From the NCBI GenBank assembly GCA_024687165.1, contig JAILEY010000079.1:1-64000 (forward strand): a DNA stretch of 64,000 nucleotides, given 5' to 3'. This document shows positions 1-64,000 of the stretch, one piece after another. The translations under genes were made by a program, and so were the position numbers. Within the stretch, counting starts at the first letter, position 1. The number at the start of each line of letters is the position of its first letter. Source of the stretch: Treponema sp. Lineage in GTDB: Bacteria > Spirochaetota > Spirochaetia > Treponematales > Treponemataceae. The notes under the pieces are model-generated. The model did not search any database. It was given only the letters and a program-made list of their open reading frames with translations, and had not been told where the DNA came from.

Positions 1-146
1 TAATAATTTTCCACAGAATTACTGCTAAAATCATCAGTATTTAAAAACGTTCCTTCAACAAAACCTTCTGAAAAAGCAGAAATAATTTTTGTGGTATTAC
101 TCAAGTTTCGTGTACGGGAAGAGCCGCTGATTATGACAAGATGCAC
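1..146 (-). CDS. NAD(P)H-dependent FMN reductase-like protein, N-terminal part (cut by window edge)
   Basis: Only the first 48 or so codons are present; the gene runs off the left edge. The reading frame opens at a GTG with a strong GAGGAGG Shine-Dalgarno about 6 nt upstream (153-159), so the start is well supported. The peptide begins VHLVIISGSSRTRNLSNTT, which carries the GSxRxxSxT phosphate-binding loop of flavodoxin-fold NAD(P)H:FMN reductases and iron-sulfur flavoproteins. It overlaps the end of the preceding gene (131-664) by 16 bp, so the two are translationally coupled. Substrate unknown; linkage to the TonB genes suggests a reductase acting on an imported metal or cofactor, which is inference. 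Confidence 0.7.
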   Translation of the reverse strand, partial: MHLVIISGSSRTRNLSNTTKIISAFSEGFVEGTFLNTDDFSSNSVENY

Positions 147-664
147 CTGATAACCTCCTCGTAAGAAGATGCATGATGAACACCGATTGATTTCATTTTA
201 AAATTCAGCAGGAAACGCGAAAACCATTCATTAAGATATTCTACTTCACACTCCTTCATTTTATTTTCAGGAAGAGTGTAAAGAAGTCCCGCATTAATTT
301 TTTTTTCATAACGAGAAACATGACGCTCCTGCCCACCGTCAATTTCAATAAGCATTGTTAAAAGAGGAAGAAGGCGGTCAACAATATTTTTAAGCTTATG
401 ATCGATGAAACCAAGCTTTGTCATTCTCCCGATAAAAAGCACATAATCATGGGAAAGAATCGATTTTAAAATTTCCTCAAAACCGTCTTTTACAGAACAG
501 ATACCGGGATTTTTAAGCCAGCAGTCATTACAGCCGATACAAGGATGAATATTCATGTTGGCAGCTTTAATCACCGTAATATCACGTAAAATTCCGCCAA
601 GAGATTTTATCGCATATTCAGATTCATAATTTTCAGCTGAATCAATTATCAGGATTGATTTCAT
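131..664 (-). CDS. Flavodoxin-fold iron-sulfur flavoprotein / FMN reductase-like protein
   Basis: The 177-residue protein has the layout of the NADPH-dependent FMN reductase / iron-sulfur flavoprotein family: a short beta-strand start (MKSILIIDSAENYESEYA) and a compact cysteine motif near residues 42-55 (CIGCNDCWLKNPGIC) that in this family can hold an Fe-S cluster. The usual GSxRxxxxT FMN phosphate loop is degenerate here (DSAENYESEYA), whereas the overlapping downstream gene keeps it, so the two may work as a pair. It follows tonB by 12 bp on the same strand and is probably the penultimate visible gene of the TonB operon. Exact reaction unknown. Confidence 0.7.
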   Translation of the reverse strand: MKSILIIDSAENYESEYAIKSLGGILRDITVIKAANMNIHPCIGCNDCWLKNPGICSVKDGFEEILKSILSHDYVLFIGRMTKLGFIDHKLKNIVDRLLPLLTMLIEIDGGQERHVSRYEKKINAGLLYTLPENKMKECEVEYLNEWFSRFLLNFKMKSIGVHHASSYEEVIRCILS

Positions 665-676
665 ATTTTAAGCCAG

Positions 677-1291
677 CTATTTAAGAGAAAAACGAACTGG
701 ATATCTGTAACGGACTGCACAAGGCTTATCATTAATTACAGCAGGCACAACAGTAATTCCATAAAGAGCCTTTATTGCGGCATCTGCAAAACCATGTCCA
801 GGATCTTTTAAAACATCAACCTTCCGGATTTTTCCTTTTTCATCAATAAACAGCTCAAGATAAACAACACCTTCTATGCCCTGTTTTTTTGCTGCTGAAG
901 GATATTCAATTCTTGAAAGAATTTTTTTTGCTGGAATTACAGGCACCTTAGAAATTTTATTCTGAGGCATATAAACAACTTCTTCTACTTTATTTTCAGT
1001 TTCTATAATTTTTTCAGAAGCAAGAGTATTGTTTACAACAGTTTCAGTTTTTTCCTGTACTTCCTTCTGCTTAATCTCAGGGACCTGCTTGCTTACAGGA
1101 GGAATGTATTCCTGAATATTCACAAGCTTAAAAACCGATTCATCAATTTTTTCCTGTTCAATTTTTGAAGAAGTATCAATAAAATTATTTCCACCAAAAA
1201 ACAAAATTGAATAAACAATGCACACAAGCAAAACAGATGCGAATCTAATTTTCTGCGGAAGATTATTGCTGTTGATTTTAATTGAAACCAT
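677..1291 (-). CDS. tonB: TonB energy-transducing protein
   Basis: TonB couples the inner-membrane proton-motive force to outer-membrane receptors. The 204-residue protein has a single N-terminal membrane segment (about residues 16-34), a Glu/Pro/Lys-rich periplasmic spacer (about 60-125) and a C-terminal TonB domain (YPSAAKKQGIEGVVYLELFI, then an RYPVRFSLK end). It directly abuts exbD (no gap) and sits with exbB and a TonB-dependent receptor, so a complete transduction unit is encoded. The ATG start at 1291 fits the typical short cytoplasmic head before the membrane anchor. Confidence 0.9.
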   Translation of the reverse strand: MVSIKINSNNLPQKIRFASVLLVCIVYSILFFGGNNFIDTSSKIEQEKIDESVFKLVNIQEYIPPVSKQVPEIKQKEVQEKTETVVNNTLASEKIIETENKVEEVVYMPQNKISKVPVIPAKKILSRIEYPSAAKKQGIEGVVYLELFIDEKGKIRKVDVLKDPGHGFADAAIKALYGITVVPAVINDKPCAVRYRYPVRFSLK

Positions 1292-1693
1292 TTACATTTT
1301 CTCCCTTACAACAAAACTGACAACTCTGTGCTGAAGACGCTGCAGGATTTTTACAACAGAATCAACATATTTGTACGGCGTATTTTTATCCGCAATTACA
1401 TGAATACGAACTTCCTGATTTTCCATGATTGCAGCCGCTATTCCCTGCTCAAGAGAATCCGCAGTCATAAGAACATCATCAACGTAAACACTTCCGTCTG
1501 CAAGAATCCAGATTTCGTAATTTGAATCGGCCTGAGTTTTTTCAAGGACAAGTGCTTCACTGTACTGAATTTTCTGCTCATGGCGCTGGTTCATCAGTGA
1601 AATAAGCATGATAAAAATCAGCAGAAGAAAGCCGATATCGCTCATTGAAGAGGTTGCAATTGAACAGTTAATTTTTTTTCTTTTAATCTGCAT
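1292..1693 (-). CDS. exbD: ExbD/TolR-family biopolymer transport protein (copy 1)
   Basis: This 133-residue protein is a motor subunit that works with ExbB to harvest proton-motive force for TonB. It has a basic N-terminus, one membrane segment (about residues 19-37, DIGFLLLIFIMLISL) carrying the conserved Asp at its start, and a periplasmic domain ending VVSFVVREKM. It lies 2 bp after a second exbD gene, and stop and start of neighbours nearly touch. Two different ExbD proteins in one operon are known in other phyla and suggest a heteromeric ExbD pair. Confidence 0.88.
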   Translation of the reverse strand: MQIKRKKINCSIATSSMSDIGFLLLIFIMLISLMNQRHEQKIQYSEALVLEKTQADSNYEIWILADGSVYVDDVLMTADSLEQGIAAAIMENQEVRIHVIADKNTPYKYVDSVVKILQRLQHRVVSFVVREKM

Positions 1694-1695
1694 GG

Positions 1696-2097
1696 CTACT
1701 TCTCTTTTGTCTTGAATGAAAAATTTTCTATGTTGTTTTTTCGAACATCATAAATCACATCAACAACCTTCTGATAAGGACAGTCCTCATCGATTAAAAG
1801 CAGGAATGTCATATTCGGGAACTGAACTTTCATCTGCGCAATACGCTTTTCAAGTTCATCAAAACTGATTTTATTTCCGTCAAGCTCAATTGTTCCATCT
1901 GCATTAAGAACACACTTCATCAGGTCCTGATTATTTACGACGCGGGGCTTTTCTTTTTCCGGCAGATTCATCAAGAATCCCTTATTTACATTAAAGCCTG
2001 CAATCACGATAAAAAAGACAATCAGAAGAAACGAAAGGTCGTTGAGAGAGCCGCTGCTTCCAGCATCATCAATTTTTTTTCTGTTAATTTTAATCAT
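1696..2097 (-). CDS. exbD: ExbD/TolR-family biopolymer transport protein (copy 2)
   Basis: Second 133-residue ExbD-type subunit. The membrane segment GSLNDLSFLLIVFFIVIAGF (about residues 16-35) again starts with the conserved Asp. The periplasmic part has the usual ELEKRIAQMK and LLIDEDCPYQKVVDVI elements of this fold. Its start overlaps the exbB stop by 4 bp (ATGA type), so it is co-translated with exbB. It differs clearly in sequence from the neighbouring ExbD, so this is an old duplication. Confidence 0.88.
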   Translation of the reverse strand: MIKINRKKIDDAGSSGSLNDLSFLLIVFFIVIAGFNVNKGFLMNLPEKEKPRVVNNQDLMKCVLNADGTIELDGNKISFDELEKRIAQMKVQFPNMTFLLLIDEDCPYQKVVDVIYDVRKNNIENFSFKTKEK

Positions 2098-2714
2098 TTG
2101 TTTTCGCTCAGCAAAAGTGGGACAATATCATTTACAGCCTTTGAAGTTTCCGCTGCAAAATTATCTACACGCTGAACAAAAAGATTGTATGCAATGGAAG
2201 CAATAATGGCGATGATAAGACCGTATACAGTTGTAATAAGTGCTTCATAAATTCCACCCGCAACAAGCTGAGCATTTACATCAGTTGCACTTGCAATGCT
2301 CTTGAAGGCACCAATCATTCCGCTTACAGTTCCAAGGAATCCTGTTAACGGAGCGAGTGAAGAAATTGCAGTAAGATAATTAAAGCCGTTTTCCATTCTG
2401 CGAAGTCTTTCCTGTGCTTCACTTTCTGCAGCTTTTTCCATTCGATTTTCACCAAATTTTGAATTATCAAGAAGGGCAAGAAGAATTGTTGCTGCAGTCT
2501 TTTTGCGCTTACAATGACCAAGCATAGATCTGGCCTGATCAATCTTTCCGCCGTTTAAAAGATTTTTCACTTCCTGACTTAAATCGCTTACATTGCAGTC
2601 GTGATAAAAAAGATAAATACATCTTTCAATAATCAATGCAATTGTAAGTATACTGAACACAAGCAGAACCCACATGAATGGTCCGCCAAGCTTAAAAAAC
2701 TCAATCAAATTCAT
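2094..2714 (-). CDS. exbB: ExbB/MotA/TolQ proton channel protein
   Basis: Inner-membrane channel subunit of the TonB motor. The 206-residue protein starts MNLIEFFKLGGPFMW; the ATG at 2714 is preceded by a clear GGAGGA Shine-Dalgarno, so an upstream in-frame TTG is not used. Three membrane segments are visible (about residues 8-30, 105-130, 150-175), and the family motif LAPLTGFLGTVSGMIGAFK lies just before the second. It is first of the exbB-exbD-exbD-tonB run and lies 110 bp downstream of the receptor gene on the same strand. Confidence 0.9.
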   Translation of the reverse strand: MNLIEFFKLGGPFMWVLLVFSILTIALIIERCIYLFYHDCNVSDLSQEVKNLLNGGKIDQARSMLGHCKRKKTAATILLALLDNSKFGENRMEKAAESEAQERLRRMENGFNYLTAISSLAPLTGFLGTVSGMIGAFKSIASATDVNAQLVAGGIYEALITTVYGLIIAIIASIAYNLFVQRVDNFAAETSKAVNDIVPLLLSENK

Positions 2715-2824
2715 ATTTAATCCTCCAGATTTCAAAAAAATAAATCTCTCTCCAAAACATTTTTAAATTTGTGAAAGCATTTTTTTGCCTTCTATCTCCA
2801 CAATCTCTCCCTTAGCCGGATTGT

Positions 2825-5164
2825 TTAGAACGAAATTCTGTACCCGAAATTAATAAGCGGGATTCCGATACTGAAATCAGAACGATTATCATCCTGATCC
2901 TTACCGGTATTCTGATTAAACTTTTTTGAACCTTCAGGCGCATAAAGATTTGTTAAAATGTCTTCTGCACCGATATACCATTCCCACTTTAACTTTGGAT
3001 TTCTTTTGAAAGTTCCACGATGTGCAATTCGAATATCGATCGGACAGCTGAAACCTGTTCTCAAAGTGTCGCTGTAGAAACTTGTACGGGTATAACGCTG
3101 ACGATATGAACCATCTTCCTGATGAACGTAATACATAATCTTATCTCCGTCAGTACGCGGTGTACCTGTTGCAAAGGCTCCCTTAACCGTAATTGTCCAT
3201 GTATCAGACGGTCTGAAGTTAATAATCAGGTTTGCTGAATGGAAGCGGTGGAATGAAGGATAATACCAGGTATCAAGAGGATCTCCCTGTCTTGTAGTCT
3301 GATTTGGATCTCCATCAGCAGGCTTTGCAGGATTCTTGAATTTTGCGTAGATGAATGAATATGTTAAATATCCGTCCCACCATTTTCCAAGGAAATCACT
3401 TTTATTTTTCTGAATCATAAGATCACAGCCCAAAGCTCTTCCTTCACCATTCATATATACTTTAGGCTCAGCAGAAGAGTGAGATCCATTTCCGTCTACC
3501 TTGTTAAAAACTGTATAGGCTCTGCTCAAGTAGTGCTTATAATATGCTTCAAGCTTGAATCCGATTCCATTGTACATATTGGCTTCAAAACCAAGAACTC
3601 CAAGTAAAGCTCTGTCCTGTTTGATTTTGCCGTCAATAGATTTTTTATTATCCAGGAAGAAAAGATCCTGAGAAGCACCGCTAAAGAAACCAGAGCCGAC
3701 AGAGAAGGTAATGTTTTCAAAATTATCTGTTGCGTGCCATGGAGTAATTGAAACTACAGCTCTTGGATCAATTGAAGGCTTAGACAAAAGTGAAATTCCA
3801 TTCTTACCTTTTACGTACAGCTGATCGTATCTCAAGCCGATTTCACCTTTTAACAAATCATTTTTTCCGCCGAAGTTCCACATTGAATATGCAGCTGTAG
3901 AAAAGATTTTATTGCCTTCTGTATTTGTATCAAGGCGAGTTTTTTCAAGTACGAATTCAGGAACCTGTCCTGCCGGGGCAATATTATTTTCAGAAAAGAC
4001 ATCTATAAATTCATGTATATCCTGAAAATTGATTATTTCTTCTGCACCAAATGTAATCTTCTGATTTTCACGAAACTCATATTCACCTTCACTCTTAAAC
4101 TGAATGACATGATCAGTCAATTCTTCAAGAAACTCATCTTCCTGTTCAAGTCTGAATGTTGATCCTTTACTCAATCCTAATGAAGGGAATGCATCAACAA
4201 ACTCATCAGTATACTTTACGTCACCAGTGTCAGTTCCCCAACCCCAGGCCTTTTCTTTTGCAAAGTTATAGCTAACATCTCCACGAAACTGAAGTGAATC
4301 TGTCGGAGTCCAGTGAACATTAGCTGAGGCAAAAGCAGTATAAATATCATAGTCAAACTTGTTATGGCTTGTGATATTGCTATCCTTATCTGTCTGTTCA
4401 GAATCAAGCTCCATTCCGTCACTGCCAAAAAATCCTTTAAGAACAAATTCAAGTTTGTCTGTAGGCTTATAAAATCCTTTTGCATAAAAATCGCGGATGT
4501 ATGGAGGTCTTTTAAGGCTGTCAGTTTCAGTTCCGCCGATAAGTCTATAAGCTCCAACAAGAGATTCAAGATAAGTACATTTTCCAAAAAGAATCAGACC
4601 GCCCTTATCTGTAACAGGTGTCTGAAGGAAAAGCTCTGTTGAAAGAAATGAAATGTTAAAATCAAAATGAAATTCTTCAGGCTTAACTGAAGTTACATCA
4701 AGAAGACCTGAAATTGCCTGACCGTAACGTGCAGAAAAAACACCGTTGTTAAGTTTTGCAGAATCAACAAAATTCGGATTGAAGATTGAATATGCTCCGC
4801 CCCAGTGCCATGGATAAATCAAATAAACACCGTCAAGAGAAATCTTCATTTCACGAGGATATCCGCCGCGAACTGAAGGTTCACTTTCCCACTGACCGCT
4901 AAATGCAACACCAGGCATTGTAGCCACTGAATTCATAATATCTTCTGAAAGTCCAAGACGTGCTGTAGTATCCATCTGCTCTTTAGTAAGAACTACGGAA
5001 ACTCCTGACTCAGCTTTTCTTTCAGCATTATCTTCTACAACAAGTTCTTCGCCTTCAAAGAAAAATTCTGATTCATCAAAATCTTCTGATTCAGTCTGAG
5101 CAAAAGCTGCAGAGAAAACAGAAAAAGCAATCATTGAATAAATAATACGTTTCATTTTTATCAT
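2825..5164 (-). CDS. TonB-dependent outer-membrane receptor
   Basis: Outer-membrane gated barrel for active uptake of a scarce ligand. The 779-residue protein has a signal peptide ending SAAFA-Q (cleavage near residue 22), a strongly acidic mature N-terminus, a plug domain (about 55-165, with EDIMNSVATMPGV and SVRGGYPREMKISLDGV), and a long beta-barrel ending GYRISF, with the terminal Phe expected for BAM-dependent insertion. It is followed on the same strand by exbB-exbD-exbD-tonB. Ligand unknown; iron chelate, haem or a cobalamin-like cofactor are possible. The start could be the ATG at 5164 or the ATG three codons later (5155); neither has a clear Shine-Dalgarno. Confidence 0.9.
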   Translation of the reverse strand: MIKMKRIIYSMIAFSVFSAAFAQTESEDFDESEFFFEGEELVVEDNAERKAESGVSVVLTKEQMDTTARLGLSEDIMNSVATMPGVAFSGQWESEPSVRGGYPREMKISLDGVYLIYPWHWGGAYSIFNPNFVDSAKLNNGVFSARYGQAISGLLDVTSVKPEEFHFDFNISFLSTELFLQTPVTDKGGLILFGKCTYLESLVGAYRLIGGTETDSLKRPPYIRDFYAKGFYKPTDKLEFVLKGFFGSDGMELDSEQTDKDSNITSHNKFDYDIYTAFASANVHWTPTDSLQFRGDVSYNFAKEKAWGWGTDTGDVKYTDEFVDAFPSLGLSKGSTFRLEQEDEFLEELTDHVIQFKSEGEYEFRENQKITFGAEEIINFQDIHEFIDVFSENNIAPAGQVPEFVLEKTRLDTNTEGNKIFSTAAYSMWNFGGKNDLLKGEIGLRYDQLYVKGKNGISLLSKPSIDPRAVVSITPWHATDNFENITFSVGSGFFSGASQDLFFLDNKKSIDGKIKQDRALLGVLGFEANMYNGIGFKLEAYYKHYLSRAYTVFNKVDGNGSHSSAEPKVYMNGEGRALGCDLMIQKNKSDFLGKWWDGYLTYSFIYAKFKNPAKPADGDPNQTTRQGDPLDTWYYPSFHRFHSANLIINFRPSDTWTITVKGAFATGTPRTDGDKIMYYVHQEDGSYRQRYTRTSFYSDTLRTGFSCPIDIRIAHRGTFKRNPKLKWEWYIGAEDILTNLYAPEGSKKFNQNTGKDQDDNRSDFSIGIPLINFGYRISF

Positions 5165-5239
5165 GGCTATAAACTAACACATGTCAAATCGAAACGTACT
5201 CACACTGGCAAAAAATGCAGATAAAGTGGTAATTTGTGC

Positions 5240-5269
5240 AAAAAAATGCAGGAATATTAATCCTGCATT
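5240..5269 (-). terminator. Rho-independent terminator after the PaaK-type ligase gene
   Basis: On the minus strand AATGCAGGA and TCCTGCATT form a perfect 9-bp stem with a 7-nt loop, followed by a run of seven T residues. It begins 12 bp after the ligase stop codon and separates that gene from the TonB operon. Confidence 0.8.
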
Positions 5270-5280
5270 CAATTCAGCGA

Positions 5281-6516
5281 TTAAAAACGCCTGTCATCAA
5301 TACGCTTTGTTTTCTTTTCTGAACGAGGGAGCTCGCCTTCTCCAACTACCTTGATTTTAGGTGTAAGATTAAATTTACTCTTGCATTTCATCTGCATTAA
5401 AAGCGCAAGTTCTGCGCGGTCTGTTCCAAGTTCACATTCAACAAAAATTGTTATTTCATCTTTTCCATCAACATGTTCAATTTCTGCGCGATATTCACTT
5501 GAAGTTCCAGGTACTTCGCGGATAACCTCTTCAATCGAACTTGGGAAAATAATGTTTCCCTTAATTTTTACCATGTCATCACTGCGGCCCATAATCTGAG
5601 TAATTCTTGGATATGGACACGGATCATCTTTTGCCCTAGGAATAAATGCTGCAAGATCATGAGTTCTGAATCTGATTAAAGGAGCACCTTCCTTTACAAA
5701 AGTTGTAAGTGTGATTTCTCCAGTCTGTCCTTCTTCAACAGGCTTTCCAGTTTCAGGATCAAGAATTTCAACATAAACATAATCATCAAAAATTCTCATG
5801 CCTTCTTCACCAGGAAGATTAATTCCGATTCCAGGTCCGTAACATTCTGTAAGCCCGTAGATATCAAAAAGTTCAATGCCGAGAATACTTGCAATTCTCT
5901 GACGCATTTTTTCACTCCATCTTTCAGATCCGATGATACCTTTTTTAAGACAGATTTTTCCTTTTAATCCGCGCTGTTCAACCTGTTCAGCAAGCAAAAG
6001 TGCATAAGAAGAGGTTGCACAGATTACTGTTGATTTCATATCCTGCATCATCTGAAGCTGTTTTTCTGTGTTACCCGGTCCCATTGGAATACACATTGCA
6101 CCAAGCCTTTCACATCCTGCCTGAAATCCGATTCCTGCGGTCCAGAGTCCATATCCGGGAGTAACCTGAATGCGGTCTTTAGTTGTGATACCTGCCATTT
6201 CATAACAGCGTGCAAACATAATTGCCCAGTCTTCAACATCTTTTTTTGTGTATGGAATGATTACAGGTTTTCCTGTTGTTCCGCTTGATGAATGAATGCG
6301 GACAATTTCTTCTTCCGGAACAGATGCAAGTCCAAGAGGATATGCGTCTCTAAGATCCTGTTTTGAGCAGAAAGGAAGCTTTTCAAAATCCTCCTGAGTC
6401 TTTATGTCATCCGGATTAAAATCCTTGAATCTTTCTGTATAAAATGGATTTCCGCATTTTTTAAGTCTTCTGATCTGAGCGCGGATCTGCTCAAGCTGTT
6501 TTTCTGTCAATTTCAT
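5281..6516 (-). CDS. paaK: Phenylacetate/arylacetate-CoA ligase (AMP-forming, PaaK family)
   Basis: Activates aryl acids such as phenylacetate or indoleacetate to CoA thioesters through an adenylate. The 411-residue protein shows the adenylate-forming signatures: P-loop SSSGTTGKPVIIPYT (about residue 77), DIYGLTECYGPG (about 216), the hinge region GRSDDMVKIKG (about 310), and the C-terminal lysine region EKKTKRIDD. Its length fits PaaK (about 430). The neighbours are a TrpP-like ECF transporter and indolepyruvate:ferredoxin oxidoreductase, which points to aryl acids rather than a degradative paa pathway (no other paa gene is present). It ends at a strong terminator. Confidence 0.88.
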   Translation of the reverse strand: MKLTEKQLEQIRAQIRRLKKCGNPFYTERFKDFNPDDIKTQEDFEKLPFCSKQDLRDAYPLGLASVPEEEIVRIHSSSGTTGKPVIIPYTKKDVEDWAIMFARCYEMAGITTKDRIQVTPGYGLWTAGIGFQAGCERLGAMCIPMGPGNTEKQLQMMQDMKSTVICATSSYALLLAEQVEQRGLKGKICLKKGIIGSERWSEKMRQRIASILGIELFDIYGLTECYGPGIGINLPGEEGMRIFDDYVYVEILDPETGKPVEEGQTGEITLTTFVKEGAPLIRFRTHDLAAFIPRAKDDPCPYPRITQIMGRSDDMVKIKGNIIFPSSIEEVIREVPGTSSEYRAEIEHVDGKDEITIFVECELGTDRAELALLMQMKCKSKFNLTPKIKVVGEGELPRSEKKTKRIDDRRF

Positions 6517-6619
6517 TTCAAATACCCTGAATAATTTTTGTTACTATGTATAGAAATGATTATAATCCTTATATTTTTTTATGTCAAAGAGAAATTAAAA
6601 TTTAATTTTTAATAAGACT

Positions 6620-6790
6620 AATTTCAAGTTATTATTATAAATTGGCGCGAGGGAGTATTGGGCGGAACGAAAACATTCTGTTTGTTGTTGTCGCGAAACG
6701 ACAATGTGAATAGTTCCTTTGCAACAAACAGCATGTAGATGCGATAGCATCGGTTTTGTTACGCACAAGACGACCGGGAGACAATTTTAT
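6620..6790 (+). repeat. Dispersed structured repeat, copy 1 (divergent)
   Basis: This copy fills most of the 357-bp gap between paaK and the ECF genes. The core starts AAATTGGCGCGA and ends GGGAGACAATTT, giving imperfect terminal inverted repeats. Inside are an inverted pair CTGTTTGTTG / CAACAAACAG, a small hairpin TTGTCG-cgaaa-CGACAA within that pair, and a second hairpin GATGC-gata-GCATC. The same order of elements occurs at 12085 and 24548. Sequence differs from those copies mostly while keeping stems paired. Confidence 0.8.
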
Positions 6791-6800
6791 AAAAAAATTA

Positions 6801-6829
6801 TTGACATAAAATAATTAATACTGTATGTT
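6801..6829 (+). promoter_or_regulatory. Promoter of the ECF transporter operon
   Basis: TTGACA (6801-6806) and TATGTT (6824-6829) are 17 nt apart. The leader is then about 38 nt and contains an AGGAGA Shine-Dalgarno before the ATG at 6874. Confidence 0.7.
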
Positions 6830-6873
6830 TCTATTAATAGATACGTTACTACTAAAAGAAACAGGAGAAAACT

Positions 6874-7434
6874 ATGGAAAACGAAACACAGACAACTGGT
6901 GAACGCCGTGAATCTAAAAAAGAAGAAAAGAAGGGACTTGGAATCCGCGAATTAATTCTTACAGCAGTTCTTCTTGCAGCAGGTGCTGTTCTTAAATTTT
7001 TTGCAGGTTCTCTTATCAACATCGGCGGAATGAAACCAAACTTCATCATCGCAATGTACTGCATGACATTGATCCTCATCAGACCTCGTATTGTAGAAGC
7101 CGCAATAATCGGTATTCTTGCAGGAGCAATCTGTCAGTTCTTCCCTGGAACTCCATACGTTAATTTTGCATCTGAATTTGCAGGTGCAGTTGCAATGGGA
7201 CTTTTAATTAAAATCGGAAGCATCAAAATCGTTAAGTTCGACATTCTTCCATGCGTTTCAACTTTTATAAGCACAGTTATTTCAGGCGGACTTTACACAA
7301 TAATTTTGATTTTACTTCTTGGAGCAAGCAAGGCAACACTCGCAGCATACATTCCAATCGTTTTGTGTACAGCTGCAATCAACAGTGTAATCGTTCAGGT
7401 CCTCTACTACCCTCTTAAGGCAACATTAAAATAA
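6874..7434 (+). CDS. ECF transporter S component, TrpP (tryptophan transporter)-like
   Basis: Substrate-binding membrane subunit of an energy-coupling-factor transporter. After a charged N-terminal tail (residues 1-25) come five or six hydrophobic segments. The pattern GGMKPNFIIAMYCMTLILI, a PGTP loop, and the ending LYYPLKATLK match my recollection of the TrpP/YhaG tryptophan-transporter family, which has GMKPD and FPxGQ at the same places. It has its own promoter and an AGGAGA ribosome site, and heads a four-gene set with two ATPases and EcfT. Aromatic amino acid or aryl acid uptake fits the flanking iorAB and paaK genes; the ligand is inferred, not shown. Confidence 0.75.
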   Translation: MENETQTTGERRESKKEEKKGLGIRELILTAVLLAAGAVLKFFAGSLINIGGMKPNFIIAMYCMTLILIRPRIVEAAIIGILAGAICQFFPGTPYVNFASEFAGAVAMGLLIKIGSIKIVKFDILPCVSTFISTVISGGLYTIILILLLGASKATLAAYIPIVLCTAAINSVIVQVLYYPLKATLK

Positions 7435-7435
7435 A

Positions 7436-8113
7436 ATGATTAAATTCGAAAATTTTTCTTTTGCATATAAAGACAGTAAAAAAAATGCGCTCAACAATTT
7501 GAATCTTGAAATTGCAGACGGTGATTTTGTAGGAATCATCGGACGCTCAGGGGCTGGAAAAACAACGTTCAGTTATGCAATAAACGGAATAATTCCACAC
7601 TATTACAAAGGTGAATATTTTGGAAAAGTTCTGGTAAATGATAAAGACGTTTTTGACACTGACCCCTGCAATCTTGCGCTTGAGGTTGGAAGCGTTTTCC
7701 AGGATATTGAAAGTCAGATAACGAATTCAATTGTTGAAGATGAAATTCTTTTTGGTCTTGAAAACTTCGGATTCAGAAGAAATGAAATTTTCAATAGAAC
7801 TGCCTGGGCTCTTAAAAAATGCGGAATTGAAAATCTGCGGGAAAGAGAAATTACTTCACTCAGTGGTGGACAAAAACAGAAAGTTGCAATTGCAGCGATT
7901 CTTGCCCTTAAGCCGAAAATTATTGTCTTTGATGAACCGACTGGAGAACTTGATCCTGAGGCAAGCAAAAATATTTTCGAAGTTTTAAAAGAATTAAATG
8001 AAGAAAACGAAATCACAATCATTGTAATTGAACAGAAAACAAAGCTTCTTAAAAATTATGCAAAAAGAATTCTTGAAATTACAGATGGTAAAATCGAGGA
8101 GATAAAAAAATGA
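7436..8113 (+). CDS. ECF transporter ATPase, first subunit (EcfA type)
   Basis: Cytoplasmic ATPase of the transporter, 225 residues. Walker A GRSGAGKTT (about residue 37), Q-loop VFQDIESQI, signature SLSGGQKQK (about 141) and Walker B IIVFDEPTGELD (about 161) are all present. At the position of the usual H-loop histidine the sequence reads VIEQKTK, so the histidine appears replaced by glutamine; some EcfA subunits have EH here. It begins 1 bp after the S-component stop, with no strong ribosome site, so it is probably translated by coupling, and it overlaps the next ATPase gene by 4 bp. Confidence 0.87.
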   Translation: MIKFENFSFAYKDSKKNALNNLNLEIADGDFVGIIGRSGAGKTTFSYAINGIIPHYYKGEYFGKVLVNDKDVFDTDPCNLALEVGSVFQDIESQITNSIVEDEILFGLENFGFRRNEIFNRTAWALKKCGIENLREREITSLSGGQKQKVAIAAILALKPKIIVFDEPTGELDPEASKNIFEVLKELNEENEITIIVIEQKTKLLKNYAKRILEITDGKIEEIKK

Positions 8114-8787
8114 TTGAATGCAGAAATTTAAAATTCGGTCACGGATCTCCTAAATCAAAAACATACGTTGAATTAATTCATGATATTTCGCTGAAAATTG
8201 AAGACGGAGAATTCGTTGCAATCATCGGAGAAAACGGAGCCGGAAAATCAACACTGAGCAAAATTCTTGCAGGGCTGCTCAAGCCGGTTGAAGGAAGTGT
8301 AACTGTAAACGGAATGGATACAAAAAAAACAAAAAACAGTGTACTCGCTAAACAGCTTGGTTTTCTTTTTCAAAATCCGGACAGACAGTTGTGCTGTTAT
8401 ACAGTAAAAGATGAAATTGCATTCGGACTTAAATCAACAAAATTTGGTTCTGCAAAAGAAATTGAAGAAAGGACAAATGAAGTTATCAATCAATTTAAAT
8501 TTAATAAAGATGACGCACCGTTTGCATTAAGCCGCGGACAGAGACAAAAGCTTGCACTTGCTTCAGTTATTGCCGTAAATCCAAAAATCATGATTCTTGA
8601 TGAACCGACTACAGGTCTTGATGAAGTTGAATGCAGGGAAATCATGGACTACGTAAAATTTTTGAATGAAACAGAAGGAACGACTGTAATCATGGTTTGC
8701 CACGACATGGACCTTGTAAAAGAATATTCAAAAAGAACTGTAACAGTTAATGCAGGAAAAATAATTTATGATGGAGCAACAAAATGA
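8110..8787 (+). CDS. ECF transporter ATPase, second subunit (EcfA type)
   Basis: Second ATPase, also 225 residues, forming the heterodimer expected for ECF transporters. Walker A GENGAGKST, Q-loop FLFQNPDRQLC, Walker B IMILDEPTTGLDE and H-loop VCHDMD are standard. The signature reads ALSRGQRQK, with Arg replacing the first Gly of LSGGQ, a variant seen in this family. Overlaps of 4 bp with both neighbours (ATGA type) show strict co-translation with the first ATPase and EcfT. Confidence 0.88.
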   Translation: MIECRNLKFGHGSPKSKTYVELIHDISLKIEDGEFVAIIGENGAGKSTLSKILAGLLKPVEGSVTVNGMDTKKTKNSVLAKQLGFLFQNPDRQLCCYTVKDEIAFGLKSTKFGSAKEIEERTNEVINQFKFNKDDAPFALSRGQRQKLALASVIAVNPKIMILDEPTTGLDEVECREIMDYVKFLNETEGTTVIMVCHDMDLVKEYSKRTVTVNAGKIIYDGATK

Positions 8788-9557
8788 AAGGATTCCTCAA
8801 TTACATAAAAGGTGATTCTGTTTTTCACAAAATGAATCCAGTTACAAAGCTTGTTTTCTCTTTTGCAATCTGTGCGGCCTGTTTTATTTCAGACAGCTTT
8901 TATATTCTTGGTTCACTGATTCTGCTTAACATATTGATCGGGATGATTTCTGGAATTGCAGAACGAACTTTTATACTTTTGAAAGGTCTTATAAAGATTT
9001 CGCTTTTTCTTGTTATTCTTCAGATTCTTTTGATTCAGACAGGAAAAATTTATTATCAGTTTTCATTCGGTCTGAAAATTACAGAAGACGGTGTGATGAA
9101 TGCCTCTCGCCTGGTTCTGCGTCTTATGGGAGCAACACTTCCTCTTGCACTTATGCTTTCTGTTACAAAGCTTGCAGATCTTTCAAATGCACTTGTTGAA
9201 AAAGTTCATGTGCCATATAAATATGCTTTCACGCTGACAACTGCAATCAGATTCATTCCTGTTTTTACGGAAGAACTTGCAGGAATTATGGAAGCTCAGA
9301 CAAGCCGCGGAGTAGAACTGGACACAAGAAATCCATTCAAAAAGATTGCGCTTATTCTTCCTCTGTGCGCACCGCTTCTTGTTTCATCAGTAAGAAAAAC
9401 AGAAACAACAGCAATTGCAGCAGACCTCCGCGGCTTCAAATTCAGAAAACGCGGCAGCTGTGTAAAAGAATATCCGTATAAAGCAAAAGATGTACTCTGC
9501 TTTATTTTCAGCATCATCCTTATTGCTGGTGCAATTTACTGTAAGATAAAATTTTAA
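8784..9557 (+). CDS. ECF transporter transmembrane coupling subunit EcfT
   Basis: Integral membrane scaffold that couples the ATPases to the S component. The 257-residue protein has about five membrane segments. The two cytoplasmic coupling motifs that insert into the ATPases are visible as EAQTSRGVELD (about residue 171) and AADLRGFKFRKRG (about 211). It is last in the operon and overlaps the second ATPase gene by 4 bp. Because the set carries its own EcfA-EcfA-EcfT, this is a group I (dedicated) transporter rather than one sharing a common module. Confidence 0.87.
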   Translation: MKGFLNYIKGDSVFHKMNPVTKLVFSFAICAACFISDSFYILGSLILLNILIGMISGIAERTFILLKGLIKISLFLVILQILLIQTGKIYYQFSFGLKITEDGVMNASRLVLRLMGATLPLALMLSVTKLADLSNALVEKVHVPYKYAFTLTTAIRFIPVFTEELAGIMEAQTSRGVELDTRNPFKKIALILPLCAPLLVSSVRKTETTAIAADLRGFKFRKRGSCVKEYPYKAKDVLCFIFSIILIAGAIYCKIKF

Positions 9558-9565
9558 GAAATTAT

Positions 9566-9586
9566 AAAAAAACAGCGGGTGTTTTG
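9566..9586. terminator. Short bidirectional terminator between ecfT and iorB
   Basis: AAAACA and TGTTTT pair around a GCGGG loop, flanked by A-run and T-run, in the 61-bp gap between convergent genes. The stem is short and AT-rich, so it is weak evidence. On the minus strand it ends in seven T. Confidence 0.4.
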
Positions 9587-9618
9587 TAATGATAATAATC
9601 AATACTCCCTTGACCTGC

Positions 9619-10182
9619 TTAAATATAATCTACAGCACGACAATTCAATTCATAAAAATCAGGCTTTACGAGGATTTTAAGGGCAGCTTTAAGATCCTCT
9701 TTTTTTACAAGACCTGTTTTTGTTGCAGCACCAAGAAGAACCATGTTTACAACTTTTGAACTGCCAAGTTCAGCACAAGCTTTTTCCGTATCAACATCAA
9801 TAACCTGAGATACATATTTTTTCAGATAATCAATCATATCATCAGAAGAAAAAGTTTTTCCTGTAAGACTTGCAGTTACCGGCTGAACAACTTTTTTATT
9901 TACAATTACCATTCCGTCTTTTTTAAGATAATTCAAATTACGTACTGCTTCTGCGGCTTCAAAAGCGATTATGATATCAGCACACTGCTCACTTATAAGA
10001 GGAGAAAAAACATCGTCACCAATTCTTACATGACTTACTACACTTCCGCCTCGCTGAGCCATACCAATCGTTTCTGCACTTAAAACATGCTCACCATTTA
10101 CAAGAGCAGCCTGACTTAAAACTTTTGCAGCAAGAACAGTTCCCTGCCCTCCTACACCACAGATCAAAATATTTTTACTCAT
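9619..10182 (-). CDS. iorB: Indolepyruvate:ferredoxin oxidoreductase, beta subunit
   Basis: Small (gamma-domain) subunit of the enzyme that interconverts arylpyruvates and aryl-acetyl-CoA with ferredoxin and CO2. The 187-residue protein has the typical start NILICGVGGQGTVLAAKVL, then AETIGMAQRGGSVVSHVRIG and IIAFEAAEAVRNL, all diagnostic of 2-oxoacid oxidoreductase gamma domains. It follows iorA by 11 bp with an AAGGAA ribosome site. Family length is about 190-200. Confidence 0.92.
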   Translation of the reverse strand: MSKNILICGVGGQGTVLAAKVLSQAALVNGEHVLSAETIGMAQRGGSVVSHVRIGDDVFSPLISEQCADIIIAFEAAEAVRNLNYLKKDGMVIVNKKVVQPVTASLTGKTFSSDDMIDYLKKYVSQVIDVDTEKACAELGSSKVVNMVLLGAATKTGLVKKEDLKAALKILVKPDFYELNCRAVDYI

Positions 10183-10193
10183 AGAAATTCCTT

Positions 10194-12017
10194 TTATTTA
10201 ATGGCACCACATGGACATACAGATGCACATAAACCGCAGCCTGTACAAGTTGAAGCATCAATTTCAACTTTCTTCTCGCCTTTAATGATGCTTAATGCAG
10301 GACAGCCAAGTTCACGAATACACTTCTGACAGCCGATGCATTTTTTTATATCAACAGTTTTTGCAGAAGGTTTTGGAAATCCAAGTTTACCGGCAACTGC
10401 AATACACGGAGATTTAAAAATTACTGCACTAACGCCTTTTGATTCGTAAGCTTTTTTTACAGCCTCAACAGCCGCTTTCTGATCAAAAGGATTTACTTCG
10501 ATTACAGGGCTAACTCCCGCAGCTTCAAGAATTTTATGGATGCTGATTTTTTCAACAATTTCACCCATCATCGTGCGTCCGGTTCCAGGATGAGGCTGAT
10601 GGCCTGTCATTGCAGTTGTAGAATTATCAAGAATACAGACAGTGATGTGAGCCTGATTATAAACTGCATTCACAACTCCTGTAATTCCGCTTGCAAAAAA
10701 TGTACTGTCCCCTATAAAGCTGAAACAGAGGCGGTCATTTTCATTGTGATAAAAACCCTGAGCCATAGTTATATCTGCGCCCATACAAAGACAAGTATCA
10801 CACATATCAAGAGGCTTTGCGTTTCCAAGAGTGTAACAGCCGATGTCTCCGCAGAAAACTGTCTTCATATTTTTTGTTGCCTGCTTTACTGCATAGAAAG
10901 AACCTCGGTGAGGACAACCTGCACAAAGAACAGGAGGACGCACAGGAAGCTCAGGAGATTGAGATTTTTCATTTGCTGATTCCTCTGCAACATCGAGACT
11001 TAAGAATTCTGCAATTGATTTTTTAACTGACACAACTGTATTTTCACCGGCTTCAGTAATTTTTCCGTCAAGCTTACCGTGAATCTGGCAGTTAAGGTTT
11101 CGCTTTGCTTTTGTCAGAAGAAGTTCTTCTTCAATCACAGGATCAAGCTCTTCCACGACAAGAACATGGCTGCACTGCGACATAAATTCTTCCGCAAGAT
11201 CAATCGGGAACGGATAAGGTGTACCGATTTTCATAACAGGAATATTTTTCTGTCCTAAAAGAGAAAGAGCTTCCTTTACATAGCAATACGAAATTCCACC
11301 ACAGGCGATTCCAAGAGATGAACCTTCATTTTCAATTTTATTCCATCTGCTTTTTGAGAATTCTGCAGGAAGAATATTTTCGTTGCGGTTAAAAATACGT
11401 TTATGATTATTGTAAGAAGTTCGCGGGAAAATTACCCAGCGCATCGTGTCCTTTTTAAATTCGCCATTCGCAGGAGCTTTTTCCAGAACCGGAAGTTCCA
11501 TGCTTTCATACGCGTGATCGACTCTTGTTGTCGGGCGGAACAGTACAGGAGTATTATATTTTTCAGAAAGCTCAAATGCTTCCTGAATCATTTCGTAAGC
11601 TTCTTTTGGAGTTGAAGGATCAAAAACCGGAATCTTTGAAAACTGACCGAACTTGCGTGTATCCTGTTCAGTCTGGCTTGAAATTGGGCCCGGATCATCT
11701 GCTGAAACGATTACCATACCGCCTTTAACACCAACATAAGAAAGGCACATCACCGGGTCTGATGCAACATTAAGCCCTACCTGCTTCATAGTAACAAGAG
11801 TGCGGCTTCCTGCGTAACTTGCGGCAGCTGCGACTTCAACAGCGGCTTTTTCATTAACAGACCATTCAACATAAGTCCCGGTCTGTTCCCTGTATTTTGA
11901 AATAAATTCTATGATCTCACTTGATGGAGTTCCAGGATATCCTGCTACTAAATTAACACCAGCCTTTAAAGCTCCAAGAGCAATGGCCTGGTTTCCCATA
12001 ATCATCTGTTCTGACAT
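10194..12017 (-). CDS. iorA: Indolepyruvate:ferredoxin oxidoreductase, alpha subunit
   Basis: Large thiamine-diphosphate subunit, about 607 residues. N-terminal pyrimidine-binding region (GNQAIALGALKAGVNLVAGY, PGTPSSEI), central CAGCPHRGSFYAVK and GDIGCYTLG thiamine-binding elements, DNSTTAMTGHQPHPGTG, and a C-terminal ferredoxin domain with two CxxCxxC clusters (CIGCQKC, CTGCGLCASVC). The ATG at 12017 (MSEQMIMGN) is preferred over an in-frame GTG 12 codons upstream because it matches family N-termini. A TGTGATACT extended -10 box ends 9 nt before this ATG, so the mRNA may be nearly leaderless. With paaK nearby it could run either as aromatic amino acid fermentation or as reductive carboxylation of aryl acids. 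Confidence 0.93.
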   Translation of the reverse strand: MSEQMIMGNQAIALGALKAGVNLVAGYPGTPSSEIIEFISKYREQTGTYVEWSVNEKAAVEVAAAASYAGSRTLVTMKQVGLNVASDPVMCLSYVGVKGGMVIVSADDPGPISSQTEQDTRKFGQFSKIPVFDPSTPKEAYEMIQEAFELSEKYNTPVLFRPTTRVDHAYESMELPVLEKAPANGEFKKDTMRWVIFPRTSYNNHKRIFNRNENILPAEFSKSRWNKIENEGSSLGIACGGISYCYVKEALSLLGQKNIPVMKIGTPYPFPIDLAEEFMSQCSHVLVVEELDPVIEEELLLTKAKRNLNCQIHGKLDGKITEAGENTVVSVKKSIAEFLSLDVAEESANEKSQSPELPVRPPVLCAGCPHRGSFYAVKQATKNMKTVFCGDIGCYTLGNAKPLDMCDTCLCMGADITMAQGFYHNENDRLCFSFIGDSTFFASGITGVVNAVYNQAHITVCILDNSTTAMTGHQPHPGTGRTMMGEIVEKISIHKILEAAGVSPVIEVNPFDQKAAVEAVKKAYESKGVSAVIFKSPCIAVAGKLGFPKPSAKTVDIKKCIGCQKCIRELGCPALSIIKGEKKVEIDASTCTGCGLCASVCPCGAIK

Positions 12018-12069
12018 AGGAGCTATAGTATCACAAATAAAGAAAAAATGCACGAAACAATTTAGTGTA

Positions 12070-12265
12070 TTAGACTTAATTTCGAATTATTATAGATATA
12101 TTAAAATTGGCGCGAAGGAGTGTTGAGCAGGACGAAAATATTCTGTTTGTTGCAGTCGCGGAAGCGACATAATAAATAGTTACTTTGAAAAAAACAGTAT
12201 ATAGATGCTGTACAGCATCGGTTTTGGAATGCTCAACGCGACTGGGAGCCAATTTTATTATATAT
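12070..12265 (+). repeat. Dispersed structured repeat, copy 2
   Basis: Lies between MATE gene 12293-13636 and iorA. It is almost identical to copy 3 (24548-24740), starting from the shared AT-rich flank TAATTTCGAATTATTATAG through AAAATTGGCGCGAAGGAG to GGGAGCCAATTTTA. Inner elements: GTTGAGCA near the left end pairs with TGCTCAAC near the right end; hairpin GTCGC-ggaa-GCGAC (GNRA loop); hairpin GATGCTG-ta-CAGCATC. The right half of the CTGTTTGTTGCA inverted pair is degenerate here (GAAAAAAACAG). Confidence 0.85.
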
Positions 12266-12292
12266 TAAACAACCCGAAATATAGATTATTAT

Positions 12293-13636
12293 TCAGTCGA
12301 TTCTTTGAATTCCCTGCTCCCATTTTTTAAATGCTTTCTTCATGCCGATTAAAAGCGGGATGATCATTAAAATCCAGACAACAGGCTCACTGAGAATTAT
12401 TGCCCAATATCCAGCAACAGGCGCAAAAACAAAGGCAACAATTACTTTGCCGGCAAGTTCAATAAAGCTTGAAACAATCGGTGTTATTCTGTCGCCGAAT
12501 CCCTGCATACTCTGCCTTACTGTACAGATAATTGAAGGAACAAAATAAAGTGCAGAATTTACCCTCAGATATTTCTGTGCTGTATTTAAAACTTCTACAT
12601 CCGTGGAAGCCGTAACTTTTCCAACAAGAATTTTTGAAAAGAAGAAAAGAAAAACTGCAGAAAATAAACACCAGAAAAAAAGTACGACATTCGAATCAAT
12701 AATTCCTTTTTTGATTCTGTCAAATTTTCCGGCACCATAATTCTGTCCACAGTAAGTTGCCAGAGCCATGCTTGTAATTGAAAACGGGCCCATGAAAATT
12801 GAACCAACTTTTCTTGCACCAATATGAGCGATGATGATATTTTCTCCAAAGCCATTGATTGCAACCTGAAGTGCAACTGTTCCAAAGAAAACAAATGAAG
12901 ACATGAAGGACATTGAAATCCCGGAGGGAAGCAATTTTTTTACAAGAGCAGTTTTCGGAATGATGTCACCAAGTTTAATTCTCAGAATCGGATACTTTAC
13001 ATACATATAAATGAAACAGACAACTGCTGAAACAGCCTGAGCAATAACTGTAGCACATGCAGCCCCCCGGACTCCCAGCAAAGTGTATTTTACAAGTACA
13101 TAATCAAGTACACCGTTAATGATGTTTGAAGCAATCAAAAATACAAGAGGCGTTACAGAATCCCCGACAGACCTTAAAACAGAAGCGCAGTAATTATATC
13201 CGGCAGAAAAGATAAGTCCTGAAATCAGAATTGAAATATACGATTTTGCTTCCCCGTAAATTTTTCCTTTTACATTAAGCAAAGCAAGAATCTGCGGAAG
13301 AAAAATTATACATATCACACTGAGTGCAAGAGTTATCAAAAGCCCCAGAAAACCAGAATTACCTGCAGATTTTTTTACGCGCTCAAGATTTTTTGCGCCG
13401 AAATAAGTTGCAGTTATAATAGCGAAGCCGTTGAAAAATCCGTTGGTAAAAGTCAGAAGCAGATCATTCAAAGTTGAAACTGAACTCACTGAAGCCAGAG
13501 AATTTTTGCCAAGAACACTTCCGACAATTCTAATATCAATGATTCCGTATGTAAGCTGAAATACATAGCCTATAAAAAGCGGAATTGAAAACAATCCGAT
13601 TACCTTAAGAGGCTTTCCTTCTGTTAAATCTTTCAC
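12293..13636 (-). CDS. MATE-family multidrug/metabolite exporter
   Basis: Twelve-helix inner-membrane antiporter, 447 residues, the usual family length. The start MKDLTEGKPLKVIGLFSIPL and the following ADGIIDIRIVG-like helix (FQLTYGIIDIRIVGSVLG), plus internal symmetry with a second half beginning near residue 230, are typical of the DinF/NorM-like branch. It starts 17 bp after the uridine-phosphorylase-type gene stop and probably shares its mRNA. Substrate cannot be told from sequence. Confidence 0.88.
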   Translation of the reverse strand: MKDLTEGKPLKVIGLFSIPLFIGYVFQLTYGIIDIRIVGSVLGKNSLASVSSVSTLNDLLLTFTNGFFNGFAIITATYFGAKNLERVKKSAGNSGFLGLLITLALSVICIIFLPQILALLNVKGKIYGEAKSYISILISGLIFSAGYNYCASVLRSVGDSVTPLVFLIASNIINGVLDYVLVKYTLLGVRGAACATVIAQAVSAVVCFIYMYVKYPILRIKLGDIIPKTALVKKLLPSGISMSFMSSFVFFGTVALQVAINGFGENIIIAHIGARKVGSIFMGPFSITSMALATYCGQNYGAGKFDRIKKGIIDSNVVLFFWCLFSAVFLFFFSKILVGKVTASTDVEVLNTAQKYLRVNSALYFVPSIICTVRQSMQGFGDRITPIVSSFIELAGKVIVAFVFAPVAGYWAIILSEPVVWILMIIPLLIGMKKAFKKWEQGIQRID

Positions 13637-13653
13637 TTTAATCCACTCAAAAA

Positions 13654-14424
13654 TTATTTTTTATTTCTGTCTTTTTCAATTACTAGCTTAAGTGCTTCAA
13701 CTCCGACTTTAACGGCTGCAGAAGTATCTTCACTCATTTTCTGATCAAGACCCGCAGCTTCACGTTCCTGATTCCAGATTACATGAAAACAAGAACCGCA
13801 CCTGCATTTTAAAGCCGAAGCAACTACAAACAACGCAGCACTTTCCATTTCACTGGCCTTTACTCCAAGCCGCTTCCATGATTCCCACTTATTTAAAAGC
13901 TCATAGCTTACAGGACTTTTTGAAGGGCTGTGCTGACCGTAGAAAGAATCTTTATTCTGAACAACGCCCGTATGAAATTTATATTTTAGTGCACCGCATG
14001 CTTCAACAAGAGCTGATGTAATTCCAAAATCAGGAACTGCAGGATATTCAATAGGTGCATATTCCTGACTTGTATGCTCATAACGGATGGCACCGGTTGC
14101 AACAACTATATCTCCGCTTTGTACATCAAGATCTATTCCGCCGCATGTACCTACGCGAATGAAAGTGTCCGCACCGATATTATGAAGTTCTTCCATTGCA
14201 ATTGAAGCTGAAGGTCCGCCGATTCCGGTTGAACAAACTGAAACCTTTTCACCAAGGAGAGTTCCCGTCCACACAGTAAATTCTCTGTTCGAGGCGACAA
14301 AATGAGCATCATCAAAAAGTCTTGCTATAGACTCAACTCTACCCGGATCTCCTGGAAGTATAACGTATCTCCCTACATCACCTTCCACACAATGAATATG
14401 AAACTGTTTTTCCATCTGCTGCAT
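13654..14424 (-). CDS. udp: Uridine phosphorylase-type nucleoside phosphorylase
   Basis: Cleaves a nucleoside with phosphate to free base and ribose-1-phosphate. The 256-residue protein shows [19 protein letters not shown] (phosphate loop), [29 protein letters not shown] and the nucleoside-contact region [16 protein letters not shown], all typical of the Udp/DeoD hexameric family and of uridine phosphorylase length. The ATG at 14424 has GGAGG 5 nt upstream, so the start is firm. It lies between two MATE genes on one strand, which hints at nucleoside or base traffic, by inference only. Confidence 0.88.
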
Positions 14425-14482
14425 AATCGCCTCCGATATAATTATACATCAGTTTATTCAAAAATAAATCAAAATCTGAATT

Positions 14483-15829
14483 CTAAAACTTTGTCTTCAC
14501 AATGAATCTGAGTTTAAAGAAGTTGATTACAGCCCTTACAAGTTCATCTGCAATTACTGCTAAAAATACGCCCGTAATTCCCAGACCAAAAACTCTTACA
14601 AAAAGTGAAGATACACCGATTATAAAACATGTTCCGAAAATCTGCGTGTAGAACATCCACTTTGTATTTCCTGAACCGCGGATTCCATTTCCAATGATTA
14701 TGTTTGCTGATTTTGCATAAAGATTTACGCACATAAGAATCAGATAGAAGCCGCAGCCGTTAATCTCATTTGCATCCTTTGAGAACACACCGATGATCTG
14801 CTTTGGAAACAAAATACATCCGATAAGCATAATGACTGAACAGAACGCAGAAAGACCGTATGCCATTTTACAGACATTTTTATATTTAGCCACATCCTTT
14901 GCACCTGTTGCTTCACTTGTCAGCGTCATTGTTGCATTTCCAAAAGCAGCGATTGCTACAACGACAAGAATTTCCATACCGAAAATCATAGAGTAAATTC
15001 CGGCTGCCTTATCATCAATTTTATTGAGCAGAGAAATAAGAACGATATTTCCAAAGTTCCATGCAAAATCTTCAAGTGCTGAATTAACACCAAGCTTTGC
15101 AGATTTTAAGAATGGCAGTGGAGATGCAGTCAGCACAGATTTAAAATGAGGACGAGTAACAAGCTTTTTACTTTTTACAAAAATAATCAGACAAAAACCG
15201 ACGCCTGCATACTCAGCAATAGTAGTTGCAATTGCCGCACCTTTAATTCCCATTTCAGGTAATCCCAGTTTGCCGAAAATAAAAATCCAGTCAAGAATCA
15301 CATTCAATACAGAACGTATAAGACCGAACCAGACCATAGGCTTCGTGTAATTTGAAGTCTGCATGATTACCATAGTTGATGCTTCAATTCCGACAATCAG
15401 AAAGATAGGAAGAAAGTACGTCAGATAATCCATACAATACGGCATGAGATTATCAGAAACACCGAGTAATTTAAAAATCAGTTTACCGCCAAAAAGCCAC
15501 ACAAAGAAAAGAAAAAGCGGAAGAACATTTATCCACTTCATCAGTGAAGACGCATACCTCTCACATTCTTCATTTTCCTTTGCACCAATTTTCTGGCTGA
15601 TAAGAATTGATGCGCCCATTACAAGGGAAAAACAAACTGACATGGAAGTCCATACAGGTGCCGTAACATTTCCAAGTGCACTCATATAGAATTCATTGTA
15701 TTTTCCAAGAAATGCCCTGTCCGTAAGCATCTGAACCTGAGAAATAATATTTCCTAAAGTAAGGGGAATTGCAATTGTAAGGATTTGTTTTAAATATCCT
15801 TTTTTGTTTTCATTTAATTCTAATGTCAT
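14483..15829 (-). CDS. MATE-family multidrug/metabolite exporter
   Basis: Second MATE antiporter, 448 residues with about twelve membrane segments and the duplicated six-helix layout. Start MTLELNENKKGYLKQILTIA; AGGT lies 6 nt upstream. It is only distantly similar to the MATE protein at 12293-13636, so it is not a recent duplicate. Its mRNA leader holds a terminator-like hairpin that ends about 22 nt before the start codon, so expression is probably controlled by attenuation. It likely heads a unit with udp and the second MATE gene. Confidence 0.88.
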   Translation of the reverse strand: MTLELNENKKGYLKQILTIAIPLTLGNIISQVQMLTDRAFLGKYNEFYMSALGNVTAPVWTSMSVCFSLVMGASILISQKIGAKENEECERYASSLMKWINVLPLFLFFVWLFGGKLIFKLLGVSDNLMPYCMDYLTYFLPIFLIVGIEASTMVIMQTSNYTKPMVWFGLIRSVLNVILDWIFIFGKLGLPEMGIKGAAIATTIAEYAGVGFCLIIFVKSKKLVTRPHFKSVLTASPLPFLKSAKLGVNSALEDFAWNFGNIVLISLLNKIDDKAAGIYSMIFGMEILVVVAIAAFGNATMTLTSEATGAKDVAKYKNVCKMAYGLSAFCSVIMLIGCILFPKQIIGVFSKDANEINGCGFYLILMCVNLYAKSANIIIGNGIRGSGNTKWMFYTQIFGTCFIIGVSSLFVRVFGLGITGVFLAVIADELVRAVINFFKLRFIVKTKF

Positions 15830-15850
15830 AATTTTACCTGAAAAAAATCC

Positions 15851-15886
15851 TAAAAAAATGAGTAAAGCCGTAAACTCCGGCTACTC
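15851..15886 (-). promoter_or_regulatory. Terminator-like attenuator hairpin in the leader of the MATE gene
   Basis: On the minus strand GAGTAGCCG pairs with CGGC-(tt)-TACTC across a 7-nt loop, followed directly by seven T. It lies just 22 nt before the MATE start codon and inside the predicted leader (promoter at 15910-15937), so it cannot be only the terminator of the upstream gene. This arrangement fits conditional termination. No known riboswitch class was identified. Confidence 0.6.
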
Positions 15887-15909
15887 CCTGCTCTTTGACA
15901 TGTGCATGT

Positions 15910-15937
15910 AATCTAGCATATTTAATAAAAAAGTAAA
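15910..15937 (-). promoter_or_regulatory. Promoter of the MATE-udp-MATE unit
   Basis: TTTACT (-35) and TAGATT (-10) on the minus strand are 16 nt apart, giving a leader of about 74 nt that includes the hairpin at 15851-15886. Confidence 0.5.
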
Positions 15938-15988
15938 TACGTATTGGAAAAAAAATCACACAAAGTGGAAAAAATTACAGATAAAATT

Positions 15989-17155
15989 TCAGAACGATTT
16001 TATGATACCGCGTTTTGCTTTTAATAAAAGAATTCTTTTTACGCTTTCATTAATTCTGCTTTCACTGATTTCGCCGCGTCTGACTGCATCAAGAATTCCG
16101 TAGTATGCTCTTTCAAAATCTTCAGGCATAAGAATAATGTCAGAACCCGCTTTTAAAGCCATCACTGCAGATTCTTCAGGAGTATAAAAATTTTTAATTG
16201 CGCCCATTCCAAGAGAATCCGTTACGATCACGCCTTTAAAACCGAGTCTTCTGCGCAAAACTTCAGTCTGCCAGAAATATGAAAGAGTTGCAGGAAGATA
16301 ATTTCCGTTTCTGTCTTTTCCGCTTTCAAAAACTTTTGGAGTTGTAATATGAGCAACCATAACTGAGTCAGCATCTTCGTTAATTCCTGAAACAAAAGGC
16401 TTAATCTCACAGTCAGCAATCTCAAGATAATTTTTTTCAGACGATGCACAACCGTAATGAGTATCCCCTACAGTATCTCCATGTCCGGGGAAATGCTTGA
16501 GGGACACCGCTATATTATTAGAATGAAAACCTTTTACAGAAATAGCGACCATCCTTGAAACAGCTTCACAATCACTGCCGAACGCCCGCTCACCAATCAC
16601 TGTATTTTCCGGATTTGAGTTGATGTCTGCAACCGGAGCAAAATCAAAATTTACGCCATACTCTTTTAAATACGCACCGATTGTAGCCGCCATTTCAAAA
16701 ACCGCAGTTTCACCTTTAAGCGCAACCTTTGATGCGTTTTCAAATTCAGGGAGCTTGAGAGAAGGTTCTTTTGCAAGACGAACAATATTTCCGCCTTCTT
16801 CATCAGCCGCAATGAACAAAGGAATTTCTGAAGCCTTTTGAAAATCACTTATAAACTTTTTAAACTGTCTTTTCCCGGTGATATTCTGCTTAAAAAAAAT
16901 TATTCCGCCGACAGGATATTTTTCAAGATTCTTTTTGATTTTACGACTGCACTTAAGAGCAACAAATTTTTCATCATCAGAAAATTCAAGTGCTTCAGGT
17001 TCAACAATAAAAAGCTGGGCAACTTTCTCTTCAATGCTAAGATTTTCTATCTGCTCATCAATCTTTGGAATTTCAAGAATAAAAGATTTTTCGCTGACAG
17101 AAGCACATTCCGTAAAAAGAAAAAATAAAAACATCAGTGCGAAAATTTTTCTCAT
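15989..17155 (-). CDS. nagZ: NagZ-like beta-N-acetylhexosaminidase (GH3), exported
   Basis: Glycoside hydrolase family 3 enzyme that would remove N-acetylglucosamine from muropeptides or glycans. The protein (389 residues from the ATG at 17155) has a signal sequence ending near Cys20 (FLFTEC), possibly a relaxed spirochaetal lipobox. The NagZ signature KHFPGHGDTVGDTHYG (about residue 216) holds the Asp-His dyad of the family's catalytic loop, and VIVTDSLGMGA carries the nucleophile Asp. The start ATG overlaps the kinase stop (ATGA) with AAAGGTG upstream, so the longer GTG start is unlikely. Typical NagZ is cytoplasmic in proteobacteria; here it is probably exported. Confidence 0.85.
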   Translation of the reverse strand: MRKIFALMFLFFLFTECASVSEKSFILEIPKIDEQIENLSIEEKVAQLFIVEPEALEFSDDEKFVALKCSRKIKKNLEKYPVGGIIFFKQNITGKRQFKKFISDFQKASEIPLFIAADEEGGNIVRLAKEPSLKLPEFENASKVALKGETAVFEMAATIGAYLKEYGVNFDFAPVADINSNPENTVIGERAFGSDCEAVSRMVAISVKGFHSNNIAVSLKHFPGHGDTVGDTHYGCASSEKNYLEIADCEIKPFVSGINEDADSVMVAHITTPKVFESGKDRNGNYLPATLSYFWQTEVLRRRLGFKGVIVTDSLGMGAIKNFYTPEESAVMALKAGSDIILMPEDFERAYYGILDAVRRGEISESRINESVKRILLLKAKRGIIKSF

Positions 17156-18462
17156 GAAGACACCTTTGTTATGCACAAGCTGCTTATCCAGATTTTATTT
17201 TTCTCATCGATATCAAGATCAAGAAAGCCGTTATATTTTTCAACAAGATTTTTTACGCTTTCAATTCCAAGCCCGTGTTCACCAATTTCATTTTTTGTAG
17301 AAAGGAACCTGTCACCAAGTCTGACAACAGGATTTTCAAAATGATTTTCTACATTAAAAATTATGAAATTTCCTTCAGCTTCATAAAGACTTACCTTAAC
17401 GATTTTTTCTTCAAGGGAAGTTCCTTTTTCCGCACGAACCGCATTATCAATCAGATTTCCGAACATCGCAATCAAATCAATATCTTTAATAAAACCAAGA
17501 TAAACATGCGGCTCAATATTCAGTTCAAGCTTAACTAAGTTATATTTTGCACGAGCTTCTTTATCATTTATAAGCGCATTGAAAATTCTGTTATCCGTAT
17601 AAATTTTTGGAGTGAACTTTATGATGTCATTATTCATCTGCTCAAGAATTGCTTTCATTTCATCAGTTTTATTTTCACCGCAAAGTGTCAAAAGAACGGA
17701 AAGATAATGTTTTGCATCATGCCTGTAAATACTCTGATTTTTTTCAAGTTCATCAAGGCGATTATAAAATTTTCTTTCAAGCTCATTTTTTTCTTCAAGA
17801 ATCATATTTTCTTTTTTAGTCGGATTTTCAATATTCAAGTAAACGGCAATTACAGAAAGAGTAACAGCAAGGCTAGTAGTTAAAGATTCAGGATAAAGCA
17901 GCTGAATGAGGGCGATAATGCCGACTGTAAAAATACAAACAATGATTCCTTTTCTTTTGCTCACCGACAGATGATGATAGTTCATAAGGAAAATAACGAT
18001 ACATGAAAAACAGAACAGAGCCGCAAAAATAAAGCAGACATAAACTGAAATTCCCATTGAATAATTTGTAATTTTTCCTTCGATGAATTTTAGTTTATTG
18101 ATAAAAACTGTAACACCTAAAAACACAAGAACAGGCGGAATAAAAAACAGCGACTGAAGCAATGGCTTTTTGGGAAAACCAAAGGTAATGCTGACGATGT
18201 ACAAAAACAAAAAATAGACAACAGCATCAAGAGACAAAAAGAAAAGCAGATGTGCACCAAGATTTATCCACAGACTTATACTGCCAAGGTGATTGACTGT
18301 ATACGCCGTAAAGCCGTCAAAAAAAATACTCATTTCTGCTAAAACAAAAAGAGTATCATAAAAAATATTACATCGATTATTTGTGCCGTCATCAATCAGT
18401 TTGTAACCTGTATAACACAGAATTACAAGGCACGCTATCTGCATCTTGCAGTATTCAATCAT
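17152..18462 (-). CDS. GHKL sensor histidine kinase (AgrC/LytS-like)
   Basis: Membrane sensor kinase of 436 residues. The N-terminal half has about six or seven hydrophobic segments; a phosphoacceptor box IYRHDAKHYLSVLLTL follows a coiled linker; the GHKL ATPase shows the N-box GNLIDNAVRAEKG and G-box GEHGLGIESVKNLVEKYNG. The type pairs with LytTR regulators, and one is encoded in the same operon at 21389-22135. The gene overlaps coaBC and nagZ by 4 bp (ATGA) at both ends. It may sense an envelope or peptide signal. Confidence 0.87.
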   Translation of the reverse strand: MIEYCKMQIACLVILCYTGYKLIDDGTNNRCNIFYDTLFVLAEMSIFFDGFTAYTVNHLGSISLWINLGAHLLFFLSLDAVVYFLFLYIVSITFGFPKKPLLQSLFFIPPVLVFLGVTVFINKLKFIEGKITNYSMGISVYVCFIFAALFCFSCIVIFLMNYHHLSVSKRKGIIVCIFTVGIIALIQLLYPESLTTSLAVTLSVIAVYLNIENPTKKENMILEEKNELERKFYNRLDELEKNQSIYRHDAKHYLSVLLTLCGENKTDEMKAILEQMNNDIIKFTPKIYTDNRIFNALINDKEARAKYNLVKLELNIEPHVYLGFIKDIDLIAMFGNLIDNAVRAEKGTSLEEKIVKVSLYEAEGNFIIFNVENHFENPVVRLGDRFLSTKNEIGEHGLGIESVKNLVEKYNGFLDLDIDEKNKIWISSLCITKVSS

Positions 18463-19640
18463 TTTATTTCATCCAGTATTGCAGAAGCAACTTTTTCTTT
18501 ACTCATAACAGGCAGCTGTTTTTCAAAGTCTTTTGAAATCAGCGTAACAACATTTGTATCTGAACCAAATCCCGCACCTTCAACATTAATTGAATTTGCA
18601 ACAATCATATCAAGATTCTTTTTTTCAAGTTTCAATTTTGCATTTTCTAAAAGATTTTCAGTTTCCATGCAGAATCCGCAGAGGAACTGACCGTTTCTTT
18701 TATTTTCACCAAGATACTTAAGAATATCATCAGTTCGCTCAAGTTCAATAGAAAGATCTGCATCTGATTTTTTCAATTTATGATCTGCAGTGTGAGACGG
18801 TCTGTAATCCGCAACAGCAGCAGATTTAACAACGATATCAGTTTCCGGGAAATACTTTTTTACCGCATCAAACATTTCAGCTGCACTTTTTACTTTTACA
18901 GTTTCAACAAAAAGAGGGGACAGAAGAGAAACAAGTCCTGAGACAAGAGTAACCTGAGCTCCGCGGTAAGAAGCAATTTTTGCAACTGCATATCCCATTT
19001 TTCCGCTGGAATGATTTGTAATAAATCTCACCGGATCAATTGCTTCCTGAGTTGGTCCTGCAGTAACAAGAATTTTTTTTCCTGCAAGATCATGCTCAAA
19101 GGCAATTTCATGTGCAATGTATTCAAAAAGAACTTCTGCTTCTGCCATTTTTCCTTTACCGACATCTCCGCAGGCAAGACGGCCACATTCCGGTTCTGCA
19201 ATCATAATTCCAAAAAGAGAACAGTCATCAAGATTTTTCTGCGTAACAGGATTTTCATACATTCCCGTATTCATCGCAGGCGCAATAATTTTAGGACAGG
19301 ATGCTGCAAGAAAAGTTGTCGTAAGCATATCGTCTGCAATACCGTGCGCGATCTTTGCAATCACGTTGGCAGTTGCAGGCGCAATCATAAACACGTCAGC
19401 TTTTTTTGCAAGTGAAACATGCTGTACAGAAAATTCAAAATTGCGGTCAAAAGTATCTGTAAGGCATTTATTTCCCGTAAGCGTTTCAAAGGTTATGGGA
19501 TTTATAAAATTACATGCATTTTTTGTCATAATGACATGAACATCTGCATGAGCCTTTACAAGAAGACTTGCAAGACATGCACTTTTGTAAGCTGCAATAC
19601 TTCCTGTAACACCAAGTACGACCGTTTTTCCTGTAAGCAT
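18459..19640 (-). CDS. coaBC: Bifunctional phosphopantothenoylcysteine decarboxylase / phosphopantothenate-cysteine ligase
   Basis: Catalyses two successive steps of coenzyme A synthesis. The 393-residue protein has the N-terminal flavin-dependent CoaC domain (GVTGSIAAYKSACLASLL, HVSLAKKADVFMIAPATAN, PAMNTGMYENP) and the C-terminal CoaB ligase (GPTQEAIDPVRFITNHSSGK, about residue 195 onward). Length and domain order match the usual fusion. It is embedded in a signalling operon and overlaps the kinase gene by 4 bp, an odd place for a housekeeping gene. Confidence 0.93.
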   Translation of the reverse strand: MLTGKTVVLGVTGSIAAYKSACLASLLVKAHADVHVIMTKNACNFINPITFETLTGNKCLTDTFDRNFEFSVQHVSLAKKADVFMIAPATANVIAKIAHGIADDMLTTTFLAASCPKIIAPAMNTGMYENPVTQKNLDDCSLFGIMIAEPECGRLACGDVGKGKMAEAEVLFEYIAHEIAFEHDLAGKKILVTAGPTQEAIDPVRFITNHSSGKMGYAVAKIASYRGAQVTLVSGLVSLLSPLFVETVKVKSAAEMFDAVKKYFPETDIVVKSAAVADYRPSHTADHKLKKSDADLSIELERTDDILKYLGENKRNGQFLCGFCMETENLLENAKLKLEKKNLDMIVANSINVEGAGFGSDTNVVTLISKDFEKQLPVMSKEKVASAILDEIK

Positions 19641-19661
19641 ATTTTTTACCTTAATCTGATT

Positions 19662-21386
19662 TTATTCTGCAATCTGCACTACAATTGAATTTGATTTTTT
19701 TGTAATGCCTGATTTTATTCCCGTAACTTCAACGTACATTGTTGAGCCGTTATTCCCGGAACCAAGTACATATTTTTCACTTGTACAGTTTGATTTTTTA
19801 CCGTTCTCGTACCATCTGTAAGTTACTGGTTCATCAAACTGATTGCTTCCGCAGGTGATGTAATTATTTCCAGAAGAGAGATTTACAGTTGAATTACTCT
19901 TCATAAGGTTTGCTGTTCCTGCAGAGCCACCGTTTCTGTTGTATGTACCGCCAACATTTTTTCCCGCAGCATTATTGAAAACTGAATTAAGCTTTGATGA
20001 AGAAACTATGTTGATTTTTGAGTGATCGTTGTATGCAGAAAAATTCATCGATCTGTCCATTTTTCCAAGAGGCTTTTCAGAAATAAACACCCAGTTTGAT
20101 GCGTTATATTTTACGAATGCTTCGTACACAACACCGCTGTTCGGTTCAATGTAAAGGCCGCTTTTTGAATCTGAAGAACTGATCCACAAACCTCCGCATG
20201 AAGAAAGATTATAAGAGGCTGTCTGAGGCTGTACATTTTCAACAGTTCCTGAAGCTGGAGAATCAGGCTGAATTGTTACTACAGTTACATTTGACGGTGA
20301 ATCTGAAGAAATATGATTTTCAACAACAGGAGGCTTACAGTAAATACTTGAAATCTTTGAGCGGATTTTTATTCTGCTTGTTTTTCCAATTACTTCAACA
20401 TAAACGCTGTGTGCACCTTCAGCAAGCCATACAGAACATTCGGATTTTTTTGGAGCATGTACAAATGAGTTATCAACATACCAGGCATAATCAAGCTCTT
20501 CATCAACTGTAAGCATATTGCATGTAAATAAAGTTGATTTTGTAGAAATGCATTCAGCAGGCACTACGATTTTAATTGTATCTGTTGAACGAAGATAACG
20601 TGCCACACTTGCAGACGAGCGTGACTTTGTGTAATAGAATTGTCTTCCGGAATTATCAAGAAGAGAAAGATTGTAATCTTCATATGTAAACTTTCCAAGG
20701 CCTGAATTAAATTCAAGTTCATCAGTTACAGTTCCAGCTGGAGTTTCAGAATAAACCCATTTCTTATTTCCGTTTGATGCAACTACAACATGTGAAGGAT
20801 AGAATTTTCCGTTCGAAGTAAACCACAATCCTTTTTCACTGTTATTACTATTTACAATCCACAGACCATTAAGATTTTTTCTTGCGCGTTTTAATGCTTC
20901 TGCAGCTTCACGTGCAGCTTTTTCTTCTGCAATTCGTCTTGCTTCTGCTTCAAGATATTCCTGACGCTGAGCTTCAAGCTTTTCCATTGTGATTCCGTTT
21001 TTTGGATCTACTGCATAAACAATAAATGTAAATTTATAGCCGCCGCAATCTGCAACAACAAGACCGTATCCTGTTCTTGTAGCACGGATTGTATACTGCC
21101 CCGGAGCAACCCCATTCTGCCCTACACTCAGACATGGAGAAGAGCCCTGCCAGTTTGTATAAATCGATACAGGATAACCGTTATCTACAGGCTTTGAAGT
21201 TGCCGTAAATTCAAAATCATTTCCCTTTGAATAGTCAATAACAACAGTTGCTGATTTTCCTGTGTAATATAAACCGTCATGAGAAACAAGAATTCCTTCA
21301 AGGCTCCACAACTGCTTCATTGAAGAACAGGCTGCCATAATCAAGGCTGCTGCCAGAATTCCAAGCGCAAATACTTTCTTTTTCAT
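19662..21386 (-). CDS. Lipoprotein with internally duplicated domains, unknown function
   Basis: Not recognised. The 574-residue protein has a lipoprotein signal (LIMAACSS, Cys20). After a charged helix near residues 137-170 (EAQRQEYLEAEARRIAEEKA) two similar units follow, one starting NGLWIVNSNNSEKGLWF and the other GGLWISSSDSKSGLYIE. Each runs into an Ig-like part with YRWYENG or YAWYVDN and ends in YVEVTGIKSG or YVEVIGKTSR. It begins 2 bp after the LytTR regulator stop, so it is a likely partner or target of that signalling system, placed at the surface or in the periplasm. Confidence 0.75.
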   Translation of the reverse strand: MKKKVFALGILAAALIMAACSSMKQLWSLEGILVSHDGLYYTGKSATVVIDYSKGNDFEFTATSKPVDNGYPVSIYTNWQGSSPCLSVGQNGVAPGQYTIRATRTGYGLVVADCGGYKFTFIVYAVDPKNGITMEKLEAQRQEYLEAEARRIAEEKAAREAAEALKRARKNLNGLWIVNSNNSEKGLWFTSNGKFYPSHVVVASNGNKKWVYSETPAGTVTDELEFNSGLGKFTYEDYNLSLLDNSGRQFYYTKSRSSASVARYLRSTDTIKIVVPAECISTKSTLFTCNMLTVDEELDYAWYVDNSFVHAPKKSECSVWLAEGAHSVYVEVIGKTSRIKIRSKISSIYCKPPVVENHISSDSPSNVTVVTIQPDSPASGTVENVQPQTASYNLSSCGGLWISSSDSKSGLYIEPNSGVVYEAFVKYNASNWVFISEKPLGKMDRSMNFSAYNDHSKINIVSSSKLNSVFNNAAGKNVGGTYNRNGGSAGTANLMKSNSTVNLSSGNNYITCGSNQFDEPVTYRWYENGKKSNCTSEKYVLGSGNNGSTMYVEVTGIKSGITKKSNSIVVQIAE

Positions 21387-21388
21387 TT

Positions 21389-22135
21389 TTAACTCCTTCT
21401 GTATTTCTTGCTGAAGTATTTTGAAAATTCATGATGGAAGTTTTCCTTGTTTCCACGAGAGATTGAAATAATCTGCTCATTTTCCATCGTGATACTTTCA
21501 TTTGATATTGTAAAAATCTTCCTTATATTCACTAAGTAACTTGAATGAGGAGAAGCAAATCCTTCAGGCTTTAATTCCTCTGCAAGATCTGCAAGTTTTT
21601 CACGGCTTGAAATATTTGCGTAAGATTTATACAGCGGAGAAGAAACTGAAAGCGTAACTTTAGTTCCATGCTTCTGCTTTTCAAGGTAAAGAATGTCGTT
21701 TACAGGAACAAGAAATGCAACACCGTCACTTACAAGTTCGATTGTCTTCTGTTCCTTACGATGCTTCATTTCAACAATAAGTTCACGGATAGTAGTCTTT
21801 ATACGTTCAACGTCAGAATTTTTAATTATGTAGCGGTACGGCATCACTTCAAAATGTTCAGCCTGAGGTGTAACAACTGAAGAGCAGAAACAAAGAACTG
21901 CAGTCTGATTTATACGCCTCATTTCACGTGCAGTCTCAAAGCCGTTCATCAGTTCCATCTGCATATCCGTAAGCAGAAGATCAGTATTTTCCTTCATTTC
22001 TTCTATATAAGACACGCCTGAAGAAAATGTTTTTATCTGCATTGTTCTCGCATCAAATTCAGGACAGCTTTCAATAAATCCCTTCATCTGCAAAAGATCG
22101 ATTTCACTGTCATCACATATCACAATATTGAACAT
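21389..22135 (-). CDS. LytTR-type response regulator (AgrA/LytR-like)
   Basis: Receiver plus LytTR DNA-binding domain, about 248 residues from the ATG at 22135. The receiver has the acidic pair in IVICDDSEID and the phosphoacceptor Asp in LLLTDMQMELMNGFE; the LytTR domain runs from about residue 140 (ELVSDGVAFLVPVNDILYLE) to the end. A TATAAT box ends 6 nt before the ATG and there is no Shine-Dalgarno, so the mRNA is probably leaderless; a TTG further upstream would lie inside the promoter. It is the first gene of an operon that also encodes a GHKL kinase. Confidence 0.87.
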   Translation of the reverse strand: MFNIVICDDSEIDLLQMKGFIESCPEFDARTMQIKTFSSGVSYIEEMKENTDLLLTDMQMELMNGFETAREMRRINQTAVLCFCSSVVTPQAEHFEVMPYRYIIKNSDVERIKTTIRELIVEMKHRKEQKTIELVSDGVAFLVPVNDILYLEKQKHGTKVTLSVSSPLYKSYANISSREKLADLAEELKPEGFASPHSSYLVNIRKIFTISNESITMENEQIISISRGNKENFHHEFSKYFSKKYRRS

Positions 22136-22141
22136 AAAAAA

Positions 22142-22147
22142 ATTATA
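22142..22147 (-). promoter_or_regulatory. -10 box of the LytTR regulator operon
   Basis: A perfect TATAAT on the minus strand ends 6 nt before the start codon. No good -35 is seen (T-rich instead). The spacing places the transcription start at the ATG. Confidence 0.55.
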
Positions 22148-22234
22148 CACCGAATTCAAAGAAAAAAAAAGAAGCGGATTTTTTGTGAAAAAGAACTCTT
22201 AAAACATAAATAAAGACGGGAATCCATCCCTCTT

Positions 22235-22263
22235 TTGCACAATTCAATTCATTCTGCTATAAT
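22235..22263 (+). promoter_or_regulatory. Promoter of aroB, nearly leaderless
   Basis: TTGCAC, 17-nt spacer, TATAAT. The -10 box ends 9 nt before the ATG at 22273 and no Shine-Dalgarno exists in between. Confidence 0.75.
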
Positions 22264-22272
22264 CCATCCATC

Positions 22273-23370
22273 ATGGAAAAAACATCTTCATTCATTTTGA
22301 AATATCCGGAAAATTCGGGATTTGATAAGACTGACATAATTTTTTATTCAGGCACTCCTGAGCTTGAAAAAATCTACTTCGACTGTGAAAAAACTTATCC
22401 AAACAGGCTTTTTGTTACAGATACAAATATTGCTTCCCTTGACTGCATGAAAACATTTCTTTCAAAGGTTGAAGCAAATGATGCACAGGGAGACAGACTT
22501 CTTGTTCTTGGTGCTGGTGAAAAATATAAAACAATTGAAAGCGTCCTTGAAATAGTAAAAAAGGCACTGGACGCTAACTTCAACAGGAACTGCGTTTTCG
22601 TAGGAATTGGCGGCGGCGTTATCTGCGACATGACAGCATTTGCCGCAAGCATGTTCAAACGCGGTGTTGATGTAGAATTTGTTTCAACAACACTTCTTGC
22701 TGATGTTGATGCAAGCGTCGGCGGAAAAACAGGCTGTGATTTTGAAAGCTACAAGAATATGATCGGTGCATTCTATCCTGCAAAAAGACTTCATGTTGCG
22801 CCTCAGTTCGTAAAATCCCTGCCGGAAAAAGAATATATTTCAGGACTTGCAGAAGCTATAAAAACTGCACTTCTCTTTTCACCGTCAATGACTGAACTTT
22901 TAAAAACACAAAAAGATAAAATCATGGCACGGGACGATGAAGCAGTTCAAAGCATAATTACAGAATGTGCAAAAGCAAAAGCTGCGATTGTACAGGAAGA
23001 TTTTAAGGAAAAAAGAAACCGAGCATTCTTAAATTACGGCCACACTTTCGGTCATGCACTTGAAAGCGTTTCAGGGCTTGGCGAAATCACTCATGGAGAA
23101 GGAGTTGCATGGGGCATGGCAAGAGCAGCAGAACTTTCACTCAATCTTGGTTTATGTTCAAAAGAATTCGCAAAAGACACAATTGATCTTCTTAAATCTT
23201 ACGGCTACGACACAAAAAAAGCCGGCGAAAATCTCAAAGAAAAAATTCTTTCTGCAATGCACAAAGACAAAAAGAACAATTCTTCTGCAATCCGCGTAAT
23301 TTTACAAAGCGGACCCCAACAGACAATTATCAAAGAAGTATCTGATAAAGACCTGGAAGCAGTAATATGA
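22273..23370 (+). CDS. aroB: 3-dehydroquinate synthase
   Basis: Second step of the shikimate pathway, making 3-dehydroquinate from DAHP with NAD and a divalent metal. The 365-residue protein has the NAD-binding GGGVICDMTAFAASMFKRG, STTLLADVDASVGGKTG, GLAEAIKTALL (metal Glu), and the metal-histidine motifs NYGHTFGHALE and HGEGVAWGMA. Length is normal. It overlaps the next gene by 4 bp. No other aro genes are in the window, so the rest of the pathway must lie elsewhere. Confidence 0.92.
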   Translation: MEKTSSFILKYPENSGFDKTDIIFYSGTPELEKIYFDCEKTYPNRLFVTDTNIASLDCMKTFLSKVEANDAQGDRLLVLGAGEKYKTIESVLEIVKKALDANFNRNCVFVGIGGGVICDMTAFAASMFKRGVDVEFVSTTLLADVDASVGGKTGCDFESYKNMIGAFYPAKRLHVAPQFVKSLPEKEYISGLAEAIKTALLFSPSMTELLKTQKDKIMARDDEAVQSIITECAKAKAAIVQEDFKEKRNRAFLNYGHTFGHALESVSGLGEITHGEGVAWGMARAAELSLNLGLCSKEFAKDTIDLLKSYGYDTKKAGENLKEKILSAMHKDKKNNSSAIRVILQSGPQQTIIKEVSDKDLEAVI

Positions 23371-24542
23371 TTAACAAGGAACATTATTTTGACTGGGCTG
23401 CAACTGCAGTTCCCGATGAAGAAATTTTAAAGAAAGCTCTTGATTACTCAACCACACATTGGGGAAATCCTTCAAGTATTCACGAAGCAGGAAGTGATGC
23501 AAAAAAAGCACTGGAAGAGGTGCGGTCAAAATGCGCTTATGCACTTGGCGTAGAAAGTTCAAAAATTTATTTTACTTCAGGCGGAACGGAAGGAGATCAT
23601 CTGCCACTTCTTTCAATTTTATCCCGTCCGCAAAAAGGCTCGGTTCTTGTAAGCGCAATTGAACATTCAGCTTTAACTCAAATGGCAAAAATGATTCAGA
23701 ACTGCGGCTGGCGTGTAATCACTGTAAATCCAAATAAAGACGGAATAATTACTCCTCAGGCAATTGAAGAAAAGCTTGAAGACGATACGACTTTTGTAAC
23801 AGTTATGGCAGTTAACAATGAAACAGGTGCAATCCAGAAGATAAAAGAAATTGCTGAGCTTCTGCTGAAAAAGGCAGGCGGAAAAAGAAAGCCTTTCTTC
23901 CATGTGGACTGCGTACAGGCTGCAGGAAAAATTCCGTTTGACCTGAATACACCTGGAATCGACAGTGCAAGTTTTTCAGCACATAAAATCGGTGGGCCAC
24001 GCGGAATTGGAATTCTTTATCTTGCAAAAGAATTTACATCATTTTTAAGAGGTGGCGGTCAGGAAAAGAACATCAGAAGCGGAACAGAAAATCTTTTTGG
24101 TGCAGCAGCATTTTCTTACGCATTGGAAAAATATTTTATTTCTTCAAAAAATACAGAAAGCACAAACCGATTTGAACAGCAGAAAAAAATGACTTTGAAT
24201 TTTATAGAAGAACTTAAGTCAATAAAAGGCTGCGTTCTGATTCCACATTGCAGATCAGACAATTCTACTGAAGAAAATTTCTCGCCATGGATTGTTCAGG
24301 CCGCATTTCCTGGAATTCCAGGACAGGTTATGGTCCGGGCATTAAGCAGCGAAGGCTTCTGCATTTCTACAGGAAGCGCCTGTTCAGCAGGAAGTCATGC
24401 ACGCCCTATTCTTGACACAATGCAGATTCCCGCAAAAGAAAAAGAAAGCGCTGTAAGATTCAGCTTTGGTCACGAAACAACTGAAAAAGGCATGAAGGAT
24501 CTTATTGAAAAGCTCAGGGAAATTACAGAAAAATTTCTGTAA
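23367..24542 (+). CDS. Cysteine desulfurase (NifS/IscS family)
   Basis: Pyridoxal-phosphate enzyme that takes sulfur from cysteine for Fe-S clusters or thio-modification. The 391-residue protein starts YFDWAATAVPDEEIL, has the PLP-lysine motif SAHKIGGPRGIG (about residue 206), the SGTENLFGAAAF element, and the active-site Cys in STGSACSAGSHARP (about 337). It is coupled to aroB by a 4-bp overlap; the functional link between the two is not obvious. No scaffold gene follows; copy 3 of the structured repeat begins immediately downstream. Confidence 0.88.
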   Translation: MINKEHYFDWAATAVPDEEILKKALDYSTTHWGNPSSIHEAGSDAKKALEEVRSKCAYALGVESSKIYFTSGGTEGDHLPLLSILSRPQKGSVLVSAIEHSALTQMAKMIQNCGWRVITVNPNKDGIITPQAIEEKLEDDTTFVTVMAVNNETGAIQKIKEIAELLLKKAGGKRKPFFHVDCVQAAGKIPFDLNTPGIDSASFSAHKIGGPRGIGILYLAKEFTSFLRGGGQEKNIRSGTENLFGAAAFSYALEKYFISSKNTESTNRFEQQKKMTLNFIEELKSIKGCVLIPHCRSDNSTEENFSPWIVQAAFPGIPGQVMVRALSSEGFCISTGSACSAGSHARPILDTMQIPAKEKESAVRFSFGHETTEKGMKDLIEKLREITEKFL

Positions 24543-24547
24543 ATTGC

Positions 24548-24761
24548 TCTAATTTCGAATTATTATAGATATAATAAAATTGGCGCGAAGGAGTGTTGAG
24601 CAGGACGAAAATATTCTGTTTGTTGCAGTCGCGGAAGCGACATAATAAATAGTTACTTTGCAACAAACAGTATATAGATGCTGTACAGCACCGGTTTTGG
24701 AATGCTCAACGCGACTGGAAGCCAATTTTATTATTTTTTTAGAAAAACTAGAATTTAGGGC
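24548..24761 (+). repeat. Dispersed structured repeat, copy 3 (best preserved)
   Basis: Fills the gap between the desulfurase gene and rsgA. The core, AAAATTGGCGCGAAGGAG to GGAAGCCAATTTTA, differs from copy 2 at only a few bases. Pairing is best here: terminal AAAATTGGC / GCCAATTTT, GTTGAGCA / TGCTCAAC, a perfect 12-bp pair CTGTTTGTTGCA / TGCAACAAACAG that encloses hairpin GTCGC-ggaa-GCGAC, and GATGCTG-ta-CAGCACC with one mismatch. The octamer TAAATTGC occurs on both sides (24540-24547 and 24762-24769) and may be a target duplication. Confidence 0.85.
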
Positions 24762-24765
24762 TAAA

Positions 24766-24794
24766 TTGCATTTTTAGGAGAATACACGTATACT
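24766..24794 (+). promoter_or_regulatory. Promoter of rsgA, nearly leaderless
   Basis: TTGCAT, 17-nt spacer, TATACT. The -10 box ends 9 nt before the ATG at 24804. The only AGGAG lies upstream of the -10 box and so would not be transcribed. Confidence 0.72.
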
Positions 24795-24803
24795 TTAATA
24801 ACT

Positions 24804-25766
24804 ATGGAAGGATTGATTTTAAACGGCAGCAAAAATGTATTTGAAGTCGAATGTGAAGACGGCATAATACGCAACTGTTCCATCAAAGGAAAGATTTTAA
24901 AAGATGCAGAAGGATACTATAATCCTCTTGCTCCAGGAGATGAGGTAATTCTTGATGATGAAACGCTCGAAGAAGAAAGCGGTCTCATTACAAACCTCAA
25001 GCCGCGCAGAAATCAGTTTGTTCGATGGAATATAAAAAAACGTCTTCCTCAGATTATTGCGGCAAACCTTGATTATCTTCTCATAGTCACAACTCCTGAA
25101 CAGCCTAACTTCAAGCCAAATTTCATAGACAGAGCCCTTGCGCAAGCAGAAAAAGAAAACATCACGCCTGTAATCGTGTGCAATAAGTACGACCTTCCTA
25201 AAGGCCGCGACGAAGACTTCCAGAATCATCTTAAAATCTGGGAGGACATGGGCTATAAAGTTATCCGCTCAAGTGCAAGAACAGGTGAAGGAATTGAAGA
25301 GCTTGCACATTTCATCCAGGACAAACTTTGTGCATTTGTAGGACAGAGCGGCGTCGGAAAAAGCTCAATAATCAACGTGCTTGATAATACTGTTGTACTC
25401 AAAACAGGAAGTCTTTCAAAAAAATACGGAAAAGGTTGCCATACAACAACAAAAGGAACTTTATTCCATCTTGAAATAAACGAAGCGCTCATGGGCGGTC
25501 TTAAGGATTCAACAGCGAGCATAATCGACACTCCGGGAGTAAAAACCTTCCAACTTCACGACATAACTGCTGACAATCTTCAGTTTTACTACAGGGATTT
25601 TGCACCTTATCTTGGAAAATGCAAATTCGGCATGAGCTGCACCCACACTCACGAAGAAGGCTGTGAAATACTCAAGGCAGTTGAAGATGGAAAAATTTCC
25701 GCTCTCAGATACGAAAGCTGGGCAAAATGCGCAGAAGAACTGAGAACCGGTAAAATCAGCGACTAA
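24804..25766 (+). CDS. rsgA: Small-ribosomal-subunit biogenesis GTPase RsgA
   Basis: Circularly permuted GTPase that helps mature the 30S subunit. The 320-residue protein has an N-terminal OB fold, then G4 (VCNKYD, about residue 130), G1 (GQSGVGKSS, about 179), G2 region (KGCHTTTKGTLFHL), G3 (DTPGVKTF), and a C-terminal zinc-binding part with Cys and His (CKFGMSCTHTHEEGC). The permuted order G4-G1-G3 is diagnostic. It is followed 12 bp later by a DMT permease gene. Confidence 0.93.
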   Translation: MEGLILNGSKNVFEVECEDGIIRNCSIKGKILKDAEGYYNPLAPGDEVILDDETLEEESGLITNLKPRRNQFVRWNIKKRLPQIIAANLDYLLIVTTPEQPNFKPNFIDRALAQAEKENITPVIVCNKYDLPKGRDEDFQNHLKIWEDMGYKVIRSSARTGEGIEELAHFIQDKLCAFVGQSGVGKSSIINVLDNTVVLKTGSLSKKYGKGCHTTTKGTLFHLEINEALMGGLKDSTASIIDTPGVKTFQLHDITADNLQFYYRDFAPYLGKCKFGMSCTHTHEEGCEILKAVEDGKISALRYESWAKCAEELRTGKISD

Positions 25767-25778
25767 AGAAATATAAAA

Positions 25779-26684
25779 ATGAAAGATGAGAATATTAAAA
25801 AAGGAATAGCATGGCTTTTGTTTTCTGCATTCGGCTTTTCAATGATGGGAATGTTCGTAAAGGCCGCAGGAGATATTCCATTTATACAGAAAACTCTTTT
25901 CAGAAATTCCGTTGCATTCATAATCGCATTTACAACTCTCATAATTCATGCAAGAAAAGACAAATCGATTTTACATATTGAAAAACGTGCTTACCTCTGG
26001 CTTTTTCTCCGCTGCGTAATCGGCGTCACTGGAATTTTCGGTAATTTCTATGCAATCGGGAAGCTGAAACTTGGAGATGCTGCAATGCTTCAGAAAATGT
26101 CACCTTTTTTTGCAGTTCTCGGTGCAATGATTTTTCTTGGTGAAAAACCGACTGTTTTTTCCGTAGGATCCCTTATAGCTGCATTCTTCGGATCACTTTT
26201 TGTAATTAAACCTTCCATGGAATTAAGCGCTTTTTTCCCGGCAATTATAGGCTTTATCGGCGGAATTGGAGCGGGTTTTGCAGCAACATTTGTAAGAAAA
26301 CTCCACAGCTACAATGTCTCAGGATACGCAATAATCACGACATTTTCACTTTTTTCAACGCTTCTGGCAGTTCCATTCACGGTTTTAAACTATACACCGA
26401 TGACAACAAATCAATTTCTATGCCTCATAGGAACAGGCGTAGGAGGTGCCTGCGGACAGTTCGGACTTACAGGTGCATATTTTAACGCCAGCGCAAGAAA
26501 AATTTCAGTTTATGACTACAGCATGGTGATTTTTTCGGCAATTCTCGGCTTCATAGTTTTCGGTCAAATTCCGGATTTTTACAGCTTTATCGGTTACACA
26601 ATAATCATCACTACAGCAGTCATCGTATACATTGTCAATTTAAGAAAAGATACAGTTTCAAAAGTTAAACAAGCCGAAAGTTGA
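25779..26684 (+). CDS. DMT-superfamily (EamA) permease
   Basis: Ten-helix inner-membrane transporter of 301 residues with two EamA repeats (about 10-140 and 155-285). The start MKDENIKKGIAWLLFSAFGF and the motif QKMSPFFAVLGAMIFLGE at the end of the first repeat are typical. No strong ribosome site is visible (AAAGAAATATAAAA upstream), so translation is probably coupled to rsgA. Substrate unknown. Confidence 0.85.
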   Translation: MKDENIKKGIAWLLFSAFGFSMMGMFVKAAGDIPFIQKTLFRNSVAFIIAFTTLIIHARKDKSILHIEKRAYLWLFLRCVIGVTGIFGNFYAIGKLKLGDAAMLQKMSPFFAVLGAMIFLGEKPTVFSVGSLIAAFFGSLFVIKPSMELSAFFPAIIGFIGGIGAGFAATFVRKLHSYNVSGYAIITTFSLFSTLLAVPFTVLNYTPMTTNQFLCLIGTGVGGACGQFGLTGAYFNASARKISVYDYSMVIFSAILGFIVFGQIPDFYSFIGYTIIITTAVIVYIVNLRKDTVSKVKQAES

Positions 26685-26709
26685 CATTTGAACTTTCATG
26701 TCAAATAAT
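26681..26709 (+). promoter_or_regulatory. Promoter of the CheW-CheB unit, predicted leaderless
   Basis: TTGACA, 17-nt spacer, AATAAT. The -10 box ends 6 nt before the ATG at 26716, which argues for that start rather than the in-frame ATG at 26698, which lies inside the promoter spacer. Confidence 0.65.
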
Positions 26710-26715
26710 AATAGT

Positions 26716-27219
26716 ATGGCTGAACAGGATTTATATCAGGATATTATTGATAATCAGAAAACAGAAAGCAAAGTCTCGCAGGAAGAAAAAAAAATCAGCA
26801 CGTGGCTTGTTTTTAAATCTGAAGAGTCTGTCTATGCCATTGAATCAGTCTATATAAAAGAAATCCTCAACAACAACGATATTTTTGCAATTCCATTCAT
26901 GCCGTCATACATCAGCGGAGTTTTAAATTTTTACGGAAAACCTTATGCCGTAATTGATTTTCAGTCGTTTCTTAATTCAACAAAAACTTCTAAAAAGATG
27001 TTTATGATACTTGATACGGATGATGATGTTGCAATCCAGATCAGTGATGTAATCGATTTTTATAATTCAAATGAAGTAGTTCTTCAGCCTATAACAAACA
27101 ATACGGACAATGACAATTTTTCGCAGGCTCTCGTAAGCATAAGGGAAGATTTAAGGGCTCCTGTGCTAAACGTGAACTCAATAATCAAAAAGGTAAAAAA
27201 AGAAATTGACAGCATCTGA
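26716..27219 (+). CDS. cheW: CheW-domain chemotaxis coupling protein
   Basis: A 167-residue protein with an N-terminal acidic tail and one CheW domain (from about residue 28: STWLVFKSEESVYAIESVYI, then VLNFYGKPYAVIDFQSFL). The domain would tether receptors to CheA. The start at 26716 (MAEQDLYQD) is chosen because a promoter overlaps the alternative upstream ATG. It overlaps the next gene by 14 bp. Adjacent cheB supports a chemotaxis role. Confidence 0.82.
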   Translation: MAEQDLYQDIIDNQKTESKVSQEEKKISTWLVFKSEESVYAIESVYIKEILNNNDIFAIPFMPSYISGVLNFYGKPYAVIDFQSFLNSTKTSKKMFMILDTDDDVAIQISDVIDFYNSNEVVLQPITNNTDNDNFSQALVSIREDLRAPVLNVNSIIKKVKKEIDSI

Positions 27220-27628
27220 ATGGTTTATAAAACTGCCCTACGGAAAATTCAACATACTCATTCCACAGAGATTTATAATTGATGAGGAAGGAATAAAAGA
27301 AAAAAAGATTTCAAGGTTTCGTCAGATTGATTTTGACTTTCTGATTGCACATAAAACAAAAATTACATATTTTGAACAGGGCAAGATTACAACACTGTTT
27401 GTGAATCAGAATGAAACCTACATTATAACGACGCAGGCTTTAGTTCAACTCGTGGAACTTCCGCTTGAAAAACTGAAGCCCGTACATGGTGTAATAAAGG
27501 ATAAATGCCTAAAAAGAGGCATGATAGCATTTTCATTTGAGGACAATTTCATCAACTGCGTGATTTCCCCTTATGATTTTCTGAAAAAAACAAAAGACGT
27601 AAACGTTAAAACTATAGACGAGATTTAA
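27206..27628 (+). CDS. Small CheW-like protein, TTG start
   Basis: A 140-residue protein located between cheW and cheB. The frame has no usable ATG near its start; it begins with TTG (MTASEWFIKLPYGKFNILIP), overlapping the cheW stop by 14 bp with AAGG about 12 nt upstream, so coupled translation is likely. Secondary-structure pattern (short strands, GKITTLFVNQNETYIIT, and ISPYDFLKK at the end) is compatible with a reduced CheW-type fold, but I do not recognise it by sequence. Its position suggests a chemotaxis-array accessory protein. Confidence 0.6.
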   Translation: MTASEWFIKLPYGKFNILIPQRFIIDEEGIKEKKISRFRQIDFDFLIAHKTKITYFEQGKITTLFVNQNETYIITTQALVQLVELPLEKLKPVHGVIKDKCLKRGMIAFSFEDNFINCVISPYDFLKKTKDVNVKTIDEI

Positions 27629-27651
27629 AACAGAGGGAGCTGACACTTTTT

Positions 27652-28740
27652 ATGGAAGAAAATACAACTGAAGGAAAAAAGATAAATACACTCATAGTTG
27701 ATGACTCAGGAATTGTACGTGCCATGCTCGGTCAGGTACTTGGAGATGACAAAAGATTCAACGTACTGGACACTGCGGAAAACGGTCAGGTTGCGGTAGA
27801 AAAAAACGAACTGTATCAGCCGGATCTTATCACGATGGATATAAAAATGCCTGTGATGGACGGAATTACTGCAACAAGAAAAATTTTTAAAACTTCACGT
27901 CCTGCAATAATTGCTTTCACAACAGAAGACGACTCAAAAACAAGCTGCGAAATGTTTGACGCAGGTGCAATTGAACTTAAGAAAAAACCTAATCTTGCAA
28001 CAATGAGCCGCTCCACACTTGAAAGCTTCTGTGACGAACTTGCAGAAATTGTTTATTCCTATGAAAAATACAGAAATGTAAAATCAAACCGCGAATACAA
28101 ACTTGAAAAAAAAGAACATATTGCTGAACTTGAAAAACAAAAGAAAGAATTCATGGCACCGCAGAAAGTTGATGTTGTGATGATCGGAGCTTCAACGGGA
28201 GGACCTGTTGCTATTCAGACTGTACTTAAAAATCTTGGTCCGGACTTTAATAAACCGGTTCTGATTACACAGCATATAGACAATATGTTTAATGAGTATT
28301 TTGCATCGTGGCTGACTACAACTACAGGAATGAACTGCACTATTGCTCAGGATGGAGAAATTCTTGAAAAATCACACGCATACATTGCACCTGACAACAG
28401 ACATCTGTTGATTAAGGAAGCAGCTGCTCCGGGAAAATATCAGATCGTACTTGATGACAGCGAGCCATTCCACTACTTTAAGCCTGCCGTAGACAAAATG
28501 TTCATCGAATGTTCAAAAGTGCTTAAAGAAAAGGCAATGGCAATTATTCTGACAGGGATGGGAAAAGATGGAGCTGAAGGCTGTGCAGAAATCGTAAAGA
28601 ACGGCGGATGGACAATTGCTCAAAGCGAAGAATCATGCATTGTATTCGGTATGCCAAAAGCTGCAATAGAAAAAAAGGCAGTTAAAGCAATCAAGCCACT
28701 GGAAGAAATTGCAGAAGCAATAAAATCGAAAATTTTATAA
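27652..28740 (+). CDS. cheB: Chemotaxis response regulator protein-glutamate methylesterase CheB
   Basis: Removes methyl groups from chemoreceptor glutamates. The 362-residue protein has a receiver domain (acidic pair in LIVDDSGIV, phospho-Asp in TMDIKMPVMDG) joined by a charged helix (about 140-160) to the methylesterase domain. The catalytic triad is visible as Ser in GASTGGPV (about residue 180), His in ITQHID, and Asp in GMGKDGAEGC. SD GAGGGAG lies about 12 nt before the ATG. A cheR is not present in the window. Confidence 0.9.
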   Translation: MEENTTEGKKINTLIVDDSGIVRAMLGQVLGDDKRFNVLDTAENGQVAVEKNELYQPDLITMDIKMPVMDGITATRKIFKTSRPAIIAFTTEDDSKTSCEMFDAGAIELKKKPNLATMSRSTLESFCDELAEIVYSYEKYRNVKSNREYKLEKKEHIAELEKQKKEFMAPQKVDVVMIGASTGGPVAIQTVLKNLGPDFNKPVLITQHIDNMFNEYFASWLTTTTGMNCTIAQDGEILEKSHAYIAPDNRHLLIKEAAAPGKYQIVLDDSEPFHYFKPAVDKMFIECSKVLKEKAMAIILTGMGKDGAEGCAEIVKNGGWTIAQSEESCIVFGMPKAAIEKKAVKAIKPLEEIAEAIKSKIL

Positions 28741-28920
28741 TCTTAATTTCAAGTTTTTATAAAAAAATATTCTAAAATCAACTCACAGCGTGGCCTCATC
28801 CCGAAAAAAGGCTTCCGCGCTGCGCTTGTGCATTACGAAACCGATACTATCGCATCTATATGCTGTTTGTTAAAAAGGAACTATTCTTCATGTCGCTTTC
28901 GCGACTGCAACAATAAAAAA
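28741..28920 (-). repeat. Dispersed structured repeat, copy 4 (degenerate, opposite orientation)
   Basis: Read on the minus strand, 28910 down to 28810 follows the family order: GTCGC-gaaa-GCGAC hairpin (GNRA loop), AATAGTTCCTTT, AACAAACAG, then GATGC-gata-GTATC with a G-T wobble. The left third of the element is missing and the right end is replaced by another stem (CAGCG...CGCTG at 28786-28823). It sits between cheB and the DUF4912 gene. Confidence 0.7.
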
Positions 28921-28969
28921 TTACTAAAAAAACTCTTAAAAAGAAAGAATCTAAGTAAATTTCTTCATA

Positions 28970-28998
28970 TTGACTTTTATCTTTTTTTTATAGATTAT
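28970..28998 (+). promoter_or_regulatory. Promoter of the DUF4912-GH57 unit, predicted leaderless
   Basis: TTGACT, 17-nt spacer, GATTAT; the -10 box ends 7 nt before the ATG at 29006 and the intervening ATCTCCC holds no Shine-Dalgarno. Confidence 0.5.
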
Positions 28999-29005
28999 AT
29001 CTCCC

Positions 29006-29680
29006 ATGAAAAAAGAAACCGTGTCGAAACAATCTCTGGAACTTCTTTCAACAGCAGAGTTGATTTCACTCGCAGATGAATATGGAATCGTAATTCCTGA
29101 AGATTTAAACCGATATATCATAATCGGTGAAATTCTTGAAGCATATACTGAAAACGAAACAGCGCAAAAATCAGAATCAGATATCAAAATTAACGACAGC
29201 GACACTGAGATTCCGGATAAACTTCCGTCAACATACAATAACACATGCATCGACACAGTTTTAAGAAGTCCTGCATGGGCTTTTGTATTCTGGGATATCA
29301 AAGAATCAGATTTAAGCCGCATCCAGTCAGATTCAGCATTTAAGAGCATTTTTCTGCATATTACATTCCCTCAGTTTCCAGATGAAGAAAAAGTAACTGA
29401 TTATCTTGATCTTTCTGCAGAGTTTGATACAAGGGAACAATATATTCTTGTTCCAGCCGGAAAAAAATTCATGAAGATAGACCTTGCGGTTTCTTACAGA
29501 GAACGACAGAGCGAAGTTCTAGCTTCCACAAGAGTTGTTGAAATCCCGCAGGAAAATCCGGTTGTGCAGGATTATCAGCCTGGAAAAAAGATTGAAATGA
29601 CTCCGCTTGTTAAACTTTCCGGAATGAAAGAAATATTAAACGAGCATTACGTAAATCATAGACAGTCATTCAGCAACTAA
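29006..29680 (+). CDS. DUF4912-domain protein
   Basis: A 224-residue cytoplasmic protein. Residues about 8-50 (SLELLSTAELISLADEYGIV) form a small helical part resembling Rho-N/SAP-type modules. Residues about 80-195 match the DUF4912 pattern (VLRSPAWAFVFWDIKESDL, YILVPAGKKFMKIDLAVSY). Function of DUF4912 is not established; it is often found next to GH57-type proteins, as here (10 bp before such a gene), so the two may act together. Start ATG at 29006 follows a promoter by 7 nt. Confidence 0.8.
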   Translation: MKKETVSKQSLELLSTAELISLADEYGIVIPEDLNRYIIIGEILEAYTENETAQKSESDIKINDSDTEIPDKLPSTYNNTCIDTVLRSPAWAFVFWDIKESDLSRIQSDSAFKSIFLHITFPQFPDEEKVTDYLDLSAEFDTREQYILVPAGKKFMKIDLAVSYRERQSEVLASTRVVEIPQENPVVQDYQPGKKIEMTPLVKLSGMKEILNEHYVNHRQSFSN

Positions 29681-29690
29681 GGAAATAAAG

Positions 29691-31277
29691 ATGGGCAAAA
29701 AAAATCTAGCATTAATTATAGAAGCAGATCAGGGATTTTTGAAAAACACTGATCCAACAGAAAATTTTCAGGCTCAGAACGATATTCTTTTCTCTGCTAT
29801 TACAAATACATACATTCCGCTGCTGAACATGCTCACAAGATTTGAAGAAGAAAACATCAGCTTTAAAATGGGACTTGTTCTTGCCCCTGCAGTTTGTACC
29901 CTTCTTCATGATCCGCAGGTTCTTGAACAGTATGAAGCTCACCTTGATGCTTTAATCGAACTTGGAAAACGCGAAGTAAAAAGATGTGCTTCAACAGAAA
30001 ATGAACAGCAGGCAAAAGAACAGCTTGATTTCATCGAACAGACAAAAAAAGATTTTACAGAAAAATATTCAAGAAAGCTTCTTTCAAAAATCAGGCATTT
30101 TACACATAGCGGATACATTGAACTGATTGCAACAGCCGCAACATACGCTTATCTTCCGCATATTTCTGATATGAGTGAAGCATTGAATGCACAGGTTGAA
30201 ACAGGTCTTTACTCTCACAAACATTTTTTTGGAGAAGCAGGAGACGGATTTTATCTTCCATATCACGGCTGGGATAAAGGCTTTGAGTGGATTCTTCGTC
30301 CATATGGAATTAATTACACAATTGTTGATTCACGTGCACTTCTATTTTCAAATGACTGTCCTGAAACAGGAATTTTCGCACCGGTAAGAACAAGAAATTC
30401 CCTCGTACTTTTTGCAAGTGATAATGAAACACCAAAAGATATCTGCGGTGATGACGGCTACATGAAGAATGACGTTTATAAAAATCAGTCACACGATATC
30501 GGATTTGATTTAAGCCGCGACAATCTCGTTCCATTTATTTCAAAAGATGGCGCCAGAGTTCAGACAGGCTTCAAATACTGGGCAAATTCAGAAGAAGATG
30601 AATTTATTCCATATATAAAAGAAGATGCGCTTGAACAGGTTAAAAAAGATGCTGAAGACTTCTACAATAAAAAAGCAGAAAAACTTGAGCAGGCATCAAA
30701 ACTAATGGGAGAAAAGGATGCGACCCTCGTATGCTGCATTCCTGCTAATCTTCTTGGACAAAAATGGAGCGAAGGTCTTTTATGGCTTGAAGAAGTAATC
30801 CGCATTGCAGCAGAAAAAAATGAAATCAATTTTGCCCTCTGCCGTGACCTCATCGGTGAACAGTTTACACTTCCAAAAGTAAATCCTTACCCCTGCTCTT
30901 CAAACGGACTTGGCTACGGAGAAAACCTTCTTGACAGCACAAACTGCAGCTATATCAGATACATGAGAAAAGCAACAGAAAGAATCATCGATCTTACAGA
31001 AAGATTTCCGGCTGAAAATTCCCTCAAGGAACGACTTTTAAACATGGCAGCCAAACAGGTTCTTCTTTCTCAAAGCGGTGAATGGCAGTTGATGATTCAC
31101 GATGAAATTCTTCCCGACAGTGTAAAAGAGCTTTTCAAAATGCAGATTCTTTCGTTTACAAAAGTATTCGATTCTTTAGCAAGCAATACAGTAAGCACAG
31201 AATGGCTCACAAGCGTTGAAAAGAAAAGTTCGATTTTCCCGTGGCTCAACTACAGGATTTTTGCAACAAAGAAATAA
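29691..31277 (+). CDS. GH57 branching-enzyme-like (DUF1957) protein lacking catalytic residues
   Basis: The 528-residue protein aligns along its length with GH57 alpha-glucan branching enzymes: AITNTYIPLLNMLTRFEEE, ATAATYAYLPHI, FYLPYHGWDKGFEWIL, KWSEGLLWLEEVIR and the helical tail. All active-site motifs are altered: the N-terminal HxH is IEAD, ATHGYLP is ATYAYLP, the nucleophile Glu of WLPECAY is Tyr191 (FYLPYHGW), and DTELFGHWW is PANLLGQKW with the acid Asp replaced by Pro351. It is therefore probably a non-catalytic glucan binder or regulator. Ribosome site AAGGA precedes the ATG. It is coupled with the DUF4912 gene. Confidence 0.85.
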   Translation: MGKKNLALIIEADQGFLKNTDPTENFQAQNDILFSAITNTYIPLLNMLTRFEEENISFKMGLVLAPAVCTLLHDPQVLEQYEAHLDALIELGKREVKRCASTENEQQAKEQLDFIEQTKKDFTEKYSRKLLSKIRHFTHSGYIELIATAATYAYLPHISDMSEALNAQVETGLYSHKHFFGEAGDGFYLPYHGWDKGFEWILRPYGINYTIVDSRALLFSNDCPETGIFAPVRTRNSLVLFASDNETPKDICGDDGYMKNDVYKNQSHDIGFDLSRDNLVPFISKDGARVQTGFKYWANSEEDEFIPYIKEDALEQVKKDAEDFYNKKAEKLEQASKLMGEKDATLVCCIPANLLGQKWSEGLLWLEEVIRIAAEKNEINFALCRDLIGEQFTLPKVNPYPCSSNGLGYGENLLDSTNCSYIRYMRKATERIIDLTERFPAENSLKERLLNMAAKQVLLSQSGEWQLMIHDEILPDSVKELFKMQILSFTKVFDSLASNTVSTEWLTSVEKKSSIFPWLNYRIFATKK

Positions 31278-31310
31278 GGCTCTCTGAAAGATATTCCAAT
31301 CACCTCTGAA

Positions 31311-31339
31311 TTGAACTAATACATTGCTTTTGATATAAT
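31311..31339 (+). promoter_or_regulatory. Promoter of the secreted repeat protein / SpoIIE operon, predicted leaderless
   Basis: TTGAAC, exactly 17 nt, TATAAT. The -10 box ends 6 nt before the GTG at 31346, so transcription should start at the start codon. Confidence 0.75.
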
Positions 31340-31345
31340 TGCTTT

Positions 31346-34030
31346 GTGTTAACGAAGAGAATCTTATTGGCTTTTGTAGTTCTCGCAGTGGCAGCATCTT
31401 TTTTATTTGTTAAGGCGGCTCCTGCAGACAGCAATATATCAGCACCACTAAATATCCCACGGGACTTACTTCCAAAAGAAACTGCGGACATTCTTGCTCA
31501 AGGCGCAGAATTGTGTTCGCAGAAAAAATATTTAGAAGCAGCAGCACTCTTTTCAGATTCATCATTTGAAATTTCAAAAGAGGATTTTTCTTCAAACGGC
31601 GGAACTCAGCCACAAATCCGAAGAACAGAAGCAATCATAAAAGACTTAAAAAAACAGCTTGCAGATTTTAAGCAGATTCAAAACGAAATCAACACTGCAA
31701 AGAAAAATTTCAAAATCACAAAAAACACAAGGCAGGCAGAAAGCACATTCAATAGGCTTGCAGAAATTAGAAACAAAATCTACAACGATGGAATTTCACT
31801 TTATGCAATTGCTGGAACAGGCTGGCCTAAAAATACATCAGCTCTTGTACTGGGAATTTCTCAGATAAACTCAAGCGGCTTACTGGGCGTTATAGATCAC
31901 GAATACAACACGATGATTATTGAAATGCAGGATGCAGTATTTGAACTGTGTACAAAAGAAAGTCAGATTATAAGCACCGCATTTTCAAAGGAAAATATTT
32001 TTACAAATCCAGATACTACAGACAAAGCTGAAAATTCATTTGTAAAAATAAAATCATATGCACTTGCAATAAGCGAACTTTCATCTTTCAATTCAAAACT
32101 CAACTCAAAAAATGTTTCAACAAAAGGCGTAAACATTGAACTTCAGACAAGTATGCACACAGCATCCCTTCTCTGCGACGAATCTAAAAAACTGATTAAG
32201 ACAATCCGCCTTATTCAAAACGACAGCAGTTTCACTCTGCACTACCCTGAGGACGCAATAAAAAATATACGAGCAGACACAGATTCATACGCTGCAAAAC
32301 TTGAAAACGCTGCAAAAAATTTTTCATCTTATATAAAGACAGGAACTTCACTGAAAAACTCAGACAATCTTTCAATTCTGCAGACATTCTCTTCCGATGA
32401 ACTTTCCTGGAATCTTCTTACAAAAAGTTTCAAAAATGCATGCTACGAAATTGAAAATACATCAACAAGAAATTCAATCCTTCTCTGGAAAAAAATTGCG
32501 GACTATTATGCAAAAACAGGAGAACTGATTTACAACGAAGATTTTTCAAAAAATGAAGAATTAAAAAAATATATGGAAGGAACTGACGGTGTATATTATC
32601 CTTCACGATGTATTCAGGAACTGACCGTCTTAAAATCAAACATTAAAAAAGATAAAAGCGCACTTGAAGGCTGTATAAAAAAACTCAACGATGCATACAT
32701 TTACAGATCAAACTTTTTGAATCAACAGAAAGAAATTACGGAATGCATAAAGAAGATTGACGAGCTGCAGAATGATTTCAACAAGCTTGATTCATCTGCA
32801 AGACAGAAAATTCTTGCGACAAGAGTTGCTAAAAATGAAATCGACATTCACTACAACAAATCGCTTTCTAATTATAAAACAAACGATCTGACGAATGCTT
32901 TTAAAAACTGGCAGAAGGCTGATGAAACATATTCAAAATATCTTGAAGAACTTAAAAACGACGGCGACATTCAGCAGGAAATTTTCAATAAGCTTACAAA
33001 ACTCAGGCAGGACATAATAAACAGCCAGAAGCCGCTCTTCGTAAATGAAACCCGTGTAATCAAAAATAATGCACGAACAGCATATTACGCAGGTGACTTC
33101 AACAAAGCACTTTCTTACATTACAGAAGCAGAAGTTAAAAGAGCAAACTGGTCAAAGCTCATGGATATTACACTTGAATCAGATGAAGAACTTGAGCGAC
33201 TTAAGGATTTTGTAAACACTGCACTTGCAATTCAGGAAGGACGTGAAATTTCTCCTTACGATTCAAAAGCTCCTGAAATGAACCAGAATCTTTCCGTTGC
33301 AAACATGTATTACAAAACTGCAGAGTCATATCTTGCAATGGATAAAAATTCAAAGGAAGCAAAAAAATTCCTCAAGAAGGCAAAAGAAAAAATCAATCTT
33401 GTAAAAATTTATTATCCAAGAAACAAGCTTGCAAGTTCGCTGAGTCTTCGTATTGATAAACTGACTGATTTAAAAGCTTTTGAAACCGCATTCGAACAGC
33501 GCTACCGTGAACTCAAAGCCGTTAATTATGCTTCAAGAAGTTTTATGGCTCAGGAATCCTACAGCCAGCTTCTGGACCTTTACGAATTAAATCCGTCTTA
33601 CAAGGGGCTAAAAAATACAATCTACAATGCAGAGCTTGATCTTGGACTTAAACAGAAACCTGTTGATACTACAGCTTTAACAAAAGCAAAAGCACTTGCA
33701 AAAGAAGCAAAGGATTTATACAACAAGGCAGGACGCGACACGATTCTTCTTCAGCAGGCAAAAGAAAAAGCACAGGCCGCAATGAAGCTTGATCCGTCAA
33801 ATGACACAGCGATTACAGTTCTTGATGAAATTGCACTTAGAACCGGAGAACAGTCTGCAGTTACTTTAAGTGCAGCTGATGAAGAATTATATCAGAAGGC
33901 ACTTGCAGACCTTCAGAACAACAAAGTCTTTGATGCTAACTCAAAGATTACAAAGCTTTTGCAGAATAAAAATAATACACGCTCTGCAAAAATTATGAAA
34001 CTGAAGAAACGAATTGAGGCCAGCTTATGA
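31346..34030 (+). CDS. Secreted/membrane-anchored helical repeat protein, unknown function
   Basis: Not recognised by family. The 894-residue protein begins with an N-terminal hydrophobic segment (MLTKRILLAFVVLAVAASFL), so it is exported or anchored. The rest is almost wholly charged helix, with TPR-like stretches near residues 45-70 (AQGAELCSQKKYLEAAALF), 590-690 and 780-890 (ALAKEAKDLYNKAGRDTILL). The start is GTG, placed 6 nt after a TATAAT box. It overlaps the following SpoIIE phosphatase gene (ATGATG/TGA), so the two are produced together and may interact in the periplasm. Confidence 0.78.
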   Translation: MLTKRILLAFVVLAVAASFLFVKAAPADSNISAPLNIPRDLLPKETADILAQGAELCSQKKYLEAAALFSDSSFEISKEDFSSNGGTQPQIRRTEAIIKDLKKQLADFKQIQNEINTAKKNFKITKNTRQAESTFNRLAEIRNKIYNDGISLYAIAGTGWPKNTSALVLGISQINSSGLLGVIDHEYNTMIIEMQDAVFELCTKESQIISTAFSKENIFTNPDTTDKAENSFVKIKSYALAISELSSFNSKLNSKNVSTKGVNIELQTSMHTASLLCDESKKLIKTIRLIQNDSSFTLHYPEDAIKNIRADTDSYAAKLENAAKNFSSYIKTGTSLKNSDNLSILQTFSSDELSWNLLTKSFKNACYEIENTSTRNSILLWKKIADYYAKTGELIYNEDFSKNEELKKYMEGTDGVYYPSRCIQELTVLKSNIKKDKSALEGCIKKLNDAYIYRSNFLNQQKEITECIKKIDELQNDFNKLDSSARQKILATRVAKNEIDIHYNKSLSNYKTNDLTNAFKNWQKADETYSKYLEELKNDGDIQQEIFNKLTKLRQDIINSQKPLFVNETRVIKNNARTAYYAGDFNKALSYITEAEVKRANWSKLMDITLESDEELERLKDFVNTALAIQEGREISPYDSKAPEMNQNLSVANMYYKTAESYLAMDKNSKEAKKFLKKAKEKINLVKIYYPRNKLASSLSLRIDKLTDLKAFETAFEQRYRELKAVNYASRSFMAQESYSQLLDLYELNPSYKGLKNTIYNAELDLGLKQKPVDTTALTKAKALAKEAKDLYNKAGRDTILLQQAKEKAQAAMKLDPSNDTAITVLDEIALRTGEQSAVTLSAADEELYQKALADLQNNKVFDANSKITKLLQNKNNTRSAKIMKLKKRIEASL

Positions 34031-37000
34031 TGAAAAACAGATTCAAACTTACAGTACTTTTTCTTATGCTGACTTCCGCAATTTTCGCAAACGACTATTA
34101 TTTCGAAGAAAGCTATGTCCCATCCGATACTCAGAAAAACTGCAGTTATCCGCTTGGAATCGGGGCAAAATCTAAAAATGAAAAATCGATATTTTTCTGG
34201 CAGGAAACAGATCCTGTAAAAAAAGAAATTTATCTGAATGCAAAAAGAAGCTCAGACGGACTAAACTGGGAAGCAGCAGAAAAAATCGCGGGACCTGTAA
34301 AATACATGGGAGACATTCCGCAGATTTATTCAGTTGCAAAAAGCAATGGAATCATAGTTGTTTCAGTTTTCAATGAACCTGGCAAAATCGAAACATATTC
34401 TTCCACAGACTATTTTGAAAATTTTCAGAAAACAGAAATTAAAACTGATGAATCGTTCAACGCACCGCGTGTTTATAAAACAAAAGACAACGGATTCATG
34501 CTTTTTGTTTCGCAGGCAAAAGACGATACTTTTTCAATATGCACTTCAAAATCAAAAGACGGAAGCACATGGTCGGCTTTTGAAAAACTTTCACAAGTCT
34601 CAACTGCAGAAAATTCGTTCAATCCGATTGCACCTGTTCTTGTTCCGGTAAAAAACGGGGACCTTGTAATTTACCAGGCACAATACACAATTTCAAACCT
34701 GATCTCAGTTCAGCTGTATGCAACATTCTCAAAGGATAACGGCAAAAGCTGGAGTTCACCGGTTATGCTTACGGGACAAAATATTGCAGAAGAAGGCACA
34801 AAATTCGACAGATTCAACAATCAGTTTCCTTCTGTAATTTCAGCCGCTGACGGAAACACATATATTGCATGGGAACGATCTCCATTCAGTTCAACAAATG
34901 CATCAATTTATTTTGCACAGCTTGGAGACGACTTTAATATAAAAGGCGCCGCAGAAAAAATCGGGACAACTTCGTACAGCTGTAAACCTGTGCTGATGGA
35001 GTTCAATAAAAACATAAACCTTCTGTGGTTTACAAATTCTTCAGCAGAGAAAAAAGTTTATCTTGCGCAGAAAATAGGTGCATGGTGGGAAGACGCAAAA
35101 ATTCTTTCAAAAAACAATGCATCTTATCCGTGCGCTCTTACAACAAAATTCGGGACTGAACTTTCTTTCATCTGGGAAGAATACAACACAAAAACAAAAA
35201 ACACAGGGCTCGCGATTTTAAACACGGACCATTCCGTTGCCTCCCCTTCCATAAAACCTGTAAATTACACAAGCGGAAAAAAGACAAACAGAAAAATTCT
35301 TCAGGCAAAAATTGGCATTCCGTTCGATTCTTCCGGCATTAAAGGATACTCATGGTGTTTAACAAAAAATCCATCTGAAGAACCTCCTGCAAAACTTACA
35401 AATGATCCTTCTGATATTTTAATTAAACAGGAAATCAGTGAAGACGGAAAATGGTACCTCAAAGCAAGAACCTTCGACTTTGCGGGAAACGTTTCAACTT
35501 CAGCAGAATCGATTTTCAATCTTGATACAACAGCACCAGCATCTCCGTTAATTGCAGAGCTTGCTGTAGACAAAAATAAATTTCTTAAATCAAATACGTT
35601 CACTATCAACTGGGAAAAAGACAAAGCAGAAACTGACGTAACAGGCTACACCTATTCACTCAAATATATAAGCACTCTTCCTGAACAGCTGATAGAAAAT
35701 TCACGGCACCCGCTTAAACTTGAAAAAGAAATAATTGAGCAGACTGTAAAAAGCCTCTACTCAACAAACGACGAAGAAATCTCAGAAAAACAGAAACTTC
35801 CTGAATATATTGTAAGCGCTCAGAATAAAATTTCTTACACAAACATAAAAAACGGATTATATGTATTTTCTGTTGCAGCAATTGACAGCGTAGGAAACAT
35901 AGGTGAGCAGTCAACAATCACATTCATAGCAAACAAATATGCACCACAGACATACATCACAACTATAGAAAATAAAAAAGGAAAATTCGGAGATTCATCC
36001 GTAACAATTTACGGCGGCGGATTTACGTACGAAGGAAACATTCCTGAAATATACATCGATAAAGACGGACTTGAACCTTATGACTATACACTCCGTCTTT
36101 CTTCAAGTGATTATAAAATCAACTCAAACAATAGAATTACAAACATTCTTTTGACAAAAGTTCCAAAAGGTTCATATAAAATCGGGCTTTTACATTCAGA
36201 CCGCGGACTTTACTTTACGAAAAACAACATCCTTAAAATAGAAGATACAGGAACAGTGAAACTCAAAAACAGCTTCATATACAATCCTATAATTCAATTT
36301 GCAGCAGAAACATTTACAAAGAAAATGAACGTTACTACAATCGTTCTTATTCTTGTACTGATTCTGGCAATAATCGGAATTGTAATTTCTTCAAAATCAC
36401 TTTCTAACACTGCAAAAGAAACATTCCAGGTTACAAGGGAAGTCAGGGCACTTCTACAGGGAGACATTATGCCACAGGAAAAGAAACAGAAAGCAAAGGT
36501 TTACAAGCAGAAAGGTATCAGCCTTAAAGCAAAACTCGTACTCCATTCTTCAATTATGATTACAATAATGGATATCGCAATATTCCTTGCATTCGGCTAC
36601 TACATGATTTCAAATCAGAAGAAGACGATGGCTTCAAGTCTTCAGGAACGAGTTTCAGTTATGCTCAATTCCATTTCAAGCGGTGCAAAAGTTTATCTTC
36701 CTCAGACAACAACTACAGACAATCTTTCCCTTACGGATATTGCAAATCAGGTTTCTGCACTTGATGAAAGCCGCTACGCAACAATTACAGGATTCCCGGC
36801 TGATGAAGGAACTGCAGAAATGGATTCAGTATGGGCAACTACAGATTCTGAAATTCTTTCAAAAATTGATACTGAAATTTTTACACCTGGTGTTTCACGC
36901 CTTACAGAAAAAGAATACGAAGAAATTCTTGCGTCCTACAAAGTACTTAATCAGAAGGCAGAAGAACAGTCAGGAGATATCTCACAGAATATTACGGAAC

Positions 37001-38679
37001 TTACAAAAGAAGGTATTTCACTTGCAAGTAAATCAGATTCAAAAAGCATAGAACGCAGACAGGAAATTCAGACAATCCGAAATCAGCTGGTTGTAAAACT
37101 TGACGGAATCCTCAGTCAGATTTCAAAAGATGCAGAAGGAAGCTTCCCGTATTTCAACGCAGAAAATATCGACACAAAGAATACGGAATATACTTTCTAT
37201 AAGCCTCTTTTATACAGACAGTCAAACGATTCAAATTATGTTCACGGAATGGTATTCGTAAAGATTTCTACGGAATCACTTCTTGCAAGGATCGCACATG
37301 AAAGAAAAATCATCATTACAACCTGCTGTATAGTTCTGGCACTTGCAGTCCTTCTTGCAGTCATCTCAACATACATGCTTGCATCCCTCATTGTACGTCC
37401 AATCAGAAAACTTGCAGACCACGTTGCCATGATCCGCGATACTGATGATAAGGAAAAACTTGACGGAAAAGACATCATCATTAAAACAAAAGATGAAATC
37501 GGTATGCTCGGTGACACAGTTAATGAAATGACACGAGGTCTTGTTGAAGCGGCAGTTCAAAGCAAAAACCTTACAATGGGTAAAGACATTCAGACAAGAT
37601 TTATTCCTCTTGAAATAAAAGATGGAATTACAATGACAACAGGTAAGCTTGCTGCAAAAGGTGCTGACTTCTTCAGTTATTACGCTGGTGCTGATGAACT
37701 TTCCGGAGACTATTTTGACTACAAGCAGCTTGATGAAAAACATTATGCGGTAATCAAATGCGACGTTTCAGGACACGGAGTTCCGGCTGCCCTCATCATG
37801 GTTGAAGTTGCAACCCTGTTTCTTAATTATTTTAGAAACTGGAACATGAAGAATCCAAATCAAGGCTTAAATATTTCACCAATCGTAGGACAGATTAATG
37901 ACCTTCTTGAAAGCCGTGGTTTCAAAGGAAGATTTGCGGCATTCACGCTTTGTATAATCAATACGGAGAGCGGAGACTGCTGGTTCTGTAACGCCGGAGA
38001 TAATCTTGTTCATATTTACGACAGCGTTATGAAAAAGAAAAAAGTAATAACTTTACAGGAAACACCGGCTGCAGGTATGTTCAGCACGGATCTTGTTGAT
38101 ATGAAAGGCGGCTACCAGGTTTCTAAGTTTAAGCTGAAGAAAGATGACGTTCTTCTCCTGTACACTGACGGTATCGAAGAAGCAAAGCGAAATTTCCGCG
38201 ACAAAGATCTCCAGATAATAAAGTGTGCAGAAAGCGGAATTGCTGAAGGTGAACCACACGGAACTCATGCCGTTGGAGAAGATAATGAAGAAATGACTCC
38301 AGAACGCGTTACAAGCATCATTGAATGTGTATTTGCACGCTCAAAGTATGAACTTCATAAATATCATGCACTTGATGGTCAGTCTGATTTTACTTTCGAT
38401 TTTTCAACCTGCGGAGGCTCTGCAGAAGACGCAATTATGGCACTTGTTTCCGTAGAAAAGATTTTCCGCATGTTCAGGCCGAAAAATGCCATCCAGAGCG
38501 ACAGAATTAAAGTCGATAAAAACATCGATAACTTCCTTCATCAGCATTTCAATCAGTACGCAGAATACTGCTCGGACAAACAGGAAGTTGACGGAGATCC
38601 TACACATATTTACTGGTGCGGCGTAAGAGAAGATCCACAGTACGATGATCTTACTCTTGTTGCAATCAAAAAACAGTAA
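34027..38679 (+). CDS. Large sensor protein with periplasmic BNR-like region, HAMP and SpoIIE (PP2C) phosphatase
   Basis: Dephosphorylates a serine/threonine-phosphorylated partner, commonly an anti-anti-sigma factor. The 1550-residue protein has a signal peptide (about 1-21), sialidase/BNR-type repeats with Asp-boxes (SSDGLNW, SKDGSTW, KDNGKSW) to about 420, Ig-like modules to about 750, a membrane helix near 765, a second near 850, a sensor loop, a third near 1105, HAMP (about 1120-1175), and a SpoIIE domain (GDYFDY, CDVSGHGVPAALIM, LYTDGIEEAKR, DDLTLVAIKK). Metal-binding Asp residues are kept. No anti-sigma genes are nearby. Confidence 0.88.
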   Translation: MMKNRFKLTVLFLMLTSAIFANDYYFEESYVPSDTQKNCSYPLGIGAKSKNEKSIFFWQETDPVKKEIYLNAKRSSDGLNWEAAEKIAGPVKYMGDIPQIYSVAKSNGIIVVSVFNEPGKIETYSSTDYFENFQKTEIKTDESFNAPRVYKTKDNGFMLFVSQAKDDTFSICTSKSKDGSTWSAFEKLSQVSTAENSFNPIAPVLVPVKNGDLVIYQAQYTISNLISVQLYATFSKDNGKSWSSPVMLTGQNIAEEGTKFDRFNNQFPSVISAADGNTYIAWERSPFSSTNASIYFAQLGDDFNIKGAAEKIGTTSYSCKPVLMEFNKNINLLWFTNSSAEKKVYLAQKIGAWWEDAKILSKNNASYPCALTTKFGTELSFIWEEYNTKTKNTGLAILNTDHSVASPSIKPVNYTSGKKTNRKILQAKIGIPFDSSGIKGYSWCLTKNPSEEPPAKLTNDPSDILIKQEISEDGKWYLKARTFDFAGNVSTSAESIFNLDTTAPASPLIAELAVDKNKFLKSNTFTINWEKDKAETDVTGYTYSLKYISTLPEQLIENSRHPLKLEKEIIEQTVKSLYSTNDEEISEKQKLPEYIVSAQNKISYTNIKNGLYVFSVAAIDSVGNIGEQSTITFIANKYAPQTYITTIENKKGKFGDSSVTIYGGGFTYEGNIPEIYIDKDGLEPYDYTLRLSSSDYKINSNNRITNILLTKVPKGSYKIGLLHSDRGLYFTKNNILKIEDTGTVKLKNSFIYNPIIQFAAETFTKKMNVTTIVLILVLILAIIGIVISSKSLSNTAKETFQVTREVRALLQGDIMPQEKKQKAKVYKQKGISLKAKLVLHSSIMITIMDIAIFLAFGYYMISNQKKTMASSLQERVSVMLNSISSGAKVYLPQTTTTDNLSLTDIANQVSALDESRYATITGFPADEGTAEMDSVWATTDSEILSKIDTEIFTPGVSRLTEKEYEEILASYKVLNQKAEEQSGDISQNITELTKEGISLASKSDSKSIERRQEIQTIRNQLVVKLDGILSQISKDAEGSFPYFNAENIDTKNTEYTFYKPLLYRQSNDSNYVHGMVFVKISTESLLARIAHERKIIITTCCIVLALAVLLAVISTYMLASLIVRPIRKLADHVAMIRDTDDKEKLDGKDIIIKTKDEIGMLGDTVNEMTRGLVEAAVQSKNLTMGKDIQTRFIPLEIKDGITMTTGKLAAKGADFFSYYAGADELSGDYFDYKQLDEKHYAVIKCDVSGHGVPAALIMVEVATLFLNYFRNWNMKNPNQGLNISPIVGQINDLLESRGFKGRFAAFTLCIINTESGDCWFCNAGDNLVHIYDSVMKKKKVITLQETPAAGMFSTDLVDMKGGYQVSKFKLKKDDVLLLYTDGIEEAKRNFRDKDLQIIKCAESGIAEGEPHGTHAVGEDNEEMTPERVTSIIECVFARSKYELHKYHALDGQSDFTFDFSTCGGSAEDAIMALVSVEKIFRMFRPKNAIQSDRIKVDKNIDNFLHQHFNQYAEYCSDKQEVDGDPTHIYWCGVREDPQYDDLTLVAIKKQ

Positions 38680-38700
38680 AAGGCGGTAATAATGCATTTA

Positions 38701-38729
38701 TTGAATTCTATATTCAAAAATGCTATATT
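38701..38729 (+). promoter_or_regulatory. Promoter of the NifU-like/GGGtGRT pair
   Basis: TTGAAT, 17-nt spacer, TATATT. About 45 nt of leader follow with an AGAGGT Shine-Dalgarno before the ATG at 38779. Confidence 0.65.
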
Positions 38730-38778
38730 ATAAACAATGCAGATTATTCTGCGAATTTGAATTTTTAGAGGTAAAACT

Positions 38779-39480
38779 ATGGTCTACACAGCAGAAGTAG
38801 AACACATGTGTCCTTTGGCTAAGGGTGCATATCATGGTCCTGCTCCAATTCCAGAAGAAGGAAAATGGGTTCAGGTTAAAAAGATTGAAGACGTTTCTGG
38901 TTTCACACACGGTATCGGTTGGTGTGCACCACAGCAGGGTGCATGTAAGCTCTCATTGAACGTAAAAGACGGTATCATCGAAGAAGCTCTCGTAGAAACA
39001 ATCGGTTGTTCAGGTATGACACACTCAGCAGCTATGGCTTCTGAAATCCTTATCGGAAAGACTCTTCTTGAAGCTCTCAACACTGACCTTGTTTGCGATG
39101 CTATCAACACAGCAATGCGCGAACTCTTTATGCAGATTGTATACGGACGCACTCAGTCAGCATACTCTGAAGGCGGACTTAAAGTTGGTGCTTCTTTGGA
39201 AGACCTCGGAAAGAACCTCCGTTCACAGGTTGGTACAATGTTTGCAACACGCAAGACAGGTCCACGCTACCTTGAAATGACAGAAGGTTACGTTGAAACA
39301 TGTGCAATCGACAAGGATAACCAGATCATCGGTTACAACTGTATCAACTTTGGTAAATTGATGGACGCCCTCAAGGCTGGGAAACCTGCTAACGAAGCAA
39401 TCGAAGGTGCACGTACTCACTACGGTCGCGTTACAGCAGAACAGGGTATGGTAAAACTTATCGACCCACGTAAAGAATAG
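38779..39480 (+). CDS. NifU-like iron-sulfur scaffold-type protein partner of GGGtGRT protein
   Basis: A 233-residue protein annotated in similar genomes as an Fe-S assembly scaffold-like protein. Cysteines lie in EHMCPLAKGA, GWCAPQQGACKL and TIGCSGMTHSAAMASEIL, the last resembling the NifU/IscU helix-cap Cys. It precedes the GGGtGRT gene by 19 bp with a common promoter. Codon use (GGT, CGC, CTC frequent, unlike neighbours that prefer GGA and AGA) suggests strong expression. Function is not established. Confidence 0.8.
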   Translation: MVYTAEVEHMCPLAKGAYHGPAPIPEEGKWVQVKKIEDVSGFTHGIGWCAPQQGACKLSLNVKDGIIEEALVETIGCSGMTHSAAMASEILIGKTLLEALNTDLVCDAINTAMRELFMQIVYGRTQSAYSEGGLKVGASLEDLGKNLRSQVGTMFATRKTGPRYLEMTEGYVETCAIDKDNQIIGYNCINFGKLMDALKAGKPANEAIEGARTHYGRVTAEQGMVKLIDPRKE

Positions 39481-39499
39481 GACTTGGAGGAATATAGAA

Positions 39500-40546
39500 A
39501 TGGCTACATTATTTGAAGATTACGCTGGTCGTATCCCACAGGTTAACAAGGCACTTAAAGAATACGGATTCGCAGAAGGCGAAGAAGGACTCCAGGCAGC
39601 AAGAAAGCTTTGCCAGGATAAGGGATTTGATCCATATACAGTTTGTCAGGAAACACAGCAGATTTGTTTCGAAGATGCTAAATGGGCATACGTACTTGGT
39701 TCAGCAATCGCAATCAAGGAAGCAGAAAAGACTGGAGACAAAACAGCTTCTACTGCTGCTGCAAACATCGGTAAGGGACTTCAGGCATTCTGTCTCCCTG
39801 GTTCAGTAGCTGATGACCGCAAAGTTGGATTGGGACACGGAAACCTCGGTGCACGCCTTCTTTCAGAAGAAACACAGTGTTTCGCATTCCTCGCTGGTCA
39901 CGAATCATTCGCTGCAGCTGAAGGTGCAATCAAAATCGCTGCAAAAGCAAACAACGTTCGCAAGAATAAGCTCCGCGTTATCCTTAACGGTCTTGGAAAA
40001 GATGCTGCACAGATTATTTCACGCATCAACGGCTTTACATACGTTCAGACAAAATTCGACTACTTCAACGGTGAAGGAACAGACAGGGCTCTTACAATTG
40101 TTAAGGAAGTTCCATATGGTAACGATCCAAAACGTCTCTGCGTAAAATGCTACGGTGCAGATGATGTTCGCGAAGGTGTTGCAATCATGTGGCACGAAGG
40201 AGTTGATGTTTCAATCACTGGAAACTCTACAAACCCAACACGTTTCCAGCACCCAGTAGCTGGTACATATAAGAAGGAAAGACTCCTTGCTGGAGAAAAG
40301 TACTTCTCTGTAGCTTCAGGTGGTGGTACAGGTCGTACACTCCATCCAGATAACATGGCTGCAGGTCCAGCTTCTTACGGCTTCACAGATACTCTCGGTC
40401 GTATGCACTCAGACGCTCAGTTCGCAGGTTCTTCATCAGTTCCAGCACACGTTGAAATGATGGGATTCATGGGAATGGGAAACAACCCTATGGTTGGTTG
40501 TACAGTAGCTTGTGCAGTAGCAGTTGCTGAAGGTCTTTCAAAGTAA
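39500..40546 (+). CDS. GGGtGRT protein
   Basis: A 348-residue cytoplasmic protein named for the motif seen here as SGGGTGRTLHPDN (about residue 274). Other landmarks: CFAFLAGHESFAAAEGAIKI, the Cys-containing ICFEDAKWAYVLGSAIAIKE, and GMGNNPMVGCTVACAVAVAE at the C-terminus. Strong ribosome site TGGAGGA. It follows the NifU-like gene, the partner it usually has in gut anaerobes, and ends at a strong terminator. The biochemical role is unknown; cysteines and the partner suggest a metal or Fe-S connection. Confidence 0.9.
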   Translation: MATLFEDYAGRIPQVNKALKEYGFAEGEEGLQAARKLCQDKGFDPYTVCQETQQICFEDAKWAYVLGSAIAIKEAEKTGDKTASTAAANIGKGLQAFCLPGSVADDRKVGLGHGNLGARLLSEETQCFAFLAGHESFAAAEGAIKIAAKANNVRKNKLRVILNGLGKDAAQIISRINGFTYVQTKFDYFNGEGTDRALTIVKEVPYGNDPKRLCVKCYGADDVREGVAIMWHEGVDVSITGNSTNPTRFQHPVAGTYKKERLLAGEKYFSVASGGGTGRTLHPDNMAAGPASYGFTDTLGRMHSDAQFAGSSSVPAHVEMMGFMGMGNNPMVGCTVACAVAVAEGLSK

Positions 40547-40566
40547 TTATCTGAATAGATAAAAAG

Positions 40567-40600
40567 AGGTCTTGTTCAATTTGAGCAAGACCTTTTTTTT
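40567..40600. terminator. Strong terminator after the GGGtGRT gene
   Basis: AGGTCTTGTTC pairs with GAGCAAGACCT (11 bp, one wobble) around AATTT, then eight T on the plus strand. The minus strand also has a T-rich tail, so it can stop mtaB transcription from the other side. Confidence 0.9.
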
Positions 40601-40602
40601 AT

Positions 40603-41991
40603 TTAATTCAATGCTTTTACAAAAACTGCAGAACATTCAGTTTCTTTTCCAGAAATTATATTGTCTTTAAGAGGCTCACAAATTCTGACAACAACCTGTG
40701 AACCTTTTTCAAGGATACCTGAGCATTCAAATTCAGCATGAAGGAAATTTGACGTAACACAGGTCCATCTTGCAAAACGTTTTCTTTCAACAGTTGCAAC
40801 AAATTCAAGACCTCTACAGCTATCAATGAATTTTACTTTTTCATCAACGCTGTAATCTGACAACCACTTCACTCTTTCATCTTTTATTCTTTCAGGAATC
40901 TTCGGCTTCATATCAAATGCTGCAGTTCCAGGTCTGTCACTAAACGGAAAAGCATGCACCCAGGCAAAATGAAGATTGGAACACATTTTCTTTGTCTGCT
41001 CAAAATCGTCTTCTGATTCAGACGGGAAACCTGCAATAATGTCACAGGAAATAAAAGGATTCTTTTTTGATTTTCTCAATAATTCAACGGCCTTATAAAC
41101 TTCACTTGATTCGTAAGGTCTGTTCATAAGATTAAGAATCCTGTCACTTCCGCTTTGAATGCTTAAATGAAATGACGGCTGAACACGTTCATGCTTAAGT
41201 ACACAACAAAGTTCTTCTGTAATATGCTGCGGATAAAAAGATGAAATGCGGAATTTAATTCTATTAGTTTTCTCAAGAAGGAAGTCCAAAAGATCCTTAA
41301 AAGAAAATATTTTTCCTTCCCGATTTTTTCCCGCATACTGACTTAAATTAACTCCTGTAAAAACAACCTCACCAGTCCCCTGATTTTCAAGAATCATCAC
41401 ACGATTTAAAACTTCTTCTACATCAAGAGAAACTGATTTTCCACGGGCAAGATGAATTCTGCAGAATGAACAGTTATTATTGCATCCATCCTGAATCTTA
41501 ATGGAAGCTCTGCTGTGCTGAGAAAAAACTGGTGTAAATAATGTGAACGAATCTATAACAGATGCACTTTTTTTATATCCGTCGATAAAGCTCTGTAAAG
41601 TAACTGAATCAAACTGATTGTTCTGAATGATATAATCCGGAATCATCTTCAAAAGAAATTTTTTGGTTCCGCTTAAAATACAGATTCTCGGATCAATTTT
41701 TTTTATCTCTTCACCGTCAAGTTCCGCATAACAGCCGCTTACAAGAACTACACTCTGCGGATATTTCTGCAGCATAAGGCGTATAAGTCGTCTTGCTTTC
41801 TGTTCAGCCTTTGTTGTTACAGTACAGGTATTAATTACGGCAAGAATAACATCTTCGTTAGTTTCAGTTTTCGCACTGATTCCCTTCAAATCCGTTACAA
41901 AGCCTTTTTCAGAAAAAGAATGAGCTGCCCCCTCAGTTTCGTCCTGATTCAAACGGCAGCCCAATGTTTCAAAGTGAATAATATTTTTCAT
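40603..41991 (-). CDS. mtaB: tRNA N6-threonylcarbamoyladenosine C2 methylthiotransferase (MtaB family)
   Basis: Radical-SAM enzyme that adds a methylthio group to t6A37 of tRNA. The 462-residue protein has the N-terminal cluster domain with three Cys (TLGCRLNQDE, NTCTVTTKAEQKARR, VSGCYAEL), the radical-SAM CxxxCxxC as CNNNCSFC (about 168), and a C-terminal TRAM-like domain. The CRLNQ and NTCTVT signatures favour MtaB over MiaB or RimO. A TATAAA box ends 8 nt before the ATG with a poor -35 spacing. Confidence 0.88.
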   Translation of the reverse strand: MKNIIHFETLGCRLNQDETEGAAHSFSEKGFVTDLKGISAKTETNEDVILAVINTCTVTTKAEQKARRLIRLMLQKYPQSVVLVSGCYAELDGEEIKKIDPRICILSGTKKFLLKMIPDYIIQNNQFDSVTLQSFIDGYKKSASVIDSFTLFTPVFSQHSRASIKIQDGCNNNCSFCRIHLARGKSVSLDVEEVLNRVMILENQGTGEVVFTGVNLSQYAGKNREGKIFSFKDLLDFLLEKTNRIKFRISSFYPQHITEELCCVLKHERVQPSFHLSIQSGSDRILNLMNRPYESSEVYKAVELLRKSKKNPFISCDIIAGFPSESEDDFEQTKKMCSNLHFAWVHAFPFSDRPGTAAFDMKPKIPERIKDERVKWLSDYSVDEKVKFIDSCRGLEFVATVERKRFARWTCVTSNFLHAEFECSGILEKGSQVVVRICEPLKDNIISGKETECSAVFVKALN

Positions 41992-42007
41992 TAAATAAAT
42001 TTATAGA

Positions 42008-42637
42008 TTAAAGATGAGACTGACAACGCTGTTTTCCCTGTTTTGCATCATAATGAGATGAATTAAGGGCAAGTGCACCATCATATGCAGAAATTGCGTT
42101 TTTCCAGTCATTTGTCATTTCTCTGGCATATCCCAAACGAGTCCACCAGTTTGCGCTGTAAGTAGGCTCATAGTGTACTGCTGCAGTAAAAGCCATATCT
42201 GCATGCTCATATTTTTTCTGACGGATATAAATTTCCCCCATGAAATAATAACATGTACCAAGACGTGCTGCAGTCTCATTTGAATTTTCAATATACTTCT
42301 GGAACATGCTCAATGCTTCATTATTTTTTCCAAGATAATATTTTGCTTCACCAAGGATTTCAATAAGACGGATATCATAAGCATTGAGTTTTCTTCCCTC
42401 AATGGCACGAGCCTCAGCTTCCATATACTGCTTGTTACCGACAAGAGACCAGCAGAGAACTACATAAGAATCAAGATTTTTTGGATTAGATACAAGTTCC
42501 TCTTCGCAAACACGAATTGCTTCCTTATAATTTTTCTGAGCCCAGAGCTTTCTCGCATCAGGACGTTCACTCTGAGCAAAAACTACAGATGAAACAAAAG
42601 CAAAAATCACGCTGAAAATAAAAATCTTACTTTTCAT
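42008..42637 (-). CDS. Exported TPR protein
   Basis: A 209-residue protein from the ATG at 42637 (MKSKIFIFSVIFAFVSSVVF). A signal peptide ends VVFA-Q; four or five TPR units follow (for example NYKEAIRVCEEELVSNPKNL, AKYYLGKNNEALSMFQKYIE and YEHADMAFTAAVHYEPTYSA). A longer in-frame start would overlap the bactofilin gene. It follows bactofilin closely and likely serves as a periplasmic scaffold in the envelope. No specific family assigned. Confidence 0.8.
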   Translation of the reverse strand: MKSKIFIFSVIFAFVSSVVFAQSERPDARKLWAQKNYKEAIRVCEEELVSNPKNLDSYVVLCWSLVGNKQYMEAEARAIEGRKLNAYDIRLIEILGEAKYYLGKNNEALSMFQKYIENSNETAARLGTCYYFMGEIYIRQKKYEHADMAFTAAVHYEPTYSANWWTRLGYAREMTNDWKNAISAYDGALALNSSHYDAKQGKQRCQSHL

Positions 42638-42648
42638 AAAAGTCTCTC

Positions 42649-43008
42649 TTAATTTCCCATTGTACATTTTCCGGAGAAAACAGCACCAGGTTCAATTACA
42701 ACCTGGGCAGAACTTATATCACCATTAACAGAACCGCTTGATGTAACATACACAAGTCCTCTGCCCTTGATATTTCCATTTACTTTTCCACGTACAAGAA
42801 CACGATCCGTAACAATATCCGCATTTACAACAGCGTCCGAATCAACAAGAAGATCACTTGTAGCTTCAATCGATCCTGTAACATTACCTTTAATCATAAA
42901 AGGCTTTGCAAAACGGATATTGCCCGTAAAAGAAATATCACTGGCCATTACTGTATCATAATCTTCCTCATCTGTGAGAAAGGGTTTTGAATCTTTCAAA
43001 TCATACAT
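42649..43008 (-). CDS. Bactofilin (polymer-forming cytoskeletal protein)
   Basis: A 119-residue protein of repeated short beta-strands typical of the bactofilin beta-helix: NIRFAKPFMIKGNVTGSI, then VVNADIVTDRVLVRGKVNGN and SVNGDISSAQVVIEPGAVFS. Bactofilins polymerise without nucleotide and organise cell shape and peptidoglycan enzymes. The N-terminal 25 residues are acidic and likely disordered. A TTGTTT-17-TAAAAT promoter ends 9 nt before the ATG without a Shine-Dalgarno. Confidence 0.88.
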   Translation of the reverse strand: MYDLKDSKPFLTDEEDYDTVMASDISFTGNIRFAKPFMIKGNVTGSIEATSDLLVDSDAVVNADIVTDRVLVRGKVNGNIKGRGLVYVTSSGSVNGDISSAQVVIEPGAVFSGKCTMGN

Positions 43009-43017
43009 AGCAGTTCT

Positions 43018-43046
43018 ATTTTATTGATAAAAGTCTAATTAAACAA
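43018..43046 (-). promoter_or_regulatory. Promoter of the bactofilin gene, nearly leaderless
   Basis: Minus-strand TTGTTT, 17 nt, TAAAAT; -10 ends 9 nt before the start codon. The -35 box overlaps the metY stop region. Confidence 0.6.
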
Positions 43047-44310
43047 GTGCCTGCTTAAGATCTTCAATAATGTCCTTTACATTCTCAACGCCGACACTGA
43101 ATCTGATCATATTTGCACTGATTCCACATTCAACAAGCTGTTCATCTGTAAGCTGTCTATGTGTAGCAGATGCAGGATGAAGAACACAAGTGCGGCTGTC
43201 TGCAACATGAGTTGCAATCATTGCAAGATTGAGCTTCTTCATGAATTTTTCAGCAGCTGCTCTTCCGCCCTTAATTCCAAAAGAAACAACACCACAAGTT
43301 CCATTTGGCATCATTTTTTTTGCAAGTTCATAATATTTGTTAGATTTCAAGCCTGGATAATTTACCCATTCAACATTCGGATGAGATTCAAGGAATTCTG
43401 CAACAGCCTGAGCATTTTCAACATGACGCTGCATTCTAAGAGGAAGACTTTCAAGCCCAAGGTTAAGGAAGTATGCATTCATTGGAGCCTGAATAGAACC
43501 AAAGTCTCTCATAAGCTGAGCTGTACATTTTGTGATAAAAGCTCCGCCAAGACCGAATTTTTTGGCATAAGTAATTCCGTGATAACTTTCATCAGGAGTT
43601 GTAAGACCAGGGAATTTATCTGCATGTGCAAGCCAGTCAAACTTACCGCTGTCAACAATACAACCACCAACTGTTGCATCATGACCATCAAGATATTTTG
43701 TTGTAGAATGAGTAACAATATCACAGCCCCATTCAAACGGGCGACAGTTAACTGGAGTTGCAAAAGTATTATCAACAATAAGAGGAACTCCATTTTTATG
43801 TGCAACTTCAGCAAATCTCTGAATATCAAAAACTTTCATTGAAGGATTAGCAAGAGTTTCACCGAAAACACATTTTGTATTTGGTTTAAAAGCAGCCTGT
43901 AATTCTTCATTTGTACAGTCAGGATCTACAAATGTAAATTCAATTCCCATCTTTCTCATTGTTACGTTAAAAAGATTGAATGTACCGCCGTAAATTGTTG
44001 AACATGCGATAACATGATCTCCTGCATTAGCGATATTAAATACTGCATAGAAGTTTGCAGCCTGACCAGAAGAAGTAAGCATTGCTGCAGTTCCACCTTC
44101 AAGGGCAGCAATTTTCTTTGCAACAAAGTCGTTTGTCGGATTTGAAAGACGTGTGTAAAAATAACCTTCAGCTTCAAGATCAAAAAGCTTAGCCATATCT
44201 TCACTTGTATCATATTTAAAAGTTGTGCTCTGGATAATCGGAATCATTCTTGACTCACCGTTTTTTGGCTGATAACCTGCATGAATACACTTTGTTTCAA
44301 TTTCTGACAT
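43039..44310 (-). CDS. metY: O-acetylhomoserine (thiol)-lyase / sulfhydrylase
   Basis: PLP enzyme making homocysteine or cysteine from O-acetylated amino acids and sulfide. The 423-residue protein has the Cys/Met-metabolism fold: FYTRLSNPTNDFVAKKIAALE, MLTSSGQAANFYAV, IVDNTFATPVNCRPFEWG and the PLP lysine motif DIVTHSTTKYLDGH (about 205). Length and the long C-terminal part (TCVLHPASATHRQLTDEQL) fit MetY rather than MetB. Start ATG at 44310 has GGAG upstream; the TTG four codons earlier lies in the ribosome site. Confidence 0.9.
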   Translation of the reverse strand: MSEIETKCIHAGYQPKNGESRMIPIIQSTTFKYDTSEDMAKLFDLEAEGYFYTRLSNPTNDFVAKKIAALEGGTAAMLTSSGQAANFYAVFNIANAGDHVIACSTIYGGTFNLFNVTMRKMGIEFTFVDPDCTNEELQAAFKPNTKCVFGETLANPSMKVFDIQRFAEVAHKNGVPLIVDNTFATPVNCRPFEWGCDIVTHSTTKYLDGHDATVGGCIVDSGKFDWLAHADKFPGLTTPDESYHGITYAKKFGLGGAFITKCTAQLMRDFGSIQAPMNAYFLNLGLESLPLRMQRHVENAQAVAEFLESHPNVEWVNYPGLKSNKYYELAKKMMPNGTCGVVSFGIKGGRAAAEKFMKKLNLAMIATHVADSRTCVLHPASATHRQLTDEQLVECGISANMIRFSVGVENVKDIIEDLKQALV

Positions 44311-44419
44311 ATTATTCTCCAAATTATAAAAAAATTTTGTAACACTCGATTTTATATTTTTTTTTAAATCACAGGTATTATTTTTAAACTATTACCCGTT
44401 ATAGAAAAAAACTATAAGA

Positions 44420-46354
44420 TTATACAACACTGAATTCTACAGTCAATTCAGGTATATCGATTTTTGAAGCCTTAACCTTTACAACTTTATTCAGTTCTGC
44501 TCCATCACACGGAATGTATGTTTCAAATGCAAGATCCGGTATGCTGAACTGAGGGAGTTTACCGCTCGTATCAATACAAACTGCATCAAAGACAAGCTCA
44601 GGATTCTGCAGAAGATACACAAGAGTCCAATGATTGTTGCTGTTTCTCTCAGCCTTTCTTGCAGCCATTGCACCCGCATCCCCTTCAGCAAGATGCATGA
44701 GCATTGTATCCTTATCCATTAATTTTCGTCCTTCAAGGAATGCCCTCAGCTGTTCATGCGAAAGAAGGTCACTGTAGCGTCTTAAAGGACTTGTAACCTG
44801 CGTATACATTGAAAGACCAAGACCGCAGTGTTTTCCAGGAGTAATTCCAACGCTTCTTTTGCGCATACATCTTCTAAGCTTAAAATCATGCGCATACCCT
44901 TCAGGCAAATCTGCAGGTATTGAAGGTTCTTCCTGACTGATAAAAGGAAATGGAATGTTATTCTGAAATGCAAATTTTGCACATCCTTCACCGGCAAGAA
45001 GCATCATTTCACGGATCATGTCATTACTTTCATAGCTTACATATTTTTCAATGGAAACTCTTTTTGTTGACGGGTCAACAGAAATATGAACTTCCGGGAA
45101 GGACATTGAAACTGCACCATTTGCATTTCTCTTTTCAATATTTTTTCTGGCAATTTCAAAAAGAGGCTTAAGTTCACTGCTTTCCTTCTGTTCTTCTGCA
45201 GCTTTATACGAAAGTCTTTTTACATTTACAAAAGTTTTAAAAATTGAACATTCTTCCACATTGCACTTATCATCAAGCAGAAGGCGGAAACTCAACGCAC
45301 GACTTCGCTGTGTCAAACCAAGAGCATAATCTTCAAGACAGTTTTCACAGAGCATACGGGCTGCACCTTCAGGAATATACAAAGTTGCGCCTCTTCCACG
45401 AGCACTCTTATCAATTTCATCATCAGGCATTACAGTGCTTGCAGGATCCGCAATATGAACCCAAAGATATTTTCCATCAAAGGCAACTGCATCATCAGGA
45501 TCCGTTGAATATTCACTGTCTATAGCATAAGCAACAGAATCAACTTCAACACGCTCTACATCAACAGGTGAAGACAAACCCTGAGTTGCAGATTTTGTTG
45601 AAAGTCCCCAGCGCAAAGGATGAGGATTTCTTGTGATATCCCAGATGCCTGTATCAAGCAGAAGTCTGTGAGCTTTCTCTGGAGTCTCTTTTATTCCGGC
45701 ATCATGCATTGTACGGCTCTTGTCAGTTTTACCCAAAGCAAGAGCTTCTACATCTCCCATAAACTTTGAATCTTCGCTTAAAATTTTTTTCTCTTTAAGA
45801 CGCTTCAAAAAATCAGCGCGAAGTTCAGCTTCCTTTCCTTTTTCATCAGCCTTTTTTACAAGCGAATCAATTTCTTCCCGACTTCTCAGCATAAAGACGA
45901 TTTTTCCGTCCATAGCATCCTTTAAACTCTGACTGAAATAAACAGTATTTTTTAGAGCTGAATATAATCCCCAGGATTCCTCAGAATTAAACTCAGGGCG
46001 AAACAAAGAAACAAGCTCATCAAATCCGTATGAAGCATTTTTAGTTTCATCATCACTTTCAAGAAATTCATAACATTCTTTTATCTGAACAGCAATTTCA
46101 TTTTTATCATCAAGATTATACATATTTTCTGCGGAAGGACAGTGGGATGCAAATTCCAGTGCTTTATCAAAATTTCCTTCCTCACATAAAAGCAGCACAT
46201 CCTTTGCACGAACATTCTGAGTTGAATAAACTGCTTTTTTTGTTTCAGTAGCAGGTGTTGAAATATACTTTACAGTAAACTTACCGTTGTCCCCAAGTTC
46301 AGTAACAACAGCACACGACGATTTATATACAACAAGTGAATTAACTTTTATCAT
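44420..46354 (-). CDS. RNB-domain (RNase II/R-type) exoribonuclease
   Basis: 3'-to-5' exoribonuclease, 644 residues. N-terminal about 230 residues are a divergent RNA-binding part beginning MIKVNSLVVYKSSCAVV; the RNB domain follows with the catalytic acidic motif SEYSTDPDDAVAFDGKYLWV (about 275), YIPEGAARMLCENCLEDYAL, and the late motif YTQVTSPLRRYSDLLSHEQL. It lacks obvious full cold-shock and S1 domains of RNase R, so it is closer to a short RNase II form. A TATAAA box lies 8 nt before the ATG but without a clear -35. Confidence 0.85.
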   Translation of the reverse strand: MIKVNSLVVYKSSCAVVTELGDNGKFTVKYISTPATETKKAVYSTQNVRAKDVLLLCEEGNFDKALEFASHCPSAENMYNLDDKNEIAVQIKECYEFLESDDETKNASYGFDELVSLFRPEFNSEESWGLYSALKNTVYFSQSLKDAMDGKIVFMLRSREEIDSLVKKADEKGKEAELRADFLKRLKEKKILSEDSKFMGDVEALALGKTDKSRTMHDAGIKETPEKAHRLLLDTGIWDITRNPHPLRWGLSTKSATQGLSSPVDVERVEVDSVAYAIDSEYSTDPDDAVAFDGKYLWVHIADPASTVMPDDEIDKSARGRGATLYIPEGAARMLCENCLEDYALGLTQRSRALSFRLLLDDKCNVEECSIFKTFVNVKRLSYKAAEEQKESSELKPLFEIARKNIEKRNANGAVSMSFPEVHISVDPSTKRVSIEKYVSYESNDMIREMMLLAGEGCAKFAFQNNIPFPFISQEEPSIPADLPEGYAHDFKLRRCMRKRSVGITPGKHCGLGLSMYTQVTSPLRRYSDLLSHEQLRAFLEGRKLMDKDTMLMHLAEGDAGAMAARKAERNSNNHWTLVYLLQNPELVFDAVCIDTSGKLPQFSIPDLAFETYIPCDGAELNKVVKVKASKIDIPELTVEFSVV

Positions 46355-46382
46355 GATTTGATTTTATATTATTTTTAAACAA

Positions 46383-46416
46383 TAAAAAAGGCACTGTCAG
46401 AAATTCCAACAGTGCC
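46383..46416 (-). terminator. Terminator after the MsmX/UgpC-type ATPase gene
   Basis: Minus-strand GGCACTGT pairs with ACAGTGCC (8 bp) and is followed by TTTTTTATTG. It separates the ATPase gene from the RNB ribonuclease gene. Confidence 0.88.
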
Positions 46417-46447
46417 GCAGCAAATTATATCATTTTAGCTATATAAT

Positions 46448-47650
46448 TTATTTTCCCATCTTTTCAGAACCAATCTGAACCTTGTAACCTACTTCACCTG
46501 TAATTGCATTCTTGAGCCATGGAGCATCAATTTTTTCACAGATATTCTTTTCGTTTGCAAGATTTGAAGAATCCTTAACAAAGAACTTACAGCGAGCCAT
46601 TGCAGGCTGGAAGTTAACTGTTTCACCAAGCTTAAAGTCGCTCTTTGCAGATGTCATAACACGTGCAACAACAGTCTGTGACTTTGTAGAAAGAACAAGG
46701 TGTGTTTCAGCACCAAGTGGTTCCTTGTTAGAAATCTTAACCTGCATGTTGTTTTCTGAAGCAGGTGATTCGAAATATGTAAGATCTTCCGGACGAACAC
46801 CAAAGTATACTTCCTGACCAACAAAATCCTTAAGGCAAGACTGCTGTTCTGGAGTTGGTGTAAGTTCGAAAGTACCTTCATCAACAATAATTGCTTCACC
46901 CTTCTTCTTTACAGTTACTGTCATAAAGTTCATTGGAGGTGTTCCGATGAATCCAGCAACAAACTTGTTAATTGGATGATTGTAAAGATAAAGTGGTTCA
47001 CCGATCTGCTGAACATGACCATCTTTCATAACAACGATTTTTGTACCCATTGTCATAGCTTCGATCTGGTCGTGTGTAACGTAGATCATTGTAGCCTGAA
47101 GTCTCTGGTGCAATGCAGCAATTTCACCACGCATTGTAACACGGAGCTTTGCATCAAGGTTAGAAAGTGGTTCGTCAAACAAGAAAACTTTTGGTTCACG
47201 AACGATTGCACGACCTACAGCAACACGCTGTCTCTGTCCACCAGAGAGAGCCTTTGGCTTACGATCGAGATAAATTTCAAGACCAAGTGATTTTGCAGCT
47301 TCATCAACACGGCGCTTGATTTCTGCCTTGTCAATCTTGCGGATCTTAAGACCGAATGCCATGTTATCATAAACTGTCATATGTGGATAAAGGGCATAGT
47401 TCTGGAAAACCATTGCAATGTTGCGGTCCTTTGGAGGAACGTCGTTCATCAAATCACCGTCGATTAAAAGTTCACCTTCAGAGATTTCTTCCAAACCTGC
47501 AACCATGCGGAGAGTTGTTGACTTTCCACATCCAGATGGACCTACGAATACGCAGAAGTCCTTGTCATCAATTACAATGTTAGCGTTTTCAACAGCCTGA
47601 ACATTGCCTTCATAAATCTTACCGATTCCTTTAAGTTCTACCTTTGCCAT
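46448..47650 (-). CDS. Carbohydrate ABC transporter ATPase (MsmX/UgpC/MalK type)
   Basis: ATP-binding subunit, 400 residues, probably shared by several sugar importers because no permease genes are adjacent. Walker [11 protein letters not shown]-loop [20 protein letters not shown], signature [15 protein letters not shown], Walker [16 protein letters not shown] and H-loop THDQIEAM are intact; the C-terminal 160 residues form the TOBE regulatory domain ([10 protein letters not shown]). Strong TAGGAGG ribosome site and a good promoter (47685-47713), with GGT/CGT-type codons, suggest high expression. Confidence 0.9.
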
Positions 47651-47684
47651 TATATGGCCTCCTAAGGGTTTATATTATGGGTAA

Positions 47685-47713
47685 ATTATAGAGGCAAAAA
47701 ATCCAGAAGTCAA
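47685..47713 (-). promoter_or_regulatory. Promoter of the MsmX/UgpC-type ATPase gene
   Basis: Minus-strand TTGACT, exactly 17 nt, TATAAT, about 33 nt before the ATG, with an AGGAGG Shine-Dalgarno between. Confidence 0.8.
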
Positions 47714-47793
47714 ACAAATTCTTTTAAGATTTTTATAATTTTTAAAATATACTTAAATTTTAATAAGATTATTCAGCAATAAAAATTTTAAAA

Positions 47794-47825
47794 TAAAAAA
47801 AAAAGCAGCTACCGAAGTAACTGCT
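47794..47825 (-). terminator. tRNA terminator with UUCG loop
   Basis: Minus-strand AGCAGTTAC-TTCG-GTAGCTGCT (9 bp, one wobble) closes a UUCG tetraloop and runs into ten T, 6 nt after the tRNA end. Confidence 0.92.
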
Positions 47826-47831
47826 TTAAGT

Positions 47832-47913
47832 TGCGGAGAACCTGACTTGAACAGGCACAGCTCGCGCCACTAGCACCTCAAGCTAGCGTGTCTACCAATT
47901 CCACCATCCCCGC
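47832..47913 (-). tRNA. tRNA-Leu (anticodon GAG)
   Basis: The minus strand begins GCGGGGATGGTGGAATTGG and ends TTCTCCGCA. The anticodon stem-loop is CTAGC-TTGAGGT-GCTAG with anticodon GAG; the D-loop reads AATTGGTAGAC, a class II variable arm (TGGCGCGAGCTGT region) follows, and the T-loop is TTCAAGT. The acceptor stem GCGGGGA / TCTCCGC has one G-T pair. The 3' CCA is not encoded. Promoter and terminator are both present, so it is a single-gene unit. Confidence 0.95.
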
Positions 47914-47938
47914 ATCTGCTTTCGCAAATCGTGATTTT

Positions 47939-47967
47939 AATATATCAATATGCTCTTTTTATGTCAA
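47939..47967 (-). promoter_or_regulatory. Promoter of tRNA-Leu
   Basis: Minus-strand TTGACA, 17 nt, TATATT, ending 25 nt before the tRNA 5' end. Confidence 0.75.
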
Positions 47968-48010
47968 TAGGATTTTTAATATTTTTCAGAAAAAATTTAA
48001 AAAAATAAAA

Positions 48011-48106
48011 GCCGCAGAATTGAATAATCTGAAGTGATTTGGTAAAGACTATTCAAAAAATATATAGTATACCTCATATATTAAGATTTTCTGCAGCCAA
48101 AAAATA
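48011..48106. other. Non-coding stretch with nested inverted repeats
   Basis: In the gap between the tRNA and the PUR-family gene, GCAGAA (48014) pairs with TTCTGC (48090), enclosing TTGAATA / TATTCAA and ATATATA-type palindromes, a possible three-way junction. AT-rich arms make chance pairing likely. No ORF is supported. Apart from the repeat fragment at 48195 nothing else is seen in 47968-48332. Confidence 0.3.
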
Positions 48107-48194
48107 ATTTAATTCACACCGGCAAAAAAACATGTAAAAATCTATTTAATAAAATTCCATATATAAATGCTAAACTTTAAGTTAAATAATTGTA

Positions 48195-48226
48195 ATGCTT
48201 AACGCAACCGGGAGCCAATTTTTTAA
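48195..48226 (+). repeat. Dispersed structured repeat, right-end fragment (copy 5)
   Basis: GTAATGCTTAACGCAACCGG followed by GAGCCAATTTT matches the right end of copies 2 and 3 (GGAATGCTCAACGCGACTGG, GAGCCAATTTT). The rest of the element is absent. Confidence 0.65.
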
Positions 48227-48332
48227 GCGTTCATATTGCATATAATAAAACAAAATGATATATTCTCGCTGTCGGATGTCGTGTTCTGCGGCATGTATTA
48301 AAATCAATTCAATATTTTCAGGGAAGGATTCT

Positions 48333-48779
48333 ATGGGTATTCGTGGTGAGCTTTACACAAATCAGGTAAATCTTGATAATCGTTCTTACTATTTTAACGT
48401 AAAAGAAAACCGCAACGGTGATGTTTTTCTCCAGCTTGTAGAAAGCAAGATTAAAGACGGTGAAGATTCAAGAAGAGATATAGTTATTTTTGCAGATGAT
48501 CTTCAGAAATTCTTCGGCGGAATGGACGACGCACTCAAGTTCATTGAAAAAACACAGAAAGAAAGAGCTAAGCTTAAGGCAGAAAAGAAAGCAGCAAAAG
48601 AAGAAAAATTTGGTGCATCAGGCAAGAAAGATAATGCTGAAAAAGGTACAAAGAAAATCTACAGAAGAAAGGGAGAAAGCCGCCTAGTTGCAGAAAAACG
48701 TGCTGCAAAAGAAGGCAACAAACCTACAGGCAGACTTCATGTAGTTTCAAAGCGCTCTGCTGAATCAACAGAATACTAA
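48333..48779 (+). CDS. PUR-family nucleic-acid-binding protein (BpuR-like, DUF3276)
   Basis: A 148-residue protein from the ATG at 48333 (GGAAGG ribosome site 6 nt upstream; a longer frame upstream lacks one). Residues 1-70 form a PUR domain: GELYTNQVNLDNRSYYFNVK, ENRNGDVFLQLVESK, DIVIFADDLQKFFGGMDDAL. The spirochaetal homologue BpuR binds DNA and RNA and regulates gene expression. The C-terminal 60 residues are a lysine-rich tail (QKERAKLKAEKKAAKEEK) beyond the core domain that could add non-specific nucleic-acid binding. It ends 1 bp from the convergent rnhB gene with no terminator visible. Confidence 0.85.
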   Translation: MGIRGELYTNQVNLDNRSYYFNVKENRNGDVFLQLVESKIKDGEDSRRDIVIFADDLQKFFGGMDDALKFIEKTQKERAKLKAEKKAAKEEKFGASGKKDNAEKGTKKIYRRKGESRLVAEKRAAKEGNKPTGRLHVVSKRSAESTEY

Positions 48780-48780
48780 A

Positions 48781-49380
48781 TCAGTATTTAAACGACAGAC
48801 GCTGAATAGGGGACGGCCCAAGTTTTCTGCAGATTTCTCTGTGAGCCTTGGTCGGATACCCCTTATGTCCTGCATAACCATATTCAGGATACAGTTTGTC
48901 ATATTCAATCATTATGCTGTCACGGCAGGTTTTAGCAAGAATACTGGCCGCCATGACGCATTCAAATTTTGCATCAGCTTTAATTTCCCACCGGATGTTG
49001 CAGTCAATATCCGGCGGAAGCTGATTGCCGTCTACAATTGTTTCAATCTTTCTAAAATCATCAATACAATCAATTCCAAGCTTTGAACACCAGACTGGAA
49101 GCTTCATGCACATCATATCGTATGCTATCTTCATAGCCTTAAAATCAGATTGAAGAATATTGATTCTGTCTATCTCTTCGTGGTCAACAACACCAATTCC
49201 CCAGCACGCAGTTTCTTTTATAACTTTTTCTGCAGCTTCTCTTTTTTTAGGAGAAAGTTTTTTACTGTCATTCAAAAGATCTAAAGGAAAATCAGGAGGA
49301 AGAATTACACATGCGGCAGTTACAGGACCTGCAAGAGGCCCCCTTCCCGCTTCATCAATACCTGCAACGAAAATGCTCAT
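48781..49380 (-). CDS. rnhB: Ribonuclease HII
   Basis: Removes ribonucleotides and RNA from RNA-DNA hybrids. The 199-residue protein has the RNase HII start GIDEAGRGPLAGPVTAACV with the first two catalytic acids, WGIGVVDHEEIDRINIL, the VDGNQLPP motif, and SILAKTCRDSIM; length is normal. It follows the 673-residue surface-protein gene by 3 bp and ends the rpe-rnhB operon, convergent with the PUR-family gene. Confidence 0.93.
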   Translation of the reverse strand: MSIFVAGIDEAGRGPLAGPVTAACVILPPDFPLDLLNDSKKLSPKKREAAEKVIKETACWGIGVVDHEEIDRINILQSDFKAMKIAYDMMCMKLPVWCSKLGIDCIDDFRKIETIVDGNQLPPDIDCNIRWEIKADAKFECVMAASILAKTCRDSIMIEYDKLYPEYGYAGHKGYPTKAHREICRKLGPSPIQRLSFKY

Positions 49381-49383
49381 AAT

Positions 49384-51405
49384 TCACTGAACCTTAAAAG
49401 ATTCATCATCAAGATGAACACTCTCATACATACTCTTTTTTTCCTGAGGAACATTATCAAAAACATTATCTATTGATTCAAATTTACTTTCATTAAATTC
49501 TGCACCGCGGCAAAAATCACCGGCAGTAGAAAAACTGCTTTTTTCAATTCTACAGTTAACACTCTGCGCACTTAAACATACAGCAGTAGAAGCTAAACTC
49601 ATAAAGCGGCATGCAGTACAATTTATATCTGTCCTGTTAGCAAGAACGGCACATGCATAAGAATTAGCCTGCACTGTAAATCCGCAGTCAGAAAAAGAAA
49701 TTCCAGATTTTTCGCAATCAAAGATAATTCCATTTTTTGCAAACTGAGCTGAAATCTCGCAGCCTGTAAGATTCAAAATTGCACTATTTACAACAAAAAG
49801 GCTTGTATCTTTTTCCTCTTCAGCACTTGAATCATTTTCAAAAATCATATTTTCAAAGGAAACTTTTGCACCATTTTCTATACGGACAGATGCGCCTGGT
49901 TCAAAAGTGATTATATTATCCATTCCGGAAATCCTGCAGTTTGATCTGATTGTTTTTGCACCATTTTTAATTTTAATATTTCCAACAACATGCAGCGTAG
50001 TATCTTCACTTGAATTTATATATTCCAGAGCCTGATCAAAATTAGCAAACGGATGAGTATAACTTCCGTCATATTCAGACAATTTATCCTGCGGTACATC
50101 TTTTTCACAAAGATAATAATTACATTCATCAACAATCACAGAATATTCAGCTGTATTTCCTGTATTACCGAATTCATCTTCAGAAACAGCCTTTATATAA
50201 TAGAATGTAGTTTCGCGGTCAACAGATTTTAATACAATATTTCTTCCGTCATATTCTGAATAAACAATTTCTTCTTCAGGGATTTTGCACTGAGAAAAAG
50301 ATTCTTCAGAAGATGAACAGGATACAGGCTTACTTACAAAAAATTTTATTTTCTTTGTGTCTTCATCAGCAGCTTTTATCACTACAGAAACTTTCTTTCT
50401 GCTAAAAAAATTCTCTGCAGTAGATTCAACTACAGGAGCAGCAGGAGCTTTTTTATCCACGAAATATTCGCAGTCAACAGTTCCAAGAAGAACACCATCG
50501 CTAAAATACGGAACTTTAAGTATTCCAGAAACCGCTGAACCTTCAAAACAATCCGCACTGTAGGAATTAAACTCATCTATATAAACAGAAAGAATTCTTT
50601 TATCTTCCATAGGCGAAACAGAAACAGAAGGCTTTGCTTTTAATTCATACGTAAAGATTTCATTTCCAATTTTGTAATCAACGGACTGCCAGCTGATTAT
50701 ATGAGGAACAGAGCGGTCAAGTTTTCTTACATCACTTCCAAATTCCCATTCTGGAGAATCATCAATTTTAAAAATAAATTTATTGTCAGTGAAAGAAAAA
50801 TATTCCCAGTCATTAATTACAAAAGGAAGTTTAAGATCTACCTTATTAGCAAGATATTTTGAATCCGGGACAACATGAACTACGAAATTTAGTTTTGCAT
50901 TTCCATTACTGCATGAAAAAGGAACATAATAATCTGCAATGTTATCAGAGCGAACAAAAAAAGGCTGATTCCCAAAAAGTTCAGCGGGAAGAATATTCAT
51001 CGAAGTTCCGCTTGTGTATCTTATTACCGGATTTTTGCAGATAAAATCAACAAAATATTTTACCTGCTTACTGCCTGTCTGAGGTGCGTCACAAACTGAA
51101 TATTCAACTGTAAAATCCTGTCTGTTTTTCCCGTTGTCAGAAATGGCTGTAATGCGAACTTTAACAATTCCCTTCTGATCTATTACAACAGGACCATCAT
51201 AAGAAAAACCAGACTCAAGCGGATCTGAACCAGAGAGAGAATAATAGATTTCAGCATCCTTTGTATTATTAAGCACAAGAGCTTGAATATTATTCCACTC
51301 TCCTTCGCGCGGACTGATTATATCTTTTGCAGAAAAAGCAAATGCGTGAACACAAAGTTCTGAGAAAAAGAAAAAGGCCAGTGCATTTTTCAAAAATCTA
51401 TTCAT
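49384..51405 (-). CDS. Exported protein with chitobiase-type and parallel beta-helix regions
   Basis: A 673-residue protein with a signal peptide (about 1-24, ending HAFA-F). Residues about 28-110 look like a CHB_HEX_C-type beta-sandwich (AEIYYSLSGSDPLESGFSYD, then VVIDQKGIVKVRITAIS). A middle region holds Ig-like modules, and residues about 440-673 form a right-handed beta-helix (HPFANFDQALEYINSSEDT, GNIKIKNGAKTI, EPGASVRIENGAKVSFENM). No catalytic residues are evident. Its place between rnhB and TPR-protein genes suggests an envelope or surface role. Confidence 0.75.
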   Translation of the reverse strand: MNRFLKNALAFFFFSELCVHAFAFSAKDIISPREGEWNNIQALVLNNTKDAEIYYSLSGSDPLESGFSYDGPVVIDQKGIVKVRITAISDNGKNRQDFTVEYSVCDAPQTGSKQVKYFVDFICKNPVIRYTSGTSMNILPAELFGNQPFFVRSDNIADYYVPFSCSNGNAKLNFVVHVVPDSKYLANKVDLKLPFVINDWEYFSFTDNKFIFKIDDSPEWEFGSDVRKLDRSVPHIISWQSVDYKIGNEIFTYELKAKPSVSVSPMEDKRILSVYIDEFNSYSADCFEGSAVSGILKVPYFSDGVLLGTVDCEYFVDKKAPAAPVVESTAENFFSRKKVSVVIKAADEDTKKIKFFVSKPVSCSSSEESFSQCKIPEEEIVYSEYDGRNIVLKSVDRETTFYYIKAVSEDEFGNTGNTAEYSVIVDECNYYLCEKDVPQDKLSEYDGSYTHPFANFDQALEYINSSEDTTLHVVGNIKIKNGAKTIRSNCRISGMDNIITFEPGASVRIENGAKVSFENMIFENDSSAEEEKDTSLFVVNSAILNLTGCEISAQFAKNGIIFDCEKSGISFSDCGFTVQANSYACAVLANRTDINCTACRFMSLASTAVCLSAQSVNCRIEKSSFSTAGDFCRGAEFNESKFESIDNVFDNVPQEKKSMYESVHLDDESFKVQ

Positions 51406-51443
51406 TAAAGGAACTCCTGTAGCGGTCTGAAAAAAAAACAGAA

Positions 51444-52574
51444 TTATTTTCCGTTAAGCTTCTGATGGAACCCTGTACCTTTGACATAAAGCCTGTCACC
51501 TTCAAAAGAAATTTTTCCAAGAAGACTTGTACGCGGTGCATCATTTATAATCTGCATAGAAGGCTGATTCTTAAACACATAATGAACAAGACCTTCAACT
51601 TCTATTGATTTTTTTTCGTCTGCAGGAAAATAATTTACGAGAAGATCACATTCAAAAGAGCCGTCTTCATTTTTCTTTGGATTTGAAATTGTTCCTTCCC
51701 AGATTGTATAACAGTCAAGATAAAGCGCAGGATTTTTTGCAACTTCAGAATAAGAATAATTATCTTTTAAAGTACTGAAAGTTGGTTCCTGCAAAAGGTC
51801 CAGCATTGAAGCAGCCTTTTCCTTGATTGTTCTGTATGCATTACTGTTCAAAAGGCGGTTGATTTCAACAAGAGCTGCATTATCACGATTCTCACTGAAA
51901 TATTTTTTTGCCGCATTGTAACTGTCTGTAACCTGTGATGGAGTGAGTGTATATGCAAATTCTCCTTCAAGCACATTTGACTGAAGCGGATGATTTATTT
52001 CATCTTCAGAAAGTTCGTATTGTTTTCCAATCTGAACATTTTCTTTTACGCTCTTATTGAAGAACTTCATTTTTGGAACATAAAGATAAAGCAAAGAACA
52101 AAGGATCCCGAGTCCAAGCCCGGAAAGTACAACATTGCGGATTAAAAGCGGATTGATTCCAAGCGGCGGATAAAACATTTTTATGTCACCCGTATCAACC
52201 AGTTTACAGATTGTACTATATTCACCGTCTGTGCGGATAAATTCCATTGCTTTTTTTGCAAGCTTGTTTTTCGGATCAAGGTCAAGAACATCAAGATAAT
52301 ACTGAAGTGCCCTCTCAATTTCTCCATGACGAAGAAAAATTGCAGCCTGACCAAGAAGAAGCCGCGTATTATTAATTTTTATTTCCCTTGCTTTTTTAAA
52401 ATATGCTGTAGCCTGCCCCGGAGTATTCATGTAAAGATAAGCAATACCGCATGTGACATAATAATCAAAATCTCCGTCGTAAATTTCCTCATAAGACTCA
52501 AGAAGTTCTATTGCAACAGAAAATTTGCGGCATTTCATGAGATATTTTGCCATGTCCAAAGATGAGGCTGCCAT
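51444..52574 (-). CDS. TPR protein with single membrane helix
   Basis: A 376-residue protein without signal peptide. Residues 1-115 are cytoplasmic TPR units (AKYLMKCRKFSVAIELLESY, GQATAYFKKAREIKI, EIERALQYYLDVLDLDPKNK). One hydrophobic helix follows near 150-172 (NVVLSGLGLGILCSLLYLYV), then a 200-residue outer part with further TPR-like helices and a beta domain. Family not recognised. It lies in the rpe-rnhB operon 7 bp after the preceding gene's stop. Confidence 0.75.
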   Translation of the reverse strand: MAASSLDMAKYLMKCRKFSVAIELLESYEEIYDGDFDYYVTCGIAYLYMNTPGQATAYFKKAREIKINNTRLLLGQAAIFLRHGEIERALQYYLDVLDLDPKNKLAKKAMEFIRTDGEYSTICKLVDTGDIKMFYPPLGINPLLIRNVVLSGLGLGILCSLLYLYVPKMKFFNKSVKENVQIGKQYELSEDEINHPLQSNVLEGEFAYTLTPSQVTDSYNAAKKYFSENRDNAALVEINRLLNSNAYRTIKEKAASMLDLLQEPTFSTLKDNYSYSEVAKNPALYLDCYTIWEGTISNPKKNEDGSFECDLLVNYFPADEKKSIEVEGLVHYVFKNQPSMQIINDAPRTSLLGKISFEGDRLYVKGTGFHQKLNGK

Positions 52575-52581
52575 CGTCTAT

Positions 52582-53796
52582 TTATTTCCTTAATTCATCA
52601 AAAATTGCATCCAGTTCAGCATTAAGCCTTTTAATTTCTTCTGAATCAACAGCACCTTCTTCATTTTCAAGAGCTGCAATATGATCAAGAAGATCCTGAA
52701 TATACTGAGGATCAAGCTGTTCTTTTGAAACAACAATTTCCTGTTTAATTTCTTCTTTTTCTCTTCTACCCTGATCTACAGGAATTTCAGTCACAATTGT
52801 TTCAGCAGGCTTTTTTGCCTCTTCAATTTCTTTTTCAGTCAGTTCAGTTGCTTCCGGAACAGGAGCTTTTTTCGGCTGCACATTTTCAAGTTCTACATCT
52901 GAATTTTGAACTGCTGCTTTTCCAACTTCAAGTGCAGCAAGGAATTTTTTTCCTGCAGGAACATTTCCGTCTGTTGCAACTGAAATATAGAAAGTACAAG
53001 ATTCCGTATTAAGTGAATCAATATACATTTCAGGCCAGTTAACAGCAAGCGCAGAATTATTATATGACATTACCGAAGTAAAACTTTTCTGATTCTGAAT
53101 CTGTGGAACCCATGCTGAATTGAGCATAGACTCTTTATTTCCAAGCGATACTGATTTTGGAGCTGTAATTCCGCGACCATGAAAAAGGAACTGAATTGCA
53201 GCATCTTTATTTGCAGAGCGAACCCATAAATCATCAGCCATAGAAAGGAACTGAGTTTCTGTATTTATGTGACTGTTTGCAGCCGTAGAAAAATGAGCAT
53301 GAGTATTTTCACCAAGGATTGTATCAAATGTTCCCTTTAACTGAAAAATCTGCATACTCTTGCTAAGATTGATTGTATAAACCGTAACCTTAATCATATC
53401 ATCTCTTGTAGAAGATGCAATTGAAGGCATAAATGTAAAATCAACAACAACCTGGGCTTTCCCTTTTATAAGATATGCAAGCTGAGCACCGGTTGCTGTA
53501 CGTGTTGATTCAACCTTTAGACCGCTTCCATGCACAAGCTTATAAATTTTATCTCCTATTTTAAGAGTAAAAAAAGAAGACGAAAATGAATCAAAAGTTG
53601 AAAGAAGAGGAATTTCGTCTCCCTGCTCTGGAATAGCAAAAATACCAAATGAACCGGAACCTTCATCAATCACAAGTCTTATATCATCATTTTTAATATC
53701 AATTATTTTTGAAAGATAATGCTTATTAACTTCAGTTTTATTTGCAAAACAAGAGAAAGAAGCAAGCATAAGTACTACAGCAAAAACTTTTTTCAT
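52582..53796 (-). CDS. Exported protein with C-terminal charged coiled region, unknown function
   Basis: A 404-residue protein with a signal peptide (MKKVFAVVLMLASFSCFA). Residues about 25-280 are beta-rich (IRLVIDEGSGSFGIFAIPEQ, MIKVTVYTINLSKSMQIFQL); residues 290-404 are Pro/Glu/Lys-rich and then helical, with heptad-like repeats at the end (EEIKRLNAELDAIFDELRK). Not recognised. It is 3 bp downstream of the TPR/coiled-coil gene and likely forms an envelope complex with it. Confidence 0.72.
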   Translation of the reverse strand: MKKVFAVVLMLASFSCFANKTEVNKHYLSKIIDIKNDDIRLVIDEGSGSFGIFAIPEQGDEIPLLSTFDSFSSSFFTLKIGDKIYKLVHGSGLKVESTRTATGAQLAYLIKGKAQVVVDFTFMPSIASSTRDDMIKVTVYTINLSKSMQIFQLKGTFDTILGENTHAHFSTAANSHINTETQFLSMADDLWVRSANKDAAIQFLFHGRGITAPKSVSLGNKESMLNSAWVPQIQNQKSFTSVMSYNNSALAVNWPEMYIDSLNTESCTFYISVATDGNVPAGKKFLAALEVGKAAVQNSDVELENVQPKKAPVPEATELTEKEIEEAKKPAETIVTEIPVDQGRREKEEIKQEIVVSKEQLDPQYIQDLLDHIAALENEEGAVDSEEIKRLNAELDAIFDELRK

Positions 53797-53799
53797 ATC

Positions 53800-54753
53800 T
53801 TATTTCCCCCCGTTCTTTTCATCAAGCATTCTCTGAATAAGCTTTGCCTTTTCCTTAAGAGAATACATTTCTTCATCAGAAACAGGTTTAACCTTTACAG
53901 GAGCTGGAGCGGCTTCTGATTGAACAACCGGCTCTGTAACTGATTCAGTAACACTTTCCTGAACAGCTGATTCTGCAGCAACAGTTTCAGGTGCAACAAT
54001 AGTCTCTGAAACAATCTGATAAGATGCCGTAGCGTTCTGCTCAAGTTCTTTAATTCTTCTGTTTGCGGCTTCAAGCTGAGCACGTAATTCAGCCATATTT
54101 TCAGTCTGATAAAGCCTTAACTGTTTTTCATAATTTTCACGTGTGCTAAGATATTCTTCACCCGTCATTTTAAGAAGATAAAGAAGCTTCTGTTCACGTT
54201 CACGCTGCTGAATAAGATAAAGCTTGAATTTAGCATCTTCTGTTTTTACCGAATCAGGATATTCACTTACAATTCTTTCATAAAGTCCGCGGCTTGTCTC
54301 GTAATCGCAGTCATTATAAAAACATTCTGCAATCCAGTACAAAGCGGAAGAAAACATAGGGCTTTCAGGATATTCATTACAGAAAGTACTTAAAGCAAGA
54401 ACTGCAGCATCATTTTTATGAGAACATGCATAAGCCCTTCCCCGCTGATATTCAACTGCAGGACGAAGCATACTGTCTTCAAAAGTCTTTAAAAAATAAT
54501 CACAGTCATTTATTGCGCTTGAAAAACTTTCGCTGTACATCTGACTCATGATAAGCATATACCATACAGAGTCTACAGAATTTTCCGGCAGACTTACAGC
54601 CTTTCTTAAATAGAAAGCAGCATTAGTCCATTCTGAGTTTCTATAGCTTTCAAAACCCTTAAGCGTTGAGTAATTCCAGTCTGGTTCTGCACCTGCAAAA
54701 GAAAGTGAAAATGCAAGAGCCAGAGCCCCCAATGCTTTCTTTTTTATTTCCAT
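53800..54753 (-). CDS. Exported TPR and coiled-coil protein
   Basis: A 317-residue protein with signal peptide ending SFAGA. Residues 25-180 contain TPR-type repeats of the YbgF/YfiO kind (WTNAAFYLRKAVSLPENSVD, CNEYPESPMFSSALYWIAEC, RGLYERIVSEYPDSVKTEDA). A coiled coil spans about 195-240 (LRAQLEAANRRIKELEQNA), followed by a Glu/Val/Ala-rich linker and a helical C-terminus (EEMYSLKEKAKLIQRMLDEK). Its ATG overlaps the rpe stop by 10 bp. A peptidoglycan or envelope scaffold role is possible. Confidence 0.78.
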   Translation of the reverse strand: MEIKKKALGALALAFSLSFAGAEPDWNYSTLKGFESYRNSEWTNAAFYLRKAVSLPENSVDSVWYMLIMSQMYSESFSSAINDCDYFLKTFEDSMLRPAVEYQRGRAYACSHKNDAAVLALSTFCNEYPESPMFSSALYWIAECFYNDCDYETSRGLYERIVSEYPDSVKTEDAKFKLYLIQQREREQKLLYLLKMTGEEYLSTRENYEKQLRLYQTENMAELRAQLEAANRRIKELEQNATASYQIVSETIVAPETVAAESAVQESVTESVTEPVVQSEAAPAPVKVKPVSDEEMYSLKEKAKLIQRMLDEKNGGK

Positions 54754-55376
54754 TCCAAGTTCCCCTTAAAAAATGCTGATCCAGAAACAAAAACATCAGT
54801 TCCTGCATCAAGTACATCCTTAAGGGTCTCCTTATTAACGCCACCATCAACAGAAATGAGGTATTTATAGTTTCTCTCTTTCTGTATATCGGCAAGTTTT
54901 CTGATTTTCTCCACTGTATATGGAATGAGTTTTTGTCCTCCCCAGCCAGGATTTACGCTCATCACAAGAACAAGATCTACCTGCCCAAGAATTTCTTCTA
55001 TTGCACTTACAGGAGTTGCAGGACAGATTGCAATACCCGCCTTTTTACCCTCTTCATGAATAAGCTGAATACAGCGGTCTGCATGATTTGTAGCTTCAAT
55101 GTGGAATGTAACAAAATCTGCACCGGCTTCAATATATGAAGGAATTGAAAACTCCGGATTTTCTATCATAAGGTGAACATCAAAAGGTAATTTTGAATAT
55201 TTACGGATCGAAGAAATTACAGGCTGTCCGTAAGAAACCTGTGGAACAAAATGACCATCCATTACATCAATATGGATATAGTCGCTGTGCTTGTCCTCGC
55301 AGAATTTGAGGGCATTTTCAAGACTGCCAAAATCGGCAGAAAGTAAGGATGGACTGAATTTTACGTCTGTTTTCAT
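54744..55376 (-). CDS. rpe: Ribulose-phosphate 3-epimerase
   Basis: Interconverts ribulose-5-phosphate and xylulose-5-phosphate. The 210-residue TIM barrel shows SPSLLSADFGSLENAL, HIDVMDGHFVPQVSYG, VHLMIENPEF, VMSVNPGWGGQKLIP and SVDGGVNKETL, covering metal and phosphate sites. It is the first gene of a minus-strand operon of envelope proteins. A TTGCCT-17-TATATT promoter ends 5 nt before the ATG and there is no Shine-Dalgarno, so the mRNA is probably leaderless. Confidence 0.92.
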   Translation of the reverse strand: MKTDVKFSPSLLSADFGSLENALKFCEDKHSDYIHIDVMDGHFVPQVSYGQPVISSIRKYSKLPFDVHLMIENPEFSIPSYIEAGADFVTFHIEATNHADRCIQLIHEEGKKAGIAICPATPVSAIEEILGQVDLVLVMSVNPGWGGQKLIPYTVEKIRKLADIQKERNYKYLISVDGGVNKETLKDVLDAGTDVFVSGSAFFKGNLEWK

Positions 55377-55381
55377 AATAG

Positions 55382-55410
55382 AATATATTATAACAAAAGA
55401 TTAAAGGCAA
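55382..55410 (-). promoter_or_regulatory. Promoter of the rpe-rnhB operon, predicted leaderless
   Basis: Minus-strand TTGCCT, 17 nt, TATATT. The -10 box ends 5 nt before the rpe start. An overlapping TATAAT 5 nt upstream is an alternative -10. Confidence 0.55.
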
Positions 55411-55419
55411 AACAAGAAT

Positions 55420-55448
55420 TTGTCTTTTTACAAAAATTTGATTATATT
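55420..55448 (+). promoter_or_regulatory. Promoter of lon, nearly leaderless
   Basis: TTGTCT, 17 nt, TATATT. The -10 box ends 8 nt before the ATG at 55457; no Shine-Dalgarno. The -35 box is 9 nt from the -35 box of the divergent rpe promoter. No CIRCE-like or HrcA operator was seen. Confidence 0.6.
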
Positions 55449-55456
55449 TATTGAAT

Positions 55457-57853
55457 ATGAAAAAGAACAGCAAAGATGACGAAATCCTCGGACTCCCTGC
55501 AGAAACAAGGCTCCCGATTAAACTCAACATTCTTCCAATAGGTGGCCGCCCGATTTTTCCAGGCATTTTTACACCGCTCATGGTATCAAGTCAGGAAGAC
55601 ATAAAAGTAATAGAAGATTCAATTAACAGCGACGGATATCTTGGCATTGTGATGATTAAAAACGATGCAGAAAATCCAACTTCACTTGATTTAAACAATA
55701 TTGGAACCGTTGCAAGAATAATCAAAAAAATCAATCTCCCGGACGGTGGCGTAAACGTATTTGTTTCAACACAGGAAAGATTTAAAATCCGCAAGATTCT
55801 CAACAAATCAAACCCGATTGTTGCAGCCGTAGAATATCTTGAAGACATTGACGACAGCACATTTGAAGTAAAAGCACTTACACGCGCCCTCATCAGTGAA
55901 ATGAAGGAAATCAGCGAAAACAACCCGATGTTCAGCGAAGAAATGAGACTCAACATGGTGAACATTGATCATCCGGGAAAAATTGCAGACTTCATTGCAT
56001 CAATTTTAAATATCGATAAAAACGAACAGCAGAAAATTCTTGAAATGCAGAATGTACGACAGAGAATGGAACAGGTTCTTGTCTACATCAAAAAGGAACA
56101 GGAAATTTTCCGCGTACAGAAAAAGATTCAGAATGAGCTCAATGAAAAGATTGAAAAAAATCAGCGTGAATATTTTTTGCGCGAAGAGCTTAAATCAATT
56201 CAGGAAGAGCTTGGAATTTCAAAAGATTCAAAAACTACTGATTATGAAAAATTCAAGGAAAAGATTGATAAATTTGAACTTGAAGAAGAAGCAAAAAATG
56301 CAGTAAATGAAGAACTTGAAAAATTCCGCCTGATGGATCCGCATGACAGCGAATACAACGTATCAAGAAATTACCTTGAGCTTTTCACTTCCCTTCCATG
56401 GAATGAATCTGTTGAAGAAAATTTCAGTATTGCACGCGCACAAAAAATCCTTGAAGCTGATCACTACGGCCTTGAAGATGTAAAAAAACGCATCATAGAA
56501 TATCTTTCAGTTCGCATTTTAAAGCACGACGGAAAAGGCTCCGTAATGATTCTTGTAGGACCTCCTGGTGTCGGAAAAACTTCTGTGGGAAAATCTATTG
56601 CAAATGCGATGAACAAAAAGTTCTACAGATTCTCTGTAGGCGGTGAACATGACGCAAGCAAAATTAAAGGCTTCCGCAGAACGTACATCGGTTCAATGCC
56701 TGGACAGATTATTGAAGGACTTAAAATTACAAAATCAAAATCTCCGGTTTTTCTGATTGATGAAGTTGACAAGATGACTGCAAGTGCTCAGGGAGATCCA
56801 AGTGCCGCCCTTCTTGAAGTTCTTGACCCTGAACAGAATTCTTCATTCCGCGACACATACCTTGATGTTCCTTTTGATTTGAGCAACGTATTCTTTATTC
56901 TTACTGCAAACTCACTGGACACAATTCCACGCCCTCTTCTTGACCGTGCAGAAATCATTGAGCTTTCAGGCTACATTGATCAGGAAAAAGTTTCCATTGC
57001 AAAAAAATACCTAATTCCTAAAAACCTTGAGAAAAACGGACTTAAGAAAAATCAGGTTAAATTTACAACTGATGCATTGAATCTTATTGCAACAGAATAT
57101 GCCCGTGAAGCCGGCGTAAGAAATTACGAAAAATGCATCGACAAAATCAACCGCAAAATTGTTACAGAACAGGTAAAAAAAGCGGAAGAAAGCAAAAGCA
57201 CAAATGTTGCTGCAAAAATCGCAAAATTAAATCTTACAGTTGATGTTGCAGAAGTAAGAAAATATCTTGGAAAAGCTGTATTTGACGAAAGCCAGATTAA
57301 GACAGCTTCTGTTCCTGGAACTGCAATCGGCCTTGCATGGACAAGCATGGGAGGGGATACACTTCTTCTTGAAAGCATTGCATTTAAAACTGACAAGGGC
57401 GGACTTCAGCTTACAGGTCAAATGGGCGATGTAATGAAAGAAAGTGCTCAGATTGCAATGAACTGGGTAAAGCAGTATGTAATTTCAAAAGGAATAAAAG
57501 AAAACAAATGGTTTGAAGAAAACACAATCCATCTGCATATTCCGGAAGGTGCAACTCCAAAAGACGGACCAAGTGCTGGTATTACAATGGCAACGACTTT
57601 CATGAGCCTTTTAACAGGTAAAAAGATTAAGCCTAATCTTGCAATGACTGGAGAATTGAGCCTTACAGGTCAGGTTCTTCCAATCGGCGGGTTAAGGGAA
57701 AAGACTGTTGCTGCAAAACGCAATAAAATTAAAACAATTTTAATTCCTGCAGCAAATGAACGTGATCTTGAAGAAATTCCTGAGCACGTAAAAAAAGGAA
57801 TAAAGTTCATTCCGGTTTCACACGTTCAGCAGGTAATCGACACAGTTTTCTAA
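55457..57853 (+). CDS. lon: ATP-dependent protease Lon
   Basis: Cytoplasmic AAA+ protease, about 798 residues. N-terminal substrate-binding LON domain (LNILPIGGRPIFPGIFTPLM), long coiled helix (about 190-260), Walker A GPPGVGKTSVGKS (about 373), Walker B FLIDEVDKM, arginine-finger and lid region (GVRNYEKCIDKINRK), and a C-terminal protease domain with the catalytic Ser in PKDGPSAGITMATT and Lys in GGLREKTVAAKR. The ATG at 55457 is chosen over an in-frame TTG two codons earlier because of the promoter spacing. Confidence 0.95.
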   Translation: MKKNSKDDEILGLPAETRLPIKLNILPIGGRPIFPGIFTPLMVSSQEDIKVIEDSINSDGYLGIVMIKNDAENPTSLDLNNIGTVARIIKKINLPDGGVNVFVSTQERFKIRKILNKSNPIVAAVEYLEDIDDSTFEVKALTRALISEMKEISENNPMFSEEMRLNMVNIDHPGKIADFIASILNIDKNEQQKILEMQNVRQRMEQVLVYIKKEQEIFRVQKKIQNELNEKIEKNQREYFLREELKSIQEELGISKDSKTTDYEKFKEKIDKFELEEEAKNAVNEELEKFRLMDPHDSEYNVSRNYLELFTSLPWNESVEENFSIARAQKILEADHYGLEDVKKRIIEYLSVRILKHDGKGSVMILVGPPGVGKTSVGKSIANAMNKKFYRFSVGGEHDASKIKGFRRTYIGSMPGQIIEGLKITKSKSPVFLIDEVDKMTASAQGDPSAALLEVLDPEQNSSFRDTYLDVPFDLSNVFFILTANSLDTIPRPLLDRAEIIELSGYIDQEKVSIAKKYLIPKNLEKNGLKKNQVKFTTDALNLIATEYAREAGVRNYEKCIDKINRKIVTEQVKKAEESKSTNVAAKIAKLNLTVDVAEVRKYLGKAVFDESQIKTASVPGTAIGLAWTSMGGDTLLLESIAFKTDKGGLQLTGQMGDVMKESAQIAMNWVKQYVISKGIKENKWFEENTIHLHIPEGATPKDGPSAGITMATTFMSLLTGKKIKPNLAMTGELSLTGQVLPIGGLREKTVAAKRNKIKTILIPAANERDLEEIPEHVKKGIKFIPVSHVQQVIDTVF

Positions 57854-57877
57854 ACATTCAGTTGATTTAAAACAATA

Positions 57878-57908
57878 AAGGGCTCTTCAATAAAGAAGAA
57901 CCCTTTTT
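57878..57908. terminator. Bidirectional terminator between lon and the barrel-protein gene
   Basis: AAGGGCTCTTC pairs with GAAGAACCCTT (11 bp with one C-A mismatch) around AATAAA, then five T on the plus strand. The minus strand also continues with a T-rich run, so it can serve both convergent genes. Confidence 0.85.
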
Positions 57909-57936
57909 CATTTTAAAGCTTAGTTTATAAACTGTC

Positions 57937-59487
57937 TTAGAACTTACAGCTGATTCCAAGATTTACAAAGCTGTTGTTAAGGAAACCTGATGCTTCTCCT
58001 GACCAGTCTGCAAATTCACTGTCTTCATCTTTTGCAAACATAAGAAGTCCACTTAAAGTGAATGTAATATCCTGGTTAGGCTTAAAGTTTACTTTAGGCA
58101 TTAAAACTAAGTCTCCGCGTTCAATGCCCCACAGAAGAGTTACTTCAGGTTCAATTTTTCCGTTCTGATAGCTGTCTGTAATATTTACTACAAGACGGTT
58201 ATTTGTGTAACAGTCGTTTGAATCATATTCAACATCTGTTGCACCATTAGAAATCATATAAGCACCTGTAGCTGCACCGTACTTTGATTTAATGCTTCCA
58301 TTATTCTTAATCTTGTCGCTGTTAAGAATATAAGTTCCTGTTTCCTGAATATTTACATTGATATTGTTGATTGGAAGATCAATGTCAAAACCTGCAAGCC
58401 ACTGAACAGAATTGTTCTTTACCCATGGATCATCACCCTTTGTATCTTCCGTAAGATTGTAACATGCTTCTCCACGAAGATTGAGTTTCCAGATAATAGT
58501 TGCGGCTTCAACACCAAATGTCTGCTTCTGATCGTAAGCGAGCATATTGTAATAATCACCGCCATTAAGTTTTACAGGATTGAATGAAGGCTGCTTGTAG
58601 TGACCATAGTAATAGCTTGCACCAAAGTCAACAGAAGCAAATGTTCCTGTAAGGCGAAGACCTGCCTGACTGTACTTCAAAGTATTTGTGTCAGGATAGA
58701 TGCTTGAAGGATCTGCAAGAAGACCATTTGCAAGTGTTAAATAATTTAGATATGAAGCAGCTTTAACAGTATCTGTAGGAGCAGCTTCACTCGCCATCAA
58801 CAATCCTGCAAGATTAGAAGAAACTGTATCTGTAACTTTCTTTTCAAGCAATTTAACTTTCCCAGGAGCCCATCTTCCGCTGCCGAATCTGTCTGCTTCC
58901 ATACCCGGAGTAAATACTGCTTCAAGAACAAGATTATTCATAGGGAAAGCATAAGTTGCCTTAAGCATTGGAACTGAAATTCTTCTCTCTGAATAAAGAG
59001 GCACAATGAAGTCCGTATAATCATCTGCGTTGAAATTATCAATTACATGGAGACGGTCGCCCTTTCCCCAGAGTGCACGCATTTTACCGCCTTCTACAGT
59101 AAGTGCGTTGTCCATGAAAAATCCGCGGATTACAGCTTCATCAAGCATGTCCCACTTGTATTCAGTAACAGACTTTTCATCAAACTTAAGTTTTACTTCT
59201 GCACCAACAGTTGCGCCTGAATATTCAAAATTGAGTTTTGCAGAAGGAAATGCTGCAAGTTCCATATCTTCTGCTTTACCGCAGTTAATTCCTTTTTTAT
59301 CAGCCTTTGTGTCAAAATAAGCACGGCTGTCAAGTTTTACTTCTCCACCAATTTTTACCGAAGAAGCACCGCCCGCAGTAGAAGCAGACATATCGCCAAA
59401 ATCACCGAAATCATCAAAGTCCTGAGCAAAAGCAGCAGCAGAAAAACACATAACGGCTGCAATCACAGTATATTTTGTAATTTTCAT
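57937..59487 (-). CDS. Predicted outer-membrane beta-barrel protein of the MMPL exporter operon
   Basis: A 516-residue protein from the ATG at 59487 (AAGGG ribosome site; a longer frame upstream crosses a terminator hairpin). The signal peptide ends AAAFA-Q; the mature N-terminus is QDFDDFGDFGDMS, an acidic Asp-Phe-Gly motif. The rest alternates short amphipathic strands (KIGGEVKLDSRAYF, GATVGAEVKLKFDE, FVNLGISCKF) and ends in Phe, as expected for a barrel. It resembles DUF1302-type proteins found with RND/MMPL exporters and LolA-like genes. Probably lipid or hydrophobic-substrate transfer across the envelope; unproven. Confidence 0.78.
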   Translation of the reverse strand: MKITKYTVIAAVMCFSAAAFAQDFDDFGDFGDMSASTAGGASSVKIGGEVKLDSRAYFDTKADKKGINCGKAEDMELAAFPSAKLNFEYSGATVGAEVKLKFDEKSVTEYKWDMLDEAVIRGFFMDNALTVEGGKMRALWGKGDRLHVIDNFNADDYTDFIVPLYSERRISVPMLKATYAFPMNNLVLEAVFTPGMEADRFGSGRWAPGKVKLLEKKVTDTVSSNLAGLLMASEAAPTDTVKAASYLNYLTLANGLLADPSSIYPDTNTLKYSQAGLRLTGTFASVDFGASYYYGHYKQPSFNPVKLNGGDYYNMLAYDQKQTFGVEAATIIWKLNLRGEACYNLTEDTKGDDPWVKNNSVQWLAGFDIDLPINNINVNIQETGTYILNSDKIKNNGSIKSKYGAATGAYMISNGATDVEYDSNDCYTNNRLVVNITDSYQNGKIEPEVTLLWGIERGDLVLMPKVNFKPNQDITFTLSGLLMFAKDEDSEFADWSGEASGFLNNSFVNLGISCKF

Positions 59488-59499
59488 TATTGTACCCTT

Positions 59500-59523
59500 A
59501 AAAATGGCAGCGGACTGCTGCCA
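59500..59523 (-). terminator. Terminator-like hairpin upstream of the barrel gene
   Basis: Minus-strand TGGCAGC-AGTCC-GCTGCCA (7 bp) followed by five T, ending 13 nt before the barrel gene start. It lies inside the operon, so it should cause partial termination or attenuation. Confidence 0.65.
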
Positions 59524-59536
59524 AGTAAAACTCGCT

Positions 59537-59571
59537 GGAAAATAATTGAAGCCTGGCTTCAATTATTTTCC
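59537..59571. other. Perfect 16-17 bp inverted repeat at the end of the LolA-like gene
   Basis: Arms 59537-59552 and 59556-59571 are perfect complements (GGAAAATAATTGAAGC / GCTTCAATTATTTTCC) around CTG. One arm contains the LolA-like stop codon. Without a T-run, it looks like an mRNA-stabilising or processing hairpin rather than a terminator. Confidence 0.75.
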
Positions 59572-60378
59572 ATTTTTCAAGAAGTTCTGTGTGAATACAG
59601 TCTTTGGATTAATGCTCATTTTCTGCATAAGAGCGAGAGCTTTTTTATCAACAGCAACTGCAATAATCTTAAGTTCTGTCTTGTGTCCAGTCTTAACATT
59701 CTTGTATTCATTTTCCATAGGAATATCATATCCGTCTACATTCTTGATTGACTTTACTGTAAGCTGCTTTTCGAGCTTTCCGTTCTTGTCATAAAGCTCT
59801 GTGTAAACTGGATACATTGTTGCTTTATCAACCCAAACAATTTTCTTTGAGTACTGGCTTGAAGAAGCTACTTTTGGAACATTTTCTACAACATGGCAGT
59901 CAAAGCCGTGGTGCTTTTCATCTCTGAGGTATGTGTGTGTATCATCTTCAATTTCGCGTTTCTTAAGGTCACCGTAAGAAGCATCTGTTCCAAGAAATGA
60001 TTTTGAATCTTCGCTTGAGTTAACGCGGCGTGGATTTGCATCTGTCTTAAGGCGTACAAATTTTCCATCCTCAGGACCATTCTGAATCTGAAGGAAGCGA
60101 GTTCCTGCATAACCTGCCGGAGCAACAAAGTTCATTACCATTTTTGTAACATCCTTGTCACCTGCACCCTTCTTAATATTTGCACCATATTCCCAGAATA
60201 CACGGTTTTCATCAACTGATCCGTTCTTTGCAATAAGATTCATTTCTGCCTTTGCAACTGAATAATCAGGCTTTTTTACATCATGAACTTTTGTCATGAT
60301 TTCGTCACCCTTTGCATCAGCGAAAACTGCTGCAAGGCTCATTGCCATTACTGTTACCAAAGTTGAAAGTTTTTTCAT
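59563..60378 (-). CDS. LolA-like outer-membrane lipoprotein-sorting protein
   Basis: A 271-residue periplasmic protein with signal peptide ending AAVFA. The sequence (SVAKAEMNLIAKNGSVDENR, FLQIQNGPEDGKFVRL, YPVYTELYDKNGKLEKQLTV, DGYDIPMENEYKN) fits the curved beta-sheet hydrophobic-carrier fold annotated as outer membrane lipoprotein-sorting protein in MMPL operons. Start ATG at 60378 follows a GGAGG site; the GTG five codons earlier lies in that site. It probably ferries a lipid-like substrate between the exporter and the barrel protein. Confidence 0.82.
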   Translation of the reverse strand: MKKLSTLVTVMAMSLAAVFADAKGDEIMTKVHDVKKPDYSVAKAEMNLIAKNGSVDENRVFWEYGANIKKGAGDKDVTKMVMNFVAPAGYAGTRFLQIQNGPEDGKFVRLKTDANPRRVNSSEDSKSFLGTDASYGDLKKREIEDDTHTYLRDEKHHGFDCHVVENVPKVASSSQYSKKIVWVDKATMYPVYTELYDKNGKLEKQLTVKSIKNVDGYDIPMENEYKNVKTGHKTELKIIAVAVDKKALALMQKMSINPKTVFTQNFLKNGK

Positions 60379-60456
60379 ATTATCATCCTCCACGATGTAA
60401 AATTATTTTTTCAATCAGTAACACCCAGGATTAACTGAAGTTACTGATAATTTTTT

Positions 60457-63402
60457 TTATTCTTCTCCGCTGGCCTTTGATCCTTTTGGTCTGATGAACT
60501 TAGGATCTACAAGCGTAAGAATTCCAGGAATAACTGTCATAGAAAGGAAGCTTGAAGTGAACATAACGATTGCAATCAAAATACCGATGTAGCGGAGAAC
60601 GATGAACTTTGAAAGACAAAGAACAAGGAACCCGAGTCCAACAGCAAGTGCATTTGTTACAATACCGTGACCGCTCTTTCTGAATGTAGATTTTGTAACT
60701 GCAACAATATCATCTGATTTTGCACGTTCTTCTTTGTAAGTTGTAAGGAAGTGGATTGTATAGTCGATACCAACACCAACTGCAACAGAAGCGATGATTG
60801 AAGTTACAAGATCAAGATTAATCATTGCAAATCCCATAGTCATATAGTTAAGAAGGATTGCAAATGCAAGTGGAATTGCACCAACAAGTCCTGCCCAGAT
60901 TGACTTGAATGAAAGAAGAATGATGATGAATACTGAAATCAATGAAACTGCAAGAGATGAAAGCTGACTGTCAACAATCATGTTTGTCATTGTGTATTCC
61001 ATTTCTCCGGAACCAGTTGCTTCGATTGTATATCCTTCAGGGAAGTTTTCAGCTGCGAATTTCTTTGCATCAGCAATAATTCTTCCAGATTCTTCTGTTG
61101 AGTGATTTCTAAGCTGCACTGTAATGCGCATAGTTCTTGAGCTTGTATTTGCATCAATAAATCTGTCAAGAGAACCGCTCAAAAGGATAAGATAACCTGT
61201 TACAACATCCTTAAGTTCTTCTCTTGTTGCTACAGGATATTTTGCAGGATCATAAGGGATTTCATAGAATGCCATTCCGTTGTAGTTTACGTCTCTCATG
61301 AGAATATCAACCATTTTTTCTACAGTTGCATATTTTCCGCCTGCCTTAATGTAAGCGCTGTTAAGCATATCAAGCACCTGCTGAGTTGTAACGGTTTCTG
61401 CAAGTCTTCTTGAATATTCAGCATTTGGATTTACATAATCAGCAGGAGCAGAAGTTGCTGCAACTGAAGAAGATGTATCGCCGAAGTCACCAAAGTCACC
61501 GAAATCTGCAAACTCGCTCATATCAACATCACCAAAATCTATATCAAGTGAAGCTGAAGAATCTGCAATCTCTGATGATGCACTCTGATCTTCTTCAACA
61601 TATGCTGCTGGATTGTACCAAACCTGATTGATTCTCTTAATAAATGTTGTAAGTGAAACAATCTTTCCTACGCCATGATATTTCTTTTCAAGGAATGTCT
61701 GAAGCTTATCTACCTGATTCAAAAGTTCAACATTTGCAACGTCACCCTTTTCAGGACATGTAATATTGAAGTAAACGCTGTTTGTTCCTGCAAAACGTTC
61801 ATCAACATAATTCATATCCTGGCGAAACTGAGAGTCCTTAGGGAAGTAGTTGATGAGTGCAGTATCAATCTTAAGATAATGGATTCCAATGAATGAAGCA
61901 ACGATTACAACAATCGATGTAAGAATAAGACGTGGCTGTGAACCACAGAAGAACTTAAAGATGCTGTAAACTGTATTTGATGAAGCTTCTTCACTATCCT
62001 TGTTTTCATTGAGAGCCTTAAGACGTGCAATTTTTGCCTTTGCATATTTTGAAAGCTTGTCAAAACGCTGCTTTCTGTTTGTTGCCTTTTTATAATCACG
62101 AAGAAGAAGTACAGCAGGAATAAATGTTACAGAGAACAAAAGTGAAAGAGTAACCCCGACAGCTGTAAAGATTGCAAAACTGTGAAGAGGTCCAATCGGG
62201 CTTGTAACAAGAGAAATAAATCCTACGATTGTAGTAACACCTGCAAGAAGAACAGGAACCCAAACTTCCTTAAGACCAGAGAAAATTGCATTTTCATATT
62301 TTTCACGGGTCATTTCACCTTCAGTAAGATCAAGTGCAACGTAATAATGTGTAAGAACATGAATTCCGTATGCTGAACCTACTGCAATCAGTGAAACAGG
62401 AATAACGCTTGAAACAAGAGTAAATGTATATCCGAAAAGTCCCATAAGTCCGCAAGTCATTGCTGTAGACATAAGAACTGTACACAACGGAAGAATTGTT
62501 CCAGTGAAAGACTTAAAGCTAAGGTAAAGTGAAACAAGAACTACAAGAATAACAAGAGGAATAAGCTTTACAAGGTCTGAAAGCATAAAGTTTCTTGAGC
62601 TTTCTGAAAGTACAGGTTCACCAACAAGCTTCATTATAAGATCATGACCTTTGATTTCTTCCTGAGCGATTGCACGAATCTGCTCAAGAACCTTCTGCTG
62701 TCTTACTGAATCAGGCTTGAGTGAGCGTTCAAGTTTCTTCCACTTATTCTTTGCAGCTTTTTCTGCCTTTTTATTTTCTGAAGTTGGATTTGCTTTTGCT
62801 TCTGCCTTTGCATTTTCATAAGCAGCCTTTGCGTCATCAACAGCCTGCATTTCTTCACTTACAGTTTTAAGGGAAATCATAAACTGAGTTGCAGTATTGT
62901 CATCGTTGATTATTACACGGTTGTACATGTCTGACCATTCTGTAAGACGTGAAGCAAGCTGCATGATTTCATCATCTGTAAGAAGTTCATAAGTCCTTTT
63001 GCCCTCTTCATCCTCAGTGAACTTAAAATCGATGAGAGGAGTTGCAGAAATTGCACCAGTTTCATCAGCGCATACATAATCAATGTGTGCAAGAGAATCA
63101 AGAGATTCAACATCCTTAAGCTCAAGAACACGCTCTGAAATCTTTCTAATTACTTCAACATATTCAGGAGTGAGAATTGTGCCGTCTTTTGCTTCCAGGG
63201 TAAGACCAATGGCAAGCATACTGCCGAATTTTTCTTCCGTGTCTGTAAGGCGCTTGTAAGAAGCATCCTTCTGCGGAAAAAACATACGTGTAGAGTTATC
63301 AAGTGTTAAATCCTTGATAAAAAAAGCTGACACACAAGTGATTGCAAGACATGATGCAATAATAATCACAGGGTGCTTGAAAAAAGTTCTTAAAAATTTC
63401 AT
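60457..63402 (-). CDS. RND-superfamily exporter (MMPL type)
   Basis: A 981-residue inner-membrane protein. A short N-terminal anchor (about 12-30) is followed by a periplasmic loop with a Lys/Glu/Ala-rich helix pair (about 190-235), an SSD/MMPL helix bundle (about 262-435, VGSAYGIHVLTHYYV), a second anchor near 492, a second periplasmic loop (about 520-785) containing an Asp-Phe-Gly repeat (DFGDVDMSEFADFGDFGDFG, about 617-636), and the second bundle (about 800-960, VGVGIDYTIHFLTTYKEE). AAGGATG ribosome site. Exports hydrophobic substrates, likely with its two operon partners. Confidence 0.9.
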   Translation of the reverse strand: MKFLRTFFKHPVIIIASCLAITCVSAFFIKDLTLDNSTRMFFPQKDASYKRLTDTEEKFGSMLAIGLTLEAKDGTILTPEYVEVIRKISERVLELKDVESLDSLAHIDYVCADETGAISATPLIDFKFTEDEEGKRTYELLTDDEIMQLASRLTEWSDMYNRVIINDDNTATQFMISLKTVSEEMQAVDDAKAAYENAKAEAKANPTSENKKAEKAAKNKWKKLERSLKPDSVRQQKVLEQIRAIAQEEIKGHDLIMKLVGEPVLSESSRNFMLSDLVKLIPLVILVVLVSLYLSFKSFTGTILPLCTVLMSTAMTCGLMGLFGYTFTLVSSVIPVSLIAVGSAYGIHVLTHYYVALDLTEGEMTREKYENAIFSGLKEVWVPVLLAGVTTIVGFISLVTSPIGPLHSFAIFTAVGVTLSLLFSVTFIPAVLLLRDYKKATNRKQRFDKLSKYAKAKIARLKALNENKDSEEASSNTVYSIFKFFCGSQPRLILTSIVVIVASFIGIHYLKIDTALINYFPKDSQFRQDMNYVDERFAGTNSVYFNITCPEKGDVANVELLNQVDKLQTFLEKKYHGVGKIVSLTTFIKRINQVWYNPAAYVEEDQSASSEIADSSASLDIDFGDVDMSEFADFGDFGDFGDTSSSVAATSAPADYVNPNAEYSRRLAETVTTQQVLDMLNSAYIKAGGKYATVEKMVDILMRDVNYNGMAFYEIPYDPAKYPVATREELKDVVTGYLILLSGSLDRFIDANTSSRTMRITVQLRNHSTEESGRIIADAKKFAAENFPEGYTIEATGSGEMEYTMTNMIVDSQLSSLAVSLISVFIIILLSFKSIWAGLVGAIPLAFAILLNYMTMGFAMINLDLVTSIIASVAVGVGIDYTIHFLTTYKEERAKSDDIVAVTKSTFRKSGHGIVTNALAVGLGFLVLCLSKFIVLRYIGILIAIVMFTSSFLSMTVIPGILTLVDPKFIRPKGSKASGEE

Positions 63403-63513
63403 ATAACATCCTTATATGTTTATTTTATTCCATTTTTGGCATTTTCCCCGATTTTACAGAAAATAATGCTCTGTATCGGTTCAAATGTTCAAAAACTTAA
63501 ACCTATTGACATT

Positions 63514-63541
63514 AATATAATCTTTTTAAAAATAAATTCAA
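63514..63541 (-). promoter_or_regulatory. Promoter of the MMPL exporter operon
   Basis: Minus-strand TTGAAT, 16 nt, TATATT, giving a leader of about 105 nt before the ATG at 63402. Nothing else was seen in that leader. Confidence 0.5.
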
Positions 63542-63567
63542 GTACTTTTGAGAAAATTCTTCCAAAA

Positions 63568-63593
63568 AGTTTAATTATTTAAACAATTAAACT
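63568..63593. promoter_or_regulatory. Candidate ArsR-type operator (inverted repeat)
   Basis: AGTTTAATT and AATTAAACT form a perfect 9-bp inverted repeat with an 8-bp centre (ATTTAAAC). It lies 2 bp upstream of the regulator's -35 box and 27 bp upstream of the -35 box of the divergent exporter promoter, so it could serve both. Confidence 0.65.
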
Positions 63594-63595
63594 GA

Positions 63596-63624
63596 TTGAC
63601 AAACTCTTTTCTTAATATTAATCT
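63596..63624 (+). promoter_or_regulatory. Promoter of the ArsR-type regulator gene
   Basis: TTGACA (63596-63601), 17 nt, TAATCT; a GGAGA Shine-Dalgarno follows about 8 nt before the ATG. Confidence 0.55.
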
Positions 63625-63651
63625 GTTTAAAGGAGATTCTGGAGAAATAAA

Positions 63652-64000
63652 ATGAATATTACAGAAGAAGAACTTAAATCCTTAAAAGACTCTTTCAGTG
63701 CATGCTCACCTTTATTTACAGCACTTGGAGATGAAATTCGGCAAAAGCTTCTGCTGGACATAATTGATACAGGAGAAGAAGGTGCAAACGTAATGACACT
63801 AACCTCTATGTCACACCTTTCACGCCCTGCAATCTCTCATCACCTTAAAATACTCAAAGATACAGGCTTTGTAAAGACAATCAAAACAGGAACTCAGGTT
63901 TTTTACAGAATTGATATCAACAGAAATCTTGAAAACATCAACGCACTTATTCAATCAATCCAGAAAATCCTTGAAAAAGTAAAAAATGAAGGAACAGAAA
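63652..64000 (+). CDS. ArsR-family winged-helix regulator (cut by window end)
   Basis: The first 116 codons are present. After a short N-terminal helix (NITEEELKSLKDSFSACSPL) comes the ArsR-type DNA-binding core TALGDEIRQKLLLDIIDTG, with recognition helix region HLSRPAISHHLKILKDTGFV and wing VKTIKTGTQVFYRIDI. No CxCxxC metal site is visible in this part, so it may not be a classic metal sensor. It is divergent from the MMPL exporter operon and probably controls it and itself. Confidence 0.88.
   Translation, partial: MNITEEELKSLKDSFSACSPLFTALGDEIRQKLLLDIIDTGEEGANVMTLTSMSHLSRPAISHHLKILKDTGFVKTIKTGTQVFYRIDINRNLENINALIQSIQKILEKVKNEGTE

Follow-up and report, generated by a model that had tools for sequence, protein, structure and literature searches.

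Matched acidic-aromatic peptides on the pump and the barrel of a treponeme MMPL–LolA-like–barrel operon

The window, the whole 64,000 nt stretch of a Treponema sp. contig that was analysed, contains three adjoining genes on the minus strand, in the order pump (63402-60457), carrier (60378-59563) and barrel (59487-57937). The 981 aa product of the first gene is an MMPL-family pump, scoring 147.5 bits against PF03176 (cut-off 20.5; E value 6e-43), and it reached the cut-off of none of the named NCBIfam equivalogs. The second gene encodes a LolA_like periplasmic carrier of 271 aa, which scored 156.9 bits against PF17131 (cut-off 30; E value 6e-46) and also passed the DUF1329 cut-off. In Foldseek comparisons, the predicted fold of the carrier was nearest to LolA3 of P. 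gingivalis (9tp6) and a DUF1329 structure (4z48), with 3bk5 also found, and the TM-score of 0.90 over the target obtained with 9tp6 places it among LolA-type folds. The third gene encodes a 516 aa outer-membrane beta-barrel, with a predicted fold resembling porins such as MOMP and OprB. This barrel matched no Pfam family, DUF1302 (PF06980) included; its porin-like predicted fold and its place in the gene order, adjoining genes for an MMPL protein and for a LolA/DUF1329 fold, are those of DUF1302 proteins. The barrel most likely starts at the ATG at 59487, as the alternative 541 aa ORF from a TTG at 59562 is longer only on paper. The probable function of the operon is lipid transport through the cell envelope.

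The second periplasmic loop of the pump (loop 2) carries an insert (residues about 596-656; 61435-61617, minus strand) that is without counterpart in tail-less MMPL paralogues. Within the insert, residues 620-646 (61465-61545, minus strand) form the acidic-aromatic motif DIDFGDVDMSEFADFGDFGDFGDTSSS, which includes several D-F-G-D copies and has DFGDFGDFGD (residues 633-642; 61477-61506) as its core. The barrel signal peptide, judged by eye, ends in AAFA, before a Q, and then comes DFDDFGDFGDMS. Here, DFDDFGDFGD (residues 23-32; 59392-59421, minus strand) lies at the mature N-terminus, in a tail that is predicted to be disordered. The initial annotation had noticed a DFGDFGD-type motif common to the two proteins, and both translation and a genome-wide pattern count confirm it. 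The sites named were the right ones (the barrel motif was placed at about 59386-59425), but the positions given for the pump (61480-61525, residues about 625-640) were a few bases and residues off.

In the 2.38 Mb genome, GAYTTYGGNGAYTTYGGNGAY occurs three times, always within the pump and barrel genes, and the reversed control pattern does not occur. Exact matches to D-F-[GDE]-D-F-G are likewise confined to these two genes across the whole genome, and DFGDFGD was found nowhere outside the second periplasmic loop of the pump and the mature N-terminus of the barrel. With one mismatch allowed, the genomic count of D-F-[GDE]-D-F-G was no higher than that of the control. When 24-mers from 3204 ORFs at 60 homologous or paralogous loci were scored for acidic-aromatic character, nearly all of the approximately 75 top scores fell in MMPL or barrel homologues.

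Homologous loci were gathered from the family, from named genomes and from the phylum, and the set used contains 83 non-redundant MMPL–LolA_like–barrel operons from Treponemataceae, other spirochaete families, Halanaerobiales and Mcinerneyibacterium. Tail boundaries were drawn with simple rules and in part manually, and wholly manually for 10 added loci. Loop-2 length as measured with a regular expression proved unreliable and was left out.

A variable loop-2 insert is present in almost every tail-type pump, and the adjoining barrel has a short acidic-aromatic tail. The wording of the motif differs between species (DFGD, DDWGD, SFFDD, SSFYQ, LSFFEE, PPLGF[ED] and IPxFGDE were found), and the insert and tail of one operon usually share it. 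Examples, given as insert/tail, are DWG/DWG, SFFDD/SFFDD, SFFEEE/SFFEEG and PPLGFE/PPLGFD, together with SFY/SFY in Halanaerobium and relatives and SVPSFGDE/SIPGFGDE in Treponema ruminis. At one locus (L217), it is loop 1 of the pump that has the matching motif (ELLGDFDT and DVLGDFDT in the pump, DDLLGDFGSS in the barrel). Repeats and aromatic residues mark tails as well as inserts, the insert having several copies of the motif and the tail one or few, and some inserts are clearly tandem-expanded, e.g. at L120 and L086. A search for DFG repeats co-occurring in other spirochaete operons of this type had been suggested; paired motifs proved to be general, with matched wording in most of the 83 operons.

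The carrier gene is usually between or beside the pump and barrel genes. At L060, L097/L124, L135 and L139, the pump is accompanied by one LolA gene, and the barrel, at a distance of a few kilobases, by a second LolA paralogue, sometimes on the opposite strand.

The similarity of a tail to the insert of its own operon was 0.678, compared with 0.395±0.019 for shuffled partners (83 operons). When partners were swapped within 41 phylogenetically independent sister pairs, the Smith-Waterman similarity was lower in 29 and higher in 11 (Wilcoxon p = 1e-4), and two k-mer measures gave p = 5e-4 and 8e-4; 11 or 12 of the 41 pairs went against matching. In a partial Mantel test given the pump-core tree, r was 0.38 (p = 2e-4). 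Because Mantel tests can be liberal, other windows of the same proteins were used as a control: the tail tracked the insert at 0.37, while the maximum among 281 other carrier, barrel and pump windows was 0.25 (73 operons). When the 8-mer that best matches the tail was sought along its entire own pump, it fell in the insert in 71 of the 83 operons, where 6.6 would be expected by length. Insert and tail thus evolve in a coupled fashion and match beyond phylogeny. At the DNA level, the two regions are no more alike than random synonymous codings of these peptides (mean z 0.08). Recent sequence exchange is thereby excluded as a cause, and it is in the proteins that the match is maintained; gene conversion was rejected as a source of the matched wording on these grounds.

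Not all operons of this kind have the motifs. A second MMPL–LolA–barrel operon in the same genome (L178; G000:C65, 4021-8409, minus strand) has neither insert nor tail, and neither was found in the paralogous operons of other treponemes, Bacteroidales and Fibrobacter. Both are also missing from L158, a lineage nested in the tail-type clade. One-sided cases include L142, L209 and L213, where the barrel tail is kept and the pump insert is missing, and L192, where an insert is present with hardly any tail. L209 and L213 are from a distant spirochaete family, and their barrels have the acidic tails DYGALFDN and DYLSLFGD despite the insert-less pump. In a 1.1 Mb treponeme genome (G020), L215 has a degenerate pump insert, DDFGVF, and no barrel homologue could be recognised beside the carrier gene, which would fit a decaying system or replacement of the barrel. 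Given the one-sided exceptions (L142, L209, L213, L192 and L215), the pairing is strong but not obligatory. Loss of the motif from either protein independently, which the initial annotation named as grounds for abandoning a link, occurs at L142, L209, L213 and L192, but these are few and form no general pattern. A functional connection between the two motifs is strongly supported by the matching beyond phylogeny, the exclusion of a shared-DNA cause and the paralogous operons that have neither element.

The explanation that we favour, which we consider about evenly balanced between right and wrong, is an envelope relay in which insert and tail repeat a single docking motif, both recognising one site on the carrier that evolves along with them. 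The MMPL pump would load a hydrophobic cargo onto the LolA-like periplasmic carrier, and the carrier would deliver it to the outer-membrane barrel. At the inner membrane, the loop-2 insert would offer several copies of the motif, and at the outer membrane the disordered N-terminal tail of the barrel would offer one or few. As copies of one docking motif, the two peptides would allow the carrier to be caught at the inner membrane and then again at the outer membrane. The motifs have the features of short linear motifs, being short and degenerate, predicted to be disordered in the case of the barrel tail, and located in separate proteins of one pathway. The initial annotation had suggested that both motifs bind the same site on the LolA-like carrier, and the carrier is indeed the most economical candidate for a common partner, but neither structure prediction nor covariation singled it out.

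For structure prediction, AlphaFold2 was applied to two read-through chimeras devised solely for modelling, each consisting of LolA, its TAA stop read as Q, the intergenic linker, and the barrel signal peptide and tail. In both, the tail was disordered and undocked (pLDDT about 30-41), in what is a weak test with a single chain, the barrel tail only and 55 sequences. The modelling of the tail with the carrier that had been proposed as a check thus gave no docking in this form. Among the columns of LolA, covariation with the wording was highest at 258, 139, 118 and 96 and in windows 109-133 and 239-268, a hint, from alignment columns, that these segments might form a docking region. This signal is driven largely by one tryptophan-dialect clade, is weaker once clades are removed, and is not stronger than for arbitrary barrel or MMPL windows. 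Segment 239-268 is near the C-terminus of the carrier, the part that in Escherichia coli LolA meets the LolC Pad (PMC10865981). Residues particular to the LolA proteins of tail-type operons include R94, Q175, G124 and F266, though these are confounded by subfamily descent.

Alternatively, both peptides may bind another common partner from outside the operon, such as a periplasmic chaperone, a protease, peptidoglycan or a metal ion. The LolA covariation, which is no stronger than that of other windows, and the tails that occur without inserts are in keeping with this, but the motif is in no other gene of this genome. An operon-specific partner fits better than a general one, because the wording varies from one operon to the next and the paralogous operon of this cell does not have it. 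We therefore view an outside partner as rather unlikely.

We also think unlikely a direct like-with-like contact between tail and pump loop, in the manner of cohesive aromatic-repeat peptides, by which pump and barrel would be tethered through the periplasm and the carrier would shuttle between them. Such mutual docking, which the initial annotation had offered as its second possibility, is compatible with the matched wording, as like-with-like binding would also keep it matched, and with the repeated, aromatic nature of both peptides. However, both are strongly acidic and should repel each other without a cation, and a tail of 10-40 residues would need to span much of the periplasm. The retention of the tail without the insert at L142, L209 and L213 argues mildly against tail-loop docking as its only role, and operons of this sort fit docking on the carrier better than direct pairing. 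The view that there is no functional pairing, and that the regions are alike through drift of low-complexity sequence, a composition common to the lineage or exchange of sequence, is disfavoured and very improbable: both regions are indeed low-complexity and fast-evolving, and inserts such as those of L120 and L086 have expanded in tandem, but DNA identity is not in excess, the match goes beyond phylogeny and beyond that of any other window in these proteins, both elements are absent from paralogous operons of the same genomes, and unusual wordings such as PPLGF and IPxFGDE are seen in pump and barrel alike within an operon.

Returning to docking on the carrier, a more specific form of this proposal, that one peptide password on pump and barrel co-evolves with a single carrier site and hands the carrier across, is possible but is put forward more tentatively. 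Known envelope relays work as a bridge (Lpt) or by mouth-to-mouth transfer (Lol). If the proposal is true, the password would be a further way to build a relay, and it would insulate the parallel MMPL–LolA–barrel systems of one cell from one another.

The architecture itself, an MMPL protein with LolA/DUF1329 and DUF1302 partners, is already known. Pseudomonas putida has the same three kinds of part, namely a DUF1302 barrel, a DUF1329 carrier and an MMPL-type exporter (PP_0765, PP_0766, PP_2018 and PP_2019), and the DUF1329 protein is predicted to complex on one side with the barrel and on the other with the exporter (PMC10866462). The tail-less paralogous barrel in the genome studied here (L178) resembles the P. 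putida type in passing the DUF1302 cut-off (34.8 bits; cut-off 23.2). In contrast, the barrel in the window is without a DUF1302 match, and in the portions of that work consulted, where the comparison is by description, a matched peptide pair is not mentioned for P. putida (PMC10866462).

In LolCDE, a periplasmic loop of LolC (the Hook, with the Pad) recruits a LolA-fold carrier, and the sequence of the Hook is poorly conserved among species (PMC10865981). The Hook is like the proposed role of the pump insert in that a periplasmic loop of an inner-membrane transporter engages a LolA-fold carrier. However, LolCDE is an ABC transporter and the pump in the window an MMPL protein, the Hook enters the LolA cavity, and that paper describes no corresponding motif at the outer membrane (PMC10865981). 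The disordered N-terminal domain of the outer-membrane barrel PcoB lends support to a periplasmic partner that its own operon encodes, and in being disordered, N-terminal and on such a barrel it is like the tail described here; it differs in being His/Met-rich and copper-related, and in having no counterpart motif on an inner-membrane pump (PMC12509749).

The matched, species-specific peptide pair at the two membrane ends of this architecture is apparently new, with no earlier description found in a narrow search of the open-access literature. Acidic-aromatic disordered motifs, often repeated, that dock on a common receptor include the DPF/FxDxF peptides of clathrin adaptors and the C-terminal tail of SSB. 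These are cytosolic, and they do not form a matched pair on two membranes with wording that changes together. The route by which spirochaetes move hydrophobic cargo from the inner to the outer membrane is poorly understood, and how MMPL proteins engage periplasmic partners is largely open. The peptide pair is a testable handle on both, as it allows predictions of which pumps, carriers and barrels form one system, indicates a docking event and makes specificity-swap experiments possible.

Two minor features of the locus should be recorded. The pump, carrier and barrel genes share one reading frame, and carrier and barrel would be continuous if stops were read through; the common frame, probably a coincidence, is what allowed the read-through chimeras to be built. 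A divergent plus-strand ORF (63652-64000) starts a short way upstream of the operon and extends past the end of the window; its product resembles ArsR-type regulators and may control the operon.
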